A DNA stretch of 64,000 nt, taken from Acidobacteriota bacterium. Its GTDB lineage: Bacteria > Acidobacteriota > Aminicenantia > Aminicenantales > Saccharicenantaceae. The translations under genes were made by a program, and so were the position numbers. Shown here piece after piece: positions 1-64,000 of this stretch. The stretch's first letter is position 1; each line of letters begins with the position of its first letter. The DNA is taken from positions 1-64,000 of the forward strand of contig JBDKSB010000013.1 in NCBI GenBank assembly GCA_039683095.1, given 5' to 3'. The notes beneath the pieces were generated by a model, which was not told the DNA's origin, ran no database searches, and saw only the letters and a list, made by a program, of their open reading frames with translations.

Positions 1-1952
1 ACCCACCAGTAGGAGGCCGCGGCCCAGTTGGCCGGCTGCCACCAATGCGGCGAGAAGCGGATCTCCTGCCATTCGGAGGACGGGATCTCCTCGAAGAACA
101 GCGTGCCCGGCTGGAACCGCCTCGGGACCAGGGCCGCCGCTTCCTTCTCCCAGGCGCCGTCCGCCGGGGCCGGGCTGACGATCTTGAGCGACGCCGCCGC
201 GGCCTTACCGGCGACGGCCTCGCGGAACTGCCGGATCATCACCTCGCCCAGCTCGCTCGTCCTTTCGATGTACGGCCCGAGCCTTTTCCGGGCTTCCTCC
301 CTCCGGCCGGCCGGCGCCAGGCGCGCGATGCTGCCGAGGGCCGCGCCCTGCAGGCCCGCGTAATACCGGATGGCTTCCAGGCCGTCGGCCAGGACCCGGC
401 CCAGGGCCGTGCCGTCCTTCGCGTCCTCGGCCCTGGCCCCCATCTCCCGGGCCTTGGCCATGATGACGTCCGCGCCGCGGGCCTGCGTCAGGCCGGCGAT
501 GAAGGGGACCTCGTCCATCCCGGCGTCGGCGACGAAATAGAGATAGGCCGCGGTGATGAGGCCGAGCTCGCGCAGTGTCCGGGGATCCACCTTTTCGATC
601 GTGTCCATGGAGTTGTGGTGCAGATGGCCGCCCGCGCTCAGGTAAACCAGGTTGGTGGGCACCCCGATCATCGGCTCGCAGAAATAGGTGTCGGTCCCCA
701 TGCCGAAGGGCTCGGTGGACCAGCTGCGGCCCGGATCGTAGCGGGCGTAGTAGCGGCGCAGGATCTCCGGGAAGAGGGCGTCCGTGAAGGTCGGGCAGGA
801 ATTCGGGTTCATGTACAGGCTGACCGCCGTCGTCGCCAGGTCGAGGCTCTCCGCGCCCGTATCCAGGCAGACCGCCGCCACGGTCTTGTCCCGCAGGCGC
901 GGGAGGTTCTTCTCGACGTAGGGCAGGGAGCCGTACATCTCGCCGCCCAGGAGAACCCGGACGGACCGTCTCGGCCGGGGCAGCGTCCCGGACCCGATCA
1001 GTTCGTTGAGCGTGCCGACGGCCTCCAGGATGGCCGAGACGCCGGTCGAATTGTCGTTCGCTCCCCATTCGTTGATGTGTCCGGTGACCAGGACCTCGTC
1101 CGCCTCGGGGCCAGATCCCCTGACCAGGCCGACGACGTAGGGCAGCTGGCCGTCCGTGTAGTAGCGGCTGTCGATCCTGGCCCGGACCCGGATCTTCTTC
1201 CCCTGCCTGAGGAGATCGCGAAGGTAGTCGCCCTTTTTCCGGGAAATGGAGAAGCCGAAACCGTTCCGGCTGTCGTAGCCCGTCATCCACCAGCCGCCGG
1301 GCATGTCCGACCAGCCGTTGAGCCACTGGTTGGCGTTGACGAATTCCGCGCTCTTCTCCTCGATGCAGTCCCCGACATAGCCGAGGATGCCGTAGCGGTC
1401 GAGCTGCTTCTTGATGGCTCGCGTGTAGGCCGAGGTCAGGACGATCTTCCCCCGGGCGTCCAGCCGGCCCAGCTCCGCCGGGTCGGCCGTCTCCATGAGA
1501 ACGAGCTCCGTCTCGATCCCCTGGGGGGGCGTCGGGGCGCTCCAGGCGTTCAGGGACGTCGGATTGTCCCGGTAATTGCAGAGATAGCGGTATTCGTCGG
1601 GGACCGGCGGCTCGATGACCTCGAGGGTGGCCTGCGTCACGTCCCAGCCGATCGGGTTCGTCCAGGCGCAGGACTTGGTGACCCCGTCCGCCGGGGTCCC
1701 GAGGAGCTCGGCCTCGTCGAGTCCCCGCTCCGTCATGATCGTCCGGGCCGTCTCGGCCGCCTTCCGCCAGGCCGGCAGCGTGAACCACTTCTCGTGCACC
1801 CACAGCCGCATGACATAATCGCGGGCCCGGTTGCCGGAGACCTCGCCGCGCAGCGCCTGGAACAGCTTCGGGAGACCGGCGGGCTCGGCTGCCCCCAAGA
1901 CGGCGGCCAGGGACAGGAGGAGCGCTGCGGAGGCGAAAAGATGTCTTCTCAT
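1..1952 (-). CDS. M28-family exported metallopeptidase (C-terminus off window)
   Basis: The reading frame is open from an ATG at 1952 to the left edge, so the C-terminus is missing. The start follows an AGGAAA ribosome site and opens a signal peptide (MRRHLFASAALLLSLAAV). M28 zinc-aminopeptidase signatures are visible: GHINEWGANDNSTG near residue 289 (His and Asp zinc ligands), GGEMYGS near 335 (the GEE-like catalytic segment, here with GEM) and HHNSMDT near 445 (last His ligand). Family knowledge predicts removal of N-terminal residues from peptides in the periplasm or outside the cell. It is the last visible gene of the minus-strand group, 41 bp after the sulfatase-like gene. The fold is secure; the substrate is unknown. 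Confidence 0.85.
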   Translation of the reverse strand, partial: MRRHLFASAALLLSLAAVLGAAEPAGLPKLFQALRGEVSGNRARDYVMRLWVHEKWFTLPAWRKAAETARTIMTERGLDEAELLGTPADGVTKSCAWTNPIGWDVTQATLEVIEPPVPDEYRYLCNYRDNPTSLNAWSAPTPPQGIETELVLMETADPAELGRLDARGKIVLTSAYTRAIKKQLDRYGILGYVGDCIEEKSAEFVNANQWLNGWSDMPGGWWMTGYDSRNGFGFSISRKKGDYLRDLLRQGKKIRVRARIDSRYYTDGQLPYVVGLVRGSGPEADEVLVTGHINEWGANDNSTGVSAILEAVGTLNELIGSGTLPRPRRSVRVLLGGEMYGSLPYVEKNLPRLRDKTVAAVCLDTGAESLDLATTAVSLYMNPNSCPTFTDALFPEILRRYYARYDPGRSWSTEPFGMGTDTYFCEPMIGVPTNLVYLSAGGHLHHNSMDTIEKVDPRTLRELGLITAAYLYFVADAGMDEVPFIAGLTQARGADVIMAKAREMGARAEDAKDGTALGRVLADGLEAIRYYAGLQGAALGSIARLAPAGRREEARKRLGPYIERTSELGEVMIRQFREAVAGKAAAASLKIVSPAPADGAWEKEAAALVPRRFQPGTLFFEEIPSSEWQEIRFSPHWWQPANWAAASYWW

Positions 1953-1993
1953 GCTTTCCTTTCCGAAGGCCCGTCGTCCGGCGGCCGGCCGGT

Positions 1994-4195
1994 TCACATC
2001 GGACCGTTCGTCTTTTCCAGATGCTCGAGGGCCCTCCGGGCGGCGGCCTTTCTCGGCGTGTCCCCTTCCGTCGTCGTCTCCAGATAGAGCCGAAGGTACT
2101 TGACGGCGTCCTTCCCGTTCCCGACCCGTTCCAGGACCGCCGCGTAGTTCAGGTACGTTTCGGCGGAGGGGTTCAGGCTGACGGCCCTGGCCAGGCTTTC
2201 GAGGGCCCCGGCCATGTTCCCCTGGGAGGCCAGGATGATGCCGCTTTCCTGGTAAGCCGCATAATCGTTCGGATCCTCGTCCTTCAGCAGCCCGTAGATC
2301 TCGAGGGCTTCCGAAGCCCGGCCGGCGGCGGCCAGGGCCCGGGCGCAGTCCTTCCGAAGGGGACGGTTCTCCGGCTCGATGCCCAGGGCCTTCTCGAAAT
2401 AGTCGATAGCTTCGCCGTATCGTCCCATCCGGCTCATTATCCAGCCCGACGAGAGGAGGGCGTCGAAATCGACCGGGTTCATGGCCAGGGCCGCCTGATC
2501 GGCCTCGTAAGCCTCCGGGAGCCGGCCCAGCTTGAAATAGACCATGCCCAGCTTCGAGCGAAGGAGGGGCGCCTCCGGGACGCGCTCGACGCCCTGGGCC
2601 AGGACGCCGGCCGCGGCCGCGAAATCGCCCATCCGGATATAGACGTCGGCCAGGCGGGAATAATTGTCCGGGGCCGAGGGATAGGACGCGATCAGGGCCC
2701 GGTAGCTTTCGGCCGCTTCCGGCAGCTCCTTGGCGAATTCGTGGATCTTCGCCTGGCAGATCCTGTTGAATTCCTCGATCTTGTCCTTGGGGTCCGGCAG
2801 GGCCTCGCGGGAAGCGCCGGCCGTCGATCCCCCGCCCAGATAGCCGAGGGAGTTCAACCGCTCCCTCTCCTCGCTGGTCAGGGCCTTGCCCGAATCCAGG
2901 GCCGAGGAATACGTCCTGACCATCGAGTCGAGCTTGGCCCGCATCTCCGAGGAGCGCCGGGCTTCCCGCCCGATCGCGTTAGTTTCCTCGCGGGGATCGC
3001 TCTTCAGGTCGTACAGCTCTTCCCGGGGAGCCCGGATATATTTCCAGCCCTGGTCGATGAGGCCGATGAGCTCGGACCAATGGTAATTCTCGCGGGGATA
3101 ATAGGTCTCGATATAGGAATCCAGATCGTCCTTCCTGCGGCCGCGGATATGGTCCAGGAGGCTCAGCCCCTGGACCTGGCCGGCCGGGGGCAGGTCCAGG
3201 AGATCGAGAACGGTGGGCATGACGTCGATCAACCTCACCAGGGGCCGGACGACCTGCCCGCGCGGAAGCAGCTTTTCGCCGTAAAGGATTAGGGGGACCC
3301 TCAGCGTGACGTCGTAGATATAGATCCCGTGGTCCAATTCGCGCTTTTCGCCCAGGGCCTCGCCGTGGTCTCCGGCGACGACGATCAGGGTGTTCTCGAG
3401 CTGGCCCTGGTCCCTGAGCCGGTCGACGATCTTCCCGATCGATCCATCCATGTAGGCGATCTCTCCGTCGTAAGGATCGGCCGCGAACCTCTCCTTGAAC
3501 GGGGACGGAGGATCGTAGGGAAGATGCGGGTCGTAGAAATGCACCCAGCAGAAGAATTTCTGCCGGCCGTTGGCGTCGAGCCACGCGGAAAAGGCCTCGA
3601 AGGTCTTTTCCGCCCGCCGTTCGGACCCGGCGTCGACGGGAAGAGCGCCGCTCCCCAGCTCGTCGTCGTAGACCTCGAATCCCTGGTTGAGGCCGAACCT
3701 GGAATTCACGGTGAAGGAGCTGACAAAAGCCGCCGTCCGGAACCCGTTGCCCTTCAGGACCTCGGCCAGGGTCGTCAGGTCCGGGTTGAGGCGGTAGGTG
3801 CCGTTGTTGTGGACCTGATGATAAACGGGATAGGTCCCGGTCATGATGGAGCTGTGGGAAGGCAGGGTCAGCGGGACCTGGCAATAGGCGTTGGAGAACC
3901 GGACCCCGTTCGAAGCCAGGAAATCCAGGCTCGGGGTTTTCGCGGCCGCGCATCCATAGCTCCCGAGCCGGTCGGGCCTGGTCGTGTCGAGCGTGATCAG
4001 CAGGACGTTCGAGGCGCGCCCCCCCCCGGCGCGGGTCCTGGGCTTGAAAGGGAAAAGGACGACCAGGGCGATCGCCAGGCCGAGCCCGGCGAGCGGCAGG
4101 ACGAGCCGGCGGGCGCGTCTTTGACGAGGGGCCGCATCCCCTTTTCGAGGGGCCCGCCGATCCCTGTTAGTTCTTCCTTTGGCTCTATGCGTCAT
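1994..4195 (-). CDS. Sulfatase-like membrane hydrolase with C-terminal TPR repeats
   Basis: 733 aa. A basic N-terminus is followed by one hydrophobic anchor (about 30-50). An alkaline-phosphatase-superfamily sulfatase domain follows: NVLLITLDTTRPDRLG (63-78), TLPSHSSIMTG (110-120), and GDHGEALGE near 275. Several tetratricopeptide repeats fill about 470-720. Sulfatases normally carry C/S-x-P-x-R, whose Cys or Ser becomes formylglycine. Here the segment reads T-L-P-S-H, so classical formylglycine chemistry is doubtful and a Thr nucleophile, as in other members of the superfamily, is possible. The gene has its own promoter and lies between the SGNH gene and an M28 peptidase. Sulfatase fold sure; sulfatase activity unsure. 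Confidence 0.85.
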   Translation of the reverse strand: MTHRAKGRTNRDRRAPRKGDAAPRQRRARRLVLPLAGLGLAIALVVLFPFKPRTRAGGGRASNVLLITLDTTRPDRLGSYGCAAAKTPSLDFLASNGVRFSNAYCQVPLTLPSHSSIMTGTYPVYHQVHNNGTYRLNPDLTTLAEVLKGNGFRTAAFVSSFTVNSRFGLNQGFEVYDDELGSGALPVDAGSERRAEKTFEAFSAWLDANGRQKFFCWVHFYDPHLPYDPPSPFKERFAADPYDGEIAYMDGSIGKIVDRLRDQGQLENTLIVVAGDHGEALGEKRELDHGIYIYDVTLRVPLILYGEKLLPRGQVVRPLVRLIDVMPTVLDLLDLPPAGQVQGLSLLDHIRGRRKDDLDSYIETYYPRENYHWSELIGLIDQGWKYIRAPREELYDLKSDPREETNAIGREARRSSEMRAKLDSMVRTYSSALDSGKALTSEERERLNSLGYLGGGSTAGASREALPDPKDKIEEFNRICQAKIHEFAKELPEAAESYRALIASYPSAPDNYSRLADVYIRMGDFAAAAGVLAQGVERVPEAPLLRSKLGMVYFKLGRLPEAYEADQAALAMNPVDFDALLSSGWIMSRMGRYGEAIDYFEKALGIEPENRPLRKDCARALAAAGRASEALEIYGLLKDEDPNDYAAYQESGIILASQGNMAGALESLARAVSLNPSAETYLNYAAVLERVGNGKDAVKYLRLYLETTTEGDTPRKAAARRALEHLEKTNGPM

Positions 4196-4220
4196 GTTCG
4201 ATCGCCGCGATCAGGATATC

Positions 4221-4248
4221 AATATAGGAAAAGTAGGCCCTTAGTCAA
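4221..4248 (-). promoter_or_regulatory. Sigma70-type promoter for the sulfatase-TPR gene
   Basis: Read on the minus strand: TTGACT (4248-4243), a 16-nt spacer, then TATATT (4226-4221), 26 nt before the ATG at 4195. A 13-bp palindrome, GATCGC-C-GCGATC (4200-4212), lies between promoter and start, and no clear Shine-Dalgarno is visible. Confidence 0.5.
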
Positions 4249-4298
4249 AGCCGGCCGGGCCCGATCGACGCGGGCTGCGGACCGGCCGCGCGGGTCCT

Positions 4299-5408
4299 TC
4301 ATTTCAGGCCGCTCCGCCATTTCACGAAACCGGGGTCCCGGGCCAGGGCCCGGGCGAGCAGGATGTGGCCGCCTTTCAGAAGATGGCACTGGTCGGCGAA
4401 CTCCTCGCTCGGCAGGAGGTCTCCCGTCGAATCGAAGAAGGGATAGCCCAGCTCCCCGAGCTTCTCCTTGACCTCGGCCATCATGACGAAGAAGCGCTCG
4501 CGGCTGGCCGCCGTCAGGCAGTGGGTATTGAACGGCCCCAGCAGGACGAAAACGTCGTTGCCGCTCTTCCTGAGGCGGTCAAGCGCCTTCAGGTAGAACT
4601 CCCACTGGATGGACTCGGCGGCCGGCATGAACGGGTCATCCCTCAACTGGGCTCCCTTCCGGCTGGACCAGGCCGTTCCCAGCCCCTGCCTGTCCTTCAT
4701 CATGGGCGCGGCCGCGAACGAGATCGCGCCGAGCGGCAGCCGGTAGGGATGGTCCATGAGCCAGGCCGCGAGGCTCTTGTTCTCGAAATTGTTGACCATC
4801 AGGTGGCGGACGAACGGGGGGATCTTCAGGTAGTTCTCCAGGAGATAGCCGAGCCGCTCGTCGAGGCTGCGGTAATAGGAGATCCGGGGATCGAGCTGGG
4901 GGACCAGGCGCGGATGATGGAATTCCCAGCGGTCGCTCCCCCGGCCCCGCAGGTCGCGCCGTGGGCTGGACATCCAGAGCGGATTGAACTCGAGGATAAC
5001 CGGGGCGCCGCGCAGGGACCGGCCGTAGTGGCTGAACAGCCCGGTCATGGCCGCATTGGTCAGGCCGTCGATGCCCAGGTTCGCGACCTCTTCCCGTCCG
5101 AGTTCCACGTTGATGGCGTGTGAGATCGTCTCGGTGTTGGGCACTTCCTGCCCCCAGACGACCGAATCGCCGATGAGGAGGATCCTGTAGTTGTCGCGGG
5201 CGACCCGGCACCATTGGGCGTAGGCCCAGTAATCGCTCATCCGCTCCTCCCAGCAGGAGGACCGGTAATCGCTTTCGAGCGGGATCCTTTCCCAGCGGCC
5301 CCAGCCGAGGCAGGCGCCGAAGCTCACGGCCAGGAACAGGGCGATGGTCAGGATCCACTCCTTCCCGGTCAGGATGACGCTATTCGAGTTCGGTATCGTC
5401 GGTTTCAT
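4299..5408 (-). CDS. SGNH/GDSL-like membrane-anchored hydrolase or acyltransferase partner
   Basis: 369 aa. One hydrophobic segment (about 18-36) precedes an SGNH-type domain beginning ILLIGDSVVWGQ (catalytic Ser in GDS), with a C-terminal DQCHLLKGGH segment that fits the catalytic Asp-x-x-His. It starts 38 bp after the MBOAT gene in the same direction. MBOAT plus SGNH pairs (as in AlgI/AlgJ/AlgX systems) transfer acyl groups to exported polysaccharides, the SGNH partner acting outside the membrane. That pairing supports a role in surface-glycan O-acylation, as donor-transfer enzyme or esterase. The assignment rests on motifs and neighbour; the acceptor is unknown. Confidence 0.65.
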   Translation of the reverse strand: MKPTIPNSNSVILTGKEWILTIALFLAVSFGACLGWGRWERIPLESDYRSSCWEERMSDYWAYAQWCRVARDNYRILLIGDSVVWGQEVPNTETISHAINVELGREEVANLGIDGLTNAAMTGLFSHYGRSLRGAPVILEFNPLWMSSPRRDLRGRGSDRWEFHHPRLVPQLDPRISYYRSLDERLGYLLENYLKIPPFVRHLMVNNFENKSLAAWLMDHPYRLPLGAISFAAAPMMKDRQGLGTAWSSRKGAQLRDDPFMPAAESIQWEFYLKALDRLRKSGNDVFVLLGPFNTHCLTAASRERFFVMMAEVKEKLGELGYPFFDSTGDLLPSEEFADQCHLLKGGHILLARALARDPGFVKWRSGLK

Positions 5409-5446
5409 CCCGCCGTCCTTCGTTCCGCAGGTTGCTCATGGGCGCT

Positions 5447-6826
5447 TCAGAACCTGAAATAGTAGAACTTCTCGTAGCCGGGCGTGCTGAAAAAGACGAG
5501 GTAGAGCATCATGGCCAGCATGAGCCCGACGCGCACGGCCGGATGCTCCAGGATCCGCCGCCGCTTCGACTTGAACAGGGCCTGGTACCCCCAGACGAGC
5601 CCGATGAACATGATCCCGATCAGGGGGAACCGGGGATCGCCGGCCGTGAAGCTCAGGATCCCCTTCAGGATGGCCGTCGCGTCCCGGAACGTCGCCGCCC
5701 GGAAAAAGACCCAGGTCAGGCAGACCACGTGGAAGACGACGAACTGCTTGACCGGCTTCGGGATCCGGTGCTTGTAGAAGGAGGTCACCTCGAGCTCGCG
5801 GGTGAAGGCCCGGCCGACGCCGTGGATGGCCCCCCAGATGACGAACGTCCAGGCGGCCCCGTGCCAGAGCCCGGCCAGGACCATGGCGGCGATCATGGCC
5901 GCGTAGCTCCGGACGGTCGCCGCGATCGTCCGGCCGGCCAGCGGGAAATAGACATAATCCCGGATCCAGGAGGACAGGCTGATGTGCCAGCGCCGCCAGA
6001 AATCCCCCAGGCCGTCGGCCAGGTAGGGGTTGTTGAAATTGAGGCTGAGATCGAAGCCCATCATCTTGGCGGCGCCGCGGGCCAGGTCGGTGTAGCCGCT
6101 GAAATCGAAATAGATCTGCCAGGCGAAGGCGTAGGTCGCGACGAGCAGGGCCAGACCCGAGGCGCCCGCCGGACTGCCGTAGATCTTGTCGACATAGACG
6201 CCGAGGAAGTCCGCCAGGGCGACCTTCTTGAACAGGCCCACGACGAAGAGCGACAGGCCCTCGCTGATGTTGACCGCCCGGAGCCTCGCCGGCCGGAGGA
6301 GCTGGGGCAGCATCGTCCCGGCCCGTTCGATCGGGCCGGCCAGGAGGTAGGGGAAGAAGGAGGTGAAGGCCGCGTAGCGGACGATGTTCTTCTCGACCGG
6401 GACCTTGCCGCGATAGACGTCCACGACGTACCCGATGATCAGCATGGTGTAGAACGAGATGCCGACCGGGAAGAGCCGGCCGGGGGGCTTGAAGGAAACG
6501 TTGATCCGCAGGATCTCCAAGAGCCCGTTCAGGTTGTTCACGAGGAAGGCGCCGTACTTGGCGGCCCCGAGCATGACGACGCCGTTGGCGACGGCCAGCG
6601 CCAGCCACCATTTTTTTCTCGGGGAGGAGGCCATGGCCCGGGCGGCGCCGTAGCTGACCAGGGTGGCGTAGGCCAGGAGCGCCGGGTAGAGCGGGTTCAG
6701 CCAGCCGTAAAAAACATACGAGGCCGCGAGGACCCAGACGATCCGGAGCCCGGCCGGCTTCAGGGCGTAGTAGACCGCCAGGACGACGATGAAGAAGCCG
6801 GCGAAGGTCCAGGAGTTGAAAAGCAT
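5447..6826 (-). CDS. MBOAT-family membrane O-acyltransferase (AlgI-like)
   Basis: 459 aa polytopic membrane protein. MBOAT hallmarks are LGDFWRRWHISLSSWIRDYVYF (printed here in two parts: LGDFWRRWHIS and LSSWIRDYVYF, about 275-297) and GLWHGAAWTFVIWG near 320, whose His is the catalytic residue of the family. AlgI-type members move acyl groups across the inner membrane for O-acetylation of alginate, cellulose or other glycans. The start follows AAGGTGATC at good spacing. It lies 36 bp downstream of the HGSNAT-like gene and 38 bp upstream of the SGNH gene, which makes a three-gene acylation unit. Confidence 0.88.
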   Translation of the reverse strand: MLFNSWTFAGFFIVVLAVYYALKPAGLRIVWVLAASYVFYGWLNPLYPALLAYATLVSYGAARAMASSPRKKWWLALAVANGVVMLGAAKYGAFLVNNLNGLLEILRINVSFKPPGRLFPVGISFYTMLIIGYVVDVYRGKVPVEKNIVRYAAFTSFFPYLLAGPIERAGTMLPQLLRPARLRAVNISEGLSLFVVGLFKKVALADFLGVYVDKIYGSPAGASGLALLVATYAFAWQIYFDFSGYTDLARGAAKMMGFDLSLNFNNPYLADGLGDFWRRWHISLSSWIRDYVYFPLAGRTIAATVRSYAAMIAAMVLAGLWHGAAWTFVIWGAIHGVGRAFTRELEVTSFYKHRIPKPVKQFVVFHVVCLTWVFFRAATFRDATAILKGILSFTAGDPRFPLIGIMFIGLVWGYQALFKSKRRRILEHPAVRVGLMLAMMLYLVFFSTPGYEKFYYFRF

Positions 6827-6862
6827 CGCCGATCACCTTTGCGGACGGCGCCTTCCGGCCGT

Positions 6863-7969
6863 TCAGAGTTTGAAGAAGATCTTGCGCCTGTAGAGCCACA
6901 GGCAGACGTACCACATCAGGCCGACGGCGACCGTCGGCTGGAGCAGCGGGGCCAGGGCTCCGGCGAAAGCGAACCGATGGCTGAAGACGGCCAGGGACTG
7001 GTCGACCCAGGCCCCCAGGGCCTGGCTGAGCGCGTAGAAAAAGATGCCGTTCATGCCGACCACCACCAGCGGGTAGGCCGCCTTTTTCCAGCCCTTAACG
7101 TCGAGCGTCCAGAACAGCGCCGCCAGGACGAGCACGACGATGCCGGAGGTCAGGAAGGTGTACGAGGCGGTCCAGGTCTTCTGCATGACCGGGTTGAACG
7201 GCGACAGGATCAGGCCGAGGGCCAGGCCGCCGGTCCCCGCGGCCGCCAGGATCTTCGTCTTGGCCTCCCGCGTCTTCGGCCCCAGCAGGAACGTCCCGGC
7301 CCAGGCCCCGATGAGCATCGATACGGCGCTGCCGATGAAATAGATCGTCACCCAGCTCCCGGCGCTCTCCAGGCCGAACACGGCGCGGTCGATCACGACG
7401 CCGACGTTGTCCGCGGGAGAGAACGGCCCGGCCGACCCCGGGAAGACCTGATAGAGGCCCCAGTTGAGGGCCATGAGCCCGGCCGACGTCAGGATCTGGC
7501 CGCGCAGCGGCAGCTCGAAGATGAGGACGCAGAGCAAGTAGCACGCGGCCAGCTGGGTGAGGGTCTCGTGGGAGCTGAAGACCGCCTTCGAGATCTGGAT
7601 GCTCAGCAGGATCTGACCGACAAGGACGAGTTTGACCGCCCGCCAGAGCGAATGCCTCAGCATGGCGGACCGCGGCTCGCCGGTCCTGAGCCGGCGGGCC
7701 CGGGCGAAAGGCAGGGCCGCCCCGACGACGAACCAGAAGAACGGCTGGATCATGTCCCAGAAGGCCAGGCCCGTCCACTTGACATGATGGAGCTGCTGTC
7801 CAAGCCAGGCCCAGGCGGACTGCTGGCCGAGGGCGTCGCGTCCGATCAGCCCCCAGCTCAGCGCCAGCATGACGAAGCCGCGCATGACGTCGAGCGTGAC
7901 GAAGCGCTCGGAAGCCTTGGACTTGGGAAGGGCGGGGTCCGCTGCCGTCTCCGGGATCTTTTCGGTCAT
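6863..7969 (-). CDS. HGSNAT/DUF5009-like transmembrane acetyltransferase
   Basis: 368 aa with about ten hydrophobic segments. The N-terminal signature RFVTLDVMRGFVM, then HHVKWTGLAFWDMIQPFFWF, matches the heparan-alpha-glucosaminide N-acetyltransferase / NagX / DUF5009 group; the His before W-x-G corresponds to the conserved catalytic His of HGSNAT. In animals this enzyme acetylates terminal glucosamine of heparan sulfate across a membrane using cytosolic acetyl-CoA; bacterial homologues are poorly defined. It is the first gene of the leftward operon and carries the GntR-type operator 41 bp upstream of its ATG, linking it to the uronate locus. Family placement is good; substrate inferred. Confidence 0.7.
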   Translation of the reverse strand: MTEKIPETAADPALPKSKASERFVTLDVMRGFVMLALSWGLIGRDALGQQSAWAWLGQQLHHVKWTGLAFWDMIQPFFWFVVGAALPFARARRLRTGEPRSAMLRHSLWRAVKLVLVGQILLSIQISKAVFSSHETLTQLAACYLLCVLIFELPLRGQILTSAGLMALNWGLYQVFPGSAGPFSPADNVGVVIDRAVFGLESAGSWVTIYFIGSAVSMLIGAWAGTFLLGPKTREAKTKILAAAGTGGLALGLILSPFNPVMQKTWTASYTFLTSGIVVLVLAALFWTLDVKGWKKAAYPLVVVGMNGIFFYALSQALGAWVDQSLAVFSHRFAFAGALAPLLQPTVAVGLMWYVCLWLYRRKIFFKL

Positions 7970-8011
7970 GTTGATCCTGCGCTTGCCATATTGATTTGAG
8001 TTGGATTAATA

Positions 8012-8030
8012 TCGTATATCGTATATCATA
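8012..8030. promoter_or_regulatory. Operator site 1 of the GntR regulon, overlapping a leftward promoter
   Basis: TCGTATATCGTATATCATA, part of a 21-bp stretch (8011-8031) repeated exactly at 19049-19069. On the minus strand TTGACT (8049-8044) plus a 17-nt spacer puts a -10 (ATATAC, 8026-8021) inside the operator, so a bound protein would block the acetyltransferase operon. A rightward TTGATT (7991-7996)-N17-GTATAT (8014-8019) may serve the DUF1961 gene and would be covered too. Confidence 0.7.
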
Positions 8031-8174
8031 GCGGTAAGAATATAGTCAAGCGGTTCCTGAAGAATGACAAAACGATATCGACCTTCACTTTTAATCAAGG
8101 ACGTCGCGGGCCGGATTGCGAGACCGGCGCGAGCCTCGTGTTCCTTGATATGCCGTTTGCGAAGGAGGATTGGA

Positions 8175-8894
8175 ATGTCGAGATCCGCGATCGGGCTGGC
8201 CGTGATCCTAGCGGCGGCGGCAGCGCCGCTCCTGTGTTTTCCGGCCTCGACCGAAAGAGCTTATTCACCTGAAGAAATATCCCGCTGGACCCTGGTCGGC
8301 GCCGGAAGCGTCCAGGTGGACGGCGGAGAAAAGGCCGTTCGACTTTCCGAGGGCAAGGGATCCAAGGGGATAACGCTGGTTTCCCGGGAAAGCTGCGGCA
8401 GGGATCTCGTCCTCCGGTTTGCCGCCAAGCCCCTCCAGGCCAAGGGCGTCAACGTGGTGCTTCTCGCGGTCTCCGACAAGCAGGCCGGGGGTCTCCCCGC
8501 CCTCCCCGACAAGTCCGACGGGGCCATGGACCTCTGGACGACAGGGAGCATCTCGAACTACATGGCGGCTTTTCACACCGGGTTCCACCAGCCGAACGCA
8601 TATATAAGGAGGAATCCCGGCAGTGTCCTCGTTTGCGAGGCCAAGGATGTCGCCACGGCGGAAACATGGTACGAGGTCGAGGTCGGCCGCAAGGGAGCCA
8701 AGCTCTGGCTGAAGATCGACGGGGCGCTGGTCTGCGAAGGAGAAGACCAGGCTCCGGACCCGCTCGGCGCGGGGGCCGTCGGCTTCAGGCTAAGAGGACC
8801 CGGCGACGGCACGTTCAGCTGCCTGATCAGGGACGTCAGGATCATCACCGATTCCGGCGACGCGTCACGGGATTTATGTTTGACAACAAAATAA
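8175..8894 (+). CDS. Exported DUF1961-like carbohydrate-associated protein
   Basis: 239 aa from the ATG at 8175, chosen because GAAGGAGGA (8161-8169) sits just upstream and the product then opens with a clean signal peptide (MSRSAIGLAVILAAAAAPLL). An earlier in-frame ATG at 8064 lacks a ribosome site. The body is predicted all-beta, with FHTGFHQPNAYIRRNPGS near 138-155. That resembles the N-x-R-x-N-x-G segment of DUF1961/LamG-like proteins found beside polysaccharide-lyase genes. It is the first gene of the rightward group ending with the ceramidase-like gene. Role is probably glycan binding or hydrolysis outside the cytoplasm; the family call is tentative. Confidence 0.55.
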   Translation: MSRSAIGLAVILAAAAAPLLCFPASTERAYSPEEISRWTLVGAGSVQVDGGEKAVRLSEGKGSKGITLVSRESCGRDLVLRFAAKPLQAKGVNVVLLAVSDKQAGGLPALPDKSDGAMDLWTTGSISNYMAAFHTGFHQPNAYIRRNPGSVLVCEAKDVATAETWYEVEVGRKGAKLWLKIDGALVCEGEDQAPDPLGAGAVGFRLRGPGDGTFSCLIRDVRIITDSGDASRDLCLTTK

Positions 8895-8910
8895 GATATA
8901 TGATATACAA
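8892..8910. promoter_or_regulatory. Operator site 2 with the GntR gene's own promoter
   Basis: On the minus strand the site reads TTGTATATCATATATCTTA, 16 of 19 matches to operator site 1. A rightward TTGACA (8880-8885)-N17-ATATAC (8903-8908) overlaps it, 25 nt before the GntR ATG. The -35/operator geometry (TTGA, 13 nt after the hexamer, then TATGATATAC) is the same as at sites 1 and 3, which implies autoregulation. Confidence 0.65.
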
Positions 8911-8933
8911 CCATCCTCTGGGGGATAAATAAG

Positions 8934-9629
8934 ATGCTTCAAAATCATGATTTAGGCTATAGGTCATTGAAAAACCTAGTTTATGATTATCTCCGGAACC
9001 AGATCCGCAGCGGCGAACTGAAGCCCGGTGATCCGATCAACATGGACCGGACGGCTAAGAGCCTCGGCATCAGCAAGACGCCGCTCAGGGAAGCCCTGAT
9101 CAAGCTCGAGACGGAAAACTTCGTCAAGATCATCCCCTGGAAAGGGGTGATCGTCAACACCGTCGAATTGAAGGATTTCGAGCAATGCTACCGGATCATC
9201 GGGGCCCTGGAGAGGTCGGCCATGCTGGCCGCGGGACCGCGGATGAAGGAATATGACATCCGCAGGCTGGAGATCCTCAACGCCGAGATGAGCGATTGCC
9301 TCTCCGCCAAGGATTTCGACGGCTATTACGCGAAGAACCTCGAGTTCCACGGCCTCTACCTGACCCTGGCCAAGAACGAGGCCCTCGTGGACGTGATCGA
9401 GATCATGAAGAAGAGGCTCTACGAATTCTCCCGCCCCGAGGAGTTCATCCCGGAATGGGAGGAGATCTCCCTGGAGGAGCATCGGAAGCTGGTGGAGTTC
9501 CTCGACCGCGGCCAGTTCCGGGAGGCGGCGGACTATCTCGAGAACACCATCTGGTCGTTCGCCGTCCAGAGACAGTACATCGTCCGCTACTACAAGTTCG
9601 AGCACGGGGCGGCGAAAAAGACCGAATGA
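8934..9629 (+). CDS. GntR-family transcriptional regulator, FadR/FCD type
   Basis: 231 aa. The N-terminal winged helix-turn-helix (about 10-80) has the GntR signature: IRSGELKPGDPI, then LGISKTPLREALIKLE. The C-terminal all-helical FCD ligand-binding domain shows the metal-binding His positions in NLEFHGLYL and EEHRKLVEFL. FCD regulators such as UxuR, ExuR and DgoR respond to uronates and sugar acids, which fits the surrounding genes. An operator lies in its own promoter, and near-identical sites lie before four neighbouring operons, so it is the obvious local repressor. Its stop overlaps the next gene's ATG. Family sure; effector unknown. Confidence 0.92.
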   Translation: MLQNHDLGYRSLKNLVYDYLRNQIRSGELKPGDPINMDRTAKSLGISKTPLREALIKLETENFVKIIPWKGVIVNTVELKDFEQCYRIIGALERSAMLAAGPRMKEYDIRRLEILNAEMSDCLSAKDFDGYYAKNLEFHGLYLTLAKNEALVDVIEIMKKRLYEFSRPEEFIPEWEEISLEEHRKLVEFLDRGQFREAADYLENTIWSFAVQRQYIVRYYKFEHGAAKKTE

Positions 9630-10678
9630 TCATGGGCACATCCGCTCCGGTCGTTTTCAAGGTCACGGACTATGTCGAGCGCGATCTGGCCTGGGAAGAG
9701 GAGGAATGCCGGAAGCTCGGTGTCCGCTTCTCCTGCTTTCAGCTGAAGGACGCACCTCCGGAGGAGATCGTTCGCCAGGTCGGGGACGCCGACATCGTCC
9801 TCGTCAACATGGCCGGCATCACCGCCAAGGTCGTCGCCGGCCTGGCCAGGACGCGTCTCCTCCTCCGGCACGGCATCGGCTATGACAACGTCGATGTCGC
9901 GGCCTGCAGCCGCCGGGGCATCGTCTTCGCCAACGAGGCCACCGCGTCGAGCGAGGACGTGGCCGAACACGCCGTCATGCTGATGTTCGAGGCCTACAAG
10001 AAGAAACGGCTGCAGGACGTCATCCTCAGGGATTGGATCAGGACGGGCCGCTGGAGCTCCAAAAGGATCCACCCGATCTACCGTCTCCTGGGCAAGACCC
10101 TCGGCATCGTCGGCTGCGGCAACATCGGATCGAGGGTCCTGGGGAAGGTCCGGGGGCTGGGCATGGATGTCCTCGTCTGCGACCCCTATCTCTCCCCCGG
10201 GAAATTCGCGGAGCTGGGCGTCAGGAACACGCCCCTCGATGAGATCCTCCGGAGGTCCGACATCGTCAGCCTCCACGTCCCCGTGACGGAGGAGACGCGG
10301 GGCCTGTTCGACTTCGCCAAGTTCAGCTTGATGAAGCCGTCCGCCGTCGTCGTCAACACCGCCCGGGGGCCGATCATCAGGACGGCCGACCTCGTCCGGG
10401 CCCTCAGGGAAGGCGTCATCGCCGGCGCGGCCCTCGACGTCTTCGAGGAGGAGCCTCCCAAGCCCAAGCTCGAGCTCTTCAAGATGAAGAACGTCGTCCT
10501 CAGCCCTCACGTCGCCTGGTACAGCGAGGAGGGCGGGCTCGACATCCGCCGCATGATCATGGAAGACGTCAGGGCTTTCCTCGAAGGCCGTCTCCCCCGC
10601 TTCGTCATCAACCGGGACGTCCTCGCCGCGCCCGGCCTCAGATATCCGCTCAAGAGCGATGAACCCCGCCGCGGCTGA
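9626..10678 (+). CDS. D-isomer-specific 2-hydroxyacid dehydrogenase
   Basis: 350 aa from an ATG at 9626 that overlaps the GntR stop (ATGA); a second ATG at 9632 is possible. The Rossmann motif GIVGCGNIG is near 161. The catalytic Arg is in NTARGP (about 245), the Glu in FEEEP (about 272) and the His in SPHVAWYS (about 294), as in phosphoglycerate, glyoxylate/hydroxypyruvate and CtBP-like dehydrogenases. It would reduce a 2-keto acid, or oxidise a 2-hydroxy acid, with NAD(P)H in the cytoplasm. Translational coupling to the regulator suggests a product tied to the regulated pathway. A sugar-acid or tartronate-type substrate is plausible but not shown by the sequence. Confidence 0.88.
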   Translation: MIMGTSAPVVFKVTDYVERDLAWEEEECRKLGVRFSCFQLKDAPPEEIVRQVGDADIVLVNMAGITAKVVAGLARTRLLLRHGIGYDNVDVAACSRRGIVFANEATASSEDVAEHAVMLMFEAYKKKRLQDVILRDWIRTGRWSSKRIHPIYRLLGKTLGIVGCGNIGSRVLGKVRGLGMDVLVCDPYLSPGKFAELGVRNTPLDEILRRSDIVSLHVPVTEETRGLFDFAKFSLMKPSAVVVNTARGPIIRTADLVRALREGVIAGAALDVFEEEPPKPKLELFKMKNVVLSPHVAWYSEEGGLDIRRMIMEDVRAFLEGRLPRFVINRDVLAAPGLRYPLKSDEPRRG

Positions 10679-10793
10679 GCGGGTCTCCCCTCAGGTTCCC
10701 GGCCCGCGCCGGGCGGCCCGGGCGCCTCTTCCGGCGGGACGGCGCGGCGATCCCGGCATCCCGCTATCATCAATTATCAGGGAGGATCGACAT

Positions 10794-12203
10794 ATGATCA
10801 AAACTGCTCGCACAATCCGTTCCCTCGGCCTGGCGCTGGCGCTCGGCGCGATGTTCGCGCTTTTCTCGGCGACGCCCGTCCGGGCCGAAGCCGCGCTCAA
10901 AGTCGGCGTCGGCGAGACGATCATAACCCCCCCGGCCGGGATGGCCATGGCCGGGTATCGGAGAACGGAGGTGTCGAAAGGCGTTCACGACGACCTGTTC
11001 GCCCGCAGCCTCCTCGTCGAAGGGCCGGACGGCAAGACGGTCGTCCTGATGACCCTGTCCCTGGTCGAGGTCCGGCGGCCCTGGGTCGAGGCCATCCGCG
11101 AGGGCGTCGCCCGCCGGACGGGCATTCCGGGCGAGAGCATCCTGATCAGCGCCACGCACACGCATTCCGGTCCGGACGTCGGCGGCCTGGAGGATCCGTA
11201 CACCAAGGCCCTCATCGCCAAGTCCGTCGAGAGCGCGGTCATGGCCTGGACGAAGAGGGTCCCCGGCCGGATCGGGGTGGATTCGACCGTCGTCATGGAG
11301 CTGGGCAGGAACAACCGCCGGCTGGACTGGGGCGGGATGCATCCGGACCCGCAGGTCGGGCTCATCAAGGTCGCCGACGCGAAAGGCAAGCTCCTCGGGG
11401 TCGCGTTCATCTACGGCTGCCATCCCTCCACGCTCGATCTGCACAACCTCCTGTTCACCGAGGACTGGCCGTACTATGCCATCAAGGGCATCAAGGATAG
11501 GCTGGGCCGGGACGTCTGGGTCGCCTATTTTCAATCCGCCCAGGGGGACATAAAGGTCGGGTACACGGCCGAGCTGTCGGCCGTGGGCGCCGCCATGCCC
11601 CTCCGGACCTGGGAATACGCGGAGCTCAAGGGCCGCCAGATGGCCGACGCCGTGCTCCAGGCCCTTCCCCGCGTGCGGACCGCGCCCTCCGGGCCGGTGA
11701 AGAACGTCAACGGGATCTTCGAGTATCCCCTGGCCGGGGATTTCGCGCTGACGGTCGAACAGGCGGAGCGGCAGCTGGCGGCGGCCCGGGAGAAGCTCGC
11801 TGATCTGGAAAAACAACAGGACGCCGTCGGCCGGCGGGTGCTCGACCGCGCCAGGGTCGAGGTTTTCCTCGCCGGGATGCGGCTGACCAATGCGAAGAAG
11901 TCCCTGGACAAGAACCGCCCGACGCTCATGAAGCTGGAGCAACAGGCCGTTCGCATCGGCGACGCGGCCTTCGTCTCGTTCCCGGCCGAGGTCTTCTCGG
12001 AGATCGGCCTGGCGGTGAAAAAGAGGTCGCCGTTCTCCAGGACCTTCGTCATCGGCCTGGCCGACGAGTCCGACGTGGGCTACCTGCCCACGGCCGAGGA
12101 GTTCAAGGAGGAGAATTACGAGGTCCTGGGATCGCCCTTCAGCCCGAAGGCGGAGCAGGCCTGCGTCGACGCCTCGCTGTCCCTCCTCGAACGGCTGAAG
12201 TAG
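10794..12203 (+). CDS. Exported neutral/alkaline ceramidase-fold hydrolase
   Basis: 469 aa from the ATG at 10794 (GGAGG at 10781-10785). Signal peptide MIKTARTIRSLGLALALGAM, with cleavage probably after PVRA. The conserved ATHTHSGPDVGG segment (about 119-130) and the GCHPSTLDLHN segment hold the His zinc ligands of the neutral/alkaline non-lysosomal ceramidase N-terminal domain; the region after VAYFQSAQGDI also fits that family. True ceramidases cleave N-acyl-sphingosine amides. Many bacterial members lie beside glycan genes with unknown substrates, and here an amide or N-acyl sugar is as likely as a lipid. Its stop is 3 bp from the stop of the convergent DUF4861 gene. Confidence 0.75.
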   Translation: MIKTARTIRSLGLALALGAMFALFSATPVRAEAALKVGVGETIITPPAGMAMAGYRRTEVSKGVHDDLFARSLLVEGPDGKTVVLMTLSLVEVRRPWVEAIREGVARRTGIPGESILISATHTHSGPDVGGLEDPYTKALIAKSVESAVMAWTKRVPGRIGVDSTVVMELGRNNRRLDWGGMHPDPQVGLIKVADAKGKLLGVAFIYGCHPSTLDLHNLLFTEDWPYYAIKGIKDRLGRDVWVAYFQSAQGDIKVGYTAELSAVGAAMPLRTWEYAELKGRQMADAVLQALPRVRTAPSGPVKNVNGIFEYPLAGDFALTVEQAERQLAAAREKLADLEKQQDAVGRRVLDRARVEVFLAGMRLTNAKKSLDKNRPTLMKLEQQAVRIGDAAFVSFPAEVFSEIGLAVKKRSPFSRTFVIGLADESDVGYLPTAEEFKEENYEVLGSPFSPKAEQACVDASLSLLERLK

Positions 12204-12206
12204 CCG

Positions 12207-13556
12207 TTATTTCTTTTCCAGCTCCACCGCCGCCACGCCGATCGGAGCGTTGAATTCCCGGGCGGCCTTCAGGACGTCCTGCTGGAACTTCTCCGGGGTG
12301 TTGCTGACCGGCCCCTCGCTCCAGGCGCCGGCGATCAGGTATTCGAAGGCGCAGTCCGGAGTGACCGGGACGCGGAAGCCGTGCGCCCCGCCGGAATCGT
12401 CCACCCGGACGTATTCCGGACGGTAAGCGTCCTTCACCACGAGGGCGATGCCTTCGAACGGGACGATGATCTTGGTCATGTACATCCGCCGGACATCCGG
12501 ATCGAAGATATCGACGTTCTTGCCGAGCGAGATGACCGTGCCGCCCTTCTGATAGGTCTTGTCCTCGCTCATGATCCTCCGGATGGCGCAGCCGAAGACC
12601 GTGCCGGGATTCTCCGGGATGAACGTCGGGAACTTGACCTTGCAGGTCGAGTAGATCTGCCTGGTGAAGGCCGTGTACTGCTGCTCGTACTCGTAGACCC
12701 CCTGCCCCGATCGCCAGTTCATGACGTGGACCCTGATGATGCTCCGGAGGGGGCCGTTGGCCACGACGTCATAGGCATACCGCGTGTCATAGAGCTGTCC
12801 CCGGCCCCGGGAGGGGCTGAAGCGGGCCCGGGAAGGCTTGTCGGGGCGGGAAGGATCCTCGAACAGGCAGACGCCGCCCGCCCCGAACGATTCGGAAACG
12901 GTCATGATGTCGTTGCCGTACTCGGAGCCCGCCGTGTACCCGGACAGGTTCGAGGTGTTCTCGTGGTTGGCCACCAGCCGGGGCTTGCCCTTGCCGTAAA
13001 GGTCCACATCGCTGAAGTACCAGAGCTTCCAGCCGATGTATTCAGATTCCCACCAGGGCACGATGTGCTTGCCGTAGTTGCCGACCTCGGCATGGGTGAA
13101 ATGCTCGAACTGGCCGCGCTCATTAACCCCGACGTAGACGTAGAAAGTCCTGGTCTCGTTCGGCTTGAAATCGCTCATGAAGAACAATTCGTCCCAGATG
13201 CCGTCCTTGTCGAGGTCGTCCAGCTGGTAGGGGATCAGATGCCCGTTGGTTTCCTTGAAGGTCACCCCGCTCCCGACGGCCTTGGCCCGTTCGGGACTGG
13301 GGTCCGGCTGAGGCGGCAGCGCCGGGTCCACCACGGTGACGTCGGCTTCGACCGTGCTCACGACCGGCATGAGCCGGCGGGGAATGACGATCGGGCAGTT
13401 GGCCCGGGAGATGTCGAGAGTATTGGTCAGCACGACCTTGACCCGGGTGGCCGGGGCGAAGTCCCCCTCGGTGTACCAGCCGTCCTGGGCGTGAGCGCCG
13501 AGGGCCAGGGAAAAGACAGCGGCCAGGGCCGCGATCGCCAAGTTCGTTCTTTTCAT
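12207..13556 (-). CDS. Exported DUF4861-like protein
   Basis: 449 aa with a signal peptide (MKRTNLAIAALAAVFSLALG, cleavage after AHA). The central text IPYQLDDLDKDGIWDELFFM (about 110-129) is the Q-x-D-D-x-D-x-D-G-x-x-D-E-L signature I associate with DUF4861 proteins, which accompany heparinase and alginate-lyase genes and are probably beta-rich glycan-active enzymes. The start follows AAGGAAGG. It is the last gene of a five-gene leftward operon with RraA, heparinase and two amidohydrolase-fold genes, after a 62-bp gap. No catalytic residues can be assigned with confidence. Confidence 0.55.
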   Translation of the reverse strand: MKRTNLAIAALAAVFSLALGAHAQDGWYTEGDFAPATRVKVVLTNTLDISRANCPIVIPRRLMPVVSTVEADVTVVDPALPPQPDPSPERAKAVGSGVTFKETNGHLIPYQLDDLDKDGIWDELFFMSDFKPNETRTFYVYVGVNERGQFEHFTHAEVGNYGKHIVPWWESEYIGWKLWYFSDVDLYGKGKPRLVANHENTSNLSGYTAGSEYGNDIMTVSESFGAGGVCLFEDPSRPDKPSRARFSPSRGRGQLYDTRYAYDVVANGPLRSIIRVHVMNWRSGQGVYEYEQQYTAFTRQIYSTCKVKFPTFIPENPGTVFGCAIRRIMSEDKTYQKGGTVISLGKNVDIFDPDVRRMYMTKIIVPFEGIALVVKDAYRPEYVRVDDSGGAHGFRVPVTPDCAFEYLIAGAWSEGPVSNTPEKFQQDVLKAAREFNAPIGVAAVELEKK

Positions 13557-13618
13557 TCGGGTCGCCTTCCTTTATAGAATTGAAGCCGTTCTCTGTGCCA
13601 TGACGGGGGCGCCGCGCC

Positions 13619-14416
13619 TCAGAAGTCCAGGGACCTCCTGGCGTTGGCCCCGAAGATATCGATCTTGGCCGCAAGCGGGATATCGGCCAGGCCGACGCGG
13701 CCGATCTGCGGGCGCGGGTCGATGAACGGGTTGTCCGTTCCGAACAGGACCCTCTCCGCGCCGATCTCTTTCACGAAGAACTCGATCTGCCGGGCCGGGC
13801 ACATGGACAGGGTGATGTCGAGGAAGATGTTCGGGACGGCCGCGGCCAGCTCGACCGCATGGCGGCTGCCGTAAGGGCCGCCCGAATGGCCCATGATCCA
13901 GCGGGCCTCCGGATAGTCCCGGGCCGTCGCGGCGAACATGTCCTGGGAGCCGAAGGGATCGTTGTCGTACCAGGTGTGGGCCAGGACGAAAAGCCGGCGC
14001 TTCGAAGCGAATTCGTAGATGCCCTTCATCCGCGGGTCGTTCATCCGGCACCGCGAACCCCAGGGATGGACCTTGACGATCAGGACCCCGGGCCGCTCGA
14101 AGCAGCGCCCGAGCTCGTCGACCGACAGCTCGGGGTGGTTGCCGTTGACCGTGCAGGCGCCGTAGAGGCGCCGGGGGTGGGCGGCGACCGCCTCCAGCAT
14201 GATGTTGTTGCCGAGGACGATGTCCGTATCCCAGCTCAGGTTGGTCGAGACCACCGTCCGGCTTATGCCGCACCGGTCCATGACCCGGACCATGTCGCCG
14301 GCGCTCGCGGCCGGGATGTGCATGTTGTAATAAGGGCCCAGGTGGGCGTGCATGTCGATGATCTCGACGCCCTCGAGGGGCAGCCCGGCGTGGATCCTGT
14401 CTTCCAGGCTGTTCAT
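13619..14416 (-). CDS. Metal-dependent amidohydrolase-family protein (Amidohydro_2)
   Basis: 265 aa from an ATG at 14416, behind GGGGAGG and overlapping the stop of the preceding gene by 4 bp. TIM-barrel amidohydrolase marks are IIDMHAHLGPY (H-x-H metal ligands, about 19-29), VKVHPW, VLAHTWYD, GHSGGPYG and GTDNPF (catalytic Asp). Members hydrolyse lactones or amides or decarboxylate aromatic acids. Next to uronate-processing genes a sugar-lactone or related hydrolase is likely, but this is inference. It forms an overlapping pair with a paralogue that lacks the H-x-H motif. Confidence 0.8.
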   Translation of the reverse strand: MNSLEDRIHAGLPLEGVEIIDMHAHLGPYYNMHIPAASAGDMVRVMDRCGISRTVVSTNLSWDTDIVLGNNIMLEAVAAHPRRLYGACTVNGNHPELSVDELGRCFERPGVLIVKVHPWGSRCRMNDPRMKGIYEFASKRRLFVLAHTWYDNDPFGSQDMFAATARDYPEARWIMGHSGGPYGSRHAVELAAAVPNIFLDITLSMCPARQIEFFVKEIGAERVLFGTDNPFIDPRPQIGRVGLADIPLAAKIDIFGANARRSLDF

Positions 14417-15171
14417 GATCCGGCCTCCCCGAGCAGCCGGCGCAGGTTGCCCCCGGCGATGGCCTCCTTGTCGCGCCGGTCGATGTCGGCGTAGGCCAGC
14501 CTGGACACGGCCGCCGTCCCCGTATAGGAGGGCATGTTGGTCCCGAAGAGGAGCGGCCGGGAGCCGAAGCGGCCGACGAGGTCCTCGATCGCTCCCGCGC
14601 CCATGAATCGGGACATCTCGACGTGGAGGGTCTCGGACTTCTCGAGCAGGGGATAGAGGAAGCGGTCGTGCCGGTAGCTGCACTCCGTCATGATGACAGG
14701 CAGCCTTGTGAAGCGCTGGAGGACGGCGAAGACCTCTTCCCAGGTTACGGTTTCCGTATCCAGCATCAGCGGGAGGCGGGCGGTCTCGAGCGCCTCCAGG
14801 ACTTCGCCGGCGCACCACTCGGACAGGGAAAAGCCGTGGCGGCTCCGGCCGGGGAACATCCGGACGGCCCTGACGCCGGCGCGGCGCATGTCTTCAACGA
14901 GCCGGCCCGGCGCGGGCATCTCCCGGGTGTGCGGCGGGAGGATGACCCAGACGGGGTCCAGATCGGGATGGCCGGCGATCTCCTTCATCAGCAGGGCGTT
15001 GCCCTGGACCGGATCGCCGAAACGGGCCACCGTGTGATAGACGAGGGCCCGGCCGACGCCGGCCGCGGCCATCTCCCCCTTCAATCCGGCGACGTCGGGG
15101 ATGTCCAGGAGCAGGGGGCATCCGACGCGCCCGACCGAGCAGTTGCAGTCGAAATAGTTCAGCCTGTCCAT
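14413..15171 (-). CDS. Degenerate amidohydrolase-fold paralogue
   Basis: 252 aa from an ATG at 15171 (GAGAGGGG upstream; an earlier in-frame Met at 15192 has no ribosome site). The layout matches the next gene: an N-terminal strand with YFDCNCSVGR where the partner has IIDMHAHLGPY, and a C-terminal LLFGTNMPSY that matches its LFGTDNPF. Both metal-binding His of H-x-H and the GTD Asp are absent (N-x-S, GTN). It may be a non-catalytic partner of the downstream enzyme or use other chemistry. The 4-bp overlap suggests coupled synthesis. Confidence 0.65.
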   Translation of the reverse strand: MDRLNYFDCNCSVGRVGCPLLLDIPDVAGLKGEMAAAGVGRALVYHTVARFGDPVQGNALLMKEIAGHPDLDPVWVILPPHTREMPAPGRLVEDMRRAGVRAVRMFPGRSRHGFSLSEWCAGEVLEALETARLPLMLDTETVTWEEVFAVLQRFTRLPVIMTECSYRHDRFLYPLLEKSETLHVEMSRFMGAGAIEDLVGRFGSRPLLFGTNMPSYTGTAAVSRLAYADIDRRDKEAIAGGNLRRLLGEAGS

Positions 15172-15216
15172 GTCCCCTCTCCCCCCGGGCAAAGGTCCCC
15201 CGGGGATCCGCTCCTC

Positions 15217-18200
15217 CTAGTAGGTGACCGTTCCTTCCCCCGCTTCCAGGGCGAGGGTCAGACGACCGGCGGCCTCGTCGTACTTGAAGGCGCGCCGGAT
15301 CTTCCCGTCGATCAGGACGGCGGCCGGACGCGCGGCCGCCCGCAGGGTCACGGTCGCCGGAGCGTCCAGGCAGTACTTCATCCGGCGCGGGCCGATCTCG
15401 CAGGTCACGGGCTCCGTCGAGGCGAGGAGCTTCGTCCCCGCGCGGTCGAGCGTCCTGGCCATCGCGGCGAAGACCAGGTCTCCCCCCCAGGCCAGGGCCA
15501 GCGCGTCCGTGGTGAAGCCGCCCGCTTCGAAAGTCCGGCCTGGCTCCGTGCTGAAGGCGAATTCGCGGCCGCCGGTCGAGCCCGAGACGCACCCGCCGCG
15601 GGCCTCGGCGCTGCAGATCCGCTCGCCGGGCCCCCCGACCTTCAGGAGATTGGCCAGGACCAGGGGGCGCCGGCCGGTCCGGGCGGTCACGGTCAGCATG
15701 CCTTCGGCCGTCAGCGGGTTCTCGGACGCCAGCGTCTTGATATAGATCGGCGTTCTCTCGGCGGCCGCCTTGACCTCCCCCGGCGCGAGATGCGCGATGT
15801 GGAGGGCGTTGCCGCCCCTGACGATCCGGGACGACGCGTCGCCAGGCAGGATGTCGTCGAACCGGGCGGTCTGGAAAAGGAGCGTGACGTCGACGTCCTT
15901 CTCGGCCGGGACGACGGTGTCGATCAGGAGGATTGTCCGCGGCTTGAGGTAGAGGACGTTCCGCCGCATCTCCTTCACCTTGCCCCAGTAGAGGCGCCCG
16001 ATATCGCCGGAGACGAAGGCCGTGTCCGTCCCGTCCAGGAAATGGCGGACGAAGGCGTGGTCCTCGAAGCCCGCGGCGAAGTCCCGCGGGTCGCCGGCCC
16101 TCTGGCTCTGCGGGTTGCGGTCGACTAGTATGGTCGAATGGGCGACCGGCTGGATGTAGCTGGACGGATAGAAGGGGTCGTCGTAGTACGAGCTGCCGTG
16201 GCGCTCTTCGACGAACAGCGTGCCGCGGTCGGCCAGCCAGAACGTTCCCTGGTCGAGGTGCTGGTGATTGTAGAAGGCGCCCGTCCGCATGACGAAGACG
16301 AAGTCGTCCTTCTCCCAGCCGCTCTTGAAAACGGTCGTCCCCAGGTCGCGGAAGAGCCGGACCGGCGGTTCGTCGAAGGGGCTCTTTTCCGGTCCCGCCT
16401 CCGTCGGATACAGGACGTCGGCGAACGTCTCGCCCTTCTTGAGGAAACGGTAGAGCCAGGTCAGGAGCGGGTCGCGGGCCTTGGGCAGGAACCAGGCCCA
16501 GCTCGTGAGGGGCGTCAGATCGCCCGTCGAATCGCCGAATTGGAAGAACAGCCGGTCCTTTATGAGCCCGGCCCAGATCATGTCCAGGTAATTGAGCGCG
16601 AGGGGCCCCGCCAGGTCGACGCCGAAGACCGCTTCGACGGCCGGCAGGGCGCTGGACAGCGACAGCATGGTGAAGCCGCAGTAGCCGAAGCTCTCGCCGT
16701 AGCCGCCGTCCCGGCCGACCGACCTCCGGATGAAATCCTCGAGCTTGAGGATCGCGCCGGTGAAATAGGGCTCCCGGCCTTCTACATCGGGGCCGTCGCC
16801 GAAGACTGCCGCCTGGGCCACGAGCGAGCCGCCGCAGATGTGGGCCACCCAGTTGGACGTGTCGTTCGTCACGAGGTTGTCCTCGACGTAGCTCCGGTGG
16901 ACCCCCGAGATGACGTTCCGGAAAAGCCCGTCCCGGCAGGCCCGGCGCTCGGCCGCGCTCATCGTGTCATGAAGAAGGTCATAGGCCAGGGCCACGTCCA
17001 TGGCCAGCTCGCCGACCGGGTAATAGCTGTGCTGGCCCCGGTTCTCGAACCAGGGGTGCAGCCAGAACGGAAAGTCGCAGACCTTCAGGAGGACGGACTT
17101 GCCGTAGGCGCCCGCCTCCGCGTCGCCCAGCAGGGCGTAGGAGAGGGAGCTCGAGCGCAGGGCCATGGACCAGGCGTCGATCCTCTGGCCCCAGGGGCTG
17201 ATGGACCTGGGCAGGTTGCCGATGAGGGGCTCGTCGCGCGGGAAGCGGTCGATATCGAAGACGACCTTGCCGGGTGGCAGCTTCTCGCGGCTCCAGGCCA
17301 GGTCCCTGGCGATCTCTTTCCGAACGCCGTCGAACCGGCTCTCGGAGAGACGGGCCCTGACGGCCTCGACCTTGCCGGCGGTCCAGAGAAGGCGCGGGTG
17401 GCCGAGCCGCGAGGCGGGCGGGGCGATATGAACGGTGAATTCGGTCTCGGCCAGCGCCTCCTGTCCCGAACGCGCCGTCAACCGGCCGATGTAGAGGCCC
17501 TCGGGCCAGGCCAGATCGATCCGCGCCTGCCATTCCCCGGCCTTCAGGGCCATCCGGCCGTCATGGAACACTTTCTTCCGGGCCGGGAAATCCTCGATCT
17601 TGATCTCGACGCTGTCGGCCCGGAACGGCCAGCGCCCCTTCAGGAATAGACTGTCGCCTCTGCGATACGGGCTCTCCGGGATGCGGGGCCGCCATTCCGC
17701 AAGCTCGGACATCCGCGGCTCGGAGAAAGCGAAGCGGGCCGCGCGGGCCGCGCTGAAGAGGATATCATCCAGGCCGAAATAGATCGGCATGGCCGGATCG
17801 GCCTTGGGGAACTTCACTAGCACGGCCAGGGCGTTGACCTTGATATCCTGTCCCCCGAGGCGGGGGTTCTGCCGGATGACGTCCTCGTAGGTCGCGTCGA
17901 TCGTCTGCCAGGCGTTGGTCCGGGGAGCGGGGAACGCGATCTCCACCGTCCCCGCCTCGCCGGCTGCCAGCCGGACCTTCAGGAACTCGGCCGCGAGTTC
18001 CGTCTTGAGATAGAAGCGGAAACCGATCTTGGAGCCCGGCACGAGCCAGGCGTCCAGGACCTTCTGGGCGCCGGCGTAAGCCTCGAACGCGGAGCCGGGC
18101 GCCAGCCGCTGGATGAGCGAGATGTTCGGGTCGCCGGCTACCATGAGACCCGGGTGAAAGCTCGGGTCGAAGGCCGTGTCCTGACCGAGGGGATAGGGAG

Positions 18201-18336
18201 CCCAGGCATTGAGCTCGTTGGACTCGAAGTCCTCCTTATATATATAAGGCTCGAGGGCGGGCTTCGCTCCCGCGGCGAAAAGAACGGACCCCAGCGAGAC
18301 GGCCAGGAACCCCAGGACGGCCGATCTCTTGTTCAT
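15217..18336 (-). CDS. Heparinase II/III-family polysaccharide lyase (large, exported)
   Basis: 1039 aa. A signal peptide (cleavage after LFAAGA) is followed by a beta-rich carbohydrate-binding-like region (about 30-200). A DUF4962/heparinase N-terminal segment starts GHPRLLWTAGKVEAVRARL (about 307), followed by an alpha/alpha-toroid with HSYYPVGELAMDVALAYD and VTNDTSNWVAHI. The heparinase II/III C-terminal sheet has FYNHQHLDQGTFWL near 690 and a later AHSTILVD. Such lyases cleave uronic acid-containing glycans by beta-elimination, giving 4,5-unsaturated uronate ends. The gene follows RraA by 12 bp in the operator-controlled operon. The exact polymer (heparan-, chondroitin-, alginate- or ulvan-like) cannot be read from sequence. 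Confidence 0.88.
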   Translation of the reverse strand: MNKRSAVLGFLAVSLGSVLFAAGAKPALEPYIYKEDFESNELNAWAPYPLGQDTAFDPSFHPGLMVAGDPNISLIQRLAPGSAFEAYAGAQKVLDAWLVPGSKIGFRFYLKTELAAEFLKVRLAAGEAGTVEIAFPAPRTNAWQTIDATYEDVIRQNPRLGGQDIKVNALAVLVKFPKADPAMPIYFGLDDILFSAARAARFAFSEPRMSELAEWRPRIPESPYRRGDSLFLKGRWPFRADSVEIKIEDFPARKKVFHDGRMALKAGEWQARIDLAWPEGLYIGRLTARSGQEALAETEFTVHIAPPASRLGHPRLLWTAGKVEAVRARLSESRFDGVRKEIARDLAWSREKLPPGKVVFDIDRFPRDEPLIGNLPRSISPWGQRIDAWSMALRSSSLSYALLGDAEAGAYGKSVLLKVCDFPFWLHPWFENRGQHSYYPVGELAMDVALAYDLLHDTMSAAERRACRDGLFRNVISGVHRSYVEDNLVTNDTSNWVAHICGGSLVAQAAVFGDGPDVEGREPYFTGAILKLEDFIRRSVGRDGGYGESFGYCGFTMLSLSSALPAVEAVFGVDLAGPLALNYLDMIWAGLIKDRLFFQFGDSTGDLTPLTSWAWFLPKARDPLLTWLYRFLKKGETFADVLYPTEAGPEKSPFDEPPVRLFRDLGTTVFKSGWEKDDFVFVMRTGAFYNHQHLDQGTFWLADRGTLFVEERHGSSYYDDPFYPSSYIQPVAHSTILVDRNPQSQRAGDPRDFAAGFEDHAFVRHFLDGTDTAFVSGDIGRLYWGKVKEMRRNVLYLKPRTILLIDTVVPAEKDVDVTLLFQTARFDDILPGDASSRIVRGGNALHIAHLAPGEVKAAAERTPIYIKTLASENPLTAEGMLTVTARTGRRPLVLANLLKVGGPGERICSAEARGGCVSGSTGGREFAFSTEPGRTFEAGGFTTDALALAWGGDLVFAAMARTLDRAGTKLLASTEPVTCEIGPRRMKYCLDAPATVTLRAAARPAAVLIDGKIRRAFKYDEAAGRLTLALEAGEGTVTY
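18234..18249. repeat. 16-bp perfect AT-rich palindrome inside the heparinase gene
   Basis: CCTTATATATATAAGG is its own reverse complement and lies about 90 bp inside the lyase coding sequence (codons for PYIYK), in otherwise GC-rich DNA. Its TATATATA core recalls the regulon operators, but it does not match their spacing. Confidence 0.4.
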
Positions 18337-18348
18337 GACCGCCCCGGC

Positions 18349-19020
18349 CTACATGACATGGTACTTGTCCCAGACGTCGCTGACCTTGGCCCGCGCCTTG
18401 AGGGCCGTGCGGACCTTCGTTTCGGCCCGGACCCGGCGGGCCGCCTCCTTGACGACGGCCTTCTCGGCCTCCTTGGGAATGAAGACGATGCCGTCCAGAT
18501 CGGCAAAGACGATCTGGCCGGGAAAGACCCTGCGGCCCGCGAACAGGACCGGCTGATCGCATTCGACGACGGCCGCCCGGTCCGTGGTGTCGATGGGAGA
18601 GACGCCCTTGGCGAAGACCGGGAACCGCATCCGGACGATCTTGCGCGCGTCGCGGGTGTAGCCGTCGACCAGGCAGCCGCGGGCGCCGCGGCTGCTCATG
18701 GCCGTGGCCGAGAGTTCTCCCATGATCCCCGTTTCCAGGGGCTTGGTCGAGGTGGCCAGCACGACTTGCCCGGGCTTGAGGCTGTCCATGAGGGCGATCG
18801 CGAGCTTGTACGGATTCTCGCGCCCCGTGAGCATCGGAGCGTTGAGAAGGGTCCGAACCCTGCCTGCGCATATGGCCTGGGGGAAGAGGGGACGCACCAG
18901 GGCATGAGGGCTGGCCGCGCACTCGGAGAAACCCATCTCATCCAGGATATCGGACAGGGCGCCCGAGTAGAAAACGCGTTCCATGAACTTGAACATCTCT
19001 ACTTCGTTCTTGAAATTCAT
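18349..19020 (-). CDS. RraA-family aldolase/decarboxylase-like protein
   Basis: 223 aa. RraA/HMG-aldolase signatures are GELSATAMSSRGARGCLVDG, then YTRDARKI (catalytic Arg-Asp), then FPVFAKGVSPIDT and PGQIVFADLDGIVFIP. The family includes 4-hydroxy-4-methyl-2-oxoglutarate aldolase/oxaloacetate decarboxylase and other pyruvate-forming aldolases, besides RNase E inhibitors. Beside sugar-acid genes a class II aldolase role is the natural reading. It is the first gene of a leftward operon whose promoter carries operator site 3; the start follows GGATGA. Confidence 0.82.
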   Translation of the reverse strand: MNFKNEVEMFKFMERVFYSGALSDILDEMGFSECAASPHALVRPLFPQAICAGRVRTLLNAPMLTGRENPYKLAIALMDSLKPGQVVLATSTKPLETGIMGELSATAMSSRGARGCLVDGYTRDARKIVRMRFPVFAKGVSPIDTTDRAAVVECDQPVLFAGRRVFPGQIVFADLDGIVFIPKEAEKAVVKEAARRVRAETKVRTALKARAKVSDVWDKYHVM

Positions 19021-19049
19021 AGTTCATCCTTTTTAATAGCCTGGATAAA

Positions 19050-19068
19050 TCGTATATCGTATATCATA
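19050..19068. promoter_or_regulatory. Operator site 3 over the RraA-heparinase operon promoter
   Basis: Identical to operator site 1 over at least 21 bp (19049-19069). On the minus strand TTGATT (19087-19082) plus 17 nt gives ATATAC (19064-19059) inside the site, 30 nt before the RraA ATG. The -35-to-operator distance equals that at site 1. Confidence 0.72.
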
Positions 19069-19209
19069 GACCTTTCGTCTAAATCAACCATTGCCGGGAC
19101 CGCCGGCCCAAGGAAGAGCCCGGCCGGCCTCTCGAACGCCTTCGACCGATGGCTGGTGGACAATGGAAGTTCCTCGGCCTCCGGAGCGGTCTTCAGAGGC
19201 CCGGTCCGT

Positions 19210-20238
19210 TCAGATATTGATCTTTATCTTTTCCGGCTTGCCGGAAGCCAGCGACCGATGGATGGCTTCCAGGACCGCCGTGCTCCGAACGCCCTCGCGG
19301 GCATTGACGTGGGGCTCCGTGTCGTGCTCGATGGCATAGATGAAGCCCCGGATCGCCGCGGGAAAGGCCCCCTGCCATTCGTCGAAGACCTTGTAATTAA
19401 GGAAAGTCCTGGGGCAGCTGAACTTCTCCTGGAGCATGGCATCGACGGCCTCGGCCTGCCGGTCGATCTGGAGGGTGCCCTTGCTCCCGATGAGCTCCAT
19501 ATAGGAGTCGGGCATGTAGGGGCTCGTCTCCGGGTAGATCCAGACGGCCTCGTACGTGGCGAATTTCCCGCCCTCGTAGGTGACCACCGACTGGATGCCG
19601 TCATAGGTATCGAAGCCTTCCTGGACCAGGACCTTCTTGATGCCCCGGGCGTAGGCCTCGACCGGGTCGGCGTCGAACCACCAGGTCATCAGGTCGATGT
19701 CGTGGCACGACAGGAACCAGGCCGGCGTCGTCCGGGCCGACCAGGACCGGATCATCTTGGTGGGCACGGAGATCGGGTTGTTCTTCCGGGCAAAGCCGAT
19801 CATGGGCTCGCCGAGATCGCCGGAGGCCACCAGCTCCTTGACCTTGTGATAGGGCGAGAGCCAGCGATGGTTGAAATCCACCTGGAGCTTCTTCCTGGTC
19901 TTCTGGACGACCCGGCAGATCTCCTCCGCCTCGGCCTGAGAGGTCGTCAGCGGCTTTTCGACGTAGACGTGGCAGCCGGCCAGGAGCGAATCGACGACGG
20001 GGGCCTTGTGGAAGTTGTCCGGCGTCGCCACGCCCACGGCGTCGAGCCGTTCGCTCTCGAGCATCGCCTTGTGGTTCGTGTACAGGGCCTTGACGTTGAA
20101 CTCGCGGCCGCTCTTCTCGAGCCGCTCCCGGTCGGGATCGCAGAAGGCCGCGACCTCGACGCCGGGGACCAAGCCGAGGACCCGGGCCAGGGAATTGCCC
20201 ATGATCCCGGCGCCGATGATGCCGAATCTCAATGCCAT
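19210..20238 (-). CDS. Gfo/Idh/MocA-family oxidoreductase
   Basis: 342 aa. The N-terminal Rossmann fold begins FGIIGAGIMGNS, with VYVEKPLT near 93 carrying the catalytic Lys of the EKP motif. The C-terminal domain has LSCHDIDLMTWW, the usual H-x-x-D-L segment lining the active site. These enzymes oxidise or reduce sugars and inositols with NAD(P). It is third in the M20-alcohol dehydrogenase-Gfo leftward operon, and AAGGAG precedes its start. It could reduce an unsaturated uronate product or a keto-sugar; the sequence alone does not decide. Confidence 0.88.
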   Translation of the reverse strand: MALRFGIIGAGIMGNSLARVLGLVPGVEVAAFCDPDRERLEKSGREFNVKALYTNHKAMLESERLDAVGVATPDNFHKAPVVDSLLAGCHVYVEKPLTTSQAEAEEICRVVQKTRKKLQVDFNHRWLSPYHKVKELVASGDLGEPMIGFARKNNPISVPTKMIRSWSARTTPAWFLSCHDIDLMTWWFDADPVEAYARGIKKVLVQEGFDTYDGIQSVVTYEGGKFATYEAVWIYPETSPYMPDSYMELIGSKGTLQIDRQAEAVDAMLQEKFSCPRTFLNYKVFDEWQGAFPAAIRGFIYAIEHDTEPHVNAREGVRSTAVLEAIHRSLASGKPEKIKINI

Positions 20239-20269
20239 GTGGATCTCCTTGTTCCGGATATTGCTGAGA

Positions 20270-21310
20270 TCAGGGGAGGAAGATCCCCTTGATGCCCTTC
20301 TTGCTTTCGAGGTCGGCGAAGAATTCCGCCCACTTCTCGAGCCCTCCCGCGTGGGTCATGAGCGGCCGCACGTCGATCTGGCCCGAGTGGATGAGATGGA
20401 TGGCCCGGTCCCAGGAAGTGTAGGACGTGGACATGTTGAAGATCCAGTCCGCCGCCTTGGACATCATCGCGCCATAAGGGAACCGGACCTCGGGCCGGCC
20501 CGTCAGGCCGATGGCCGTGACCCGGCCCATCTTGCGAACGAGGCGCGCGGCCAGGCCGATGCCGCCCTCGGATCCGCTGGCCTCTACGACCAGGTCCGCC
20601 CCCCGTCCGCCCGTGAGGGCCTCGACGGCGGCGGGGACGTCTTCCCGCTGGACGTTCCAGACATTGTCGATGGCCGCGTTCGCCCGGGCCAGGGAGAGGC
20701 GCAGGCCCTCGTCCGCGTTCGTCCCGGCCACGCCGACCCTGGCGGCCCCGCCCGCCTTGGCGGCCATGGCCGCCATGAGCCCGATCGGCCCGGGACCGAT
20801 GACCACGACCGTGTCGGCGGGTTCGACCCGGCCGCGTTCGAGGACGTCGCGAACGACATTGGCGGCGGGCTCCACGAACGCCGCCTCGTCGAACGGCATG
20901 TCGTCCGGGATCCGGTGGAGGAGGGCCGGCTCGGGAAAGCGCATATATTTCGCGAAACATCCGTCGATCCCCCAGCCCGGCGACCTCTTGGACGCGCAGA
21001 TCTGCCTGTTGCCGGTCCGGCAGAGCCAGCAGCTGCCGCAGGCCAGGGTATGCGGCTCCCCGACGACCCTGTCCCCGACCTCCCAGCCCCGGACGTCCGG
21101 GCCCTTGGCGGCGATGACCCCCGAGAACTCGTGCCCGATGATGACGGGCGGCCAATACGGGAAGGCGTCGTGGAAGATATGCAGGTCGGTGCCGCAGATC
21201 CCGGCGGCCTTGACCTCGATGAGGACCTCGCCCGCGCCGATCTTCGGGACCGGGACGTCCCGAAGCTCGACCAGGCCCTCCCCTTTCGCGGTCTTGACCA
21301 AGGCTTTCAT
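20270..21310 (-). CDS. Zinc-dependent medium-chain alcohol/sorbitol-type dehydrogenase
   Basis: 346 aa from ATG 21310, which gives the usual MKAL family start; an in-frame ATG at 21328 would overlap the M20 stop. Catalytic zinc ligands: Cys in GICGTDLH and His-Glu in GHEFSG. The structural zinc site is C-x2-C-x2-C-x7-C in CGSCWLCRTGNRQIC. The nucleotide-binding motif is VVIGPGPIGL. Related enzymes include threonine, sorbitol and galactitol dehydrogenases. It lies 10 bp after the M20 gene and 31 bp before the Gfo gene, under operator site 4. A role oxidising a hydroxyl of the sugar or amino-sugar intermediate is inferred. Confidence 0.88.
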   Translation of the reverse strand: MKALVKTAKGEGLVELRDVPVPKIGAGEVLIEVKAAGICGTDLHIFHDAFPYWPPVIIGHEFSGVIAAKGPDVRGWEVGDRVVGEPHTLACGSCWLCRTGNRQICASKRSPGWGIDGCFAKYMRFPEPALLHRIPDDMPFDEAAFVEPAANVVRDVLERGRVEPADTVVVIGPGPIGLMAAMAAKAGGAARVGVAGTNADEGLRLSLARANAAIDNVWNVQREDVPAAVEALTGGRGADLVVEASGSEGGIGLAARLVRKMGRVTAIGLTGRPEVRFPYGAMMSKAADWIFNMSTSYTSWDRAIHLIHSGQIDVRPLMTHAGGLEKWAEFFADLESKKGIKGIFLP

Positions 21311-21320
21311 CCGGCTTTCT

Positions 21321-22553
21321 TTAGGCATGGTCCAATCCGCTCCAATCATCGATGAATCCGAGGATGGCCGCGGCGGCCTTCCGGATATCGTCGATCACGA
21401 TATGTTCGTCCTTGCTGTGCGCCGAGGCCAGGGCCCCCGGGCCGAAGACGGCCGTCGGGATGCCGAGGCCAACCGAGTATCTCCAGGCGTCACAAGAAGC
21501 GTTCATGAACGCCGGCCGCGACGCGGCGCCGGCCCGGCGGCCCGAGGCCGCGAGCCCCTCGACCAGAGGATGATCGGCCGGCAGGAACGACGGGTCGTTG
21601 TTGAGCATGGGGAAGGTGATCTCGGCCCGGAAGGGGCTGACGGCCCGGGCCAGCTTCTCCCGGATCTCTTCCCTGCGGAAGGGAGGGAGGAAGCCGAAGA
21701 CGCCTTTGAGGACGGCTTCCGAGGGCGAGGCCGCCGGCCAGTTCCCCGCTTGAAGCATCCCGAAGGTGCAGGGCGCCGGGTCGGGGTGCCCGGCGATCGC
21801 GGCGACGCTCTTCCGGGAGACATCCAAGGTTTCGGCCCGGACCGCCTCGATGGCCTCCATGACCCGGATGGCCGTCTTGAGGGCGCTCGAGGTCGTGCCC
21901 GGGCTGCCGCTGTGGCCGGCGATACCGGACGTCCTGACCTCGAACCAGACCGCCCCGCGCACGAGGTGAGCGACCTCGAGGGCCGTCGGCTCCAGGACGA
22001 TCGCGGCGTCCGCGGTTAGCCCGTTCCGCTGGACGAAAAGGGTGCCGTTGCCGCCGCATTCCTCCTCGAGCACGAAATCCGCCGTCAGGTCGCCCCGCGG
22101 CTTGAGACCGAGGTCGGAGAGCGTCTTGAAGACGAGCCAGAGCACGGCGGCCTGGCCCTTGGCGTCGCAGGATCCCCTGCCGAAGACTTTCCCGTCCGAT
22201 ATCCTGGCCTTGAACGCATCGTCCTGCCCGGGCGTGGCCGGCACGACATCGAGATGAGTGTTCAAGGCCAGGCTCCTCCCCTTGCCTGTCCCGAGAAGCT
22301 TCAGCCTCAGGTTGGCCGCGCCGGCATAGCTGAAGCCATCCAGCCGGAAGGCGTAATCGGGATCGTCCTGGAGAGAGTCGGGAACGGGAATGAGTTCCAC
22401 GGAATCGGCGCAGCCTTCGAGCCGGGTTTTGAGGTAGCGGCCGGGACCGGCTTCGTTCCCGCGCGTCGAGGGGAACGAGATCAGCTCGGCCAGGATCTCG
22501 ATCGATCCTTCAAGATTCTTATCGATCGTCCGGAAAATATCGGGTTTGTTCAT
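21321..22553 (-). CDS. M20-family (ArgE/DapE-type) deacylase or peptidase
   Basis: 410 aa. Metal-ligand motifs: NTHLDVVP (His100, Asp102), VFGRGSCDAKGQ (bridging Asp near 131), VLEEECGGNG (catalytic and metal Glu near 165), and His in the C-terminal SAHSKDEH. M20 enzymes remove acyl groups from amino acids (ArgE, aminoacylase) or cleave dipeptides. Being first gene after the operator, opposite KDG kinase and near an aminotransferase, it may strip an N-acyl or N-aminoacyl group from the imported sugar acid or a linked amino acid. No strong ribosome site is visible before its ATG. Confidence 0.85.
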   Translation of the reverse strand: MNKPDIFRTIDKNLEGSIEILAELISFPSTRGNEAGPGRYLKTRLEGCADSVELIPVPDSLQDDPDYAFRLDGFSYAGAANLRLKLLGTGKGRSLALNTHLDVVPATPGQDDAFKARISDGKVFGRGSCDAKGQAAVLWLVFKTLSDLGLKPRGDLTADFVLEEECGGNGTLFVQRNGLTADAAIVLEPTALEVAHLVRGAVWFEVRTSGIAGHSGSPGTTSSALKTAIRVMEAIEAVRAETLDVSRKSVAAIAGHPDPAPCTFGMLQAGNWPAASPSEAVLKGVFGFLPPFRREEIREKLARAVSPFRAEITFPMLNNDPSFLPADHPLVEGLAASGRRAGAASRPAFMNASCDAWRYSVGLGIPTAVFGPGALASAHSKDEHIVIDDIRKAAAAILGFIDDWSGLDHA

Positions 22554-22581
22554 TTTTCTACTTGCTATTCATAAGCAAAGA

Positions 22582-22633
22582 TTGATAACATATATCATAT
22601 ACGATATATATCATGCTGTAGCTGTTTCGTCAA
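22582..22633. promoter_or_regulatory. Operator site 4 in a bidirectional promoter with one shared -10
   Basis: Rightward: TTGATA (22582-22587), 17-nt spacer, TATATA (22605-22610). Leftward: TTGACG (22633-22628), 17-nt spacer, and the same TATATA, which is self-complementary. The operator (22593-22611, read on the minus strand, 15 of 19 matches to site 1) covers the shared -10, so one bound regulator could silence both the M20 operon and the KDG kinase operon. Confidence 0.65.
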
Positions 22634-22658
22634 AAAGAATTTTGAAGGAGGGATGCGC

Positions 22659-23687
22659 GTGATAAAGGTCGCGACATTCGGCGAGATCATGCTCAGGCTC
22701 TCTTCCCCGGGGAAGGAGAAACTTCTCCAGTCTCCATTATTCAATGCCACATTCGGAGGGGGAGAAGCAAACGTCGCCGTATCATTGGCGTGCTTCGGCC
22801 ATGAGGCCCGGTTCATATCCGTCATTCCCGACAATCCCGTCGGCGACGCCGCTGTCGCGGAGCTGAGGCGCCGCGGCGTCGGGACGGATTTCGTCGTTCG
22901 CAAAGGAAAGCGGCTCGGCATCTATTTCGCCGAGACGGGGGCCGATCGCCGCCCGTCCAAGGTCGTCTACGACCGGGAGCGTTCCGCGATCGCCGAGGCC
23001 GTCCCCGGCGACATCGATTGGGACGAGGCCCTCCAGGGCGTCGACTGGTTCCACACCTCGGGCATCACGCCGGCCATCAGCGCCTCCGCGGCGGAGCTGA
23101 CCGTGGAGGGCCTGCAGGCGGCCAGGCGCCGGGGGGTCACGATCTCCGTGGACCTCAACTATCGCGGCAAGCTCTGGAAATACGGGACTCCGGCGCCGGA
23201 CATCATGCGCCGCGTCCTGGCCCTGGCCGACATCGCCATCGGCAACGAAGAGGACTGCCAGAAATCCCTGGGCCTCGCGGCCCCGGGCGATGTCCGGTCG
23301 GGGCGCCTCGATCTCGCCGGCTACGAGGCCCTGACCCTCGAGGTCCTAAAACTGTTCCCGAACCTCAAGACGATCGCGCTGACCCTCCGCGAGAGCTTCA
23401 GCGCCGACCGCAACGGCTGGTCGGCCGTCCTGAGAGATGCCGGCGGGTTCATCCAGGGTCCCAGGTACGAGATCCCGGTCATCGTCGACCGGATAGGAAG
23501 CGGGGACGCCTTCGCGGCCGGCCTCATTCACGGGCTGAAGAAATTCGGGCGAGGGGCGGAAGCCCTGTCCTTCGCGGTCGCGGCTTCCTGCCTGAAGCAT
23601 TCGATCCCCGGCGATTTCAACCTGGTCTCGGAGGCCGACGTCCTGTCCCTCATGCGCGGCGACGCTTCGGGGCGCGTGCAGCGATGA
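22659..23687 (+). CDS. kdgK: 2-keto-3-deoxygluconate kinase (PfkB family)
   Basis: 342 aa. I choose GTG 22659, because GGAGGG (22647-22652) then lies 6 nt away; the ATG at 22653 would abut the ribosome site. The product opens [14 protein letters not shown], with [16 protein letters not shown] (PfkB signature 1) and [16 protein letters not shown] near 277-292 (signature 2, catalytic Asp). FGEIMLRL plus GGGEANVA is typical of KDG kinases, which phosphorylate 2-keto-3-deoxygluconate to KDPG, the substrate of the aldolase at 28304-28954. It starts the rightward operon with the aminotransferase and symporter. A related keto-deoxy sugar acid is possible. Confidence 0.85.
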
Positions 23688-23699
23688 GGGGGGAGACCC

Positions 23700-23720
23700 G
23701 GCCAGGCGGCCGGCCTGGCC
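23700..23720. other. Strong intercistronic hairpin between kdgK and the aminotransferase
   Basis: GGCCAGGC, a 5-nt loop, then GCCTGGCC makes a perfect 8-bp GC stem. It is not followed by a T-run, so it is more likely an mRNA-processing or stability element, or a weak attenuator, than an intrinsic terminator. Confidence 0.4.
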
Positions 23721-23773
23721 GCCCAGAAAGAAGGCCATATATCTCAAGTTCCCGATGATAAGGAAACCACACC

Positions 23774-25066
23774 ATGCCTAATTCCGGTTCAAAAACCAAA
23801 GAGTTCCTGGAGATATCCCGCAAGTACGAGCCCGGCTGCATGAACTGGCAGGCGCCCGTCGTCTGGGACCACGCCCTCGGAGCGGAGATCTGGGATGTCG
23901 ACGGCAAGCACTATATCGACTGGACGTCGGGCGTCCTGGTGGCCAATGTCGGCCACGCCCACCCGCGCCTGGCCGAGGCCCTCGCCTCGCAGGCTTCCCG
24001 GCTCCTCAATCCCTTCGACTTCCCGACCCCGGAGCGGCTGCGGCTGGCCCGGAAGATCGTTGAAACCACGCCGCCGCACCTGGACAAGGTCATCTTCGTC
24101 ACGACCGGGTCCGAGGCCGCCGACGCCGCCATCCGCCTTGTCAAAAGATACAAGGGCAAGTACGAGATCGTCTCGTTCTGGGGAGGCTTCCACGGCCGGA
24201 CGTTCGGGCCGATGAGCCTCAGCGGGATCCCCAAGATCAGGCGGAATTACGGGCCGCTCGTGCCCGGAACGATCCTGGTCCCCTACCCCTACTGCTATCG
24301 CTGCCCGTTCGGGAAAACCCATCCGGAATGCGGGCTGTTCTGCCTCGACTTCATCGACGAGTCGGTCCGGGTCCAGTCCTCGGGCTCCCTGGCGGCCGTC
24401 ATGATCGAGCCCTACCAGGGGACGGCGGGCTTCATCTTCCCCCCTCCGGGCTTCCTGAAGAAGCTCGAAGCCTGGGCCAGGAAGAAGGGCCTCGTTTTCA
24501 TCCTGGACGAGGTCCAGGCCTCCTACGGGCGGACGGGGACGATGTGGGCCCTCGAGCACGAGGGGCTCGAGCCGGACGTCCTGCTTCTCGGCAAGGGGAT
24601 CGGCAGCGGCGTGCCCATCGCCGCCGTCGCGACCCGGTCCGAGATCATCTCCTGCCTCGATTCGGGGGAGCTGTCCTCGACCATGGGCGGGAATCCCCTC
24701 AGCTGCGCGGGAGCGCTGGCGGTTTTCGATATCATCGAAAAGGAAGGGCTCGTCGAGAAGGCGGCCAAGAACGGCGCCTACCTCAAGGACAAGCTCCTCG
24801 GGCTCATGGCCAAGCACGCCGTCATCGGCGACGTCCGGGGCATGGGCCTCGTCATGGGCATCGAGTTCGTCAAGGACCGCGCGACCAGGGAACCGGCGCC
24901 GGACACGGCCAAGCAGGTCGTCGTCAAGTGCGTCGAGAACGGGCTGATGGTCGGGAAGCTCGGCATCTACGGCAACGTCATGCGCGTGGCCCCTCCCCTG
25001 GTCATCACGCCCGAGCTCATCGACCGCTCGGTCGGCATCCTGGACAAGGTCCTGTCGGAGCTTTAG
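23774..25066 (+). CDS. Class III PLP-dependent aminotransferase
   Basis: 430 aa. Features of the 4-aminobutyrate/ornithine aminotransferase fold: GKHYIDWTSG, VTTGSEAADAAI, FHGRTFG, FILDEVQASYGRTG (Asp near 246 binding the pyridine N) and LLLGKGIGSG (Schiff-base Lys near 274). A Cys-rich insert, YCYRCPFGKTHPECGLFC (about 175-192), is unusual for the family. AAGGAAA precedes the ATG. In the KDG kinase operon, and opposite an M20 deacylase, it may remove an amino group freed by deacylation of an amino sugar acid or amino acid. Family sure; substrate inferred. Confidence 0.88.
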   Translation: MPNSGSKTKEFLEISRKYEPGCMNWQAPVVWDHALGAEIWDVDGKHYIDWTSGVLVANVGHAHPRLAEALASQASRLLNPFDFPTPERLRLARKIVETTPPHLDKVIFVTTGSEAADAAIRLVKRYKGKYEIVSFWGGFHGRTFGPMSLSGIPKIRRNYGPLVPGTILVPYPYCYRCPFGKTHPECGLFCLDFIDESVRVQSSGSLAAVMIEPYQGTAGFIFPPPGFLKKLEAWARKKGLVFILDEVQASYGRTGTMWALEHEGLEPDVLLLGKGIGSGVPIAAVATRSEIISCLDSGELSSTMGGNPLSCAGALAVFDIIEKEGLVEKAAKNGAYLKDKLLGLMAKHAVIGDVRGMGLVMGIEFVKDRATREPAPDTAKQVVVKCVENGLMVGKLGIYGNVMRVAPPLVITPELIDRSVGILDKVLSEL

Positions 25067-25126
25067 GGCCCGAGGTTCCACCCAGATCAGCGGGGCCGGC
25101 CGGCCGGCCCTCGGAGGAGATACAGA

Positions 25127-26875
25127 ATGCAGAGCATCCGGCTCCCGGATTACCTGGTGATCCTGGCCTACTTCGTCGTCATCCTCGCCATGGGCTTCTA
25201 TTTCGCCCGCTACATCAAGAAGGCCAAGGACTATTTCGCGGCCGGCAATACCATGCCCTGGTGGCTGGCCGGGACGTCCTTCTTCAAGGCCTCGTTCAGC
25301 GCGCTCCTGTTCGTCATCTACAACGAGATCGCCTACAAGTACGGCATCGTCGTCATCATCATCATGTGGATCTTCCCCATCTGCGTCCTCCTCTCGGGCC
25401 ATTTCCTGGCCCGGCGCTGGCGGCGGTCCAGGGTCGTCACGCCCCTGGGCTTCATGGAGCGGCGCTACAATTCGACCACCCACCAGGTCTTCGTCTGGAC
25501 CGGCATCCCCCTGCGCATGTCCGACAACGCCCTCAAGATCCTGTCGACCTCGATCATCTTCGTCGTGGCGCTGCGGGGCCTGGGGCTCTCCCTGGCCGCC
25601 TTCATGGCCATCATCGGCGTGATCATGATCCTCTACTCGTTCATGGGCGGGCAGATGACCATCATGATCACGGATTTCGTCAACGTCATCATCCTGGCCG
25701 TTTCCTGCATCACCCTTTTCGTCCTGACCCTGCTAAAGGTCGGCAACCTGGGCGAATTCGTCCACCGGCTGCCGCCCGGGTTCTTCAACCCGGCCCCCGA
25801 GCCGTACGGCTGGTCCTACCTCGTCTTCACGGTCTTCCTCATCATGACCCTGAGCTACAGCGGCAGCTGGGCCCTCGTCCAGAAATACAACACCCTCAAG
25901 AGCGAGAAGGAGATCGGGAAGATGATCCGCTGGGTCGCCTTGCTGATGTTCGTCACGCCGCCCATCTTCTTTTTCCCCGGCATCGCGGCCAGGGTCCTCT
26001 TGCCTGAGATCCCCAACGCCAAGGAGGTCTACGCCCTCATCAGCATGAAGATCATGCCCGTGGGCCTCATGGGCTTCGTCCTGGCCTCCATCATCAGCTC
26101 GACCATGTCCACCCTGGGCTCGGAGTTCAACACCCTGTCCGGGATCCTGACCCGCGATTTCTTCAAAAAGAAGATCCGGCCGAACCTTACCGAGAAGCAG
26201 GAGATCTTCACCGGCCGGGCCTTCACGATCGTCATCGGCGCCCTGACTATCTTTCTGGCCCTGCTCTTCAACAGCCTGAAGGGCTTCAACCTCATGGACA
26301 TCATGTTCAGGATCTTCGGCGCGTTCGGCCCGGCCACCATCATCCCCCTGGCCTTCGGCCTCCTGTTCCGGAAGTTCAACTCCCGGGGCGCCCTCTGGGG
26401 CCTCGCGGCCGGCTGCCTCACCGGCTTCGTCCTCGTCCTGGCCAACTTCTTCCTGGTCCAGAAGTTCTCCGCGCAGATGTCGGACAACCGGACGCTGGAG
26501 TTCTGGCTGCGCAGCGGCTGGAACTCGGCCACCAACGTCCTGAGCATCGCCGCGACGGTCATCGGCATGTGGCTCGGGTCCGCGACCAAGCCGACGCCCG
26601 CCGAGGAAACGGAACGGGTCGGGAAGTTCTTCGCCGACCTGGAGGTCCCCTTCCTGGCCGAAGAGACGGCGGACAAGCCCCTGTCCCCCTGGAAGATCAT
26701 CGGCTTAATGGTCGGGGGCTTCGGCGTCCTCATCGCCGCGATCTCCCTCTTCATCCTGATCGGCTACAAGGACGCCGCCGCCTTCCGGGCCAACCTGATC
26801 GTAGCCGCGGTCCTGATCGTTATGGGGACGGCCATGTGGCTGGCCACGAGGCCGGCCAAGGCCCGCGATAACTGA
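25127..26875 (+). CDS. Sodium:solute symporter (SSS family)
   Basis: 582 aa with about 13-14 hydrophobic segments. SSS features include the N-terminal AGNTMPWWLAGTSFFKAS region, GGQMTIMITDFVNVIILAV (about 178-196, the conserved T-D segment) and SSTMSTLGSEFNTLSGIL (about 325-342, near the Na2-site Ser/Thr). It imports a small organic solute with sodium across the inner membrane. GGAGGAG precedes the ATG. As last gene of the kdgK operon it is the obvious importer for the sugar acid or unsaturated oligouronide; no TonB/SusCD-like uptake genes are in the window. Confidence 0.9.
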   Translation: MQSIRLPDYLVILAYFVVILAMGFYFARYIKKAKDYFAAGNTMPWWLAGTSFFKASFSALLFVIYNEIAYKYGIVVIIIMWIFPICVLLSGHFLARRWRRSRVVTPLGFMERRYNSTTHQVFVWTGIPLRMSDNALKILSTSIIFVVALRGLGLSLAAFMAIIGVIMILYSFMGGQMTIMITDFVNVIILAVSCITLFVLTLLKVGNLGEFVHRLPPGFFNPAPEPYGWSYLVFTVFLIMTLSYSGSWALVQKYNTLKSEKEIGKMIRWVALLMFVTPPIFFFPGIAARVLLPEIPNAKEVYALISMKIMPVGLMGFVLASIISSTMSTLGSEFNTLSGILTRDFFKKKIRPNLTEKQEIFTGRAFTIVIGALTIFLALLFNSLKGFNLMDIMFRIFGAFGPATIIPLAFGLLFRKFNSRGALWGLAAGCLTGFVLVLANFFLVQKFSAQMSDNRTLEFWLRSGWNSATNVLSIAATVIGMWLGSATKPTPAEETERVGKFFADLEVPFLAEETADKPLSPWKIIGLMVGGFGVLIAAISLFILIGYKDAAAFRANLIVAAVLIVMGTAMWLATRPAKARDN

Positions 26876-26983
26876 CTCTTTCGGGCCGTGGCTTCGTCCC
26901 CCGGCCGGCGCGGAGCACTCTGGGGAGCGGAGATCAGAATCACGGCCGAGCACTCGAGGCCGGGATTCTGAGAAGTATCTCAG

Positions 26984-26995
26984 GAAAGCGCTTTC
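26984..26995. promoter_or_regulatory. LacI/CcpA-like palindrome between convergent genes
   Basis: GAAAGCGCTTTC, a 12-bp perfect palindrome with the AAAGCGCTTT core seen in LacI-family and cre operators, in the 255-bp gap after the symporter. Both flanking genes end here, so a promoter role is unclear; a short hairpin is the alternative. I see nothing else definable in the gap. Confidence 0.3.
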
Positions 26996-27130
26996 TTCCG
27001 ATATTTCCCAGAAGCACGGCTCCGAGTCGCTCCGCCATGCTTCTGATGGTCGCTTCGAGGACTCCGCTCCCTGCCGTACGCCCATCGCCGCCGCGAGAGG
27101 GAATCCCGGAGATGGGAGAAGAGCCCTTTT

Positions 27131-28210
27131 TCACCCGAGGATGCCGGCGATCCTCTCCGCCTGCTCGGCCGTGAGGACGATCCGTCCGGCCCGGGCGTTC
27201 TCGGAGACCTGTTCCGGGCTGGAGCAGGCCGCGATGACGGGGCCCAGGCCGGGCATCCGGAGCATATAGGCGATCGCCACCTGGGAAACGCTCCAGCCCC
27301 ACTCGCTGGCCAGCTCCGCCAGGCCCCGGAGCTTCCTCAGCGCGGCCGGGGTCAGCTCGCCGTCGAGCCGTTTCTCGTCCACGAGCCGGTCTCCGGGCTT
27401 GGCCTTTTCCCTGTCAAGATAGCGCCCGGAGATGAGCCCGCCGCGCAGCGGGCTCCAGGGGATGAAGGCCAGGCCCCGCTTGGCGCAGAGCTCCAGCACC
27501 CCCGCTTTTCCCGGCTCTTCGCCGCAGAGGATGTCGAACCTGTTCTGAACGGACAGGAGCCGGGCCCGCCGGAAGATCCCGGCCTGGGCCGCGTAGCCCT
27601 CGATCTGTTCGACGGTGAAATTGGAGACCCCGAAGTACCGGACCAGGTCCCGGCCGACGAGGTCCTCCACGGCCGCGAGGCTCTCCTCGGCCGGGGTCGC
27701 GGCGTCGAACTGATGGAACTGGAGGAGATCGATGTGGTCGGTCCCGAGGCGGTCCAGGCAGGCGTAGACGGACTCCAGGATATTGGTCCTCGAAAGGCGG
27801 CAGAAGTTGGGGGTCCGGCCGTCCATGGCGCCGAAGACCTTGGTCGCGAGCTCGACGCTCCGCCGCAGGCCCGGATTCCCGGAGAACCAGGCCCCGATCA
27901 CCCGCTCGGAGTTACCGGAGGAATCGTTGTAGCGGTTGGCCGTGTCCCAGAAGGTCACGCCTTCTTCGAAGGCCCGGTCGAGGATCTTCAGGGCCGCGGC
28001 TTCGCCGGTCCGGGAGCCGTCGCCGGTCTCCGGATAGCCGAACTTCCACGTCCCCAGGCCGATCGACGAGACCCGGAGCCCCGAGGGCCCCAGGCGCCTG
28101 AACGGCAGGCCCGCGAAATCGTCGATGGTGAACGGCAGTCCGTAGAGATCAGGGTTCGGGGCCGATCTTTCCCGGCTGACCCGGTTCCCGGTCAGGCTGT
28201 TTCCGGACAT
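27131..28210 (-). CDS. Aldo/keto reductase
   Basis: 359 aa. AKR family features: FRRLGPSGLRVSSIGLGTW, FWDTANRYNDSSGNSERVIG (catalytic Asp and Tyr), the LATKVFG Lys, DHIDLLQFHQFD, and the C-terminal cofactor region PVIAACSSPEQVSENARA. These NADPH-dependent enzymes reduce aldehydes or sugars. It is last in the transglutaminase-C69-Eda operon, after a 93-bp gap, with GGGAGAAG before its start. In a lyase pathway without KduD or another SDR, this is one candidate for reducing the unsaturated-uronate keto acid to KDG; that role is an inference. Confidence 0.9.
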   Translation of the reverse strand: MSGNSLTGNRVSRERSAPNPDLYGLPFTIDDFAGLPFRRLGPSGLRVSSIGLGTWKFGYPETGDGSRTGEAAALKILDRAFEEGVTFWDTANRYNDSSGNSERVIGAWFSGNPGLRRSVELATKVFGAMDGRTPNFCRLSRTNILESVYACLDRLGTDHIDLLQFHQFDAATPAEESLAAVEDLVGRDLVRYFGVSNFTVEQIEGYAAQAGIFRRARLLSVQNRFDILCGEEPGKAGVLELCAKRGLAFIPWSPLRGGLISGRYLDREKAKPGDRLVDEKRLDGELTPAALRKLRGLAELASEWGWSVSQVAIAYMLRMPGLGPVIAACSSPEQVSENARAGRIVLTAEQAERIAGILG

Positions 28211-28303
28211 TCGACTTCTCCCTTCGTTCCAGCTTATCGGACCGAAGCCCCGGAGCCAGCGGCCTCCGGCGGCCGAGAGGGTCTTGACGCTTCCGGCTTG
28301 GCC

Positions 28304-28954
28304 TTACCGGGGCCCGGCCGGCCGGGCCAACGACTCGACAAGTTCCCGCGATCTCGAGGTCAGCGCGTCCCAATCCCCGCGCCGGATCAGCTCCTTGTCG
28401 AGCAGGGCCGTCCCGATGCCGACGCAGCAGGCCCCGGCCGCGAGGAAATCCGCGGCGTTGGCCATCGAGACGCCGCCCGTGGGCATGATCCGGACCTGGG
28501 GCAGGGGGCCCTTGACGTCCTTGAAGAATTTCGGCCCCAGGGACGTCGCCGGGAAGACCTTGACCACGTCCGCCCCGAGCCGCCAGGCCGACAGGATCTC
28601 CGTCGGCGAGAACGCGCCGGGCGCGACGAACCGGTCGGCGTCGCGGCAGGTCCGGACCATGCCGCCGTCCAGCACCGGAGAGACCACGAATTCCGCCCCC
28701 GCCCGGATGACCTCCGCCGCCGTCGCGGCGTCGAGGACCGTGCCGGCGCCGATGAGCGAGCCGTCCGGCTTCCCGGCGGCCAGCGCCCGGATGGCGTCCA
28801 GGGCGCCGGGCGTGGTCATGGTGATCTCGATGGCCCGGACGCCGCCCCGGCTGACGGCTTCCACGACCTTGCGGAGCTTGTCCGCTTCCGCCATCCTGAT
28901 GACGGCGATGACCTTGGTTTCCAGGATGATCCTAAGGGCTTCGTCTCGCGTCAT
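28304..28954 (-). CDS. eda: KDPG/KHG aldolase
   Basis: 216 aa, the usual family length. Class I aldolase residues are clear: Glu43 in AIEITMTTPGA, GAGTV (70-74), and Schiff-base Lys132 in ADVVKVFPA, followed by PTGGV. It splits 2-keto-3-deoxy-6-phosphogluconate to pyruvate and glyceraldehyde-3-phosphate (or hydroxy-ketoglutarate), completing the route begun by KDG kinase. GGGAGACC precedes the ATG. It starts 10 bp after the C69 dipeptidase gene, so it is co-transcribed with exported peptidase-like genes, an unusual partnership. Confidence 0.93.
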   Translation of the reverse strand: MTRDEALRIILETKVIAVIRMAEADKLRKVVEAVSRGGVRAIEITMTTPGALDAIRALAAGKPDGSLIGAGTVLDAATAAEVIRAGAEFVVSPVLDGGMVRTCRDADRFVAPGAFSPTEILSAWRLGADVVKVFPATSLGPKFFKDVKGPLPQVRIMPTGGVSMANAADFLAAGACCVGIGTALLDKELIRRGDWDALTSRSRELVESLARPAGPR

Positions 28955-28964
28955 TATGGTCTCC

Positions 28965-30707
28965 CTAGCGGCCTTTCCTTTTCAACGCTTCCGGCTTGTC
29001 GACCGAGGTCACGGCTTTGAGCCAGCCCTCGGGATATTTCAGCGATTCGGCCTTCTTCGCGGCCGGGTCGTAGACGTGCAGGTGATCGTATTTGACCAGC
29101 AGCCGGTCGCCGAGATCCCACCAGGCCTCGATGACCTGGCCGGCGTTGTCGAGGCAATAGCCGGTCAGGAAATCCTTCGCCTGCTGGGGATCCTTCCGGT
29201 ACAGCTCCTGGGCGGCCCGGTCGATCTCCGGCCTCGCCTCCAGGGCGGCCGTCTCCCACTTCCGCTGGCATTCCCTGACGTCCTCGATCGCGTAGGAATA
29301 GGCGACCTGGACATGGAAATCGACGTAGTCGAACGCCCATCTCGCGGATCTCCGGTCGAACCGCCAGTGGTCCCCGATCCCGAACGAGTCCGGCAGGTCC
29401 GTGACCCCGGCGTAGAACGGGATATAGCAGGACGTGTCGAGGGCGCCGAGGGCCACCCAGACCAGCCCGCCGATCGGATCGGGCAGCCAGCTCCGGCACT
29501 GCGTCAGGGTCGTGTACTCCGAACGGTTCACGCTGATCGTCCGGGTCGTGCCGTAGGCCTGGCCGTCCGCCTCGAACCCGTAAGGCAGGTAGTTGGGGTT
29601 CCTGAACGGTCCCCCCTGGATGCCCTTCACCGGGTCGAAGACGGAGCCCTGGGACCTGTCCCGAGTGATGTCCATGACGTCCCGCGCCGAGAGCTTCCGG
29701 TCCGGCTTGACCGAGAAGGGCAGGTCCATATTTGGCCTGGCCGGGTCGATCTTCAGGGACGGGGCCACGAGATCGAGGAAGCGCCACAGGCGGCTCGCCC
29801 CGCCCCCCGAAGAGGCGGCGCTCTCCTCGACCGGGCTGTAGGCCCTCTTCCAGCTGAAAGGGCGCCCGCTCGACGGGTCATAGCAGGCATGCTCGACGGC
29901 GTACGAAACGACGTTCGGGGAGGCCATGAAACGGTCCGGGTCCTTCAGGTCGATCTCGCCGATCCTCGACTCGTTCGCGCACAGGCTGACGTGGTCGTCC
30001 GGGACCCTCTGGGCGCACCAGACGGCGCCCGGCTGGCCGCTGCCGGGGGTCCAGAGCGGCCCGACCGGCATGATCTCGAAAACCCAGACCTCGCGGGGAT
30101 CCGCCACGGCCAGCATCTCCCCGCTGTCGTAGAAACCGTAGCCGTATTTCTCGGCCAGCGATCCCATGAGCGCGATGGCCTCCCGGGCCGTCCGGCAGCG
30201 CTCCATGGCCAGCACGGTCAGCATGATCGTCGTGAAGGCGGGAGCCGGCGTCCCGTTCAGCATCTTGGGACGGGCGCCGATCGTCGATTCGGCGATGGCC
30301 AGCTGGTGTTCGTTCAGATACCCGAAGATCCCCTGGTGATAGGCGAAGGTGTGGGGCGCCTCGGGGATCTCCAGGCCGGCGTACTGCTCCTCGGTCGGCG
30401 GCCACGGGGCGTGCTGCGAGACGCGGTAGATCCGGCGCTTCTCGCCGGGCCGGTGATCCGCCGCCGGCACATGCCGCCAGGTGAAATCGCAGCGGAGACA
30501 GTCGGCGGCATGGGTGGTCATCGTCGAACCGTCGAGCGAGGCGTCCCTGCCGACCATCACGACGGTGCAGCCGTCGGCCGGCGGCTGCGGCGCCGCCGGT
30601 CCGCCCGGCCGCGCCCCTTCCCTCGGGACGGAGAGCAAGACGGCCAGGAGCGCGGCCGTCGCCGCCAGGAGGGCCGCCATCGAGCGGGGTCTTCTCATGT
30701 TCGTCAT
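28965..30707 (-). CDS. C69-family (Ntn) dipeptidase, exported
   Basis: 580 aa. A hydrophobic signal segment (about 10-27) and Pro-rich linker precede DGCTVVMVGRDASLDGSTM; Cys47 fits the N-terminal nucleophile of C69/PepD dipeptidases, exposed by cleavage. Later family segments include GIFGYLNEHQLAIAESTIG and WVFEIMPVGPLW. It would cleave dipeptides or short peptides outside the cytoplasm. Its ATG overlaps the stop of the transglutaminase-like gene (ATGA), and eda follows 10 bp later. The partner genes suggest that the natural substrate contains a peptide part or amide-linked amino acids. Confidence 0.82.
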   Translation of the reverse strand: MTNMRRPRSMAALLAATAALLAVLLSVPREGARPGGPAAPQPPADGCTVVMVGRDASLDGSTMTTHAADCLRCDFTWRHVPAADHRPGEKRRIYRVSQHAPWPPTEEQYAGLEIPEAPHTFAYHQGIFGYLNEHQLAIAESTIGARPKMLNGTPAPAFTTIMLTVLAMERCRTAREAIALMGSLAEKYGYGFYDSGEMLAVADPREVWVFEIMPVGPLWTPGSGQPGAVWCAQRVPDDHVSLCANESRIGEIDLKDPDRFMASPNVVSYAVEHACYDPSSGRPFSWKRAYSPVEESAASSGGGASRLWRFLDLVAPSLKIDPARPNMDLPFSVKPDRKLSARDVMDITRDRSQGSVFDPVKGIQGGPFRNPNYLPYGFEADGQAYGTTRTISVNRSEYTTLTQCRSWLPDPIGGLVWVALGALDTSCYIPFYAGVTDLPDSFGIGDHWRFDRRSARWAFDYVDFHVQVAYSYAIEDVRECQRKWETAALEARPEIDRAAQELYRKDPQQAKDFLTGYCLDNAGQVIEAWWDLGDRLLVKYDHLHVYDPAAKKAESLKYPEGWLKAVTSVDKPEALKRKGR

Positions 30708-32866
30708 TCTCCGAGCGGGGTGTTGGCGTGGTTGAGCGCGATGTACGAGGGATGTCCCTTGACCCCGAGCTTGCTCGCCGCCCGGACCCGGATGACGTTC
30801 CGGCCGGGCTGCAGCAGCCAGGTATACCGCTCCCCCGCTTCCGTCCAGCCGGCGTCATCCACGTTCACCTCGAAATGACTGAAATTCGGGGTGTAGGTCT
30901 CGAAGCGGAGGAACAGCCGGTCGTTCCCCACCGCCGTGGTCGCGTCCACGTGGACGGTGTTCAGGTCCGGCCAGAGGTCCCGGGGTCGGTCGGTGAACCA
31001 GGCGTGCTGGCGGAGCGGGGGGGTCTTCTCGTCGTACCAGTTGGCGTACCCGTTCCAGGGCCAGGCCGACCGACCGCTGTTGAGCGGCCGGGGGAACGGT
31101 TTCTCATACCAGTTGTTGCGCGGCGCCATGAACAGGAACGCCGCGTTCTGGAATCCGGCCAGCGACCCCGGGGCGGTCGCGGCGACGGAGCTCCGCCGGA
31201 AGGACGGCGGCCGGCCCTCGTCGACAGGCCGGCGGCGGATCAGGTCCTTCATCCAATCGATGGGCCGGTCCGGGAAGAAATAGTCCGTGTACAGGCGGTG
31301 GATCTCGAGAAGGCTCAAGGGCTCCAGGGTCTCGCTGTCGCAGAGGAAATGATCGACCCAGCTGGCGTCCATGTAGATCCACTTGCGATGGTCGTCGTTC
31401 CACACTTCGCAGACCTCGTGGCCGACCAGGTTGACGAGCCGGGCCTGGTACCCGTAGGCCAGGCAGAAGCCGCCCAGGGCGTTGTTCAGCTGGATGCACA
31501 TGCCGCCGCCCCCGGCGTCGTTGATGTGGTCCACGATGGACTTGGCGTCCCAGCCTGGGTATTCCGGGAGCGGTTCGTTGTTCCGCCAGCGCTTGGTGAC
31601 GTAGTCGAGGAGCCTCGCCTGCGCCCCGAGCTCGGTCCGGGTCCCGGCGACGACCTCGTCGAGCCCCTCGAGCTTCCGCAGCTCCGCGAATTCCGGGCGG
31701 TCCCATTTCTCCCATTCCCAATCGATCGAGGAGTATCGGATGGGCGGGTTGTCCGCGTCCAGCACCCGGATGTTGCCGTGCCGGGGCGAGGATTGGTTCA
31801 TCTCGGCCGTGACCTCAGCCGACCTGATGACCGGGCTCCGGAGGGGATCCGACGTGGACAGGACCGCGCGGAACTGGAGATAACGGCGGTTGAGGCCGGC
31901 GCGGTCGAGCTCGAGGACCGCCGACGGCCCCTTGCCGAAAAGCTCGTAGGCGCTCCATTCTTTCGAGAGCGGGCTGGCGTCCCTGCCCTTCCGGCAATAA
32001 TACTCGACGTCCGTGCCCGCCGGGACCTCGGCCGAAACGGCGAGCTTCATCTTCAGCACGGCCCGGATGGGCACGATCGTGTCCCCGGCATCGCCCTTCC
32101 AGAGATCGATGACCGGGCTGGCCAGCCATCCGGTCCGGACATAGCGGTCCAGGCTCAGCCGGACGCTGTATTCGGCCCGGGTCCGCTTCTGCGGGCCGAA
32201 CGGGCTGACCTGCCACGTCCGGCCGCCGTCCACGGACTTCATGGAGGCGTTCCCAACCCCGGCCGGGTCCCCTCCCCCGCTCTCGAACTCGTCCGCGCGC
32301 GACAGGCAGAGGGTCCAGCCTTCGTCTTCTTTCCCGGCTTCGGGACAGGACAGCTCGACCGTGTTGGCCCCTTTCTTGAGCCATTCCGGAGGGAAGGCCA
32401 CCCACCTGTACCCGGTATAATTGCCCGGGACATCCCAGTTCTCGAGCTCCGCGCCGTGGCCGTTCACGGCGAGCTTGAGCGGATGCTTGCCGATCCCGTA
32501 GCCGGGGCTCATCTTCCCCAGGAATCCTTTCTCGCCGTACGGCGTGACGAAGACCACGAGATAGGCGGCGCGGGCCCTCGGATCGTCCAGGACGAAAATC
32601 TTCCGGGCCCGGTTCTTCCCCCAGATGACGTCCGTGAAGATCCCTTTTTCGCTGTATCCGGAACCGGCGGAGTCAGTCTCGACGAGATCCATGTTGAAGA
32701 GGCTCACCCCGCCGCTGCCGTCCTTCATGAGCCGGTGCATGAAACCCTGGTCATAGATGGTCCCGGCGTCGTGTTTCCAGGCCGACGCGACCTTCTCAGC
32801 CGAGGCAGGAAGCGACAGGACCAACACCGCGAAGCCGAGCGTCAGGAGCCGAACGTTTTTTCGCAT
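30704..32866 (-). CDS. Exported transglutaminase-like cysteine protein
   Basis: 720 aa with a signal peptide (cleavage after LPASA). Beta-rich regions fill most of the first 400 residues. A transglutaminase-like core follows: Cys in GGGMCIQLNNALGGF (about 454), His in LVGHEVCEVW (about 481) and Asp in WIYMDASWVDH (about 499), giving the C-H-D triad. Members act as peptidases, amidases or peptide N-glycanases. GGAG lies 7 nt before the ATG. It is first of the tgase-C69-eda-AKR operon behind a weak operator. Triad order and spacing fit the family; the substrate is unknown. Confidence 0.72.
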   Translation of the reverse strand: MRKNVRLLTLGFAVLVLSLPASAEKVASAWKHDAGTIYDQGFMHRLMKDGSGGVSLFNMDLVETDSAGSGYSEKGIFTDVIWGKNRARKIFVLDDPRARAAYLVVFVTPYGEKGFLGKMSPGYGIGKHPLKLAVNGHGAELENWDVPGNYTGYRWVAFPPEWLKKGANTVELSCPEAGKEDEGWTLCLSRADEFESGGGDPAGVGNASMKSVDGGRTWQVSPFGPQKRTRAEYSVRLSLDRYVRTGWLASPVIDLWKGDAGDTIVPIRAVLKMKLAVSAEVPAGTDVEYYCRKGRDASPLSKEWSAYELFGKGPSAVLELDRAGLNRRYLQFRAVLSTSDPLRSPVIRSAEVTAEMNQSSPRHGNIRVLDADNPPIRYSSIDWEWEKWDRPEFAELRKLEGLDEVVAGTRTELGAQARLLDYVTKRWRNNEPLPEYPGWDAKSIVDHINDAGGGGMCIQLNNALGGFCLAYGYQARLVNLVGHEVCEVWNDDHRKWIYMDASWVDHFLCDSETLEPLSLLEIHRLYTDYFFPDRPIDWMKDLIRRRPVDEGRPPSFRRSSVAATAPGSLAGFQNAAFLFMAPRNNWYEKPFPRPLNSGRSAWPWNGYANWYDEKTPPLRQHAWFTDRPRDLWPDLNTVHVDATTAVGNDRLFLRFETYTPNFSHFEVNVDDAGWTEAGERYTWLLQPGRNVIRVRAASKLGVKGHPSYIALNHANTPLGE

Positions 32867-32888
32867 GCTTTGACTCCGAATAATCGCC

Positions 32889-32901
32889 GATATCCGATAT
32901 C
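32889..32901. promoter_or_regulatory. Possible weak operator site 5 before the transglutaminase operon
   Basis: GATATCCGATATC, followed by AAC, aligns with the TATATC-R-TATATC core of the other sites (12 of 19 positions) and lies 22 nt before the ATG at 32866. Unlike sites 1-4, no -35 at the standard distance is visible, so it may be chance. Confidence 0.35.
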
Positions 32902-32989
32902 AACTTCGTTCCCGCGCTCCTATCCGTCGCTATGAAGGAGAACCGGGAGAATTTAGGATATTCGGCGGCCGGCCAGATGTCAAGATGCC

Positions 32990-35812
32990 TTACCGGCCCG
33001 ACTCCCAGAATGCCGTCCGGGGGATCCTATAGCGAACCGGCTGCCCGAAGGTCTTGTTCGGGAAAGCCAGGAATTTCCCTCCCTGGCCGCCGGCATTGAG
33101 CGCAAAGGACGGATCTTCCCTCAAAATGACGGTCGACCGGCCGGCACCCGGCTCGACCCTTTCGATCGGCACCGAATAGGTCTCGCCCGTCGGGAAGATC
33201 AGATGGATCCGGCCTCCGTCGTCCGCGGAGAGCCGGCCGGAAACGACGAGTGTCGTACCATCGGCCTCGAGCACCGTGCCCTCGGGAGCCGGCGGCAGCT
33301 TGATGACGCGATCCCGGTACGCCAGGAGCGTGCCGTCGACCAGACAGGCGGTCTTGACCTTCCCGTTCTCGAGCCGGATGAAGCCGTAGCGGCCTTCCAT
33401 CCGGTACTTCCGGTCTCCGCGGCCCCAGAGATGGATGTCCTCGTATCGGCCGGACTTGACGACGACGGCCTTGCCTTCGCGGCCGACCCGGTCGATGAAA
33501 GGCTGGCCCGAATACGGCTCGTAAACGGCGGTGAAGGTGCTCTCGAGCCGCCCCGCTGCCCCCTGCCCGCCCGTTTCGAGCGTCCGGCGGGCTACGATGA
33601 CCGGCATCCAGAAATCCAGGACCAGGCCCTGGACTTCGCCGTATCTCCCGTTCTCCAGGCGCCGGGCCCGCCGGACCGACGGGACCTCGCCGAAGACGAC
33701 CTCCGTTCCCCGGTTCCCCAGCATGGTGACCCGAAGGGCCGACCCGTCGTCGGGCGCGACCCGGAACGTCGCCTGCCAGTCCGCGTCGGTCCTGGCCGTC
33801 CGGACATTCCGGACCAGGCCGAGGGAATTCTTCACCGCGTCGTCGAGGCTGCCGGCCCCGGCCTCCGTCTCCCACCTCACGAACTCGCGCCCGGGCGGCA
33901 GCAGGGAGCCTTCGCGAGGGCTCATCTTGAGCCCGGAAGCCAGGCTGCCGTCGAGATCGGCGTCGCCGTGCAGCAGCCAATCGTGCCGGGATCCGCCGGC
34001 GACCTCGAAGACGTCGACCAGGTACCCCTGGTCCGGAGAGACCCCGACCAGGGCGACCGAGCGCTGGTACAACGAAGCGTTGGGATAGGCCTTGTCGGCC
34101 CTGACGGACATGAACTGGATGTCCGGATGCCCGGCGGCGTAAGCGAGGATCTCACCGCCCATCGAGGACCGGTCCTGGGCCTGGCTCGACTCGTCGATCA
34201 TAACCAGGTTGTGGGCGAACGTCGACCCGGTGTAGGGCCGCAGCCAGGTGTGGCTGTAGCCGATATCCGGGAGCATCTCCCGGTCCCTGGCGAACAGCTC
34301 GAGGCTCAGGCGGTCATGATGATAATGCCCGACCTGCCCCATGAACTGGAGCCGGGCCTGGATCTGGTTCCCGGCCTCTCCCCGGCCCAGCATGCCGTGC
34401 CCGCAGGCCCACAGGAGTTCCGGCTTCGAGGCCGCGGGGCGCGGCCCGAACTGGATCCTGGAGGCCCTCCCGGCGCTGTCGTAAACGGAAGCCAGGGTCC
34501 CGTCGGGCGTGACCAGGCTCTTGAGGGCCGATTCGAGGAGCGAGAGCTTCGGGACGATCCGGCGGGAGTCGAGGTCCCGGTAATGGACGCCGTCCTCGGC
34601 CCCGGCGAAGCCGTCCGGGTCGCTGTACCCTTGGATCAGGTCCAGGTTGGAGACGATGGCCTCATAGACCCCCAGCCCATAGCCGGGCGTTCCCTCTTTC
34701 CAGGCCCCGTCGGCGTAGAACTGGACTTCCAGGCCCATCTTCGTCTGGATGACCCCGCCGTGGACGAATTCCGGCTCCCCGATGATCCGGCCGCAGAGGA
34801 ACCCGGCCTCGATGACCGCGCCGTCCATGTTCCCCAGGTAACGGGGATAGGTCCGGACGTAGTTCATGATCTGGCGGAAATAATCGTCGATCAGGGCGCG
34901 GGTCCGGCCGTCGAGGGTGTCGGCGATCTGGTCGTAGGCCCTGACGAGATCGGAAGGGAACTCGTTGTAGAACCAATGCCCCGTGTTCATGCGGACGGCG
35001 TGATACGGATACGCGGTCTTGGCGCCGAGGGCGGCTTCCCCCGACTGGACCGGAACGGGCATGACCCCGCCGGCGGGCGCGGGAACGATGGGGCAATCGA
35101 AGAAACAGCTGAACTCTTTCGGTCCCGACGTCCCGTGGACGGGCATCTCCGGGTAGATCTCGGCGAAGCGCCTGATGATGACCGCGGCCTTGCGCGCGTA
35201 TTCGGGCTTCCGGGTCTCGTTGTAGACCGTCGCCAGGAGATAGGCGTTCTTGAGCAGCCACTCCCGCCGGAGGTTCTGCATGCAGGCCTCCATGTAGTAC
35301 GGCCTGCCGTCCGGGCCGGGGTAATAGCGGTAGGCCTGGCGCGTGCCGGCCGGGGAGACGATCTCCGTCACCGAGGTCAGCGGGTATCTTTTGCTGGGAT
35401 AGACCTCGCCGCAGTACTTGCACCGGATCTGGTCGGGCTTGTCCGGCGTCCATTCCAGGTTCCGGCTCGAGAACTGGATCCCCTGCGAACAGTTCGGGCA
35501 GCCCACGTTGCTGAAGCAGGCCAGGGGAGCGTTCCAGGAATCGAGCGTCTCGTCCGGGATGCTCATGACCTTCGCGGCCTGCCGCATGCCGTCCTCGGCC
35601 GAGGCGACATCGAGCCCGTAGTATGGGATCCGCAGCGGCGTCCGGAGCGGGAACACGGGATGCTTCACGGCGGCGCCGGCCGCGGCCGCTTGGCAGGGCG
35701 GCGCCGGCTGCGGGCAGAGAGCGCCGAGCAGGCCGATGGCCAGGGCGCCGGCGAGACAATGCCGGATGGCCGGCGGAAAAGCGTTTCGTCTTCGGGCCGG
35801 GGAAAAGATCAT
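32990..35812 (-). CDS. Heparinase II/III-family lyase with N-terminal zinc ribbon
   Basis: 940 aa from the ATG at 35812, chosen because AAGGAGG lies 6 nt upstream and the product then has a proper N-terminus (MIFSPARRRNAFPPAIRHCL, a long signal peptide). Near residues 105-135 two C-x2-C knuckles (VGCPNCSQG and IRCKYCGEVYP) form a probable zinc ribbon. An alpha-helical toroid follows (WLLKNAYLLATVYNE, MNTGHWFYNEFPSDLV), then the heparinase II/III beta-sheet domain with GHYHHDRLSLEL near 496 and AHNLVMIDE. It probably cleaves a uronate polymer by elimination in the periplasm. It ends 123 bp before the transglutaminase gene. Confidence 0.83.
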   Translation of the reverse strand: MIFSPARRRNAFPPAIRHCLAGALAIGLLGALCPQPAPPCQAAAAGAAVKHPVFPLRTPLRIPYYGLDVASAEDGMRQAAKVMSIPDETLDSWNAPLACFSNVGCPNCSQGIQFSSRNLEWTPDKPDQIRCKYCGEVYPSKRYPLTSVTEIVSPAGTRQAYRYYPGPDGRPYYMEACMQNLRREWLLKNAYLLATVYNETRKPEYARKAAVIIRRFAEIYPEMPVHGTSGPKEFSCFFDCPIVPAPAGGVMPVPVQSGEAALGAKTAYPYHAVRMNTGHWFYNEFPSDLVRAYDQIADTLDGRTRALIDDYFRQIMNYVRTYPRYLGNMDGAVIEAGFLCGRIIGEPEFVHGGVIQTKMGLEVQFYADGAWKEGTPGYGLGVYEAIVSNLDLIQGYSDPDGFAGAEDGVHYRDLDSRRIVPKLSLLESALKSLVTPDGTLASVYDSAGRASRIQFGPRPAASKPELLWACGHGMLGRGEAGNQIQARLQFMGQVGHYHHDRLSLELFARDREMLPDIGYSHTWLRPYTGSTFAHNLVMIDESSQAQDRSSMGGEILAYAAGHPDIQFMSVRADKAYPNASLYQRSVALVGVSPDQGYLVDVFEVAGGSRHDWLLHGDADLDGSLASGLKMSPREGSLLPPGREFVRWETEAGAGSLDDAVKNSLGLVRNVRTARTDADWQATFRVAPDDGSALRVTMLGNRGTEVVFGEVPSVRRARRLENGRYGEVQGLVLDFWMPVIVARRTLETGGQGAAGRLESTFTAVYEPYSGQPFIDRVGREGKAVVVKSGRYEDIHLWGRGDRKYRMEGRYGFIRLENGKVKTACLVDGTLLAYRDRVIKLPPAPEGTVLEADGTTLVVSGRLSADDGGRIHLIFPTGETYSVPIERVEPGAGRSTVILREDPSFALNAGGQGGKFLAFPNKTFGQPVRYRIPRTAFWESGR

Positions 35813-35906
35813 CTGACGCCTCCTTGTCAACTGAACGACCTGGCCGAAAAGCCCGACGATTATATGCGGAGGCCGACGATCATTCAACATTTTCTTCGCG
35901 ATCCTG

Positions 35907-35937
35907 TTGACAAGACCGGCCAAATGGACTTTATTCT
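35907..35937 (+). promoter_or_regulatory. Candidate promoter of the beta-helix gene
   Basis: TTGACA (35907-35912), 19-nt spacer, TATTCT (35932-35937), 44 nt before the ATG at 35982. The spacer is longer than ideal. Confidence 0.35.
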
Positions 35938-35981
35938 AACCGCCCTGACATCCTGTTCCGCTGATCGGAAGGAGGCACGGA

Positions 35982-37310
35982 ATGAAGAAGCTGACCTTGG
36001 GGCTGGCCCTGCTGGCCGGCGCCGTAGTTTCGCATGGAGCGGCCGGCCAGGTTGCGGCCGCGATCGTGGACGCCAGGACGAGCGCGGCCGTTCAACAGGC
36101 CGTCGACAAGGTCGCGGCGGCGGGCGGCGGAACGGTCTTCCTGCCCGCCGGCGAATACATCCTGAAGTCCGCCGTCAGATTGAAAAGCAACGTCACCCTG
36201 CGGGGAGAAGGCCGGGCCACGGTCCTTAAGAGGGTCCCCTTTGTCCAGGTCGCCCTGGCCGGGGATGCCGTGAAGGGAGCCCGTGAGGTCCAGGTCAAGG
36301 GGACGGCGGGATTCGAGGAAGGGATGGAGGTCCTGTGCTGGGATGCCGCGAACTTCGATGCCGTCACGATGGACCGTTCCTGGGCGATCGTCAAGAAGGT
36401 CGAAAAGGACCGGATCGTCCTGGACCGGGACCTGCCCCACGCCTATCTCGTCGGGAAGGGCGCCATCCTGACCAACGCCTTCTACGGCATTCACGGCCTG
36501 GAGATCTCCGGGGCCAGGATCGTCGACCTGACGATCGACGGCGGCTTCAAGGACTCGGAACGCGACTTCGTCTTCACCGAGCCGGGGGGCTACGCGGGCG
36601 GAGGGGCCTACAAGACCGGGCATCAGCAGATGGGCATCCAGTTCACGGACTGCACGGATTGCCAGGTCGTCAACTGCCGGGTCTTCCACTGCGGCGGGAA
36701 CGGCATCAGCGCCTCGGGCGGCGAGAACATCCGCTTCATCGGCTGCGACAGCTTCGCCAACGGCTGGCACGGCTACCATCTCGGGCTCTCCAAACAGGGG
36801 GCGACCCGCTGCGTCATGCAGGATTGCCGGGCGCATCACAACGCCATGGTCGGCGTCTATGTCTGCTGGAACGTGTTCGAAGGCGTTTTCATCGGGAACC
36901 ATGTGACCGACAACAGCGGCGACGGCTTCCTGATCGGGCCCTACGACGAGCGCAACGTCTTCTCCGGCAACATCATCAGCCGGAACGGCGGCTGCGGCAT
37001 CATCGCCGTACGGCGCGCGTTCGCGGGCAGGTCCAACACGTTCGTCGACAACATCATCTCCGACAACGGGGTCCCGGGCCGGACCCCGGCGATCTGGATG
37101 CAGAGCCCCGAGGACGGGATCTACGAGTATTACAGCTTCTCGAGGAACCTGATCGTCGAAACGAGGAAGGTCGAGGCCTCGGACGCCGCCGCCATCCTCA
37201 TCGGCGAGAAGACGGATCACATCAGCGTTTCCGACAACATCGTGCAGGGACCGTGGAGATCGGCCGTCGAGAACCGCTCGGCGGGAAGGTCCAACAAGAT
37301 CGCGGAGTAG
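35982..37310 (+). CDS. Exported right-handed parallel beta-helix protein (glycan lyase/hydrolase-like)
   Basis: 442 aa with a signal peptide (MKKLTLGLALLAGAVVSHGA, then AGQ). The start of the helix, AGGGTVFLPAGEYILKSAVR and then LKSNVTLRGEG, is the pectate-lyase-3/glycosyl hydrolase 28-like cap. It is followed by PbH1 repeats with N-x-I/V ladders (CQVVNCRVFHCGGNGISASG, NHVTDNSGDGFLIGP, NIISRNGGCGI). Such folds bind or cut polyuronates, alginate, pectin or chondroitin. GGAAGGAGG precedes the ATG. It diverges from the second heparinase gene, which supports a shared substrate. Catalytic residues are not assignable by eye. Confidence 0.8.
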   Translation: MKKLTLGLALLAGAVVSHGAAGQVAAAIVDARTSAAVQQAVDKVAAAGGGTVFLPAGEYILKSAVRLKSNVTLRGEGRATVLKRVPFVQVALAGDAVKGAREVQVKGTAGFEEGMEVLCWDAANFDAVTMDRSWAIVKKVEKDRIVLDRDLPHAYLVGKGAILTNAFYGIHGLEISGARIVDLTIDGGFKDSERDFVFTEPGGYAGGGAYKTGHQQMGIQFTDCTDCQVVNCRVFHCGGNGISASGGENIRFIGCDSFANGWHGYHLGLSKQGATRCVMQDCRAHHNAMVGVYVCWNVFEGVFIGNHVTDNSGDGFLIGPYDERNVFSGNIISRNGGCGIIAVRRAFAGRSNTFVDNIISDNGVPGRTPAIWMQSPEDGIYEYYSFSRNLIVETRKVEASDAAAILIGEKTDHISVSDNIVQGPWRSAVENRSAGRSNKIAE

Positions 37311-37339
37311 CGTCCTCCGGGGCGGCGGGGCCGCCGGCG

Positions 37340-38083
37340 ATGAGCGAGAAGATCAGGAGAGCGGCGAGGATCCTGCGGCAGGCGAAGCACGCCATCGCCT
37401 TCACCGGCGCCGGGATCAGCGTCGAGAGCGGCGTCCCCGCCTTCCGGGGCTCCCAGGGCCTGTGGACGCGGTACGATCCGAAGGTCCTGGAGATCGACTA
37501 CTTCCTCAAGAACGGCGAAGAGTGCTGGCCTTATATCAAGGAGATCTTCTACGACCATTTCGGCCGGGCCGAGCCGAACGCCGCCCACCGGGCCCTGGCC
37601 CGGATGGAGCAGGCCGGCCTGCTGAAGTGCGTCGTCACGCAGAACATCGACAACCTTCATCAGCGGGCCGGGAGCCGCGCCGTCTACGAGTTCCACGGCA
37701 ATTCGAGCCGCCTGCTCTGCCTCGAGTGCGGGGCCGCGGTCGCCGCGGACAAGGTCGATTGGGACCGCCTTCCGCCCCGCTGCCCGAAGGACCGGAGCAT
37801 CCTGAAGCCGGACTTCATCTTCTTCGGCGAGGCCATCCCGCCCCAGGCCGCGCAGGCGGCGTTCGAGAACGCCGGCCGGTCGGACGTCTGCGTCGTGGTC
37901 GGTTCGACGGGCGAAGTGACCCCGGCGGCCTTCGTTCCGGTCAGGGCCAAGGAAAAAGGCGCCTTCATCATCGAGGTCAATCCGGAGGAATCGAGATTCA
38001 CCCGGGAGATCACCGATATATACCTCCCGGGCAAGGCCGGCGAGGTCCTCGGGGCGATCGAGCGGGAGATCTTCGGCGATTAG
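37340..38083 (+). CDS. Sirtuin (Sir2-family NAD-dependent deacylase) with altered zinc site
   Basis: 247 aa from the ATG at 37340. Sirtuin motifs: FTGAGISVESGVPAFRG, VTQNIDNLHQRAG and FHGNSSRL (catalytic His near 117). The zinc site has the first pair, CLEC (about 129-132), but the second reads RCPKDRSILKPD where P-x-C-x-x-C-G-G is usual; the fourth Cys is replaced by Asp. The later NAD-binding VVGSTGEVTPAAF also departs from the common GTS-x-x-V-x-P. It may still deacylate proteins with a Cys3-Asp zinc site. It follows the beta-helix gene by 29 bp but lacks an obvious ribosome site. Confidence 0.85.
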   Translation: MSEKIRRAARILRQAKHAIAFTGAGISVESGVPAFRGSQGLWTRYDPKVLEIDYFLKNGEECWPYIKEIFYDHFGRAEPNAAHRALARMEQAGLLKCVVTQNIDNLHQRAGSRAVYEFHGNSSRLLCLECGAAVAADKVDWDRLPPRCPKDRSILKPDFIFFGEAIPPQAAQAAFENAGRSDVCVVVGSTGEVTPAAFVPVRAKEKGAFIIEVNPEESRFTREITDIYLPGKAGEVLGAIEREIFGD

Positions 38084-38086
38084 GGC

Positions 38087-39598
38087 TCAGCGCCCGATCT
38101 TCCTCGCGGCCAGGTACGCGGCGTTGATCGCGTTCGGGACTCCGCCGATCTGCCCCGCCCAGCTCGAGCCGATCCAGAGATTCCTGACCGGCGTCGTCAC
38201 CGTGGCCGCGAACGCTCCGCCCTTGTAGAAGGGCTTTTTGGGATTCCACGACCAGCCGGACGTCGCGCCGTCGGTATTGCCGGTGTAGCACTCGTACGTG
38301 AGCGGCGTCGCCGCGTCCGCGAACTCGACGGCCGCGCCGAGGCCGGGGACGATCGTCTCGGCCCGGGCCACGAGCCGGTCCCTGACCCGAGCCTTCAGCG
38401 CCCGGTAGGCCTCGGGGTCGTCGCGGCGCCAGTCGTCCTGCCAGTGCCCGGGACAGGCCGACTGGATCATGAGCGACGACCGGCCCTCGGGGGCCAGCTC
38501 CGGGTTGACGAGCGACGGCGAGTAGAGCGAGAAGCCGTCCTTGTCGAAATGGTCCGCGGCCTTCGCGTCCTCCGGGTCCACGTCTCGGTCGAGCGGCATG
38601 AACGCGGCCGAATGGCTCTTCATCTTCGACATCAGCTCGGCCCCGCTCATCCGCAGCCCGAGGTAGACGGTGAAGATGCCCTCGGATACGGCGGCCTCGC
38701 GGATCTTCCGCAGCCCGGCCTCCGGCACGATCGACGGGTCGTCGAGGAGGTTCAGGAACGTCTTCTTGTAGTCGCAGCCCGAGACGACCGCGTCGGCGGC
38801 GAACGGCTCGCCCCCGGACACGACGCCCGCGGCCGCCCCGCCCTTGGTCAGGATGCGCTCGACCGGCGAGCCCAGCCTCAGGTCGCCGCCCCGTTCCCGG
38901 AACCGGTCCGCCAGCAGGTCGGCCCAGCGCTGCATGCCGTCCTTGACGTGCCAGTAATCCTCGGCCAGGACGAGGAACATGCCGGCCTGGGTCGAGACCT
39001 CCATCTTCGGGTACCCGAGCCCGGTGAAGAACCGGAAGACGGGCGTCCCGGGCTTGAAGTACCCGGCGGCCAGCTCGTCGACGGTCATCCCCTTGACCCG
39101 GCGCTTGCTGAGGGCGAACCGCGGACCGGCGACGGCATAGGGCAGAAGCGCCTTGAGCTGCCCGAAGCCCGAGAACTGCGTCGGTATCGGCAGCAGCGCC
39201 AGCGGCCGCATGGCCGTGATGATCGGCTCGACCCGGCCCAGGTAGCCGTCGATCCCGGCCCGGTCTTCGGGGAACGCGGCCCGGAGCGCTTCCTTCAGGG
39301 CGGGCAGCGAATCCATCATGAAGTCGAACCGGGGCGAGACGACGCGCATCCTCATCCGGACGAGGGGCAGGCGGCCGGCCAGGCCGAGGTCGGCCATCAG
39401 CTTCCCGAAGACCCCGCTGCTCTCGAACGACAGCGTCCCGCTCTCGAAATAGTAGCCCTGGCGCCGGAAGCCGGCCGTGTACCCGCCGGGACGGCCGCAG
39501 GCCTCGAAGACCGTGACCTTGTGGCCGCGGTCAGCCAGGAGATTGGCGGCGGTGAGCCCGCCCAGCCCGGCCCCAATGACGGCGATCGTTTTCGGCAT
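38087..39598 (-). CDS. FAD-dependent oxidoreductase of the phytoene desaturase (CrtI) type
   Basis: 503 aa from the ATG at 39598, with GGGAGGAGGG just upstream. The N-terminal dinucleotide motif IAVIGAGLGGLTAANLLADRG runs to the acidic residue in TVFEACGRPGG (split here: IAVIGAGLGGLTAANLL and VTVFEACGRPGG), as in CrtI, carotenoid isomerases and RetSat-like retinol saturases. The C-terminus has NLWIGSSWAGQIGGVPNAIN, the usual FAD-contact segment near the end. The substrate cannot be told from sequence, and no other carotenoid genes are in the window. It converges with the sirtuin gene, 3 bp apart. Confidence 0.8.
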   Translation of the reverse strand: MPKTIAVIGAGLGGLTAANLLADRGHKVTVFEACGRPGGYTAGFRRQGYYFESGTLSFESSGVFGKLMADLGLAGRLPLVRMRMRVVSPRFDFMMDSLPALKEALRAAFPEDRAGIDGYLGRVEPIITAMRPLALLPIPTQFSGFGQLKALLPYAVAGPRFALSKRRVKGMTVDELAAGYFKPGTPVFRFFTGLGYPKMEVSTQAGMFLVLAEDYWHVKDGMQRWADLLADRFRERGGDLRLGSPVERILTKGGAAAGVVSGGEPFAADAVVSGCDYKKTFLNLLDDPSIVPEAGLRKIREAAVSEGIFTVYLGLRMSGAELMSKMKSHSAAFMPLDRDVDPEDAKAADHFDKDGFSLYSPSLVNPELAPEGRSSLMIQSACPGHWQDDWRRDDPEAYRALKARVRDRLVARAETIVPGLGAAVEFADAATPLTYECYTGNTDGATSGWSWNPKKPFYKGGAFAATVTTPVRNLWIGSSWAGQIGGVPNAINAAYLAARKIGR

Positions 39599-39682
39599 GA
39601 CGCCCTCCTCCCGGCTCATCTTTGCCGAAAGCGAGGATAAGCCCGGCCCGGGCCGGTGTCAAGGACGTCGGACGATCTTCCG

Positions 39683-42100
39683 TTATCGGGCGAACGGGAC
39701 GGCCAGCCGGTCCTCGACCCAGGCCCTGTCGATCGTCATCCTCCATTGGCTGTGTTTCATGGCCGAGCCCGTGTCGATCTTCAGGGCCCTCTTGTAGAAG
39801 TCCACGGCCGCGGCCCGGTTCCCGATGAGGTCGTTCATGTGACCCTGCCAGACCAGGGCGGCGAAGGCCGTCACACCGGTCTTCTCCAGGGCGGCCGTCT
39901 TCTCGAAGGCGGCCAGGCTTTCGCGGTCGCGGCCGCTGTCGTAGAGCAGCAATCCCAGCTTGAACCAGAAGCCCGAGTCCTCGATCGGCAGTCCCGCCGC
40001 CTTCCGATAGACGAGGAGCGGCGTCCCGCCTTCCTTCTCCCAGTTCAGGCTGTCGACGAAAGCGATAAGCTGGGCGGCTGTCGGCCGCTCGGGCAGGCCG
40101 GCTTTCTGGCCGGGGATGAAGGGCGTCTTCAGCCGCTCCTCGATCCAGGCCTTGTTCATGACGATCCTGTATCGATCGTGCCGCACCGGCCGCTCCGGCG
40201 CGATCGCCAGGGCGGCCTTGTAGTGGACAAGCGCGTCCGACCGGCGCCCCTTGAGGTCGTCGAGGAGGCCGAGCCAGCCGAGGGCTCCGAATTTCCAGGC
40301 GGGATCGCTCTCGAGACCGCCGGCCCTGGCAAAACAGTCCGCGGCCTCGTCGAGGCGCCCGGCCCCGTACAGTTGCGCGCCGAGGCGATACCAGGTGTCT
40401 CCGGACGAGAGGGGCTGGTCCTTCAGGGCGGCATAGACCCGCTCGGCCTCGCCCGGATCCCAGCCGAAAGCGAGCGCCGCGGCCGCGGCCGGGGATAGCG
40501 GCGGCACGGGGGTTTCGACGCGGGCCAGCTTGCGTTCGGGATCGATCACGGCCTGCCGCAGCCGCGACCGGCTTTTGAAGACCAGCGTCGTGACGGGCTT
40601 CGTCCGGTCGGTCCGCCCGAGCTGGATCGAGCCGTCCTCGAAGACGGCCTGCACCGGCACGGGCATGGACATCGTCCCGAGCCGCCTGACCCGGACCTCG
40701 GAGACGAAGCCGCCGTCGCCGGCCTCGCGGCAGTCCCGGGCCTCGACGCCGTAGCAGAGGTATTGATTCGAACGGACCCAGGCGTCGAAGAACCAGGCCA
40801 GGCTCTGCCCGCTCTCCGCCTCGGCGGCCGCCTGCAGGGCCCGCCAGCCGAGCCGCCGGCCGCCGAAGTCCGCGAGGCAGCGCTTGTAGGACCGGAGGAA
40901 CGCCTCGCGCCCGAGGACGGAGTCGAGGGCGAAGATCGCCGCGGGCCCCTTGCTGTGGACGACGATGTTGTTGAAGTCGAACCGGACCGCCTCGTCCCGG
41001 CCGGCCGGGGCGTCGAGGGTCATGTCGTAGTGCATCGGGATGGCGTCGATGTAGTTCTGCATCCAGCCGGCCCGCCGGTCCGGGTCGAAGCCGCGGACGG
41101 TCATGAACTCCGTGTCGGCGAAGATGCCCATGGCGATCCAGGTCCAGGCGGGCGCGTCGGCGTCGAGGACCCACTCGCCCCAGTATTGGTGACCGATCTC
41201 ATGGGAGGTGATGTGCTGCCAATGGCGCGGCGACTCGCCCTCGACGTAAGTTTCGAGGCCGTGGATGGCGACGATGCCGGTCGCGAACGGGTACCCGCCC
41301 CAGCGCCCCTCGCCGCCGGGAACGATGTTCAGGAACGGGAAGGGATAGAAGCCCAGCCAGTCCTTGTAGAAATGGACCGCGTCCACCGCCGTCTCGAGGC
41401 AGATCGCGGCGGCCTTGGCGCCCTTGTCGGTGAAGTAGGAGGTGATCAGAACGCCGTCCGTTTCGCGGGAGGCGCTCTTGAGACCGGGCAGAAGGCAGAG
41501 GCCGAAGGTCCGGGCCGCGGCGGCCTCGTAGCGCCCGGTCCGCGGATCGAGCCTGCCGCTGGCGACGACGGCGATCCCGTCGGGCACGTCGAGCCTCACC
41601 GAGAACGCGTCGTGGCGCTCGAGCCCGTCCCACCACAGCCGCGGGTACCAGCTGTCCGATGAGAACTCCGCGTGCTTCTTGCCGTCACCCGCCTCTCGGA
41701 ACGAGACGGCCAGATCGACCGCGGCGCCGGGGGCAAGCGCTTCGGGCAGCGCGATCATGATCGGCCTCGGCCGCGGCCCGGCGGAGCCCCCGTCCGGCGG
41801 GAAAAGCCGCCGGCCGCACGCCGCCACTTCGAGCGTCGAGGAAGCGCCGACCGGCCAATCGAAGGCGACGGTCCCGATGGCCGACCGGCCCGTGTTTTTG
41901 AGCGTGATGGTCTCCCGTCCCTCGACGGCGCCCGCGGCGACATCCACCCGGGCGTCGATGACGTAGCGGCTGGACGGCGGGACCTCGGGCGTATAGAAGG
42001 GCCCGGCCGCCGCGGACGCATCCGGCCGCTGACGGGGCGCGCAGGCCGCCAGGGCGACCGCCAGGATCATAGCCAAGATAGAGCTGCGGCGCTGTTCCAT
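39683..42100 (-). CDS. M1-like metallopeptidase lipoprotein with duplicated C-terminal repeat
   Basis: 805 aa. A lipoprotein signal (AVALAACAP, lipobox Cys20) precedes an aminopeptidase N-like beta domain and a gluzincin core with SHEIGHQYWGEWV near 301 (HExxH). The third zinc ligand, normally Glu in W-x-N-E-G, is replaced: the text is WTWIAMGIFADTEF. The C-terminus contains two similar blocks of about 120 residues, each TPR-like and ending in W-[IV]-E-[ED]-R-L-x-[TV]-P-F. GGAG precedes the ATG. It is probably an outer-membrane-facing lipoprotein; peptidase activity is uncertain because of the changed ligand. Confidence 0.75.
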   Translation of the reverse strand: MEQRRSSILAMILAVALAACAPRQRPDASAAAGPFYTPEVPPSSRYVIDARVDVAAGAVEGRETITLKNTGRSAIGTVAFDWPVGASSTLEVAACGRRLFPPDGGSAGPRPRPIMIALPEALAPGAAVDLAVSFREAGDGKKHAEFSSDSWYPRLWWDGLERHDAFSVRLDVPDGIAVVASGRLDPRTGRYEAAAARTFGLCLLPGLKSASRETDGVLITSYFTDKGAKAAAICLETAVDAVHFYKDWLGFYPFPFLNIVPGGEGRWGGYPFATGIVAIHGLETYVEGESPRHWQHITSHEIGHQYWGEWVLDADAPAWTWIAMGIFADTEFMTVRGFDPDRRAGWMQNYIDAIPMHYDMTLDAPAGRDEAVRFDFNNIVVHSKGPAAIFALDSVLGREAFLRSYKRCLADFGGRRLGWRALQAAAEAESGQSLAWFFDAWVRSNQYLCYGVEARDCREAGDGGFVSEVRVRRLGTMSMPVPVQAVFEDGSIQLGRTDRTKPVTTLVFKSRSRLRQAVIDPERKLARVETPVPPLSPAAAAALAFGWDPGEAERVYAALKDQPLSSGDTWYRLGAQLYGAGRLDEAADCFARAGGLESDPAWKFGALGWLGLLDDLKGRRSDALVHYKAALAIAPERPVRHDRYRIVMNKAWIEERLKTPFIPGQKAGLPERPTAAQLIAFVDSLNWEKEGGTPLLVYRKAAGLPIEDSGFWFKLGLLLYDSGRDRESLAAFEKTAALEKTGVTAFAALVWQGHMNDLIGNRAAAVDFYKRALKIDTGSAMKHSQWRMTIDRAWVEDRLAVPFAR

Positions 42101-42280
42101 CGGTGCGACTCCTTTTCCGATCGGACGGACTTCCAGGACGGATCTTCCAACATTATGACGCCCGAAGAAAGCGGAAAGTTGCTTCGGCCCTGGCGGAGCC
42201 CTTCCCGCGGGCCGTGGCGGAATCCCCCCGGTTGTGCTCTAATAGAACCCTGCTTCGGACGGTCATTCGGAGGGAACGAA

Positions 42281-43510
42281 ATGAAGAACGTTATCATCAT
42301 CGGCGGCGGCGTCACGGGCGTGCTTTCCGCCTGGGAGCTGGCCCGCGCCGGCCACGCCGTCACCCTGGTCGAGGCCCGGGCCCTGGGCAACGGGTCGAGC
42401 TCCCGGTCGGCGGCCGCCATCCGGGCCCAGTTCGACGTGCCCTCGACGGTCCGCGGCCTCGTCTATGCCGAGCGCTTCTTCAGGGATTGGACCCGGACCT
42501 TCCCGCAGAGCCAGCCCTGCTTCAAGGAGAACGGCTACCTCTTTCTCTATAACTACGCCGCGGATCCCGAGGCCATCCGCAGGACGGTGGAGATCCAGCG
42601 CGCCGCCGGACTGGCCGAGGTCGAGTTCCTCGACAAGGCCGGCGTCGACGAGCGCTGGCCCTACCTGGACACGACCGGCGTCGCCTCGGCCAGCTGGTGC
42701 CCGCGCGACGGCTTCCTCTTCCCGGCCATCATCTACCAGGATGGGGCCGAGGCCGCCCGGGCCCTCGGCGCGGCCATCGTCCAGAACGACCCCGTCGTCG
42801 GCGCGGAGACATCCGGCGGGCGCGCCGCGGCCGTGCGGCTCGCCTCCGGCCGGCGGATCGAGGGGGACGTCTTCGTCAACGCCACCGGCTTCCTGGCCAA
42901 CGCGACCTCGAAGCTCTTCGGCGGGCGGGAGCTGCCGATCAAGGTCGAGCGCCGCTATCTCTACTTCCTGGCCGGGCTCAAGGCCGACAGCGACTGGGGC
43001 CTCGGCCTCGAGGAGTTCCCCCGCCTGCCCATGATCGTCACCCCCACGGGCGCCTACTGCCGGCCCGATAACGCCCAGCTCATGATCGGCTGGCTGCAGT
43101 TCGCCCGGCCCGCCGCCGCCACGCTGGACAACCAGGACGAGATCGAGCCCGGTTTCGGCCCCGGCCTGGGCGAGTACGGGCCGGCGGTGCGCAAGGAGAT
43201 CGCCCAGGTCCTGCCCTCGGTCGAGGACATGGGCAAGATCGCCGCGGCCACCTCTGGCTTCTACGACACGACGCCCGACCACAATCCCCTCTTCGGCTAC
43301 GACGGGAGGGTCGAGAACCTCGTCCACGCCGCCGGGATGAGCGGCCACGGCGTCATGCACGCGCCGTTCTCGGCGCTGATCGTGGCCGAGCTCGTCGGCC
43401 GCGGCCGGGACGCGGCCTCGCTCGACCTGCCGTCCGGCCTCGGTCCCGTCGACCTGGGCCTCTTCGCTCTGGAGCGGTCCTTCGACCGGGCCGAGGGCAT
43501 GGTCATCTGA
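42281..43510 (+). CDS. FAD-dependent amino acid oxidase/sarcosine oxidase-like dehydrogenase (DAO)
   Basis: 409 aa from the ATG at 42281, behind GGAGGGAACGAA. DAO-family features: NVIIIGGGVTGVLSAWELAR, the Glu in VTLVEARALGNGSSSRSA, and the C-terminal HAAGMSGHGVMHAPFSALIV that contacts FAD. Relatives oxidise N-methyl or D-amino acids such as sarcosine, glycine or proline. A -10-like TAATAG lies about 38 nt upstream. It stands alone between the divergent M1-like gene and convergent gyrA; the 149 bp after it show no clear terminator. Confidence 0.85.
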   Translation: MKNVIIIGGGVTGVLSAWELARAGHAVTLVEARALGNGSSSRSAAAIRAQFDVPSTVRGLVYAERFFRDWTRTFPQSQPCFKENGYLFLYNYAADPEAIRRTVEIQRAAGLAEVEFLDKAGVDERWPYLDTTGVASASWCPRDGFLFPAIIYQDGAEAARALGAAIVQNDPVVGAETSGGRAAAVRLASGRRIEGDVFVNATGFLANATSKLFGGRELPIKVERRYLYFLAGLKADSDWGLGLEEFPRLPMIVTPTGAYCRPDNAQLMIGWLQFARPAAATLDNQDEIEPGFGPGLGEYGPAVRKEIAQVLPSVEDMGKIAAATSGFYDTTPDHNPLFGYDGRVENLVHAAGMSGHGVMHAPFSALIVAELVGRGRDAASLDLPSGLGPVDLGLFALERSFDRAEGMVI

Positions 43511-43659
43511 TCGATTTGACGCGGACGATCCCCCTGGGGCGTTCCTGCAGGGTCGAGATGCTCAAGTCATTCCGGCGAGGCGGGAAGCAGTGCCACCTCG
43601 TCGCGCATCTGGCTTAAGTTCAGAAACCTCCGCTCCCCGGCCTCGAGAGCCCGGCTCGC

Positions 43660-46095
43660 TCAGCTCTCCCGGACCTTGGCGATCGAGCAGACCCGGTCCT
43701 TGTCCTCGAGGTTGATGATGCGGACGCCCTGCGTCGCCCGGCCCGAGGAGCGGACCTGGGTCGTCGGGATGCCGATGACCTTGCCCTCGACGGTGATGAT
43801 CAGGAGGTCCTCCTCGTTGATGCCGACCATGGCCAGCGCGTTGCCGACCTTGGGCGTGATGCGCAGGTTGAGGACGCCCTGCCCGCCGCGGTGCTTGATC
43901 GGGTACATCTCGGACGCGGTCTTCTTGCCGTAGCCGCGCTCGGTCGCGGTGAAGACGAACTTGTCGTCGGGCCCGACGATGATCATGCCGATGACCCGGT
44001 CCTTGGGCTTGAGGCGGATGCCCCGGACGCCCGAGGCCGTCCGGCCCATCGGCCGGACGTCGGCCTCCTTGAACTGGAGGGCCCGGCCGAGCTTGGTGCC
44101 GATGACGATGCTGTTCTTGCCGTTCGAGACCCGGGCCGAGAAGAGCTCCGACTTCGGCCGGATGTTCATGGCCAGGATGCCGCCCTTGCGGACGTTCCGG
44201 AAATCCGAGAGCCGCGTCTTCTTGATGACGCCGTCGGTGGTGAGCATGACCACGAACTCGTTCTCGCTGAACTCCTTGACCGTGACGACGCTGGCCGGCC
44301 TCTCCCCCGGCTGGAACTCGAGGAGGTTGGCGATGGGCTTGCCCCGTCCGGAGACGCCGACGTCGGGGACGTCCAGGGCCTTGAGCCAGTAGAGCCGGCC
44401 CTGGTTGGTGAAGACCAGGAGATAGCTGTGGGTCGAGCAGACGTAGAGGTCCTCGACCACGTCCTCGGCCTTCATCTCGATGCCCTTGCGGCCCTTGCCG
44501 CCCCGGGCCTGGAACTTGTACGAGGTCAGCGAGGTCCGCTTGATGTAGCCGCTCGAGGTGTAGACGACGGCCACGTCCTCCTCCTTGACCAGGTCCTCGG
44601 GCCGCAGCTCCGAGACGGCCTCGTCCCGGATCTCGGTCCGCCGCTCGTCGCCGTACTCCTCCTTCATCTCCCTGAGCTCCTGGACGATGATGGCGAAGAC
44701 GAGCTTCTCGTCCTTGAGGATCCTGCGGAGCTCGGTGATCCTCTTCTTGATCGCGGCGTACTCCTCCTGGATCTTCAGGCGCTCGAGCTGGCTCAGCCGC
44801 TGGAGCTGGAGCTCGAGGACGGCCTGGGCCTGGATCTGGCTCAGGCCGAACTTCTCCATGAGGCCACGGCGGGCCTCGTCCGTGGTCTTCGACGCGCGGA
44901 TGAGCTTGATGACGGCGTCGAGGTTGTCGAGGCAGATGACCAGGCCTTCCAAGATGTGGGCCCGCTCCTCGGCCTTGCGCAGCTCGAAGCGCGTCCGCCG
45001 CAGGATGACCTCCTTGCGGTGGGCGATGAAGTACTTCATCATCTCGATCAGGGACAGCGTCTTCGGCTGCTTGTCGACGATGGCCAGCATGATGATGCCG
45101 AAGGAGACCTGCAGCTGGGTGTGCTTGTAGAGGTTGTTGAGGATGATCTCCGCGAGCTCACCGCGCTTGACCTCGACGACGACACGCATGCCCTCGCGGT
45201 CGGACTCGTCGCGGATGTCGGCCACGCCCTCGATCCGCTTCTCGTTGACCAGCTGGGCGATCGATTCGAGGAGGCGGGACTTGTTGACCTGGTACGGGAT
45301 CTCAGTGATGACGATCTTGTCCTTCTCGCCCTTGGCCCCCCGCTCGATGACGGTCTTGGCCCGGAGGTGGACGATGCCCTTGCCGTCCTTGTAGGCGTCG
45401 AGGAAGCCCTGGCGGCCGTAGATGATGCCGCCGGTCGGGAAGTCGGGGCCCTGGACGTGCTTCAGGACGTCCTTGAGCGGGGCGTCGGGGTGCTCGATGA
45501 GGTGGATGACGCCGTCGCAGATCTCGCCGAGGTTGTGGGGCGGGATGTTCGTGGCCATGCCGACGGCGATGCCGTTGCTGCCGTTGACGAGGAGATTCGG
45601 GAACTTCGAGGGCAGGACCTCGGGCATGGTCAGGCTCTCGTCGTAGTTCGGGATGAAGTTGACCGTTTCCTTGTCGATGTCGGCCATCAACTCGTGGGCC
45701 AGCTTCTTCAGCCGGACTTCGGTGTAGCGCATGGCCGCCGGCGGATCGCCGTCGATCGAACCGAAGTTTCCCTGGCCGTCGACGAGGAGGCAGCGCAGGC
45801 TGAAGTCCTGGGCCATGCGGACGAGCGTGTCGTAGGCGGCCGTGTCGCCGTGGGGATGGTACTTGCCGATGACGTCGCCGACGATGCGGGCCGACTTCTT
45901 GAAGGGCTTGTTGTAGTAGGTGCCGCTCTCGTACATGGCGTAGAGGACGGCGCGGTGGACCGGCTTGAGGCCGTCCTTGATGTCGGGGATGGCCCGGCCG
46001 ATGATGACGCTCATGGCGTAGTCGAGATACGACTGGCGCATCTCCTCTTCGAGGCTGACGACCGGGAAGTGCTCTTTCGGCTGTTCGCTGTCCAT
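43660..46095 (-). CDS. gyrA: DNA gyrase subunit A
   Basis: 811 aa. It cuts and rejoins DNA in the gyrase A2B2 complex. The N-terminal core has [20 protein letters not shown] and [10 protein letters not shown], with active-site Tyr124. The quinolone-resistance region reads [10 protein letters not shown], with Thr85 where E. coli has Ser83 and Asp89 where it has Asp87. The C-terminal beta-pinwheel includes the GyrA box as QARGGKG (E. coli QRRGGKG), which supports gyrase rather than topoisomerase IV. It lies 38 bp after gyrB in one operon. Confidence 0.96.
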
Positions 46096-46133
46096 GAAAA
46101 CTCCTTCTCAGAACCCTTGACCGGCCTGGCTCA

Positions 46134-48533
<2,400 letters not shown>

Positions 48534-48606
48534 TCACTTATAAAAAAAATGCCGGCTCCCGGGGCCGCGACCTCACGGGATCCGGGGGCCATTTTTTCCA
48601 GAAGTT

Positions 48607-48636
48607 ATTTTATCAAAAAAGGGCCCTCCGAGGCAA
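48607..48636 (-). promoter_or_regulatory. Promoter of gyrB-gyrA
   Basis: On the minus strand: TTGCCT (48636-48631), 18-nt spacer, TAAAAT (48612-48607), giving a leader of about 75 nt before the gyrB ATG at 48527. Confidence 0.45.
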
Positions 48637-48702
48637 GTTATTTCTTCGTTTTTGCTCAATTTTAAATTGTTTTTATTCATCATGTTACGGGCCGAAATCG
48701 GG

Positions 48703-48761
48703 CCCGCCGGCGCCCCCCGGTCCCGGGACACGAAAAAAGACGCCGGCGGGAGCTATTTTTT
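48703..48761 (+). terminator. Terminator- or attenuator-like hairpin upstream of the GTPase gene
   Basis: CCCGCCGGCG (48703-48712) pairs perfectly with CGCCGGCGGG (48741-48750), enclosing a smaller CCGG-TC-CCGG hairpin; TTTTTT follows at 48756-48761. It would end rightward transcripts starting in the AT-rich patch and so insulate the GTPase promoter. The large loop makes the call tentative. Confidence 0.4.
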
Positions 48762-48893
48762 CTCACAGTTAGGAGGGTGGAACCGGCTAAAATAAGGCCG
48801 CAGGCTTACTTATTGCTCCGGCGGGACGAGGGGCCCTGTCTTCGCCGAAGCTCCTGGCGGCCTCCCTTTGGCGAAGACCGGGCCACGCATTTT

Positions 48894-48902
48894 TGCTATA
48901 AT
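48894..48902 (+). promoter_or_regulatory. Extended -10 promoter giving a probably leaderless GTPase mRNA
   Basis: TGCTATAAT (extended -10, TATAAT at 48897-48902) ends 6 nt before the GTG at 48909, so the expected transcription start is at the start codon itself. No Shine-Dalgarno can exist in such a transcript. Confidence 0.5.
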
Positions 48903-48908
48903 CCCGGC

Positions 48909-49898
48909 GTGCCCGCCAATCTCCCCCCGGAATATCACAGGATCGAGGCCGAGCTGCGCACGGCCCGGACGGCGGAAGAGAAGATCGGCATCTACGAGCG
49001 CCTGATCGCCGTCATCCCCCACCACAAGGGCACCGACAAGCTCATCGCCATGTACCGGCAGAAGATCGCCAAGGCGCGCGAGGAAGGAGAGCGCCAGGCC
49101 TCGACGGCCAAGCACGCCCCGACGCACAAGATCGAGAGGACCGGCGCCGGCCAGGTCGTGCTGGCCGGCCCGCCCAACGCCGGGAAGTCCAGCCTGGTCA
49201 AGGCCCTCACGGGCGCCGAGGCGGAGGTCGCCGATTATCCGTTCACGACCCGTCAGCCCGGCCCCTACATGATGCCCTTCGAGAACGTCAAGGTCCAGCT
49301 CGTCGACACGCCGCCGGTCTCGGGCGATCTCATGGAGACCTGGTTTCCGGAGATGGTCAAGACGGCCGACGCGGTGCTGCTCGTCGCCGACCTCTCCGAC
49401 CCGGACGCGGCCGGGGCCCTCGACGGCATCGTCGGCCGGCTCCTGGAGCGCAAGGTCGAGCTGGTCCGAGCCGACACCGACGTGCCGCCGCCGTATTTCC
49501 CCTTCCGCAAGCGGACGGCGCTGGCCGCGAACAAGATCGACCTCGAAGGCGCGCCCCAGGCCTTCGAGGAGCTCAACGTCCTGCTCGAAGGTCCCTACGA
49601 GCGGATCGCCGTTTCGGCCGGGACCGGCCGCGGCCTCGAGCCGCTGCGGCGGGCCGTCTTCGGGCTCCTGCGGGTCGTCCGGGTCTACAGCAAGATCCCG
49701 GGCAAGAAGACGGAAAGGGACTCGCCCTTCACGCTCCGGACCGGCAGCACCGTGATGGACATGGCCAGGGCCGTCCACAAGGACTTCGCCGAGAAGCTGC
49801 AGTACGCCCGGGTCTGGAACGCCTCGGGGCTCGACGGCCTGCGGGTCAACCGCGACTACGTCCTGGCCGACGAGGACATCGTCGAGCTGCACATCTGA
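48909..49898 (+). CDS. DRG/Obg-like GTPase with C-terminal TGS domain
   Basis: 329 aa from GTG 48909. I chose this start because family members begin with P-A-N-L-P-P-E-Y followed by a helical region ending in PHHKGTDKL. The upstream in-frame extension has no family-like sequence and no usable ribosome site. GTPase motifs: G1 GPPNAGKSSL, switch YPFTTRQPG, G3 DTPP, G4 NKID. The C-terminal TGS domain (FTLRTGSTVMDMARAVHKDF to DEDIVELHI) probably contacts RNA or ppGpp-related ligands. Relatives associate with ribosomes. The exact physiological role is unknown. It converges with the methyltransferase gene, 3 bp apart. Confidence 0.87.
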   Translation: MPANLPPEYHRIEAELRTARTAEEKIGIYERLIAVIPHHKGTDKLIAMYRQKIAKAREEGERQASTAKHAPTHKIERTGAGQVVLAGPPNAGKSSLVKALTGAEAEVADYPFTTRQPGPYMMPFENVKVQLVDTPPVSGDLMETWFPEMVKTADAVLLVADLSDPDAAGALDGIVGRLLERKVELVRADTDVPPPYFPFRKRTALAANKIDLEGAPQAFEELNVLLEGPYERIAVSAGTGRGLEPLRRAVFGLLRVVRVYSKIPGKKTERDSPFTLRTGSTVMDMARAVHKDFAEKLQYARVWNASGLDGLRVNRDYVLADEDIVELHI

Positions 49899-49901
49899 AA
49901 C

Positions 49902-50588
49902 TCACCAGATTTTCGGCAGAAGTTTCCAGCGCACGGAACGGGCGTAGTCCGCATATCCCGGAAGTTCTTTCTGGAGCGTCCGGTCTTCAAGAGCGGTCCG
50001 CAGGACGAACAGCCCGGTGATGAGCCCGGCCGGGATGAGGGCGTAGAGCGAGCCGAGCATGACCGGGACGCAGAGAACGGTCACGATGATGCCGACGTAC
50101 ATCGGGTGGCGGACGATCCGGTAGGGCCCCGTCGTGCAGACGGCGTGACCCCGTTCCCCCTGGATCCTCACGTACTCGGCGAGGAAGGTGTTCTCCCGGA
50201 AAACTCCCATGAGGAGGGCCCCTGCGGCGAGCATACCCAGAAGCGCGAGCCCTTGGACGCCCAGGGGAACGCGGGACCAGCGGAACCTGACGGCGTCGAG
50301 GGGTGCGACGATGAGCATGACGCCCAAGAGCACCGTGTAGGCCCGAAGGATCTTCCTGTCCCAGGGTTTGATGCCGGGCCGCGCCGCCCCGGCCATCCGC
50401 TCCTTGAGCAGCGCCGGATCGCGGCGTTTGAGCCAGAACATCAGTCCGATCAGGGCCCCGTCATAGACGCCCAAGAGGACCCAGAAAGCCGGCCAGCGGA
50501 ACGTGCCCGCGGCCGCGAACACGAGCCCGACCAGGGCGAAGCCGAGGACGACATTAATGACCCGCGCTTTCTTCGTCGCAAAGGCCAT
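49902..50588 (-). CDS. ICMT/PEMT-type membrane methyltransferase
   Basis: 228 aa from ATG 50588, at good spacing from GGGAGG (a GTG at 50594 lies too close to it). Five or so hydrophobic segments precede the signature GPYRIVRHPMYVG and a C-terminal ALEDRTLQKELPGYADYA, as in isoprenylcysteine carboxyl methyltransferase and phospholipid N-methyltransferase families; these bind S-adenosylmethionine at the H-P-M-Y region. In bacteria such proteins may methylate small molecules or lipids. It precedes no clear operon partner; the M28 gene starts upstream on the same strand, ending 43 bp before it. Confidence 0.78.
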   Translation of the reverse strand: MAFATKKARVINVVLGFALVGLVFAAAGTFRWPAFWVLLGVYDGALIGLMFWLKRRDPALLKERMAGAARPGIKPWDRKILRAYTVLLGVMLIVAPLDAVRFRWSRVPLGVQGLALLGMLAAGALLMGVFRENTFLAEYVRIQGERGHAVCTTGPYRIVRHPMYVGIIVTVLCVPVMLGSLYALIPAGLITGLFVLRTALEDRTLQKELPGYADYARSVRWKLLPKIW

Positions 50589-50631
50589 ATGCACCTCCCG
50601 CGGAAGAGGGCGCCCCCGCTCGGCGACTCCC

Positions 50632-52194
50632 CTATTGCCGGAAATTCATGACCGGCTCGTCGCTGATGTCCATGATGGTCATGAACAGCAGCTGGGCCAG
50701 GTCCTCCATGATCTCCGGGGTGATGAGCTCGAGCGAGTCGCGGGTGTTGTGGTAGGTCGAGTAGGGCGGCTCCGGGCCGCCGTCGGCGCCGAAGGTCAGC
50801 GAGGGCACGCCCTTCCAGAAGAACCAGGCCGAATCCTGGCGCGGCCGCCCGGGGTAGGAGGCCGGGCCGGTGCTGAGGACCCGGTGGATATAGCTCGCGT
50901 TGGCCTTCTCGACGAACTTCCAGAAGCCGGGATAGTTCGTCCCGCCCGAGGCCCCGATCCGGTCGCCGGTCCCCGGCCCTTCCATGTTGATGAAGACGGC
51001 CGTCTTGTCGAGCGGATAGATCGGGTGATCGGTGTAATAGTGCGAGCCCTGCGTCCCCTGGTCCTCGCTCTGCTCCTCGCTGCCGAAGAAGAAGAACACG
51101 ACGGTCCGCCTGGGCTTGATCGCGCTCTTGGCCATGGCCTCGGCCACGCCCAGGGTGACGGCGGCGGCGGTGGCGTTGTCGTTCGCGCCCGGCATGAGCT
51201 TCCACATCCGGCCGAGGTGGTCGAGGTGCCCGCCGATGATGATGACCTCGTCCTTGAGGACCGGGTCGGACCCGGTGATCTTGCCGATGAGGTTGATGCC
51301 GACGCCGTCGGGATGGTGCTCGGTCCGGTTGCCGATGGTCATCGTCTTGCCCGTGGCGAACGACTGCGGCTTGAGATCCTTGCGGATGCGGGCGACGACA
51401 TCGGCGCGGCTCCGGCCCGTCCCGGCTAAGACGTCGGCGACGACGGTCTGGCCGACATGGTGGTAGACGAAGCCCTCGACGTAGGCGTTGTTGGGATTGC
51501 CGATGGGCCCGTAGTTGTAGAGCATGCCGGCCGCTCCGTGCGCCGCGGCGTTCCTGAGCTTGTACTGGTGGAAGGAGTAGGGCCGCCACTTCTTGAACAG
51601 CTCGAGCGTCTTCTCGCCCGGCCCGACCGGGACCTCGCTCTCTATCAGGACGATCTTGCCCTTGACGTCGAGCCCCCTGTAATCGTCGTAGCCGAGCTCT
51701 GGAGCGGAGATGCCGTAGCCGGCGTAGACGACCTCGGCCTTGACCGTGCCGGAGCCGGACGTGCCGCCGGGGATGAAGTCGTCCTCGTAGCGATAGGATT
51801 TCGTGATCGTCCCGCCCTTGCCGGCGGGGATGGTCATCTCGCAGACGCCGCCGGGCAGGACGACGGTGTAAGGATTGGGGAAAAGCTGGCGGTACGTGCC
51901 GTTGTCGCCGCCGGGCTCGACGCCCCAGCCGCTGAGCAGGGACTCGACCCAGGCGACGCAGGCCTCGTACTCCTTCGTCCCGGTCAGCCGGCCGCCGTAC
52001 TTCTCGGAGACGAGCTCGGCGACGTAGTTATAGAGCGGCTGGCTCTGGATGAGGTGCATGGCGGCCAGCAACCTGGCCTCGTCGGTCTGCGGGGCCGGGG
52101 CCGGCCGGCCCGGCTGGGCCCGCAATCCCGCGCCAGCGGCGGCGAGAGCGAGGAGGGCGGCGATCATCGTGCGGCGGGAGCGTGTCAAGGTCAT
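50632..52194 (-). CDS. M28-family exported aminopeptidase with PA domain
   Basis: 520 aa with a signal peptide (MTLTRSRRTMIAALLALAAA; AAGGAGG upstream). A PA-like insert surrounds YGISAPELGYDDYRGLDVKG and HGAAGMLYNYG. The M28 zinc site: His in IIGGHLDHLG, Asp in PGANDNATAA, Glu-Glu in FFGSEEQ, Asp-equivalent in the INMEGPGTG segment (here Glu) and His in TYHNTRDSLE. It probably trims peptides outside the cytoplasm. It is one of three M28 proteins in the window, and is closest in layout to the one at 53233-54717. Confidence 0.9.
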   Translation of the reverse strand: MTLTRSRRTMIAALLALAAAGAGLRAQPGRPAPAPQTDEARLLAAMHLIQSQPLYNYVAELVSEKYGGRLTGTKEYEACVAWVESLLSGWGVEPGGDNGTYRQLFPNPYTVVLPGGVCEMTIPAGKGGTITKSYRYEDDFIPGGTSGSGTVKAEVVYAGYGISAPELGYDDYRGLDVKGKIVLIESEVPVGPGEKTLELFKKWRPYSFHQYKLRNAAAHGAAGMLYNYGPIGNPNNAYVEGFVYHHVGQTVVADVLAGTGRSRADVVARIRKDLKPQSFATGKTMTIGNRTEHHPDGVGINLIGKITGSDPVLKDEVIIIGGHLDHLGRMWKLMPGANDNATAAAVTLGVAEAMAKSAIKPRRTVVFFFFGSEEQSEDQGTQGSHYYTDHPIYPLDKTAVFINMEGPGTGDRIGASGGTNYPGFWKFVEKANASYIHRVLSTGPASYPGRPRQDSAWFFWKGVPSLTFGADGGPEPPYSTYHNTRDSLELITPEIMEDLAQLLFMTIMDISDEPVMNFRQ

Positions 52195-52287
52195 TGCTTT
52201 TCCTCCTTCGTGATCGAACCGAGGGGCTATTCTACGGTCGGGCCGCCGCGCAAGTCAAAGCCGTTCTTCCCGCCCGCGGCGGCCGGA

Positions 52288-52316
52288 TTGATTCGGCCGG
52301 CCGATTCTGCTATTTT
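52288..52316 (+). promoter_or_regulatory. Promoter of the cyclophilin gene
   Basis: TTGATT (52288-52293), 17-nt spacer, TATTTT (52311-52316) with a TGC extended -10; the ATG at 52349 then has a normal leader with AGGAGG. Confidence 0.5.
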
Positions 52317-52348
52317 GGCCTTTAAGGAGCGCATTCCAGGAGGCATCC

Positions 52349-52909
52349 ATGACCCGCAATCTTCTCCCCGTCCTCGCCGCCGCGATCGTTTTCGCCGGCG
52401 GGCTGGCCCTGGCCCAGGTCCCGGCCGCCAATCCCAAGGTCCTTCTCAAGACGACGATGGGCGACATCACCATCGAGCTCTATCCGGCCAAGGCGCCGAT
52501 CACCGTCAAGAATTTCCTGGCCTACGTCAGCGAGAAGTTCTACGACGGGACGATCTTCCATCGCGTCATCCCGAGCTTCATGATCCAGGGCGGCGGGATG
52601 ACGGCCGACATGCACGAGAAGCAGTCCGGAGGGACCATCAAGAACGAATCCGGCAACGGGCTGACCAACGCCCGCGGCTCCGTGGCCATGGCCCGGACAA
52701 GCGAGCTCGACAGCGCCACCTGCCAGTTCTACATCAACCTGGTGGACAACTTCCGGCTGGACGAGATGAAGTACTGCTCCTTCGGCCAGGTCGTGGCCGG
52801 CCTGGACGTCGTCGACGCCATCGCCAGGGTCCAGACCGGGAGCAAGCGCGGCCACCGCGACGTGCCGCTCGAGCCGATCACGATCCTCTCGGCGACGGTC
52901 GTCAAGTAA
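52349..52909 (+). CDS. Exported cyclophilin-type peptidyl-prolyl isomerase
   Basis: 186 aa with a signal peptide (cleavage after ALAQ). The cyclophilin core shows TTMGDITIELYPAKAPITVK, FYDGTIFHRVIPSFMIQGG (catalytic Arg near 71), GSVAMARTSELDSATCQFYI and FGQVVAGLDVVDAI. It catalyses cis-trans proline isomerisation, here in the periplasm during folding of exported proteins. CAGGAGG precedes the ATG. A small membrane protein follows within 6 bp. Confidence 0.93.
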   Translation: MTRNLLPVLAAAIVFAGGLALAQVPAANPKVLLKTTMGDITIELYPAKAPITVKNFLAYVSEKFYDGTIFHRVIPSFMIQGGGMTADMHEKQSGGTIKNESGNGLTNARGSVAMARTSELDSATCQFYINLVDNFRLDEMKYCSFGQVVAGLDVVDAIARVQTGSKRGHRDVPLEPITILSATVVK

Positions 52910-52915
52910 GCAGGG

Positions 52916-53125
52916 TTGTTCAACGCCATCTTCCCGTTCCTGCACCTGGGGGCCCTTCTGGGCCTCCTGGCCTACGCCTTCGTCTCGCTGGCGCGGGGCA
53001 ACGTCCCCCGCTTCGGCGTCATCGTCATCCTGCTGGCCATCTACTATGTCTTCCTCCTCCATCCGGGGGTGAAGAAGGAGATCGCCCGCCGCCGGGCCCT
53101 CAGAGAACAGAACCGCGGCCGCTGA
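52916..53125 (+). CDS. Small two-helix membrane protein
   Basis: 69 aa if it starts at TTG 52916, 6 bp after the cyclophilin stop; no ATG or GTG is available. Two hydrophobic helices (about 7-24 and 33-48) are followed by a basic tail (KKEIARRRALREQNRGR). No family recognised. The position and the positive-inside tail support a real protein, but the weak start codon and poor ribosome site leave doubt. Confidence 0.5.
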   Translation: MFNAIFPFLHLGALLGLLAYAFVSLARGNVPRFGVIVILLAIYYVFLLHPGVKKEIARRRALREQNRGR

Positions 53126-53197
53126 TCCTGGCCGAGGGCATTCGTCGGAGCGGGGCGGAAGATCAGCGCGGCGAGGGGGTGATTCCCGAGGCTCGCA

Positions 53198-53226
53198 TTT
53201 ACTTTTCGGGGGGATGCGGCTAGAAT
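53198..53226 (+). promoter_or_regulatory. Promoter giving a probably leaderless M28 peptidase mRNA
   Basis: TTTACT (53198-53203), 17-nt spacer, TAGAAT (53221-53226), then 6 nt to the ATG at 53233. The -10-to-start distance is the same as for the GTPase gene at 48909. Confidence 0.45.
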
Positions 53227-53232
53227 CTGGGC

Positions 53233-54717
53233 ATGAAAACGCGCGTCCCGGTCTTGATTCTGATCCTGGCGTTGGCCTCCCCGCAGGTTCTCCCGCCTGC
53301 GGCCGCCCAGGCGCCCGGCCAGGATCTCAAGGACGGCCTGGCGGCGATCAGCCCGGCCGAGGCCTATGACATCGTGAAAACCCTGGCCGGTCCGGAGTTC
53401 GCCGGACGCCTGACCGGCCATCCCGGCTACGCCGCCGCCGCCCGGTGGGCCGCCGGGAAGTTCGCCGCCTGGGGCCTCAAGCCCATCCCGGGCAAGGGCG
53501 GCTACCTCCAGCCTTACCCCTCGCCGTACACCGTCGTCGACAAGGCCGAGATGACCGTCTTCCTCCCGGCCGGGCCGCCGGACCCGGCCAAGGCGCCGGC
53601 CTACAAGGAGATGAAGCTCGTTCCGGAGAAGGACTTCCTGCCCCTGCTCTACTCCGACAGCGGCGACCGGACGGCCGACGCGGTCTTCGCCGGCTGGGGC
53701 ATCTCGGCCCCGGAGATCGGCTACGACGATTACGCCGGCCTCGACGTGAAGGGCAAGTTCGTCCTCTGCTTCCGCGGCACGCCGGACGGGGACGACCCGA
53801 GATACCAGCATCATGACGAGCACCGGACCCGGATGAAGGCGGCCCTCGACAAGGGCGCGCTGGGCATCGTCTATATCTACGACGAGATCGCCTCCAATCC
53901 GAACGGCGATTTCCTGGCCGGCTTCACCCCGGCCATGATCAGCCTGAAGATCATGGATGCCGTCCTCGAGGATGCCGGCTCGACCGCGGCCGATCTGAGA
54001 AAGGCTCTGCTCACCTACAAGCGGCCGGTCTCTTTCCCGCTCCGGGCCAGGATCCGTCTGGCCGTTCAGTCGCGGCACTTCCCCCAGGCCGTCGGCTGCA
54101 ACGTCGTCGGCTTCATCGAGGGCTCCGACCCGAGGCTCCGCCGCGAATGCGTCGTCATCGGCGGGCACTTCGACCACACCGGCTCCCACCTGGGCCTCCT
54201 CTTCCCCGGCGCCGACGACAACGCCAGCGGCAGCGCCACCGCCATGGAGGCGGGCAAGGCCTTCGCCAGGCTCGCCCGCAAGCCCAAGCGGTCGATCGTC
54301 ATCGCCCTCTTCGGCGGCGAGGAGATGGGCCTCCAGGGCTCGACCTGGTTCGCCGAGCACCTCCCCGCCCCGTTCGACAAGGTCGCGGGCATGATCAACT
54401 TCGACATGACCGGCGAGGGCGACGGCCTCTGGGGCGCCGCCGGGGCCGAGCCGCCCGATTTCGCCAAGGCCCTCGAAGCGGCCGACAGATCGGTCAAAGT
54501 CCTCCGCGGCCTGGGGACGATCCGGGGCGTCGGCGTCCGCGGCTCGGACTTCGCGCCGTTCTTCGCCAAGGGCATCCCGGCCGCCACCCTGGGCTCCAAC
54601 GGCCCTCATCTCGCTTATCACCAGACCGGGGACACGATCTACCGGATCAATCCCGACATCATGGCCGACGCGGCCAGGCTGGCCCTTCTGGCCGGCTACG
54701 CCTGGGCCGACCGTTGA
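53233..54717 (+). CDS. M28-family exported aminopeptidase with PA domain
   Basis: 494 aa with a signal peptide (MKTRVPVLILILALASPQVL). A PA-like region (AGWGISAPEIGYDDYAGLDV) precedes the peptidase: His in IGGHFDHTGSHLG, Asp in PGADDNASGSA, Glu-Glu in LFGGEEMGLQGS, Asp in INFDMTGEGDG and His in AYHQTGDTIYRIN, a complete M28 zinc set. It probably degrades exogenous peptides at the cell surface. The gene ends 8 bp before psd. The ATG has no Shine-Dalgarno and appears leaderless. Confidence 0.92.
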   Translation: MKTRVPVLILILALASPQVLPPAAAQAPGQDLKDGLAAISPAEAYDIVKTLAGPEFAGRLTGHPGYAAAARWAAGKFAAWGLKPIPGKGGYLQPYPSPYTVVDKAEMTVFLPAGPPDPAKAPAYKEMKLVPEKDFLPLLYSDSGDRTADAVFAGWGISAPEIGYDDYAGLDVKGKFVLCFRGTPDGDDPRYQHHDEHRTRMKAALDKGALGIVYIYDEIASNPNGDFLAGFTPAMISLKIMDAVLEDAGSTAADLRKALLTYKRPVSFPLRARIRLAVQSRHFPQAVGCNVVGFIEGSDPRLRRECVVIGGHFDHTGSHLGLLFPGADDNASGSATAMEAGKAFARLARKPKRSIVIALFGGEEMGLQGSTWFAEHLPAPFDKVAGMINFDMTGEGDGLWGAAGAEPPDFAKALEAADRSVKVLRGLGTIRGVGVRGSDFAPFFAKGIPAATLGSNGPHLAYHQTGDTIYRINPDIMADAARLALLAGYAWADR

Positions 54718-54725
54718 GCAGGGCC

Positions 54726-55355
54726 ATGAGGATCGCCAAAGAAGGCCTGCCCTTCATCCTCTCCTCCCTGGCCGCGGCCGCGCTGGTCCTGGCCCTCGGC
54801 TGGTGGCCGCCGGCGATCCTGTTCCTGCTCTTCGCGGCGGCCTTCACCTTCTTCTTCCGCGATCCCGAACGCCTGCCGCCCGCCGGCGAGCGCCTGCTCG
54901 TCTCCCCCGCCGACGGCGAGGTCCTCGGGGTCGAGTCCCTGCCCGGCCACCCGGACCTGCCCGGGCCCGTGACCAGGGTCACGATCTTCCTGTCCCTGCT
55001 CAATGTCCACCTGGTGCGGTCCCCGCTCGCGGCGACGGTCGCCCGGTCCGAGTGCCGCGCCGGGAAGTTCCTCAAGGCCTCACGGCCCGAGGCCGGCGAG
55101 GTCAACGAATCACGGACGCTCCTCCTCACGGGGGGCCCGGCCGACATCGTCCTGAAGATGAGCGTCGGCGTCGCCGCCCGCCGCATCAAGGCTTTCGTCA
55201 AGGCCGGCGACGCTGTCGCCCGCGGCCAGAGGATCGGCCTGATGTACTTCGGCTCCCGGGTCGAGCTGACCCTGCCCGGAACGGTGGCGGTCCGGGTCGC
55301 GCCCCACGACAAGGTCAAAGGGGGGCTGACCGTCCTCGGCGAGGTTCCGCAATGA
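54726..55355 (+). CDS. psd: Phosphatidylserine decarboxylase, short form
   Basis: 209 aa from the ATG at 54726. Two N-terminal hydrophobic stretches are followed by FFRDPERLPP, SPADGEV, NVHLVRSPL and the C-terminal YFGSRVELTLP, where cleavage between Gly and Ser would make the pyruvoyl group. The length and R-D-P-E-R motif match the short, archaeal-like PSD group. It converts phosphatidylserine to phosphatidylethanolamine at the inner membrane. Its stop overlaps the pssA ATG, so substrate-making and substrate-using enzymes are coupled. Confidence 0.92.
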   Translation: MRIAKEGLPFILSSLAAAALVLALGWWPPAILFLLFAAAFTFFFRDPERLPPAGERLLVSPADGEVLGVESLPGHPDLPGPVTRVTIFLSLLNVHLVRSPLAATVARSECRAGKFLKASRPEAGEVNESRTLLLTGGPADIVLKMSVGVAARRIKAFVKAGDAVARGQRIGLMYFGSRVELTLPGTVAVRVAPHDKVKGGLTVLGEVPQ

Positions 55356-56143
55356 AAATGAAACAGAAGAAACCGATCTACGGCCTCAACGTCCTGCCCA
55401 GCCTGTTCTCCCTGACCAACCTGTTCTTCGGGTTCATGAGCATCCTCCTGACCTTCCACGGGCGCTACCGCTGGGCCGGGCTCATGATCATCATCGCCGC
55501 CCTGATGGACGGCCTCGACGGCCTGGTCGCCCGGGCCACACATACGCCGTCCGATTTCGGCATCGAGCTCGACTCCCTGGCCGACGCCGTGTCCTTCGGC
55601 CTGGCCACGTCGCTCCTGATCTATTACTGGGGCATGGAGATGGCCGGCCCGCCGGCCGTTTTCTTCGGCTTTGTCTTCCTGAGCGCCGGCGTCCTGCGCC
55701 TGGCCCGCTACAACGTCCGCAGCCACGTCCCGTCCGACCGCAAGCACTACCAGGGCCTGACCGTGCCCTCGGCGGCCATCTTCATGTCCTCCCTGGTCAA
55801 CTTCCACCCGGTCCCCCTGGCCGCCCGCGAATCGGGATTCCTGATCGCGGTCATCACGCTCCTCATCTCCCTGTGCATGGTCAGCACTTTCCCCTACCCG
55901 AACTACATCAAGGCCTTCATCGGCCGGCGGGTCAACATCCGCACCGGCCTGATCGTGGCCGTCATCCTCTTCGGGGTGCTCTTCTACGCGCGCTATTTCC
56001 TGCTGCTGTTCTTCGGGCTGAACGTCCTCTCCGGCCCGGTCGCGGCCCTGGTCAGGGCGCTCAGGAAGAAGCCGCACCGGAAGGCCCGGACGGAAAGCCC
56101 CCACCCGGCGACTCCGCCCGAGGGAGGGGCGGCCGCCGGATGA
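55352..56143 (+). CDS. pssA: CDP-diacylglycerol-serine O-phosphatidyltransferase
   Basis: 263 aa from the ATG at 55352, overlapping the psd stop. The CDP-alcohol phosphatidyltransferase motif D-G-x2-A-R-x8-G-x3-D-x3-D is present: DGLDGLVARATHTP, then FGIELDSLADAVSFG (about 50-79). Several membrane helices follow. It makes phosphatidylserine from CDP-diacylglycerol and serine at the inner membrane. It sits between psd and an M23 peptidase gene with ATGA overlaps on both sides. Confidence 0.94.
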   Translation: MKMKQKKPIYGLNVLPSLFSLTNLFFGFMSILLTFHGRYRWAGLMIIIAALMDGLDGLVARATHTPSDFGIELDSLADAVSFGLATSLLIYYWGMEMAGPPAVFFGFVFLSAGVLRLARYNVRSHVPSDRKHYQGLTVPSAAIFMSSLVNFHPVPLAARESGFLIAVITLLISLCMVSTFPYPNYIKAFIGRRVNIRTGLIVAVILFGVLFYARYFLLLFFGLNVLSGPVAALVRALRKKPHRKARTESPHPATPPEGGAAAG

Positions 56144-57468
56144 CCCTCGGAGGAGCGCCGCCGGAACGCCCGGCCCGGCCGAGGGCGCGGCTCCGCCTGG
56201 CCCGTCTCGCGGCGGTCCTGGCCGTCGCGGCCGCGCTGATCGCCGCCCTGGTCCTGCTGGCCCGGGTCGTCTTCCCGCCCGCGCCGCCAGAGCCTTTCCG
56301 GCCCCTGCCCGCCGCCGAGGCGCCCGGCCCGCCGGCCCCGCCCGAGCTCGTCATCGAAAAGATCATCGTGCCGGCCCGTTCGAACCTGGCCGACCTGCTC
56401 AAGCGGCGCGGCTTCACCGCACGCGAGATCCACGATCTCGGACAGGCGGTCAAGCCGGTTTACGACCTGGCCCGGCTCAGGGCCGGCCAGGAGCTGCGCC
56501 TGGCCTCGCTTCCGGACGGCCCCTGGCAGCGGCTGGAATACGACGTCGACGAGACCCGCTACCTGGTCATCGACCGCGACGGCGCCGGGGTCCGGGCGGA
56601 GATGAGGTCCGTGCCCGTCGAGTACAAGACGGCCTTCGTCGCCGGGATCATCGAGGACAGCCTGATCGCCGCCCTTAACAAGGCCGGCGAGGAGGATTCG
56701 CTGGCCATCGACCTGGTCGAGCGCTGCTTCGGCTGGGACATCGACTTCAACACCGACCTGCGGCGGGGCGACGCGTTCCGCATCTATTTCGAGCGGCGCT
56801 ACCTGGCCGGCCGGCCGGCCGGCTACCGCAACATCTTGGCCGCCGAGTTCGTCAACGAAGGGAAGACCTACCGGGCCTACCGCTTCGCCTACCCCGACAC
56901 CAAGGCCTGGGACTACTTCGACGAGACCGGCGGCTCGCGGCGGAAGGACTTCCTGCGCTCGCCGATCAAGTTCGCCCGGATCACCTCGCGCTTCTCGTCC
57001 AGCCGCTTCCACCCGATCTACAAGATCTTCCGGCCCCACTACGGCGTCGACTACGCGGCGCCCGTCGGGACGCCGGTCCAGGCCACGGCCGACGGCGAGG
57101 TGACCTTCGCCGGCCGGGAGGGAGGGTCCGGCAACATCGTCCGGATGCGGCACAGGAACGCTTACGAGACCGCCTACCTCCATCTCAGCCGCTTCGGGCC
57201 CGGAGTGCGCAAGGGCGCCTCGCTCCGGGGCGGCGACATCATCGGCTATGTCGGCTCGACGGGCGATTCGACGGGCCCCCACCTGGATTACCGCATCTAC
57301 TTCCACGGCGGCCCGGTCAACCCGTTAGGCCACAAGTTCAAGCCGGCCGAGCCCCTGCGCAAGGAATTCCTGGAGGATTATCGGAAGGAGGTCGCCCGGC
57401 TGGATGTCGCCCTGCGGCTGCCGGAGATCCTCCGGGCGGCGAGCCTGACGCCGGCCGTCAGTTTTTGA
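56140..57468 (+). CDS. M23-family membrane-anchored murein endopeptidase
   Basis: 442 aa from the ATG at 56140, overlapping the pssA stop. A basic N-terminus, one transmembrane helix (about 24-44), a Pro-rich linker, and an OapA/LysM-like domain (VPARSNLADLLKRRGF; LARLRAGQELRL) precede the peptidase_M23 domain: FRPHYGVDYAAPVGTPV (His and Asp ligands, about 302-318), YETAYLHLSRF, and GPHLDYRIYF (last His). It would cleave peptidoglycan cross-links or act as an activator (NlpD/MepM-like). Its stop lies 8-11 bp inside the convergent DUF6600 gene's end. Confidence 0.9.
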   Translation: MTLGGAPPERPARPRARLRLARLAAVLAVAAALIAALVLLARVVFPPAPPEPFRPLPAAEAPGPPAPPELVIEKIIVPARSNLADLLKRRGFTAREIHDLGQAVKPVYDLARLRAGQELRLASLPDGPWQRLEYDVDETRYLVIDRDGAGVRAEMRSVPVEYKTAFVAGIIEDSLIAALNKAGEEDSLAIDLVERCFGWDIDFNTDLRRGDAFRIYFERRYLAGRPAGYRNILAAEFVNEGKTYRAYRFAYPDTKAWDYFDETGGSRRKDFLRSPIKFARITSRFSSSRFHPIYKIFRPHYGVDYAAPVGTPVQATADGEVTFAGREGGSGNIVRMRHRNAYETAYLHLSRFGPGVRKGASLRGGDIIGYVGSTGDSTGPHLDYRIYFHGGPVNPLGHKFKPAEPLRKEFLEDYRKEVARLDVALRLPEILRAASLTPAVSF

Positions 57469-59458
57469 CCTTCCCGCCGCCTTCTCCGCTCTTTGAACCG
57501 TTGTTCCCCCCCGCCGACGAGGTCCGTTCGGACCCGCCGCGGGCGGTGGCCGTCGAGGCGGACGAGGTCGCTGTGGCGCCGGAGCCCGAAACGCCGGAAC
57601 CGCCGCCGGACGCGGACACGGGAGCGGAGGCGACGACGCCGTGCGAGGTCAGCCGGGCCGACGGGCCGGAGGTCCTGTCCCTGTCGCGTGACGCGATCCT
57701 CAGCTCGGGGCAGCGGATCTCGTTCCGCATGCTCCCGTACTCGATATGGACGCCGAGCTCGCGGGCCACGCGCTGGTCGGGGTTCCAGTCGCGGAAGCGG
57801 GCCGTCGCCGGGGCCGACGCGCGGACGGGCGCGGCGGCGCGGACGGCCGGCCCGGCGGGCGCGCCGCCGCGGATCTGGGGCGCGGACGGCATGGCCTTCG
57901 GCCGCGGAGCGGCGGCCGGGCCGTCTGCGCCGCGGAAGATGCGGGCGGCCTCGCGGCGCGGGTCGGCGACGCGCCGGGGCGCGACGTTCGCGCGGGACGC
58001 CGGCGCACCTTGTTTCGGGACCTTGTCCCAGGTCAGGGCCTTCTCGTGGACGGCCCGGGCCGAGAGGTCCCCCCCGGCGACGAAGACAAGCTGGCCCGGC
58101 ACGGCGGCCGCGCTTTCCCGAAGGCCGGCGTCGCCGGCCCGATAGGCCGCGGTCACCTTCTTGACGACGCCCTTGAGCTCCGAGGGAACCGGCAGCGAGC
58201 CCGCGGCGGGCTGCTTCAGCGCGTCCTTGCGGACGCCGGTCCGGTCCGGGACGAAGACCCCTCCCGCCCCTCCTCCGTTGCGGAGCCAATCATAGTTCCA
58301 GGCCCCGTTCATGTAGCGGAAGTAGGAGATCCAGGCGGGATCGGATCCGTACATATAGGGATCGCTCAGCCAATCGAACATGCTCCAGGGCCGCCAGCAG
58401 GCGTACCCGAAATAGAAATCCCAGGCCACCCAGGCCGGGGCGAACGTCGAGCCGGGGAGCCAGAACCAGCCGCGCTTCTTGTCCCACTGCCAGATCCCGA
58501 GGTGATAAGGGACCCAGCCCCAGGGCTCCTCGGACACCCAGAACATCTGTCCGCCGGTATAGGACCAGCGGCCGTAGAAATAGGGGCTCCAGCCCCAGGG
58601 ATAGCGGCCGTTGTCGATGTAGGGGCGCCAGACATAGCCGTAGAGGTCGTCCCAGAGCCATTCGCCGTAGCGGTTGCCGTAGGCCTGGGCGAAATAGAAG
58701 ACGGCCGGGGGCAGCTTCTGGATGGGCTTGGGCAGGGCCGTCACCCCTTCGTGGAGAGCTTCGAAATGGGCGTTGACCTCCTTGTTCCAGAGCTCGAACG
58801 CCGAGGCATCGATCGCGGGAGCCAGCTGCGACTGGTGGTCGGCCTGGACGATCAGCCGCTCGCCCTTCCGGACCGTCCGGTCCTGGAGGCGGTCCTCCGA
58901 GGGGCCGAAGAGCAGCCGGGCCCGGCCGTATCTCACCTGGGCTTCGGTCGTCCCGTCGCCGGCCGCGGCGACGAAGGCCACCGAGTTGTGCGACAGCTTG
59001 ACCGCCGCGTTCGGGGTCAGGACCTGGAACATCTCCTGGCGGTCGTATTCCTTGTACATGACGCAGAGGCGGCCCTTGGCCAGGGACAGGACGGAGATCT
59101 CGTCAAGGCTGCTCAAGCTGCGGGCCAGGATGGTCTCGACCTTCACTTCCGTGCCGAAATCGAGCCGGACGATCGTGCCGCTGTCGAACTGGATCTCGCA
59201 GCGCCGGCCGGAGGACGTCCGGACCGTGTCGCCCGGGCCGACGGGCACGTTGAGCGCGCCGTCTTCGGGCCTGACGCTTCCCTCCCGCAGGACGGACGGG
59301 GCCGCCCCTTCGGGGCCGGGCTCGATGTAGCTGATGTGGCCGAAATAGAAATCCTTCGGCCCGTTGAGGACCTTGTAGTGACCGGACGCCTGCAGGCCGG
59401 CGGCTGAGACGAGAAAGATCGCGGCAATGACCGCCCCGCTAAAACCCCTTCTCTTCAT
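57458..59458 (-). CDS. Exported FecR/DUF6600-type protein
   Basis: 666 aa from the ATG at 59458 (GGGAGG upstream; an earlier Met at 59482 is not needed). The signal peptide ends near LQASG. A FecR-like beta region (VGPGDTVRTSSGRRCEIQFD; LDFGTEVKVETIL) is followed by a Trp/Tyr-rich segment with repeated W-G-W/P-Y units (about 265-385: WSPYFYGRWSY, EEPWGWVPYHLGIW, KKRGWFWLPGSTF), typical of DUF6600. The tail is low-complexity Gly/Ser/Thr. It is probably a surface or periplasmic scaffold; function unknown. Confidence 0.78.
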   Translation of the reverse strand: MKRRGFSGAVIAAIFLVSAAGLQASGHYKVLNGPKDFYFGHISYIEPGPEGAAPSVLREGSVRPEDGALNVPVGPGDTVRTSSGRRCEIQFDSGTIVRLDFGTEVKVETILARSLSSLDEISVLSLAKGRLCVMYKEYDRQEMFQVLTPNAAVKLSHNSVAFVAAAGDGTTEAQVRYGRARLLFGPSEDRLQDRTVRKGERLIVQADHQSQLAPAIDASAFELWNKEVNAHFEALHEGVTALPKPIQKLPPAVFYFAQAYGNRYGEWLWDDLYGYVWRPYIDNGRYPWGWSPYFYGRWSYTGGQMFWVSEEPWGWVPYHLGIWQWDKKRGWFWLPGSTFAPAWVAWDFYFGYACWRPWSMFDWLSDPYMYGSDPAWISYFRYMNGAWNYDWLRNGGGAGGVFVPDRTGVRKDALKQPAAGSLPVPSELKGVVKKVTAAYRAGDAGLRESAAAVPGQLVFVAGGDLSARAVHEKALTWDKVPKQGAPASRANVAPRRVADPRREAARIFRGADGPAAAPRPKAMPSAPQIRGGAPAGPAVRAAAPVRASAPATARFRDWNPDQRVARELGVHIEYGSMRNEIRCPELRIASRDRDRTSGPSARLTSHGVVASAPVSASGGGSGVSGSGATATSSASTATARGGSERTSSAGGNNGSKSGEGGGKVKN

Positions 59459-59614
59459 GGCCGTCCTCCCTTTCATGGACAATGGACGTCATTATAATAG
59501 CACTTTTCATGCCAAGCCCGCCGCCTTAAAGAACGGGATGGCCCTGGCCGAGGATGTCCCCATTGGAGGACTGGGCGGGCGAAAAAGGGGACGCTTCGTC
59601 CCCGTTCTCGCCCG

Positions 59615-59644
59615 TTGACAAGTTCCGGACCCGGCCCCTACAAT
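59615..59644 (+). promoter_or_regulatory. Promoter of the Nudix-DUF2007 genes
   Basis: TTGACA (59615-59620), 18-nt spacer, TACAAT (59639-59644). An ATG at 59643 lies inside the -10 and so cannot be the translation start; the ATG at 59667 can. Confidence 0.6.
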
Positions 59645-59666
59645 GGGCGCGAAAGGTCGAGAGTCC

Positions 59667-60185
59667 ATGGCCCGCCGCAAGTTCCGCAACCCGTTCCCCA
59701 CGGTGGACATCATCATCGAGGTCATGGACGGCCGCCGGCGCCGGGGCATCGTCCTCGTCGAGCGGAAGAACCCGCCGCCCGGCTGGGCGCTGCCCGGCGG
59801 CTTCGTCGACTACGGCGAGACGCTCGAGGCGGCCGCCGTCCGGGAGGCCCGCGAAGAGACCTCGCTCGATGTCGAGCTCCTCGGCCAGCTCGGGGCCTAC
59901 TCGGACCCGGCCCGGGACCCGCGCTTCCACACCATCTCGACGGTCTTCCTGGCCCGGGCCGCGGGCCGGCCCAGGGGCGGCGACGACGCCCGGACGGCCA
60001 TCGTCGCCGATCCCCGCGACCGCCGCCGGCCGCTGGCCTTCGATCACCGCAGGATCCTCGACGATTACCTCGCGTCCAGGAAAGGGATATGCCCATGTCC
60101 GAAAACGACGACCGCCGCGGAACGCCGGACGGCTCCGACCTCGTCGAGGTCGCGCGCGTTTACGGCCCGTTCGAAGCGGAGCTGA
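59667..60185 (+). CDS. Nudix hydrolase
   Basis: 172 aa from the ATG at 59667. The Nudix box is complete: [20 protein letters not shown], then ETSLDV (about 42-66), matching G-x5-E-x7-R-E-x2-E-E. WALPGG and the HTISTVFLA strand support an ADP-ribose/NADH pyrophosphatase-like member. Typical family proteins would end near residue 140-150 (DDYLASRKG). The frame continues about 30 residues in a Thr/Arg-rich tail that overlaps the DUF2007 gene by 91 nt, so the tail may be meaningless read-through before the stop. Confidence 0.85.
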
Positions 60186-60382
60186 TCCAGAGCGTCCTCG
60201 AAAGCCACGGCATCCCCTCGGTGATCCGCGGCCGCACGGCGCCCTTCGTCTATCCGCTGACGGTCGACGGCCTGGCCGAGTTCAAGGTCCTGGTCCAAAA
60301 GGACGACGCCGAAGAGGCCCGCGACCTCGTCGCCGCCAAGCCCGCGCCGGACGACGACCGGGGCCCGCAGGACCCGGCTTAG
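60095..60382 (+). CDS. DUF2007-family small signal-transducing-like protein
   Basis: 95 aa from the ATG at 60095, about 8 nt after AAAGGG (the ATG at 60089 is too close to it). The core [20 protein letters not shown], then GIPSVI, and [20 protein letters not shown] match DUF2007, a ferredoxin-like PII-related small domain of unknown function. It lies in a different frame overlapping the end of the Nudix gene, so it is probably translated by coupling. Confidence 0.75.
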
Positions 60383-60481
60383 AACCGCCCCGCCGAAGCA
60401 CCCAACCGCTGGTATCCCGCCACCGTTCCCGGCCCACTTTTGGGGCCCCTCCACTTTCCCCTTATTCTGGGCTCTTTTTGC

Positions 60482-60510
60482 TTGACAAGCCCTGTTTTTA
60501 CTCATATATT
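60482..60510 (+). promoter_or_regulatory. dcw cluster promoter
   Basis: TTGACA (60482-60487), 17-nt spacer, TATATT (60505-60510): a near-consensus sigma70 promoter 35 nt before the mraZ ATG. Confidence 0.7.
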
Positions 60511-60535
60511 TGGGACGAAACGGGACAAATCGGGA
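60511..60535 (+). promoter_or_regulatory. MraZ operator (three boxes at 10-bp spacing)
   Basis: TGGGA (60511), CGGGA (60521) and CGGGA (60531), each separated by 5 nt, immediately after the -10. MraZ is known to bind TGGGN repeats with 5-nt spacers before its own gene, so this is an autoregulatory site. Confidence 0.72.
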
Positions 60536-60545
60536 CTGAGCAGAG

Positions 60546-61013
60546 ATGGCGAACGTTCTTATCGGCAACTACACCGCACGGCTTGACGCCAGCGGGCGCA
60601 TCAAGATCCCGGAAAAATTCCGCGAAGTCATCGAGCAGGTGTACGGCAAAGACCTCTTCGTGACCTCCCTTTCCGACGACTCGATCAAGATCTATCCGCT
60701 CAGCGTCTGGCTGGCGATGACCGACCTGGCCTCCGAAGGCGCCCTCCATCTCCGCCCCGATGTCCGCAGGTTCATGCTGCGCGTCAATCGGAACGGCTCG
60801 CGGCACGAGCTCGACTCCAAGGGCCGGGTCCTGATCAGCCAGGCCCTTAGGGAGAAGGCCAAGCTTCACGACGAGGTCGAGGTCCTCGGTCTGTCCAACC
60901 ACCTGGAGATCTGGAACAAGGACGTTCTCGACGGAACTCTCGAGGAGAAACCGCTCTCGGACGAGGATTTCGAGAGCATTGCCCGCCTGATCCCTCGAGG
61001 AAAGCCGGAATGA
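60546..61013 (+). CDS. mraZ: Transcriptional regulator MraZ
   Basis: 155 aa with two AbrB-like half domains: N-terminal YTARLDASGRIKIPEKFRE, and second-half HELDSKGRVLISQALREKA. It forms a ring oligomer that binds the repeats before its own promoter and controls the division and cell wall cluster. Length matches the family. Its stop overlaps the rsmH ATG (ATGA). Confidence 0.95.
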   Translation: MANVLIGNYTARLDASGRIKIPEKFREVIEQVYGKDLFVTSLSDDSIKIYPLSVWLAMTDLASEGALHLRPDVRRFMLRVNRNGSRHELDSKGRVLISQALREKAKLHDEVEVLGLSNHLEIWNKDVLDGTLEEKPLSDEDFESIARLIPRGKPE

Positions 61014-61906
61014 CGGAGAACGGACATCTGCCGGTCCTGCCCGCCGAAGTCATCGAATTCCTTGACCCGGGGCGGGCGGGCGTCTACGTGGACTGCACCC
61101 TGGGACTGGCCGGCCACGCCCTGGCCATCCTGGAGAGGAATCCCCGGGCCCGCCTGATCGGCCTCGACCGCGACGGTCAATCCCTCGAGTCGGCCCGGGA
61201 GCGGCTGAGGCCGTTCGCCCGGCGGGTCACGCTCTACCAGGCCGACTTCAAGGACCTGGCCGAGCTCGACATCCCCTTCGACAAGGTCCGGGGCGTCCTG
61301 GCCGACCTGGGCATCTCCTCCTTCCAGCTGGATTCGCCCGAGCGCGGCTTCAGCTACATGCACGAGGGCCCGCTGGACATGCGCATGGACCAGCGGATGA
61401 AGACGACCGCGCACAAGATCCTCCACACCTACCCCGAGCAGAAGCTGGCCGATCTGTTCACCCGCTACGGCGAGCTCGACCAGACCCGCCGGCTGGCCCG
61501 GGAGATCGTCCACCTGCGCAAGCTCGGCCGGCTGGAGACGACGGGCGACCTCCGGATCCTGATCGAGCGGATCTACCGCTGGCGGCCTCAGAAGGGCCGG
61601 ATCCATCCCGCCGCCAAGGCCTTCCAGGCCCTGCGCATCGAGGTCAACGGCGAGCTCGAGGGGCTCGGCGAGTTCATCGAGGGGACCGTCCGCAGGGCCG
61701 CGAAAGGGACGCGGTTCGTTCTCATCTCCTTCCACTCGCTCGAGGACCGGATCGTCAAGCGGGCCTTCCTGGCCCTGGCCGCCCCGGAGGAGGGCGCGCC
61801 CCTGGTCAAGGTCCTGACCCGCAAGCCGGTCATGGCCTCCGAGGCCGAGGTCGCGGCCAATCCCCGGTCCCGGTCGGCCAAGCTGCGGGCCGCGGAGAGG
61901 ATCTGA
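61010..61906 (+). CDS. rsmH: 16S rRNA (cytosine-1402-N4)-methyltransferase
   Basis: 298 aa. The SAM-binding start VDCTLGLAGHALAIL replaces the usual D-x-T-x-G-x-G-G-H with L-A-G-H. LADLGISSFQLDSPERGFSY and the MRMDQR segment are classic RsmH, as is the C-terminal FHSLEDRIVKRAF. It methylates C1402 of 16S rRNA in the ribosomal P site. It overlaps mraZ by 4 bp; its last base is the first base of the ftsL ATG. Confidence 0.95.
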   Translation: MTENGHLPVLPAEVIEFLDPGRAGVYVDCTLGLAGHALAILERNPRARLIGLDRDGQSLESARERLRPFARRVTLYQADFKDLAELDIPFDKVRGVLADLGISSFQLDSPERGFSYMHEGPLDMRMDQRMKTTAHKILHTYPEQKLADLFTRYGELDQTRRLAREIVHLRKLGRLETTGDLRILIERIYRWRPQKGRIHPAAKAFQALRIEVNGELEGLGEFIEGTVRRAAKGTRFVLISFHSLEDRIVKRAFLALAAPEEGAPLVKVLTRKPVMASEAEVAANPRSRSAKLRAAERI

Positions 61907-62205
61907 TGGTCCGGCGCAAGTGGAACGTTAAGGGGATCGCCCTCGGGGCGGCCGTGGCCCTCGCGGCCGTCGGCATCCTGACCTTCTACGTCTGGTACCA
62001 GACCGAGTCGGTCAAGCTCGGCCTCGACATCACCAAGAGCGACGCCAGGATCCTGGAGCTCGAGAAGACCATCGAGGCCCTCAAGCTGCGGCGGGCCGCC
62101 CTGCTCGACCCCGGCCGGGTCGAGGCGATCGCCCGGGAGAAGCTGGGGCTGACCGATCCGCCCAACGGCGACATCGTCTTCCGGACGCCGGATAGACCCC
62201 GGTGA
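61906..62205 (+). CDS. ftsL: Cell division protein FtsL-like
   Basis: 99 aa. A short basic N-terminus, one transmembrane helix (about 10-28) and a coiled-coil stretch (SDARILELEKTIEALKLRRA), ending in AREKLGLTDPPNGDIVF. The size and position between rsmH and ftsI mark it as FtsL, which links FtsB/FtsQ to the septal transpeptidase. Sequence similarity in this family is low, so the call is mainly positional and structural. Confidence 0.82.
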   Translation: MVRRKWNVKGIALGAAVALAAVGILTFYVWYQTESVKLGLDITKSDARILELEKTIEALKLRRAALLDPGRVEAIAREKLGLTDPPNGDIVFRTPDRPR

Positions 62206-62215
62206 GGCTCAGGCC

Positions 62216-63970
62216 ATGAGATCCTTCTACGAGAGCGACATCCGCCGGCGGATCAAGATCCTGACCTTCGTCCTGGCCGCCTGGGGCGCCGTCGTCGCCG
62301 GGCGGCTCGTCCAGATCCAGGTCTTCGGCCATGCCCGGGCCAAGGCCATCGTCCAGCGCCAGACCCAGGACAAGGTCACGATCGAGCCTCAGCGCGGCAG
62401 CATCTACGACCGCAACGGCGAGATCCTGGCCTGCAGCCTGCCCTCCCCCTCCGTGGCCGTCCGCCACCTCGACAGGGAGACGCCCGGCCAGGAGCGCGAC
62501 AAGGTCCTGGCGCTCAAGCGGGCCCTGGACCTTCCGGAGAGCGAGGCCTCCCGCGTCCTCGGCCGCCTGCGGGACGGGGCCAAGTACACCTACGTGAAAA
62601 GCCGCATCCCCGAAGAGGAGGCCGCCCGGGCCATGGTCTTGAAGCTCCCCGGCGTCGAGCTCGAGCCGGGAACGCGGCGGTATTATCCCCACGGCGCCCT
62701 GGCCGCCCACATCATCGGCGGCATGGCCCCCGACGGCGAGAACCGGACCGGGGTCGAGGCCCGCTACCACGACCGCCTGAAGGGCGAGCCGGGCCTGCAG
62801 ATCACCTACGAGGTCGGCGGCGGCCGCAACTACCAGGCCCAGGTCCTCAAGTCGCCCGTGCCCGGCCGGGACCTGGTCCTGACCGTCGACTCGACCATGC
62901 AGTACATCGTCGAGAAGGAGCTGGCCCGGGCGATCGTCGAACACCAGGCCGACTGGGGCTCGGTCATCGTCATGGACCCGCCGACCGGCGAGATCCTGGC
63001 CCTGGCCAACTGGCCGGCCTACGATCTCAACCAGTACCCGTATCCGCAGGAGGCCTGGATGAACCGGGCCGTCCAGGCCAGCTACGAGCCGGGCTCGACG
63101 TTCAAGATCGTCACCGCCGCGGCGGCCCGCGAGCGGGGCCGGGTCGGCTACGGGGAGATCTTCGACTGCTCGGCCGGATCCATCCGGATCGGCGGCACGA
63201 CCATCACCGACCACCAGCGCGAGGGGGTCCTGACTTTCCCCCAGGTCCTCATCCATTCCTCCAACGTCGGCACGGTCCTGTTCGCCCAGCGGTTGACCAT
63301 CCCCGAATACTGCGAGACCATCAGGGCCTTCGGGTTCGGGTCGCGGACCGGCATCGACCTGCCCCGGGAGTCCTCGGGCAAGGTCCGCCGGCCCGAGGAC
63401 TGGAACAGGAAGAACTCGCTGCCGCACGTCGCCATCGGCTACGAGGTCCAGGTCACGGCCCTCCAGACCCTTGTGGCCATGAACGCTTTCGCCATCGGCG
63501 GCCAGCGCGTCCGCCCGCACGTGGTCCGCGACGCCGACGGGACCGCGGCCGACGCGGCGGTCGAGGACGGCGACGGCTCCCGCCGGGCCGTCAGCGAGAA
63601 GATCGCCAGGGAGCTCGTCGACCGCGTCTTCTCCGAGGTCGTCGAACAGGGCACGGCCAAGGACGGCCGGATCGACGGCTTCGGCGCGGCCGGCAAGACC
63701 GGGACGGCCCAGAAATACGACGACGCCCTCAGGGCCTACACCAAGCAATACACGGCCTCGTTCGTCGGCTTCACGCCGCTCGAGAGGCCGCGCCTGTCCA
63801 TCATCGTCGTCCTCGACGCCCCCAAGGAGGCCTACTACGGCGGCCAGGCCTGCGCGCCCGTGTTCCGGGACATCGCCAGGCAGATCCTGCGCTATCTCCG
63901 GATCGCGCCGGAGCGCGCCATGCCCCCGGACGTCCCGGCGGCGGGCCGGAAGAAGGAGAAGCGGACGTGA
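62216..63970 (+). CDS. ftsI: Septal peptidoglycan transpeptidase (PBP3/FtsI class)
   Basis: 584 aa. One N-terminal transmembrane helix (about 14-35), a PBP dimerisation domain beginning PQRGSIYDRNGEILA, and the transpeptidase domain with S-x-x-K in PGSTFKIV (about 294), SSN in IHSSNVGTV (about 348) and KTGTA in AGKTGTAQ (about 494). No PASTA domain is visible. It cross-links septal peptidoglycan in the periplasm. It follows ftsL by 10 bp and overlaps the next start by 4 bp. Confidence 0.95.
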   Translation: MRSFYESDIRRRIKILTFVLAAWGAVVAGRLVQIQVFGHARAKAIVQRQTQDKVTIEPQRGSIYDRNGEILACSLPSPSVAVRHLDRETPGQERDKVLALKRALDLPESEASRVLGRLRDGAKYTYVKSRIPEEEAARAMVLKLPGVELEPGTRRYYPHGALAAHIIGGMAPDGENRTGVEARYHDRLKGEPGLQITYEVGGGRNYQAQVLKSPVPGRDLVLTVDSTMQYIVEKELARAIVEHQADWGSVIVMDPPTGEILALANWPAYDLNQYPYPQEAWMNRAVQASYEPGSTFKIVTAAAARERGRVGYGEIFDCSAGSIRIGGTTITDHQREGVLTFPQVLIHSSNVGTVLFAQRLTIPEYCETIRAFGFGSRTGIDLPRESSGKVRRPEDWNRKNSLPHVAIGYEVQVTALQTLVAMNAFAIGGQRVRPHVVRDADGTAADAAVEDGDGSRRAVSEKIARELVDRVFSEVVEQGTAKDGRIDGFGAAGKTGTAQKYDDALRAYTKQYTASFVGFTPLERPRLSIIVVLDAPKEAYYGGQACAPVFRDIARQILRYLRIAPERAMPPDVPAAGRKKEKRT

Positions 63971-64000
63971 AGCTCGACGAGGTCCTGCGCGACATCCCCG
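63967..64000 (+). CDS. murE: Start of probable murE (truncated by the window)
   Basis: A GTG at 63967 overlaps the ftsI stop (GTGA) and follows GAAGGAGAAG. Only about 11 codons are visible (MKLDEVLRDIP). In dcw clusters the gene after ftsI is normally murE, whose products often begin with M-x-L-x-x-L-L; the call is positional. Confidence 0.55.
   Translation, partial: MKLDEVLRDIP

Follow-up and report, generated by a model that had tools for sequence, protein, structure and literature searches.

A candidate tandem-repeat operator for an FCD-type GntR regulator over overlapping candidate promoters of the divergent kdgK and M20 gene runs

In the 64-kb stretch of DNA analysed here (the window), a candidate operator of three tandem 7-bp units (22589-22609) lies over overlapping candidate promoters for two divergent gene runs. 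We favour, with a probability of about 0.68, the interpretation of a local catabolic regulon, in which the product of the gene at 8934-9629, a repressor of the FCD-type GntR kind, would bind these units over the overlapping divergent promoters of the kdgK and M20 runs. Bound there, the repressor would cover the -10 regions of both the leftward promoter (M20 run) and the rightward promoter (kdgK run), so that both operons would be silent without inducer. Release of the repressor would be triggered by a metabolite of the pathway, possibly KDG or else an unsaturated uronate, after which the overlap of the promoters would let polymerase occupy only one of the two orientations at once.

Gene context of the divergent gap

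The intergenic gap extends for approximately 105 bp, from the start of the M20 peptidase-family gene at 22553 to kdgK, and is AT-rich. The M20 gene (21321-22553, minus strand) is followed leftward by a zinc alcohol-dehydrogenase family gene (20270-21349) and a Gfo/Idh/MocA oxidoreductase (19210-20238). On the plus strand, the first gene codes for a PfkB-family sugar kinase resembling KDG kinases (kdgK, 22659-23687), which scores below the NCBIfam curated cut-offs, and it precedes genes for a class III aminotransferase (23774-25066) and a sodium:solute symporter (25127-26875). The kdgK start is probably GTG 22659 rather than ATG 22653, because the aligned codon of the nearest relative (G011) is ATG and the upstream GGAGGG is then well placed. 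The cluster also encodes an RraA-like protein, a KDPG aldolase and a protein with a weak match to heparinase II/III (below the Pfam cut-off), a gene content from which we infer a role in the breakdown of uronic-acid polymers.

A previous sequence-only reading had described two divergent gene runs flanking the letters TTGATA-N17-TATATA-N17-CGTCAA. The two runs are supported, and the letters are found exactly at 22582-22633, with TTGATA at 22582-22587, TATATA at 22605-22610 and CGTCAA at 22628-22633, the latter being TTGACG when read on the minus strand.

Relatives of kdgK (E-value ≤ 1e-60) are present in 13 of the 34 family genomes analysed. For M20 we retrieved 52 loci, two of which (L072 and L073) are close, the other 50 showing 24-31% identity. 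At L073 (8567-11242), the M20 gene (61% identical) and the aminotransferase gene are divergent immediate neighbours, kdgK not lying between them, which hints that M20 and the aminotransferase are partners. No match to the operator 16-mer was found at this locus, and no TATATA was seen by eye in its M20/aminotransferase gap; this locus counts against the interpretation favoured here.

A tandem-repeat operator and its putative regulator

The operator unit is (C/G)ATATA(C/T), i.e. SATATAY, repeated in tandem every 7 bp. Three units, CATATAT CATATAC GATATAT, occupy 22589-22609 (plus strand), the first of which is CATATCT in G011, leaving two exact ones. Sister operators are found at 8014-8027 (GATATAC GATATAC, minus strand), between two divergent ORFs; at 8895-8908 (GATATAT GATATAC, plus strand), in the promoter region of the putative regulator gene itself (TTGACA-N18-TGA-TATACA); and at 19052-19065 (GATATAC GATATAC, minus strand), upstream of the RraA-like gene. 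Two of the 13 genus genomes contain exact unit pairs, SATATAYSATATAY, at five places in the source genome (G000; two of them overlapping at 22589-22609) and four in G011, all inside the cluster, and the reversed-pattern control gave none.

A simple palindromic operator, ATATCRTATAYGATAT, was also considered, and positions 22593-22606 do form a pseudo-palindrome, TATCATATACGATA. We replaced it by the tandem units because the palindrome sites come in pairs 7 bp apart (8009/8016, 19047/19054 and 22585/22592) and because the exact unit pairs are confined to the cluster. A looser scan with the palindrome returned 16 places (against four for the reversed control), comprising seven in the cluster, one at C8:67627 and eight elsewhere, each with three mismatches (L008-L015); having inspected the sequences of the latter, we take them for chance matches. 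The site at C8:67627, on another contig of the source genome, lies upstream of a TonB-type receptor gene, between it and a CBM9/heparinase-like gene pair. The comparison drew on three of 11 stretches retrieved, namely that of G011 and two of the source genome itself, on contigs C8 and C12.

Positions 22582-22613 are identical to G011 in 31 of 32 letters, and the flanks in 19/28 and 19/34 (MAFFT), the 19/34 varying with the aligner. The right flank in particular is aligner-dependent, as BLAST introduces one gap and thereby brings the leftward -35 hexamers into register, whereas MAFFT matches only 2/6 of their letters. The operator by itself may explain why 22582-22613 is conserved, and this comparison has little power because the units were found in no more than two genomes, which are closely related.

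The gap at 7983-8049 is a second one between divergent ORFs that carries the same operator. There, a leftward promoter candidate, TTGACT-N18-TATACG, overlaps a rightward one, TTGCCA-N18-TAATAT, and the same letters are present in G011.

The proposed repressor (8934-9629, plus strand) has the FCD/FadR-type GntR architecture, with an N-terminal helix-turn-helix (PF00392, 50.7 bits) and a C-terminal FCD domain (PF07729, 54.9 bits), both over the cut-off. At E ≤ 1e-70 it is present in two of the 142 class genomes, which are the same two that carry the operator pairs (G000 and G011). None of the other three GntR-type genes found in the source genome lies on this contig, and an operator unit pair sits in the promoter region of the 8934-9629 gene itself. 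GntR relatives are also present in 30 of the 34 family genomes, with 42-50% identity in most, but these look like a paralogue. No assignment to NanR is obtained (NF003011, 41.3 bits against a cut-off of 260), and TIGR03338 (phnR), the highest-scoring NCBIfam model, reaches only 85.7 where its cut-off is 271.5. The FadR-subfamily palindrome NyGTM-N0-1-KACNy was compared by eye, revealing no GT-AC pair at any of the operator sites, which appear to be better described by tandem SATATAY.

The sequence-only reading had placed a single operator over both promoters, occupied by one bound regulator. The candidate units at 22589-22609 agree with the first part of this proposal; the second may need to be widened to several dimers, given that the operator contains two or three tandem units.

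Elsewhere in the source genome (C11:64655-64682), TTGACA-N16-TATATA is found approximately 90 bp upstream of the helix-turn-helix match of another GntR-type gene.

Candidate promoters in the two directions

Promoters were scored with an E. coli-type hexamer matrix, using E. coli frequencies, and with spacer penalties and a bonus of 1.5 for an upstream TG that are our own choice. Scores were compared with 2000 dinucleotide shuffles of the gap (22554-22658) and, at fixed positions, with 2000 shuffles of the flanks while holding 22585-22614, the units alone (22589-22609) or 22583-22613. The genome sets comprised 13 genomes of the genus, 34 of the family, 142 of the class and 396 of the phylum. 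A simple consensus scan listed ATAACA-N18-TATCAT and omitted the two promoters of the sequence-only reading, because its rule needs a T at the final -10 position.

The leftward candidate, TTGACG-N17-TGATATATA, has its -35 at 22628-22633 (minus strand) and a TGA directly upstream of TATATA (22611-22613, also in G011), giving an extended -10. It scores 10.43 and is the top minus-strand candidate both here and in G011, where its -35 is TTGACA. At its fixed position this score was reached in only 4, 3 and 10 of 2000 shuffles of the flanks when 22585-22614, the units or 22583-22613, respectively, were held, and the corresponding G011 score in none of 2000, whether the units or the block were held. 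A score of at least 10.43 occurred anywhere in 156/2000 shuffled gaps, and across the whole window there are four such matches on the plus strand and six on the minus strand. Of the two directions, the leftward promoter through TATATA is the better-supported candidate. A further leftward hexamer, TATGAT (22599-22594), with A at -11 and T at -7, was set aside; it is TATGAG in G011.

In the rightward direction the -10 is ambiguous, as two hexamers are candidates. TATATA, preceded at 17 nt by TTGATA, scores 8.93. The -35 of this pair (22582-22587) itself overlaps a different element, since TTGATAACAT can be read as an extended -10, TGA-TAACAT (22583-22591, identical in G011), located 18 nt after TTGCTA (22562-22567), which is TTGATA in G011. 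This second promoter, TTGCTA-N18-TAACAT with TG, spans 22562-22591, places its -10 19 bp to the left of TATATA, and scores 9.30 in G000 and 11.23 in G011, against 8.93 for TATATA in both genomes. The ranking in G000, a margin of 0.37 on an E. coli matrix, depends on the TG bonus, without which TAACAT scores 7.80 (9.73 in G011).

At fixed positions, the rightward TATATA score was reached in 490/2000 shuffles with 22585-22614 held and in 17/2000 with the units held, the value of 2000/2000 with 22583-22613 held being trivial, as that block contains nearly all of TTGATA; in G011 it was reached in 63/2000 (units) and 2000/2000 (block). For TAACAT, the figures were 90, 5 and 124 of 2000 in the source genome, and 6/2000 (units) and 94/2000 (block) in G011. 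A rightward score of at least 9.30 appeared anywhere in 383/2000 shuffled gaps, and together with a leftward score of at least 10.43 in 24/2000. A third hexamer, TATCAT (22609-22614), with ATAACA at 18 nt (8.75; A at -11, T at -7), was set aside; it is TATCAC in G011.

Alternative arrangements of the overlapping promoters

The sequence-only reading had proposed that a single TATATA serves as -10 in both directions, with exact 17-nt spacing on both sides. In this case transcription would start near 22617 rightward and near 22598 leftward, 19 bp apart, an arrangement that we consider possible but would not expect. In its favour, the window contains no -10 other than that at 22605 that is exactly shared by two promoters both scoring at least 7, and none of the 2000 gap shuffles gave one with scores of at least 8.9 (opposed -10s no more than 5 bp apart at this level were found in 53/2000). 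Both rightward hexamers and their spacer of 17 are unchanged in G011. TATATA is also plausible as a -10, although less common than TATAAT: TTGACA-N16-18-TATATA matches 55 times in the 13 genus genomes, against one in the reversed control (both strands, with two places counted twice for different spacers and three that are also TATAAT places; the G011 leftward promoter is among them), compared with 149 against one for the TATAAT counterpart. On the other hand, TATATA carries an A on both strands at -7, where a T is well conserved, -7 and -11 being the best-conserved positions of the -10 element (PMC10268837). Its rightward score is readily reached by chance once 22585-22614 is held, and is exceeded by that of TAACAT in both genomes. 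Moreover, the symmetrical spacing, although exact here, is not kept in G011, where the leftward TATATA has a spacer of 16 (11.25) and is nearly tied by TATATC at 18 nt from TTGACA (10.25). The sequence supports the proposal as regards a leftward candidate through TATATA; the use of TATATA rightward is in doubt. The pattern TTGAY-N18-TATATA-N18-RTCAA occurs in two of the 396 phylum genomes (reversed control, 0), namely the source genome and G008, and is absent from G011. The G008 match (L070, 1501-1552) lies on a palindrome, GTTGTATATATATACAAC, upstream of a helix-turn-helix/M78 peptidase gene pair, and no rightward ORF of at least 90 aa was found to start near it, so that a palindrome can be enough to produce the pattern.

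Overlapping promoters that do not share a -10, with TAACAT used rightward and TATATA leftward and both starts near 22598, come closer, at a little under even odds. TAACAT has A at -11 and T at -7, carries the TG, ranks first among the rightward candidates of both genomes with scores rarely reached when the units alone are held, and resembles the top rightward candidate of a sister site (TTGCCA-N18-TAATAT, 7983-8012, with the same letters in G011). Yet it matches TATAAT in only four of six positions, its -35 TTGCTA is weak, and comparable scores become more frequent when wider blocks are held or the whole gap is shuffled. We regard as the least probable of these readings that TATATA is a mere operator or AT-rich tract, the real promoters lying elsewhere or using other sigma factors. 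In its favour, five of the six TATATA bases fall within operator units, and such units are also present at other sites, where no -10 is exactly shared; no -10 hexamer here equals the consensus, and good single scores are not rare in gap shuffles. The rarity of the leftward score at its position speaks against it, as do the top leftward or own-gene candidates at the sister sites, TTGACT-N18-TGA-TATACG, TTGACA-N18-TGA-TATACA and TTGATT-N18-TGA-TATACG.

A further possibility, which we think unlikely, is that the operator is at the same time a promoter code, the unit (T)GATATAY being itself an extended -10 whose letters would be read by both repressor and sigma factor. At kdgK/M20 the symmetry would then bring both directions onto one hexamer, so that the co-induced operons would compete for it, which would fix their ratio.

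Comparison with known systems

Bidirectional promoters, described by Warman, Grainger and colleagues, use a near-symmetric -10 in either orientation, with divergent starts 7-25 bp apart (most commonly 18 bp), occupation in one orientation blocking the other, and 24% of those of E. coli sit between divergent genes (PMC12825309, PMC10268837). From coordinates alone, the separation predicted here is 19 bp if TATATA is shared; with TAACAT as the rightward -10 it is approximately 0 bp, which would put both starts at almost the same position and leave the two directions with separate -10s. TATATA lacks the reciprocal pairing of A at -11 with T at -7 that characterizes the 18-bp form, which leaves the comparison with the wider class unaffected. 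Two sigma-70 polymerases would be expected to exclude each other here, whichever rightward -10 is used. The mutually exclusive transcription of the two operons that had been proposed is consistent with this steric overlap of the polymerase sites, but competition does not necessarily follow, as the basal activity of five tested E. coli bidirectional promoters was reported to be too low for it (PMC12825309).

The site is probably a new case of an already-known arrangement, overlapping divergent promoters on one operator, the principle of which is known, with the exactly shared -10 as a possible feature. What the present case adds is a link between a GntR regulator of a little-studied lineage and a defined candidate operator with its putative target operons, as well as a case in which the control of bidirectional promoters by a single repressor could be examined at the level of sequence outside well-studied species. 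Among the titles listed in the literature on Acidobacteria bidirectional promoters, BirA, GntR with KDG/alginate and Aminicenantes/GntR, none appeared to be a closer parallel.

At PacrA/acrR, where overlapping promoters share part of the -10, AcrR lowers both divergent RNAs (PMC12825309), which is similar to the single repressor proposed here over overlapping divergent promoters. The two cases differ in the regulator, which is of the TetR family there and an FCD-GntR protein here, and in the location of its gene, which in our case is approximately 13 kb away, outside the divergent pair. As for the operator, the nearest type that we found is that of NanR, reported as (GGTATA)3 in E. coli (PMC8012715) and as direct repeats of TGGTATAW (PMC4494728). 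Both systems, ours as proposed, combine a GntR-family regulator, a sugar-acid regulon and three short tandem direct repeats. In contrast to NanR, the unit proposed here is (C/G)ATATA(C/T), recurring at exact 7-bp intervals, and the helix-turn-helix match of the regulator begins at residue 15, leaving no room for the 32-residue N-terminal extension of NanR.
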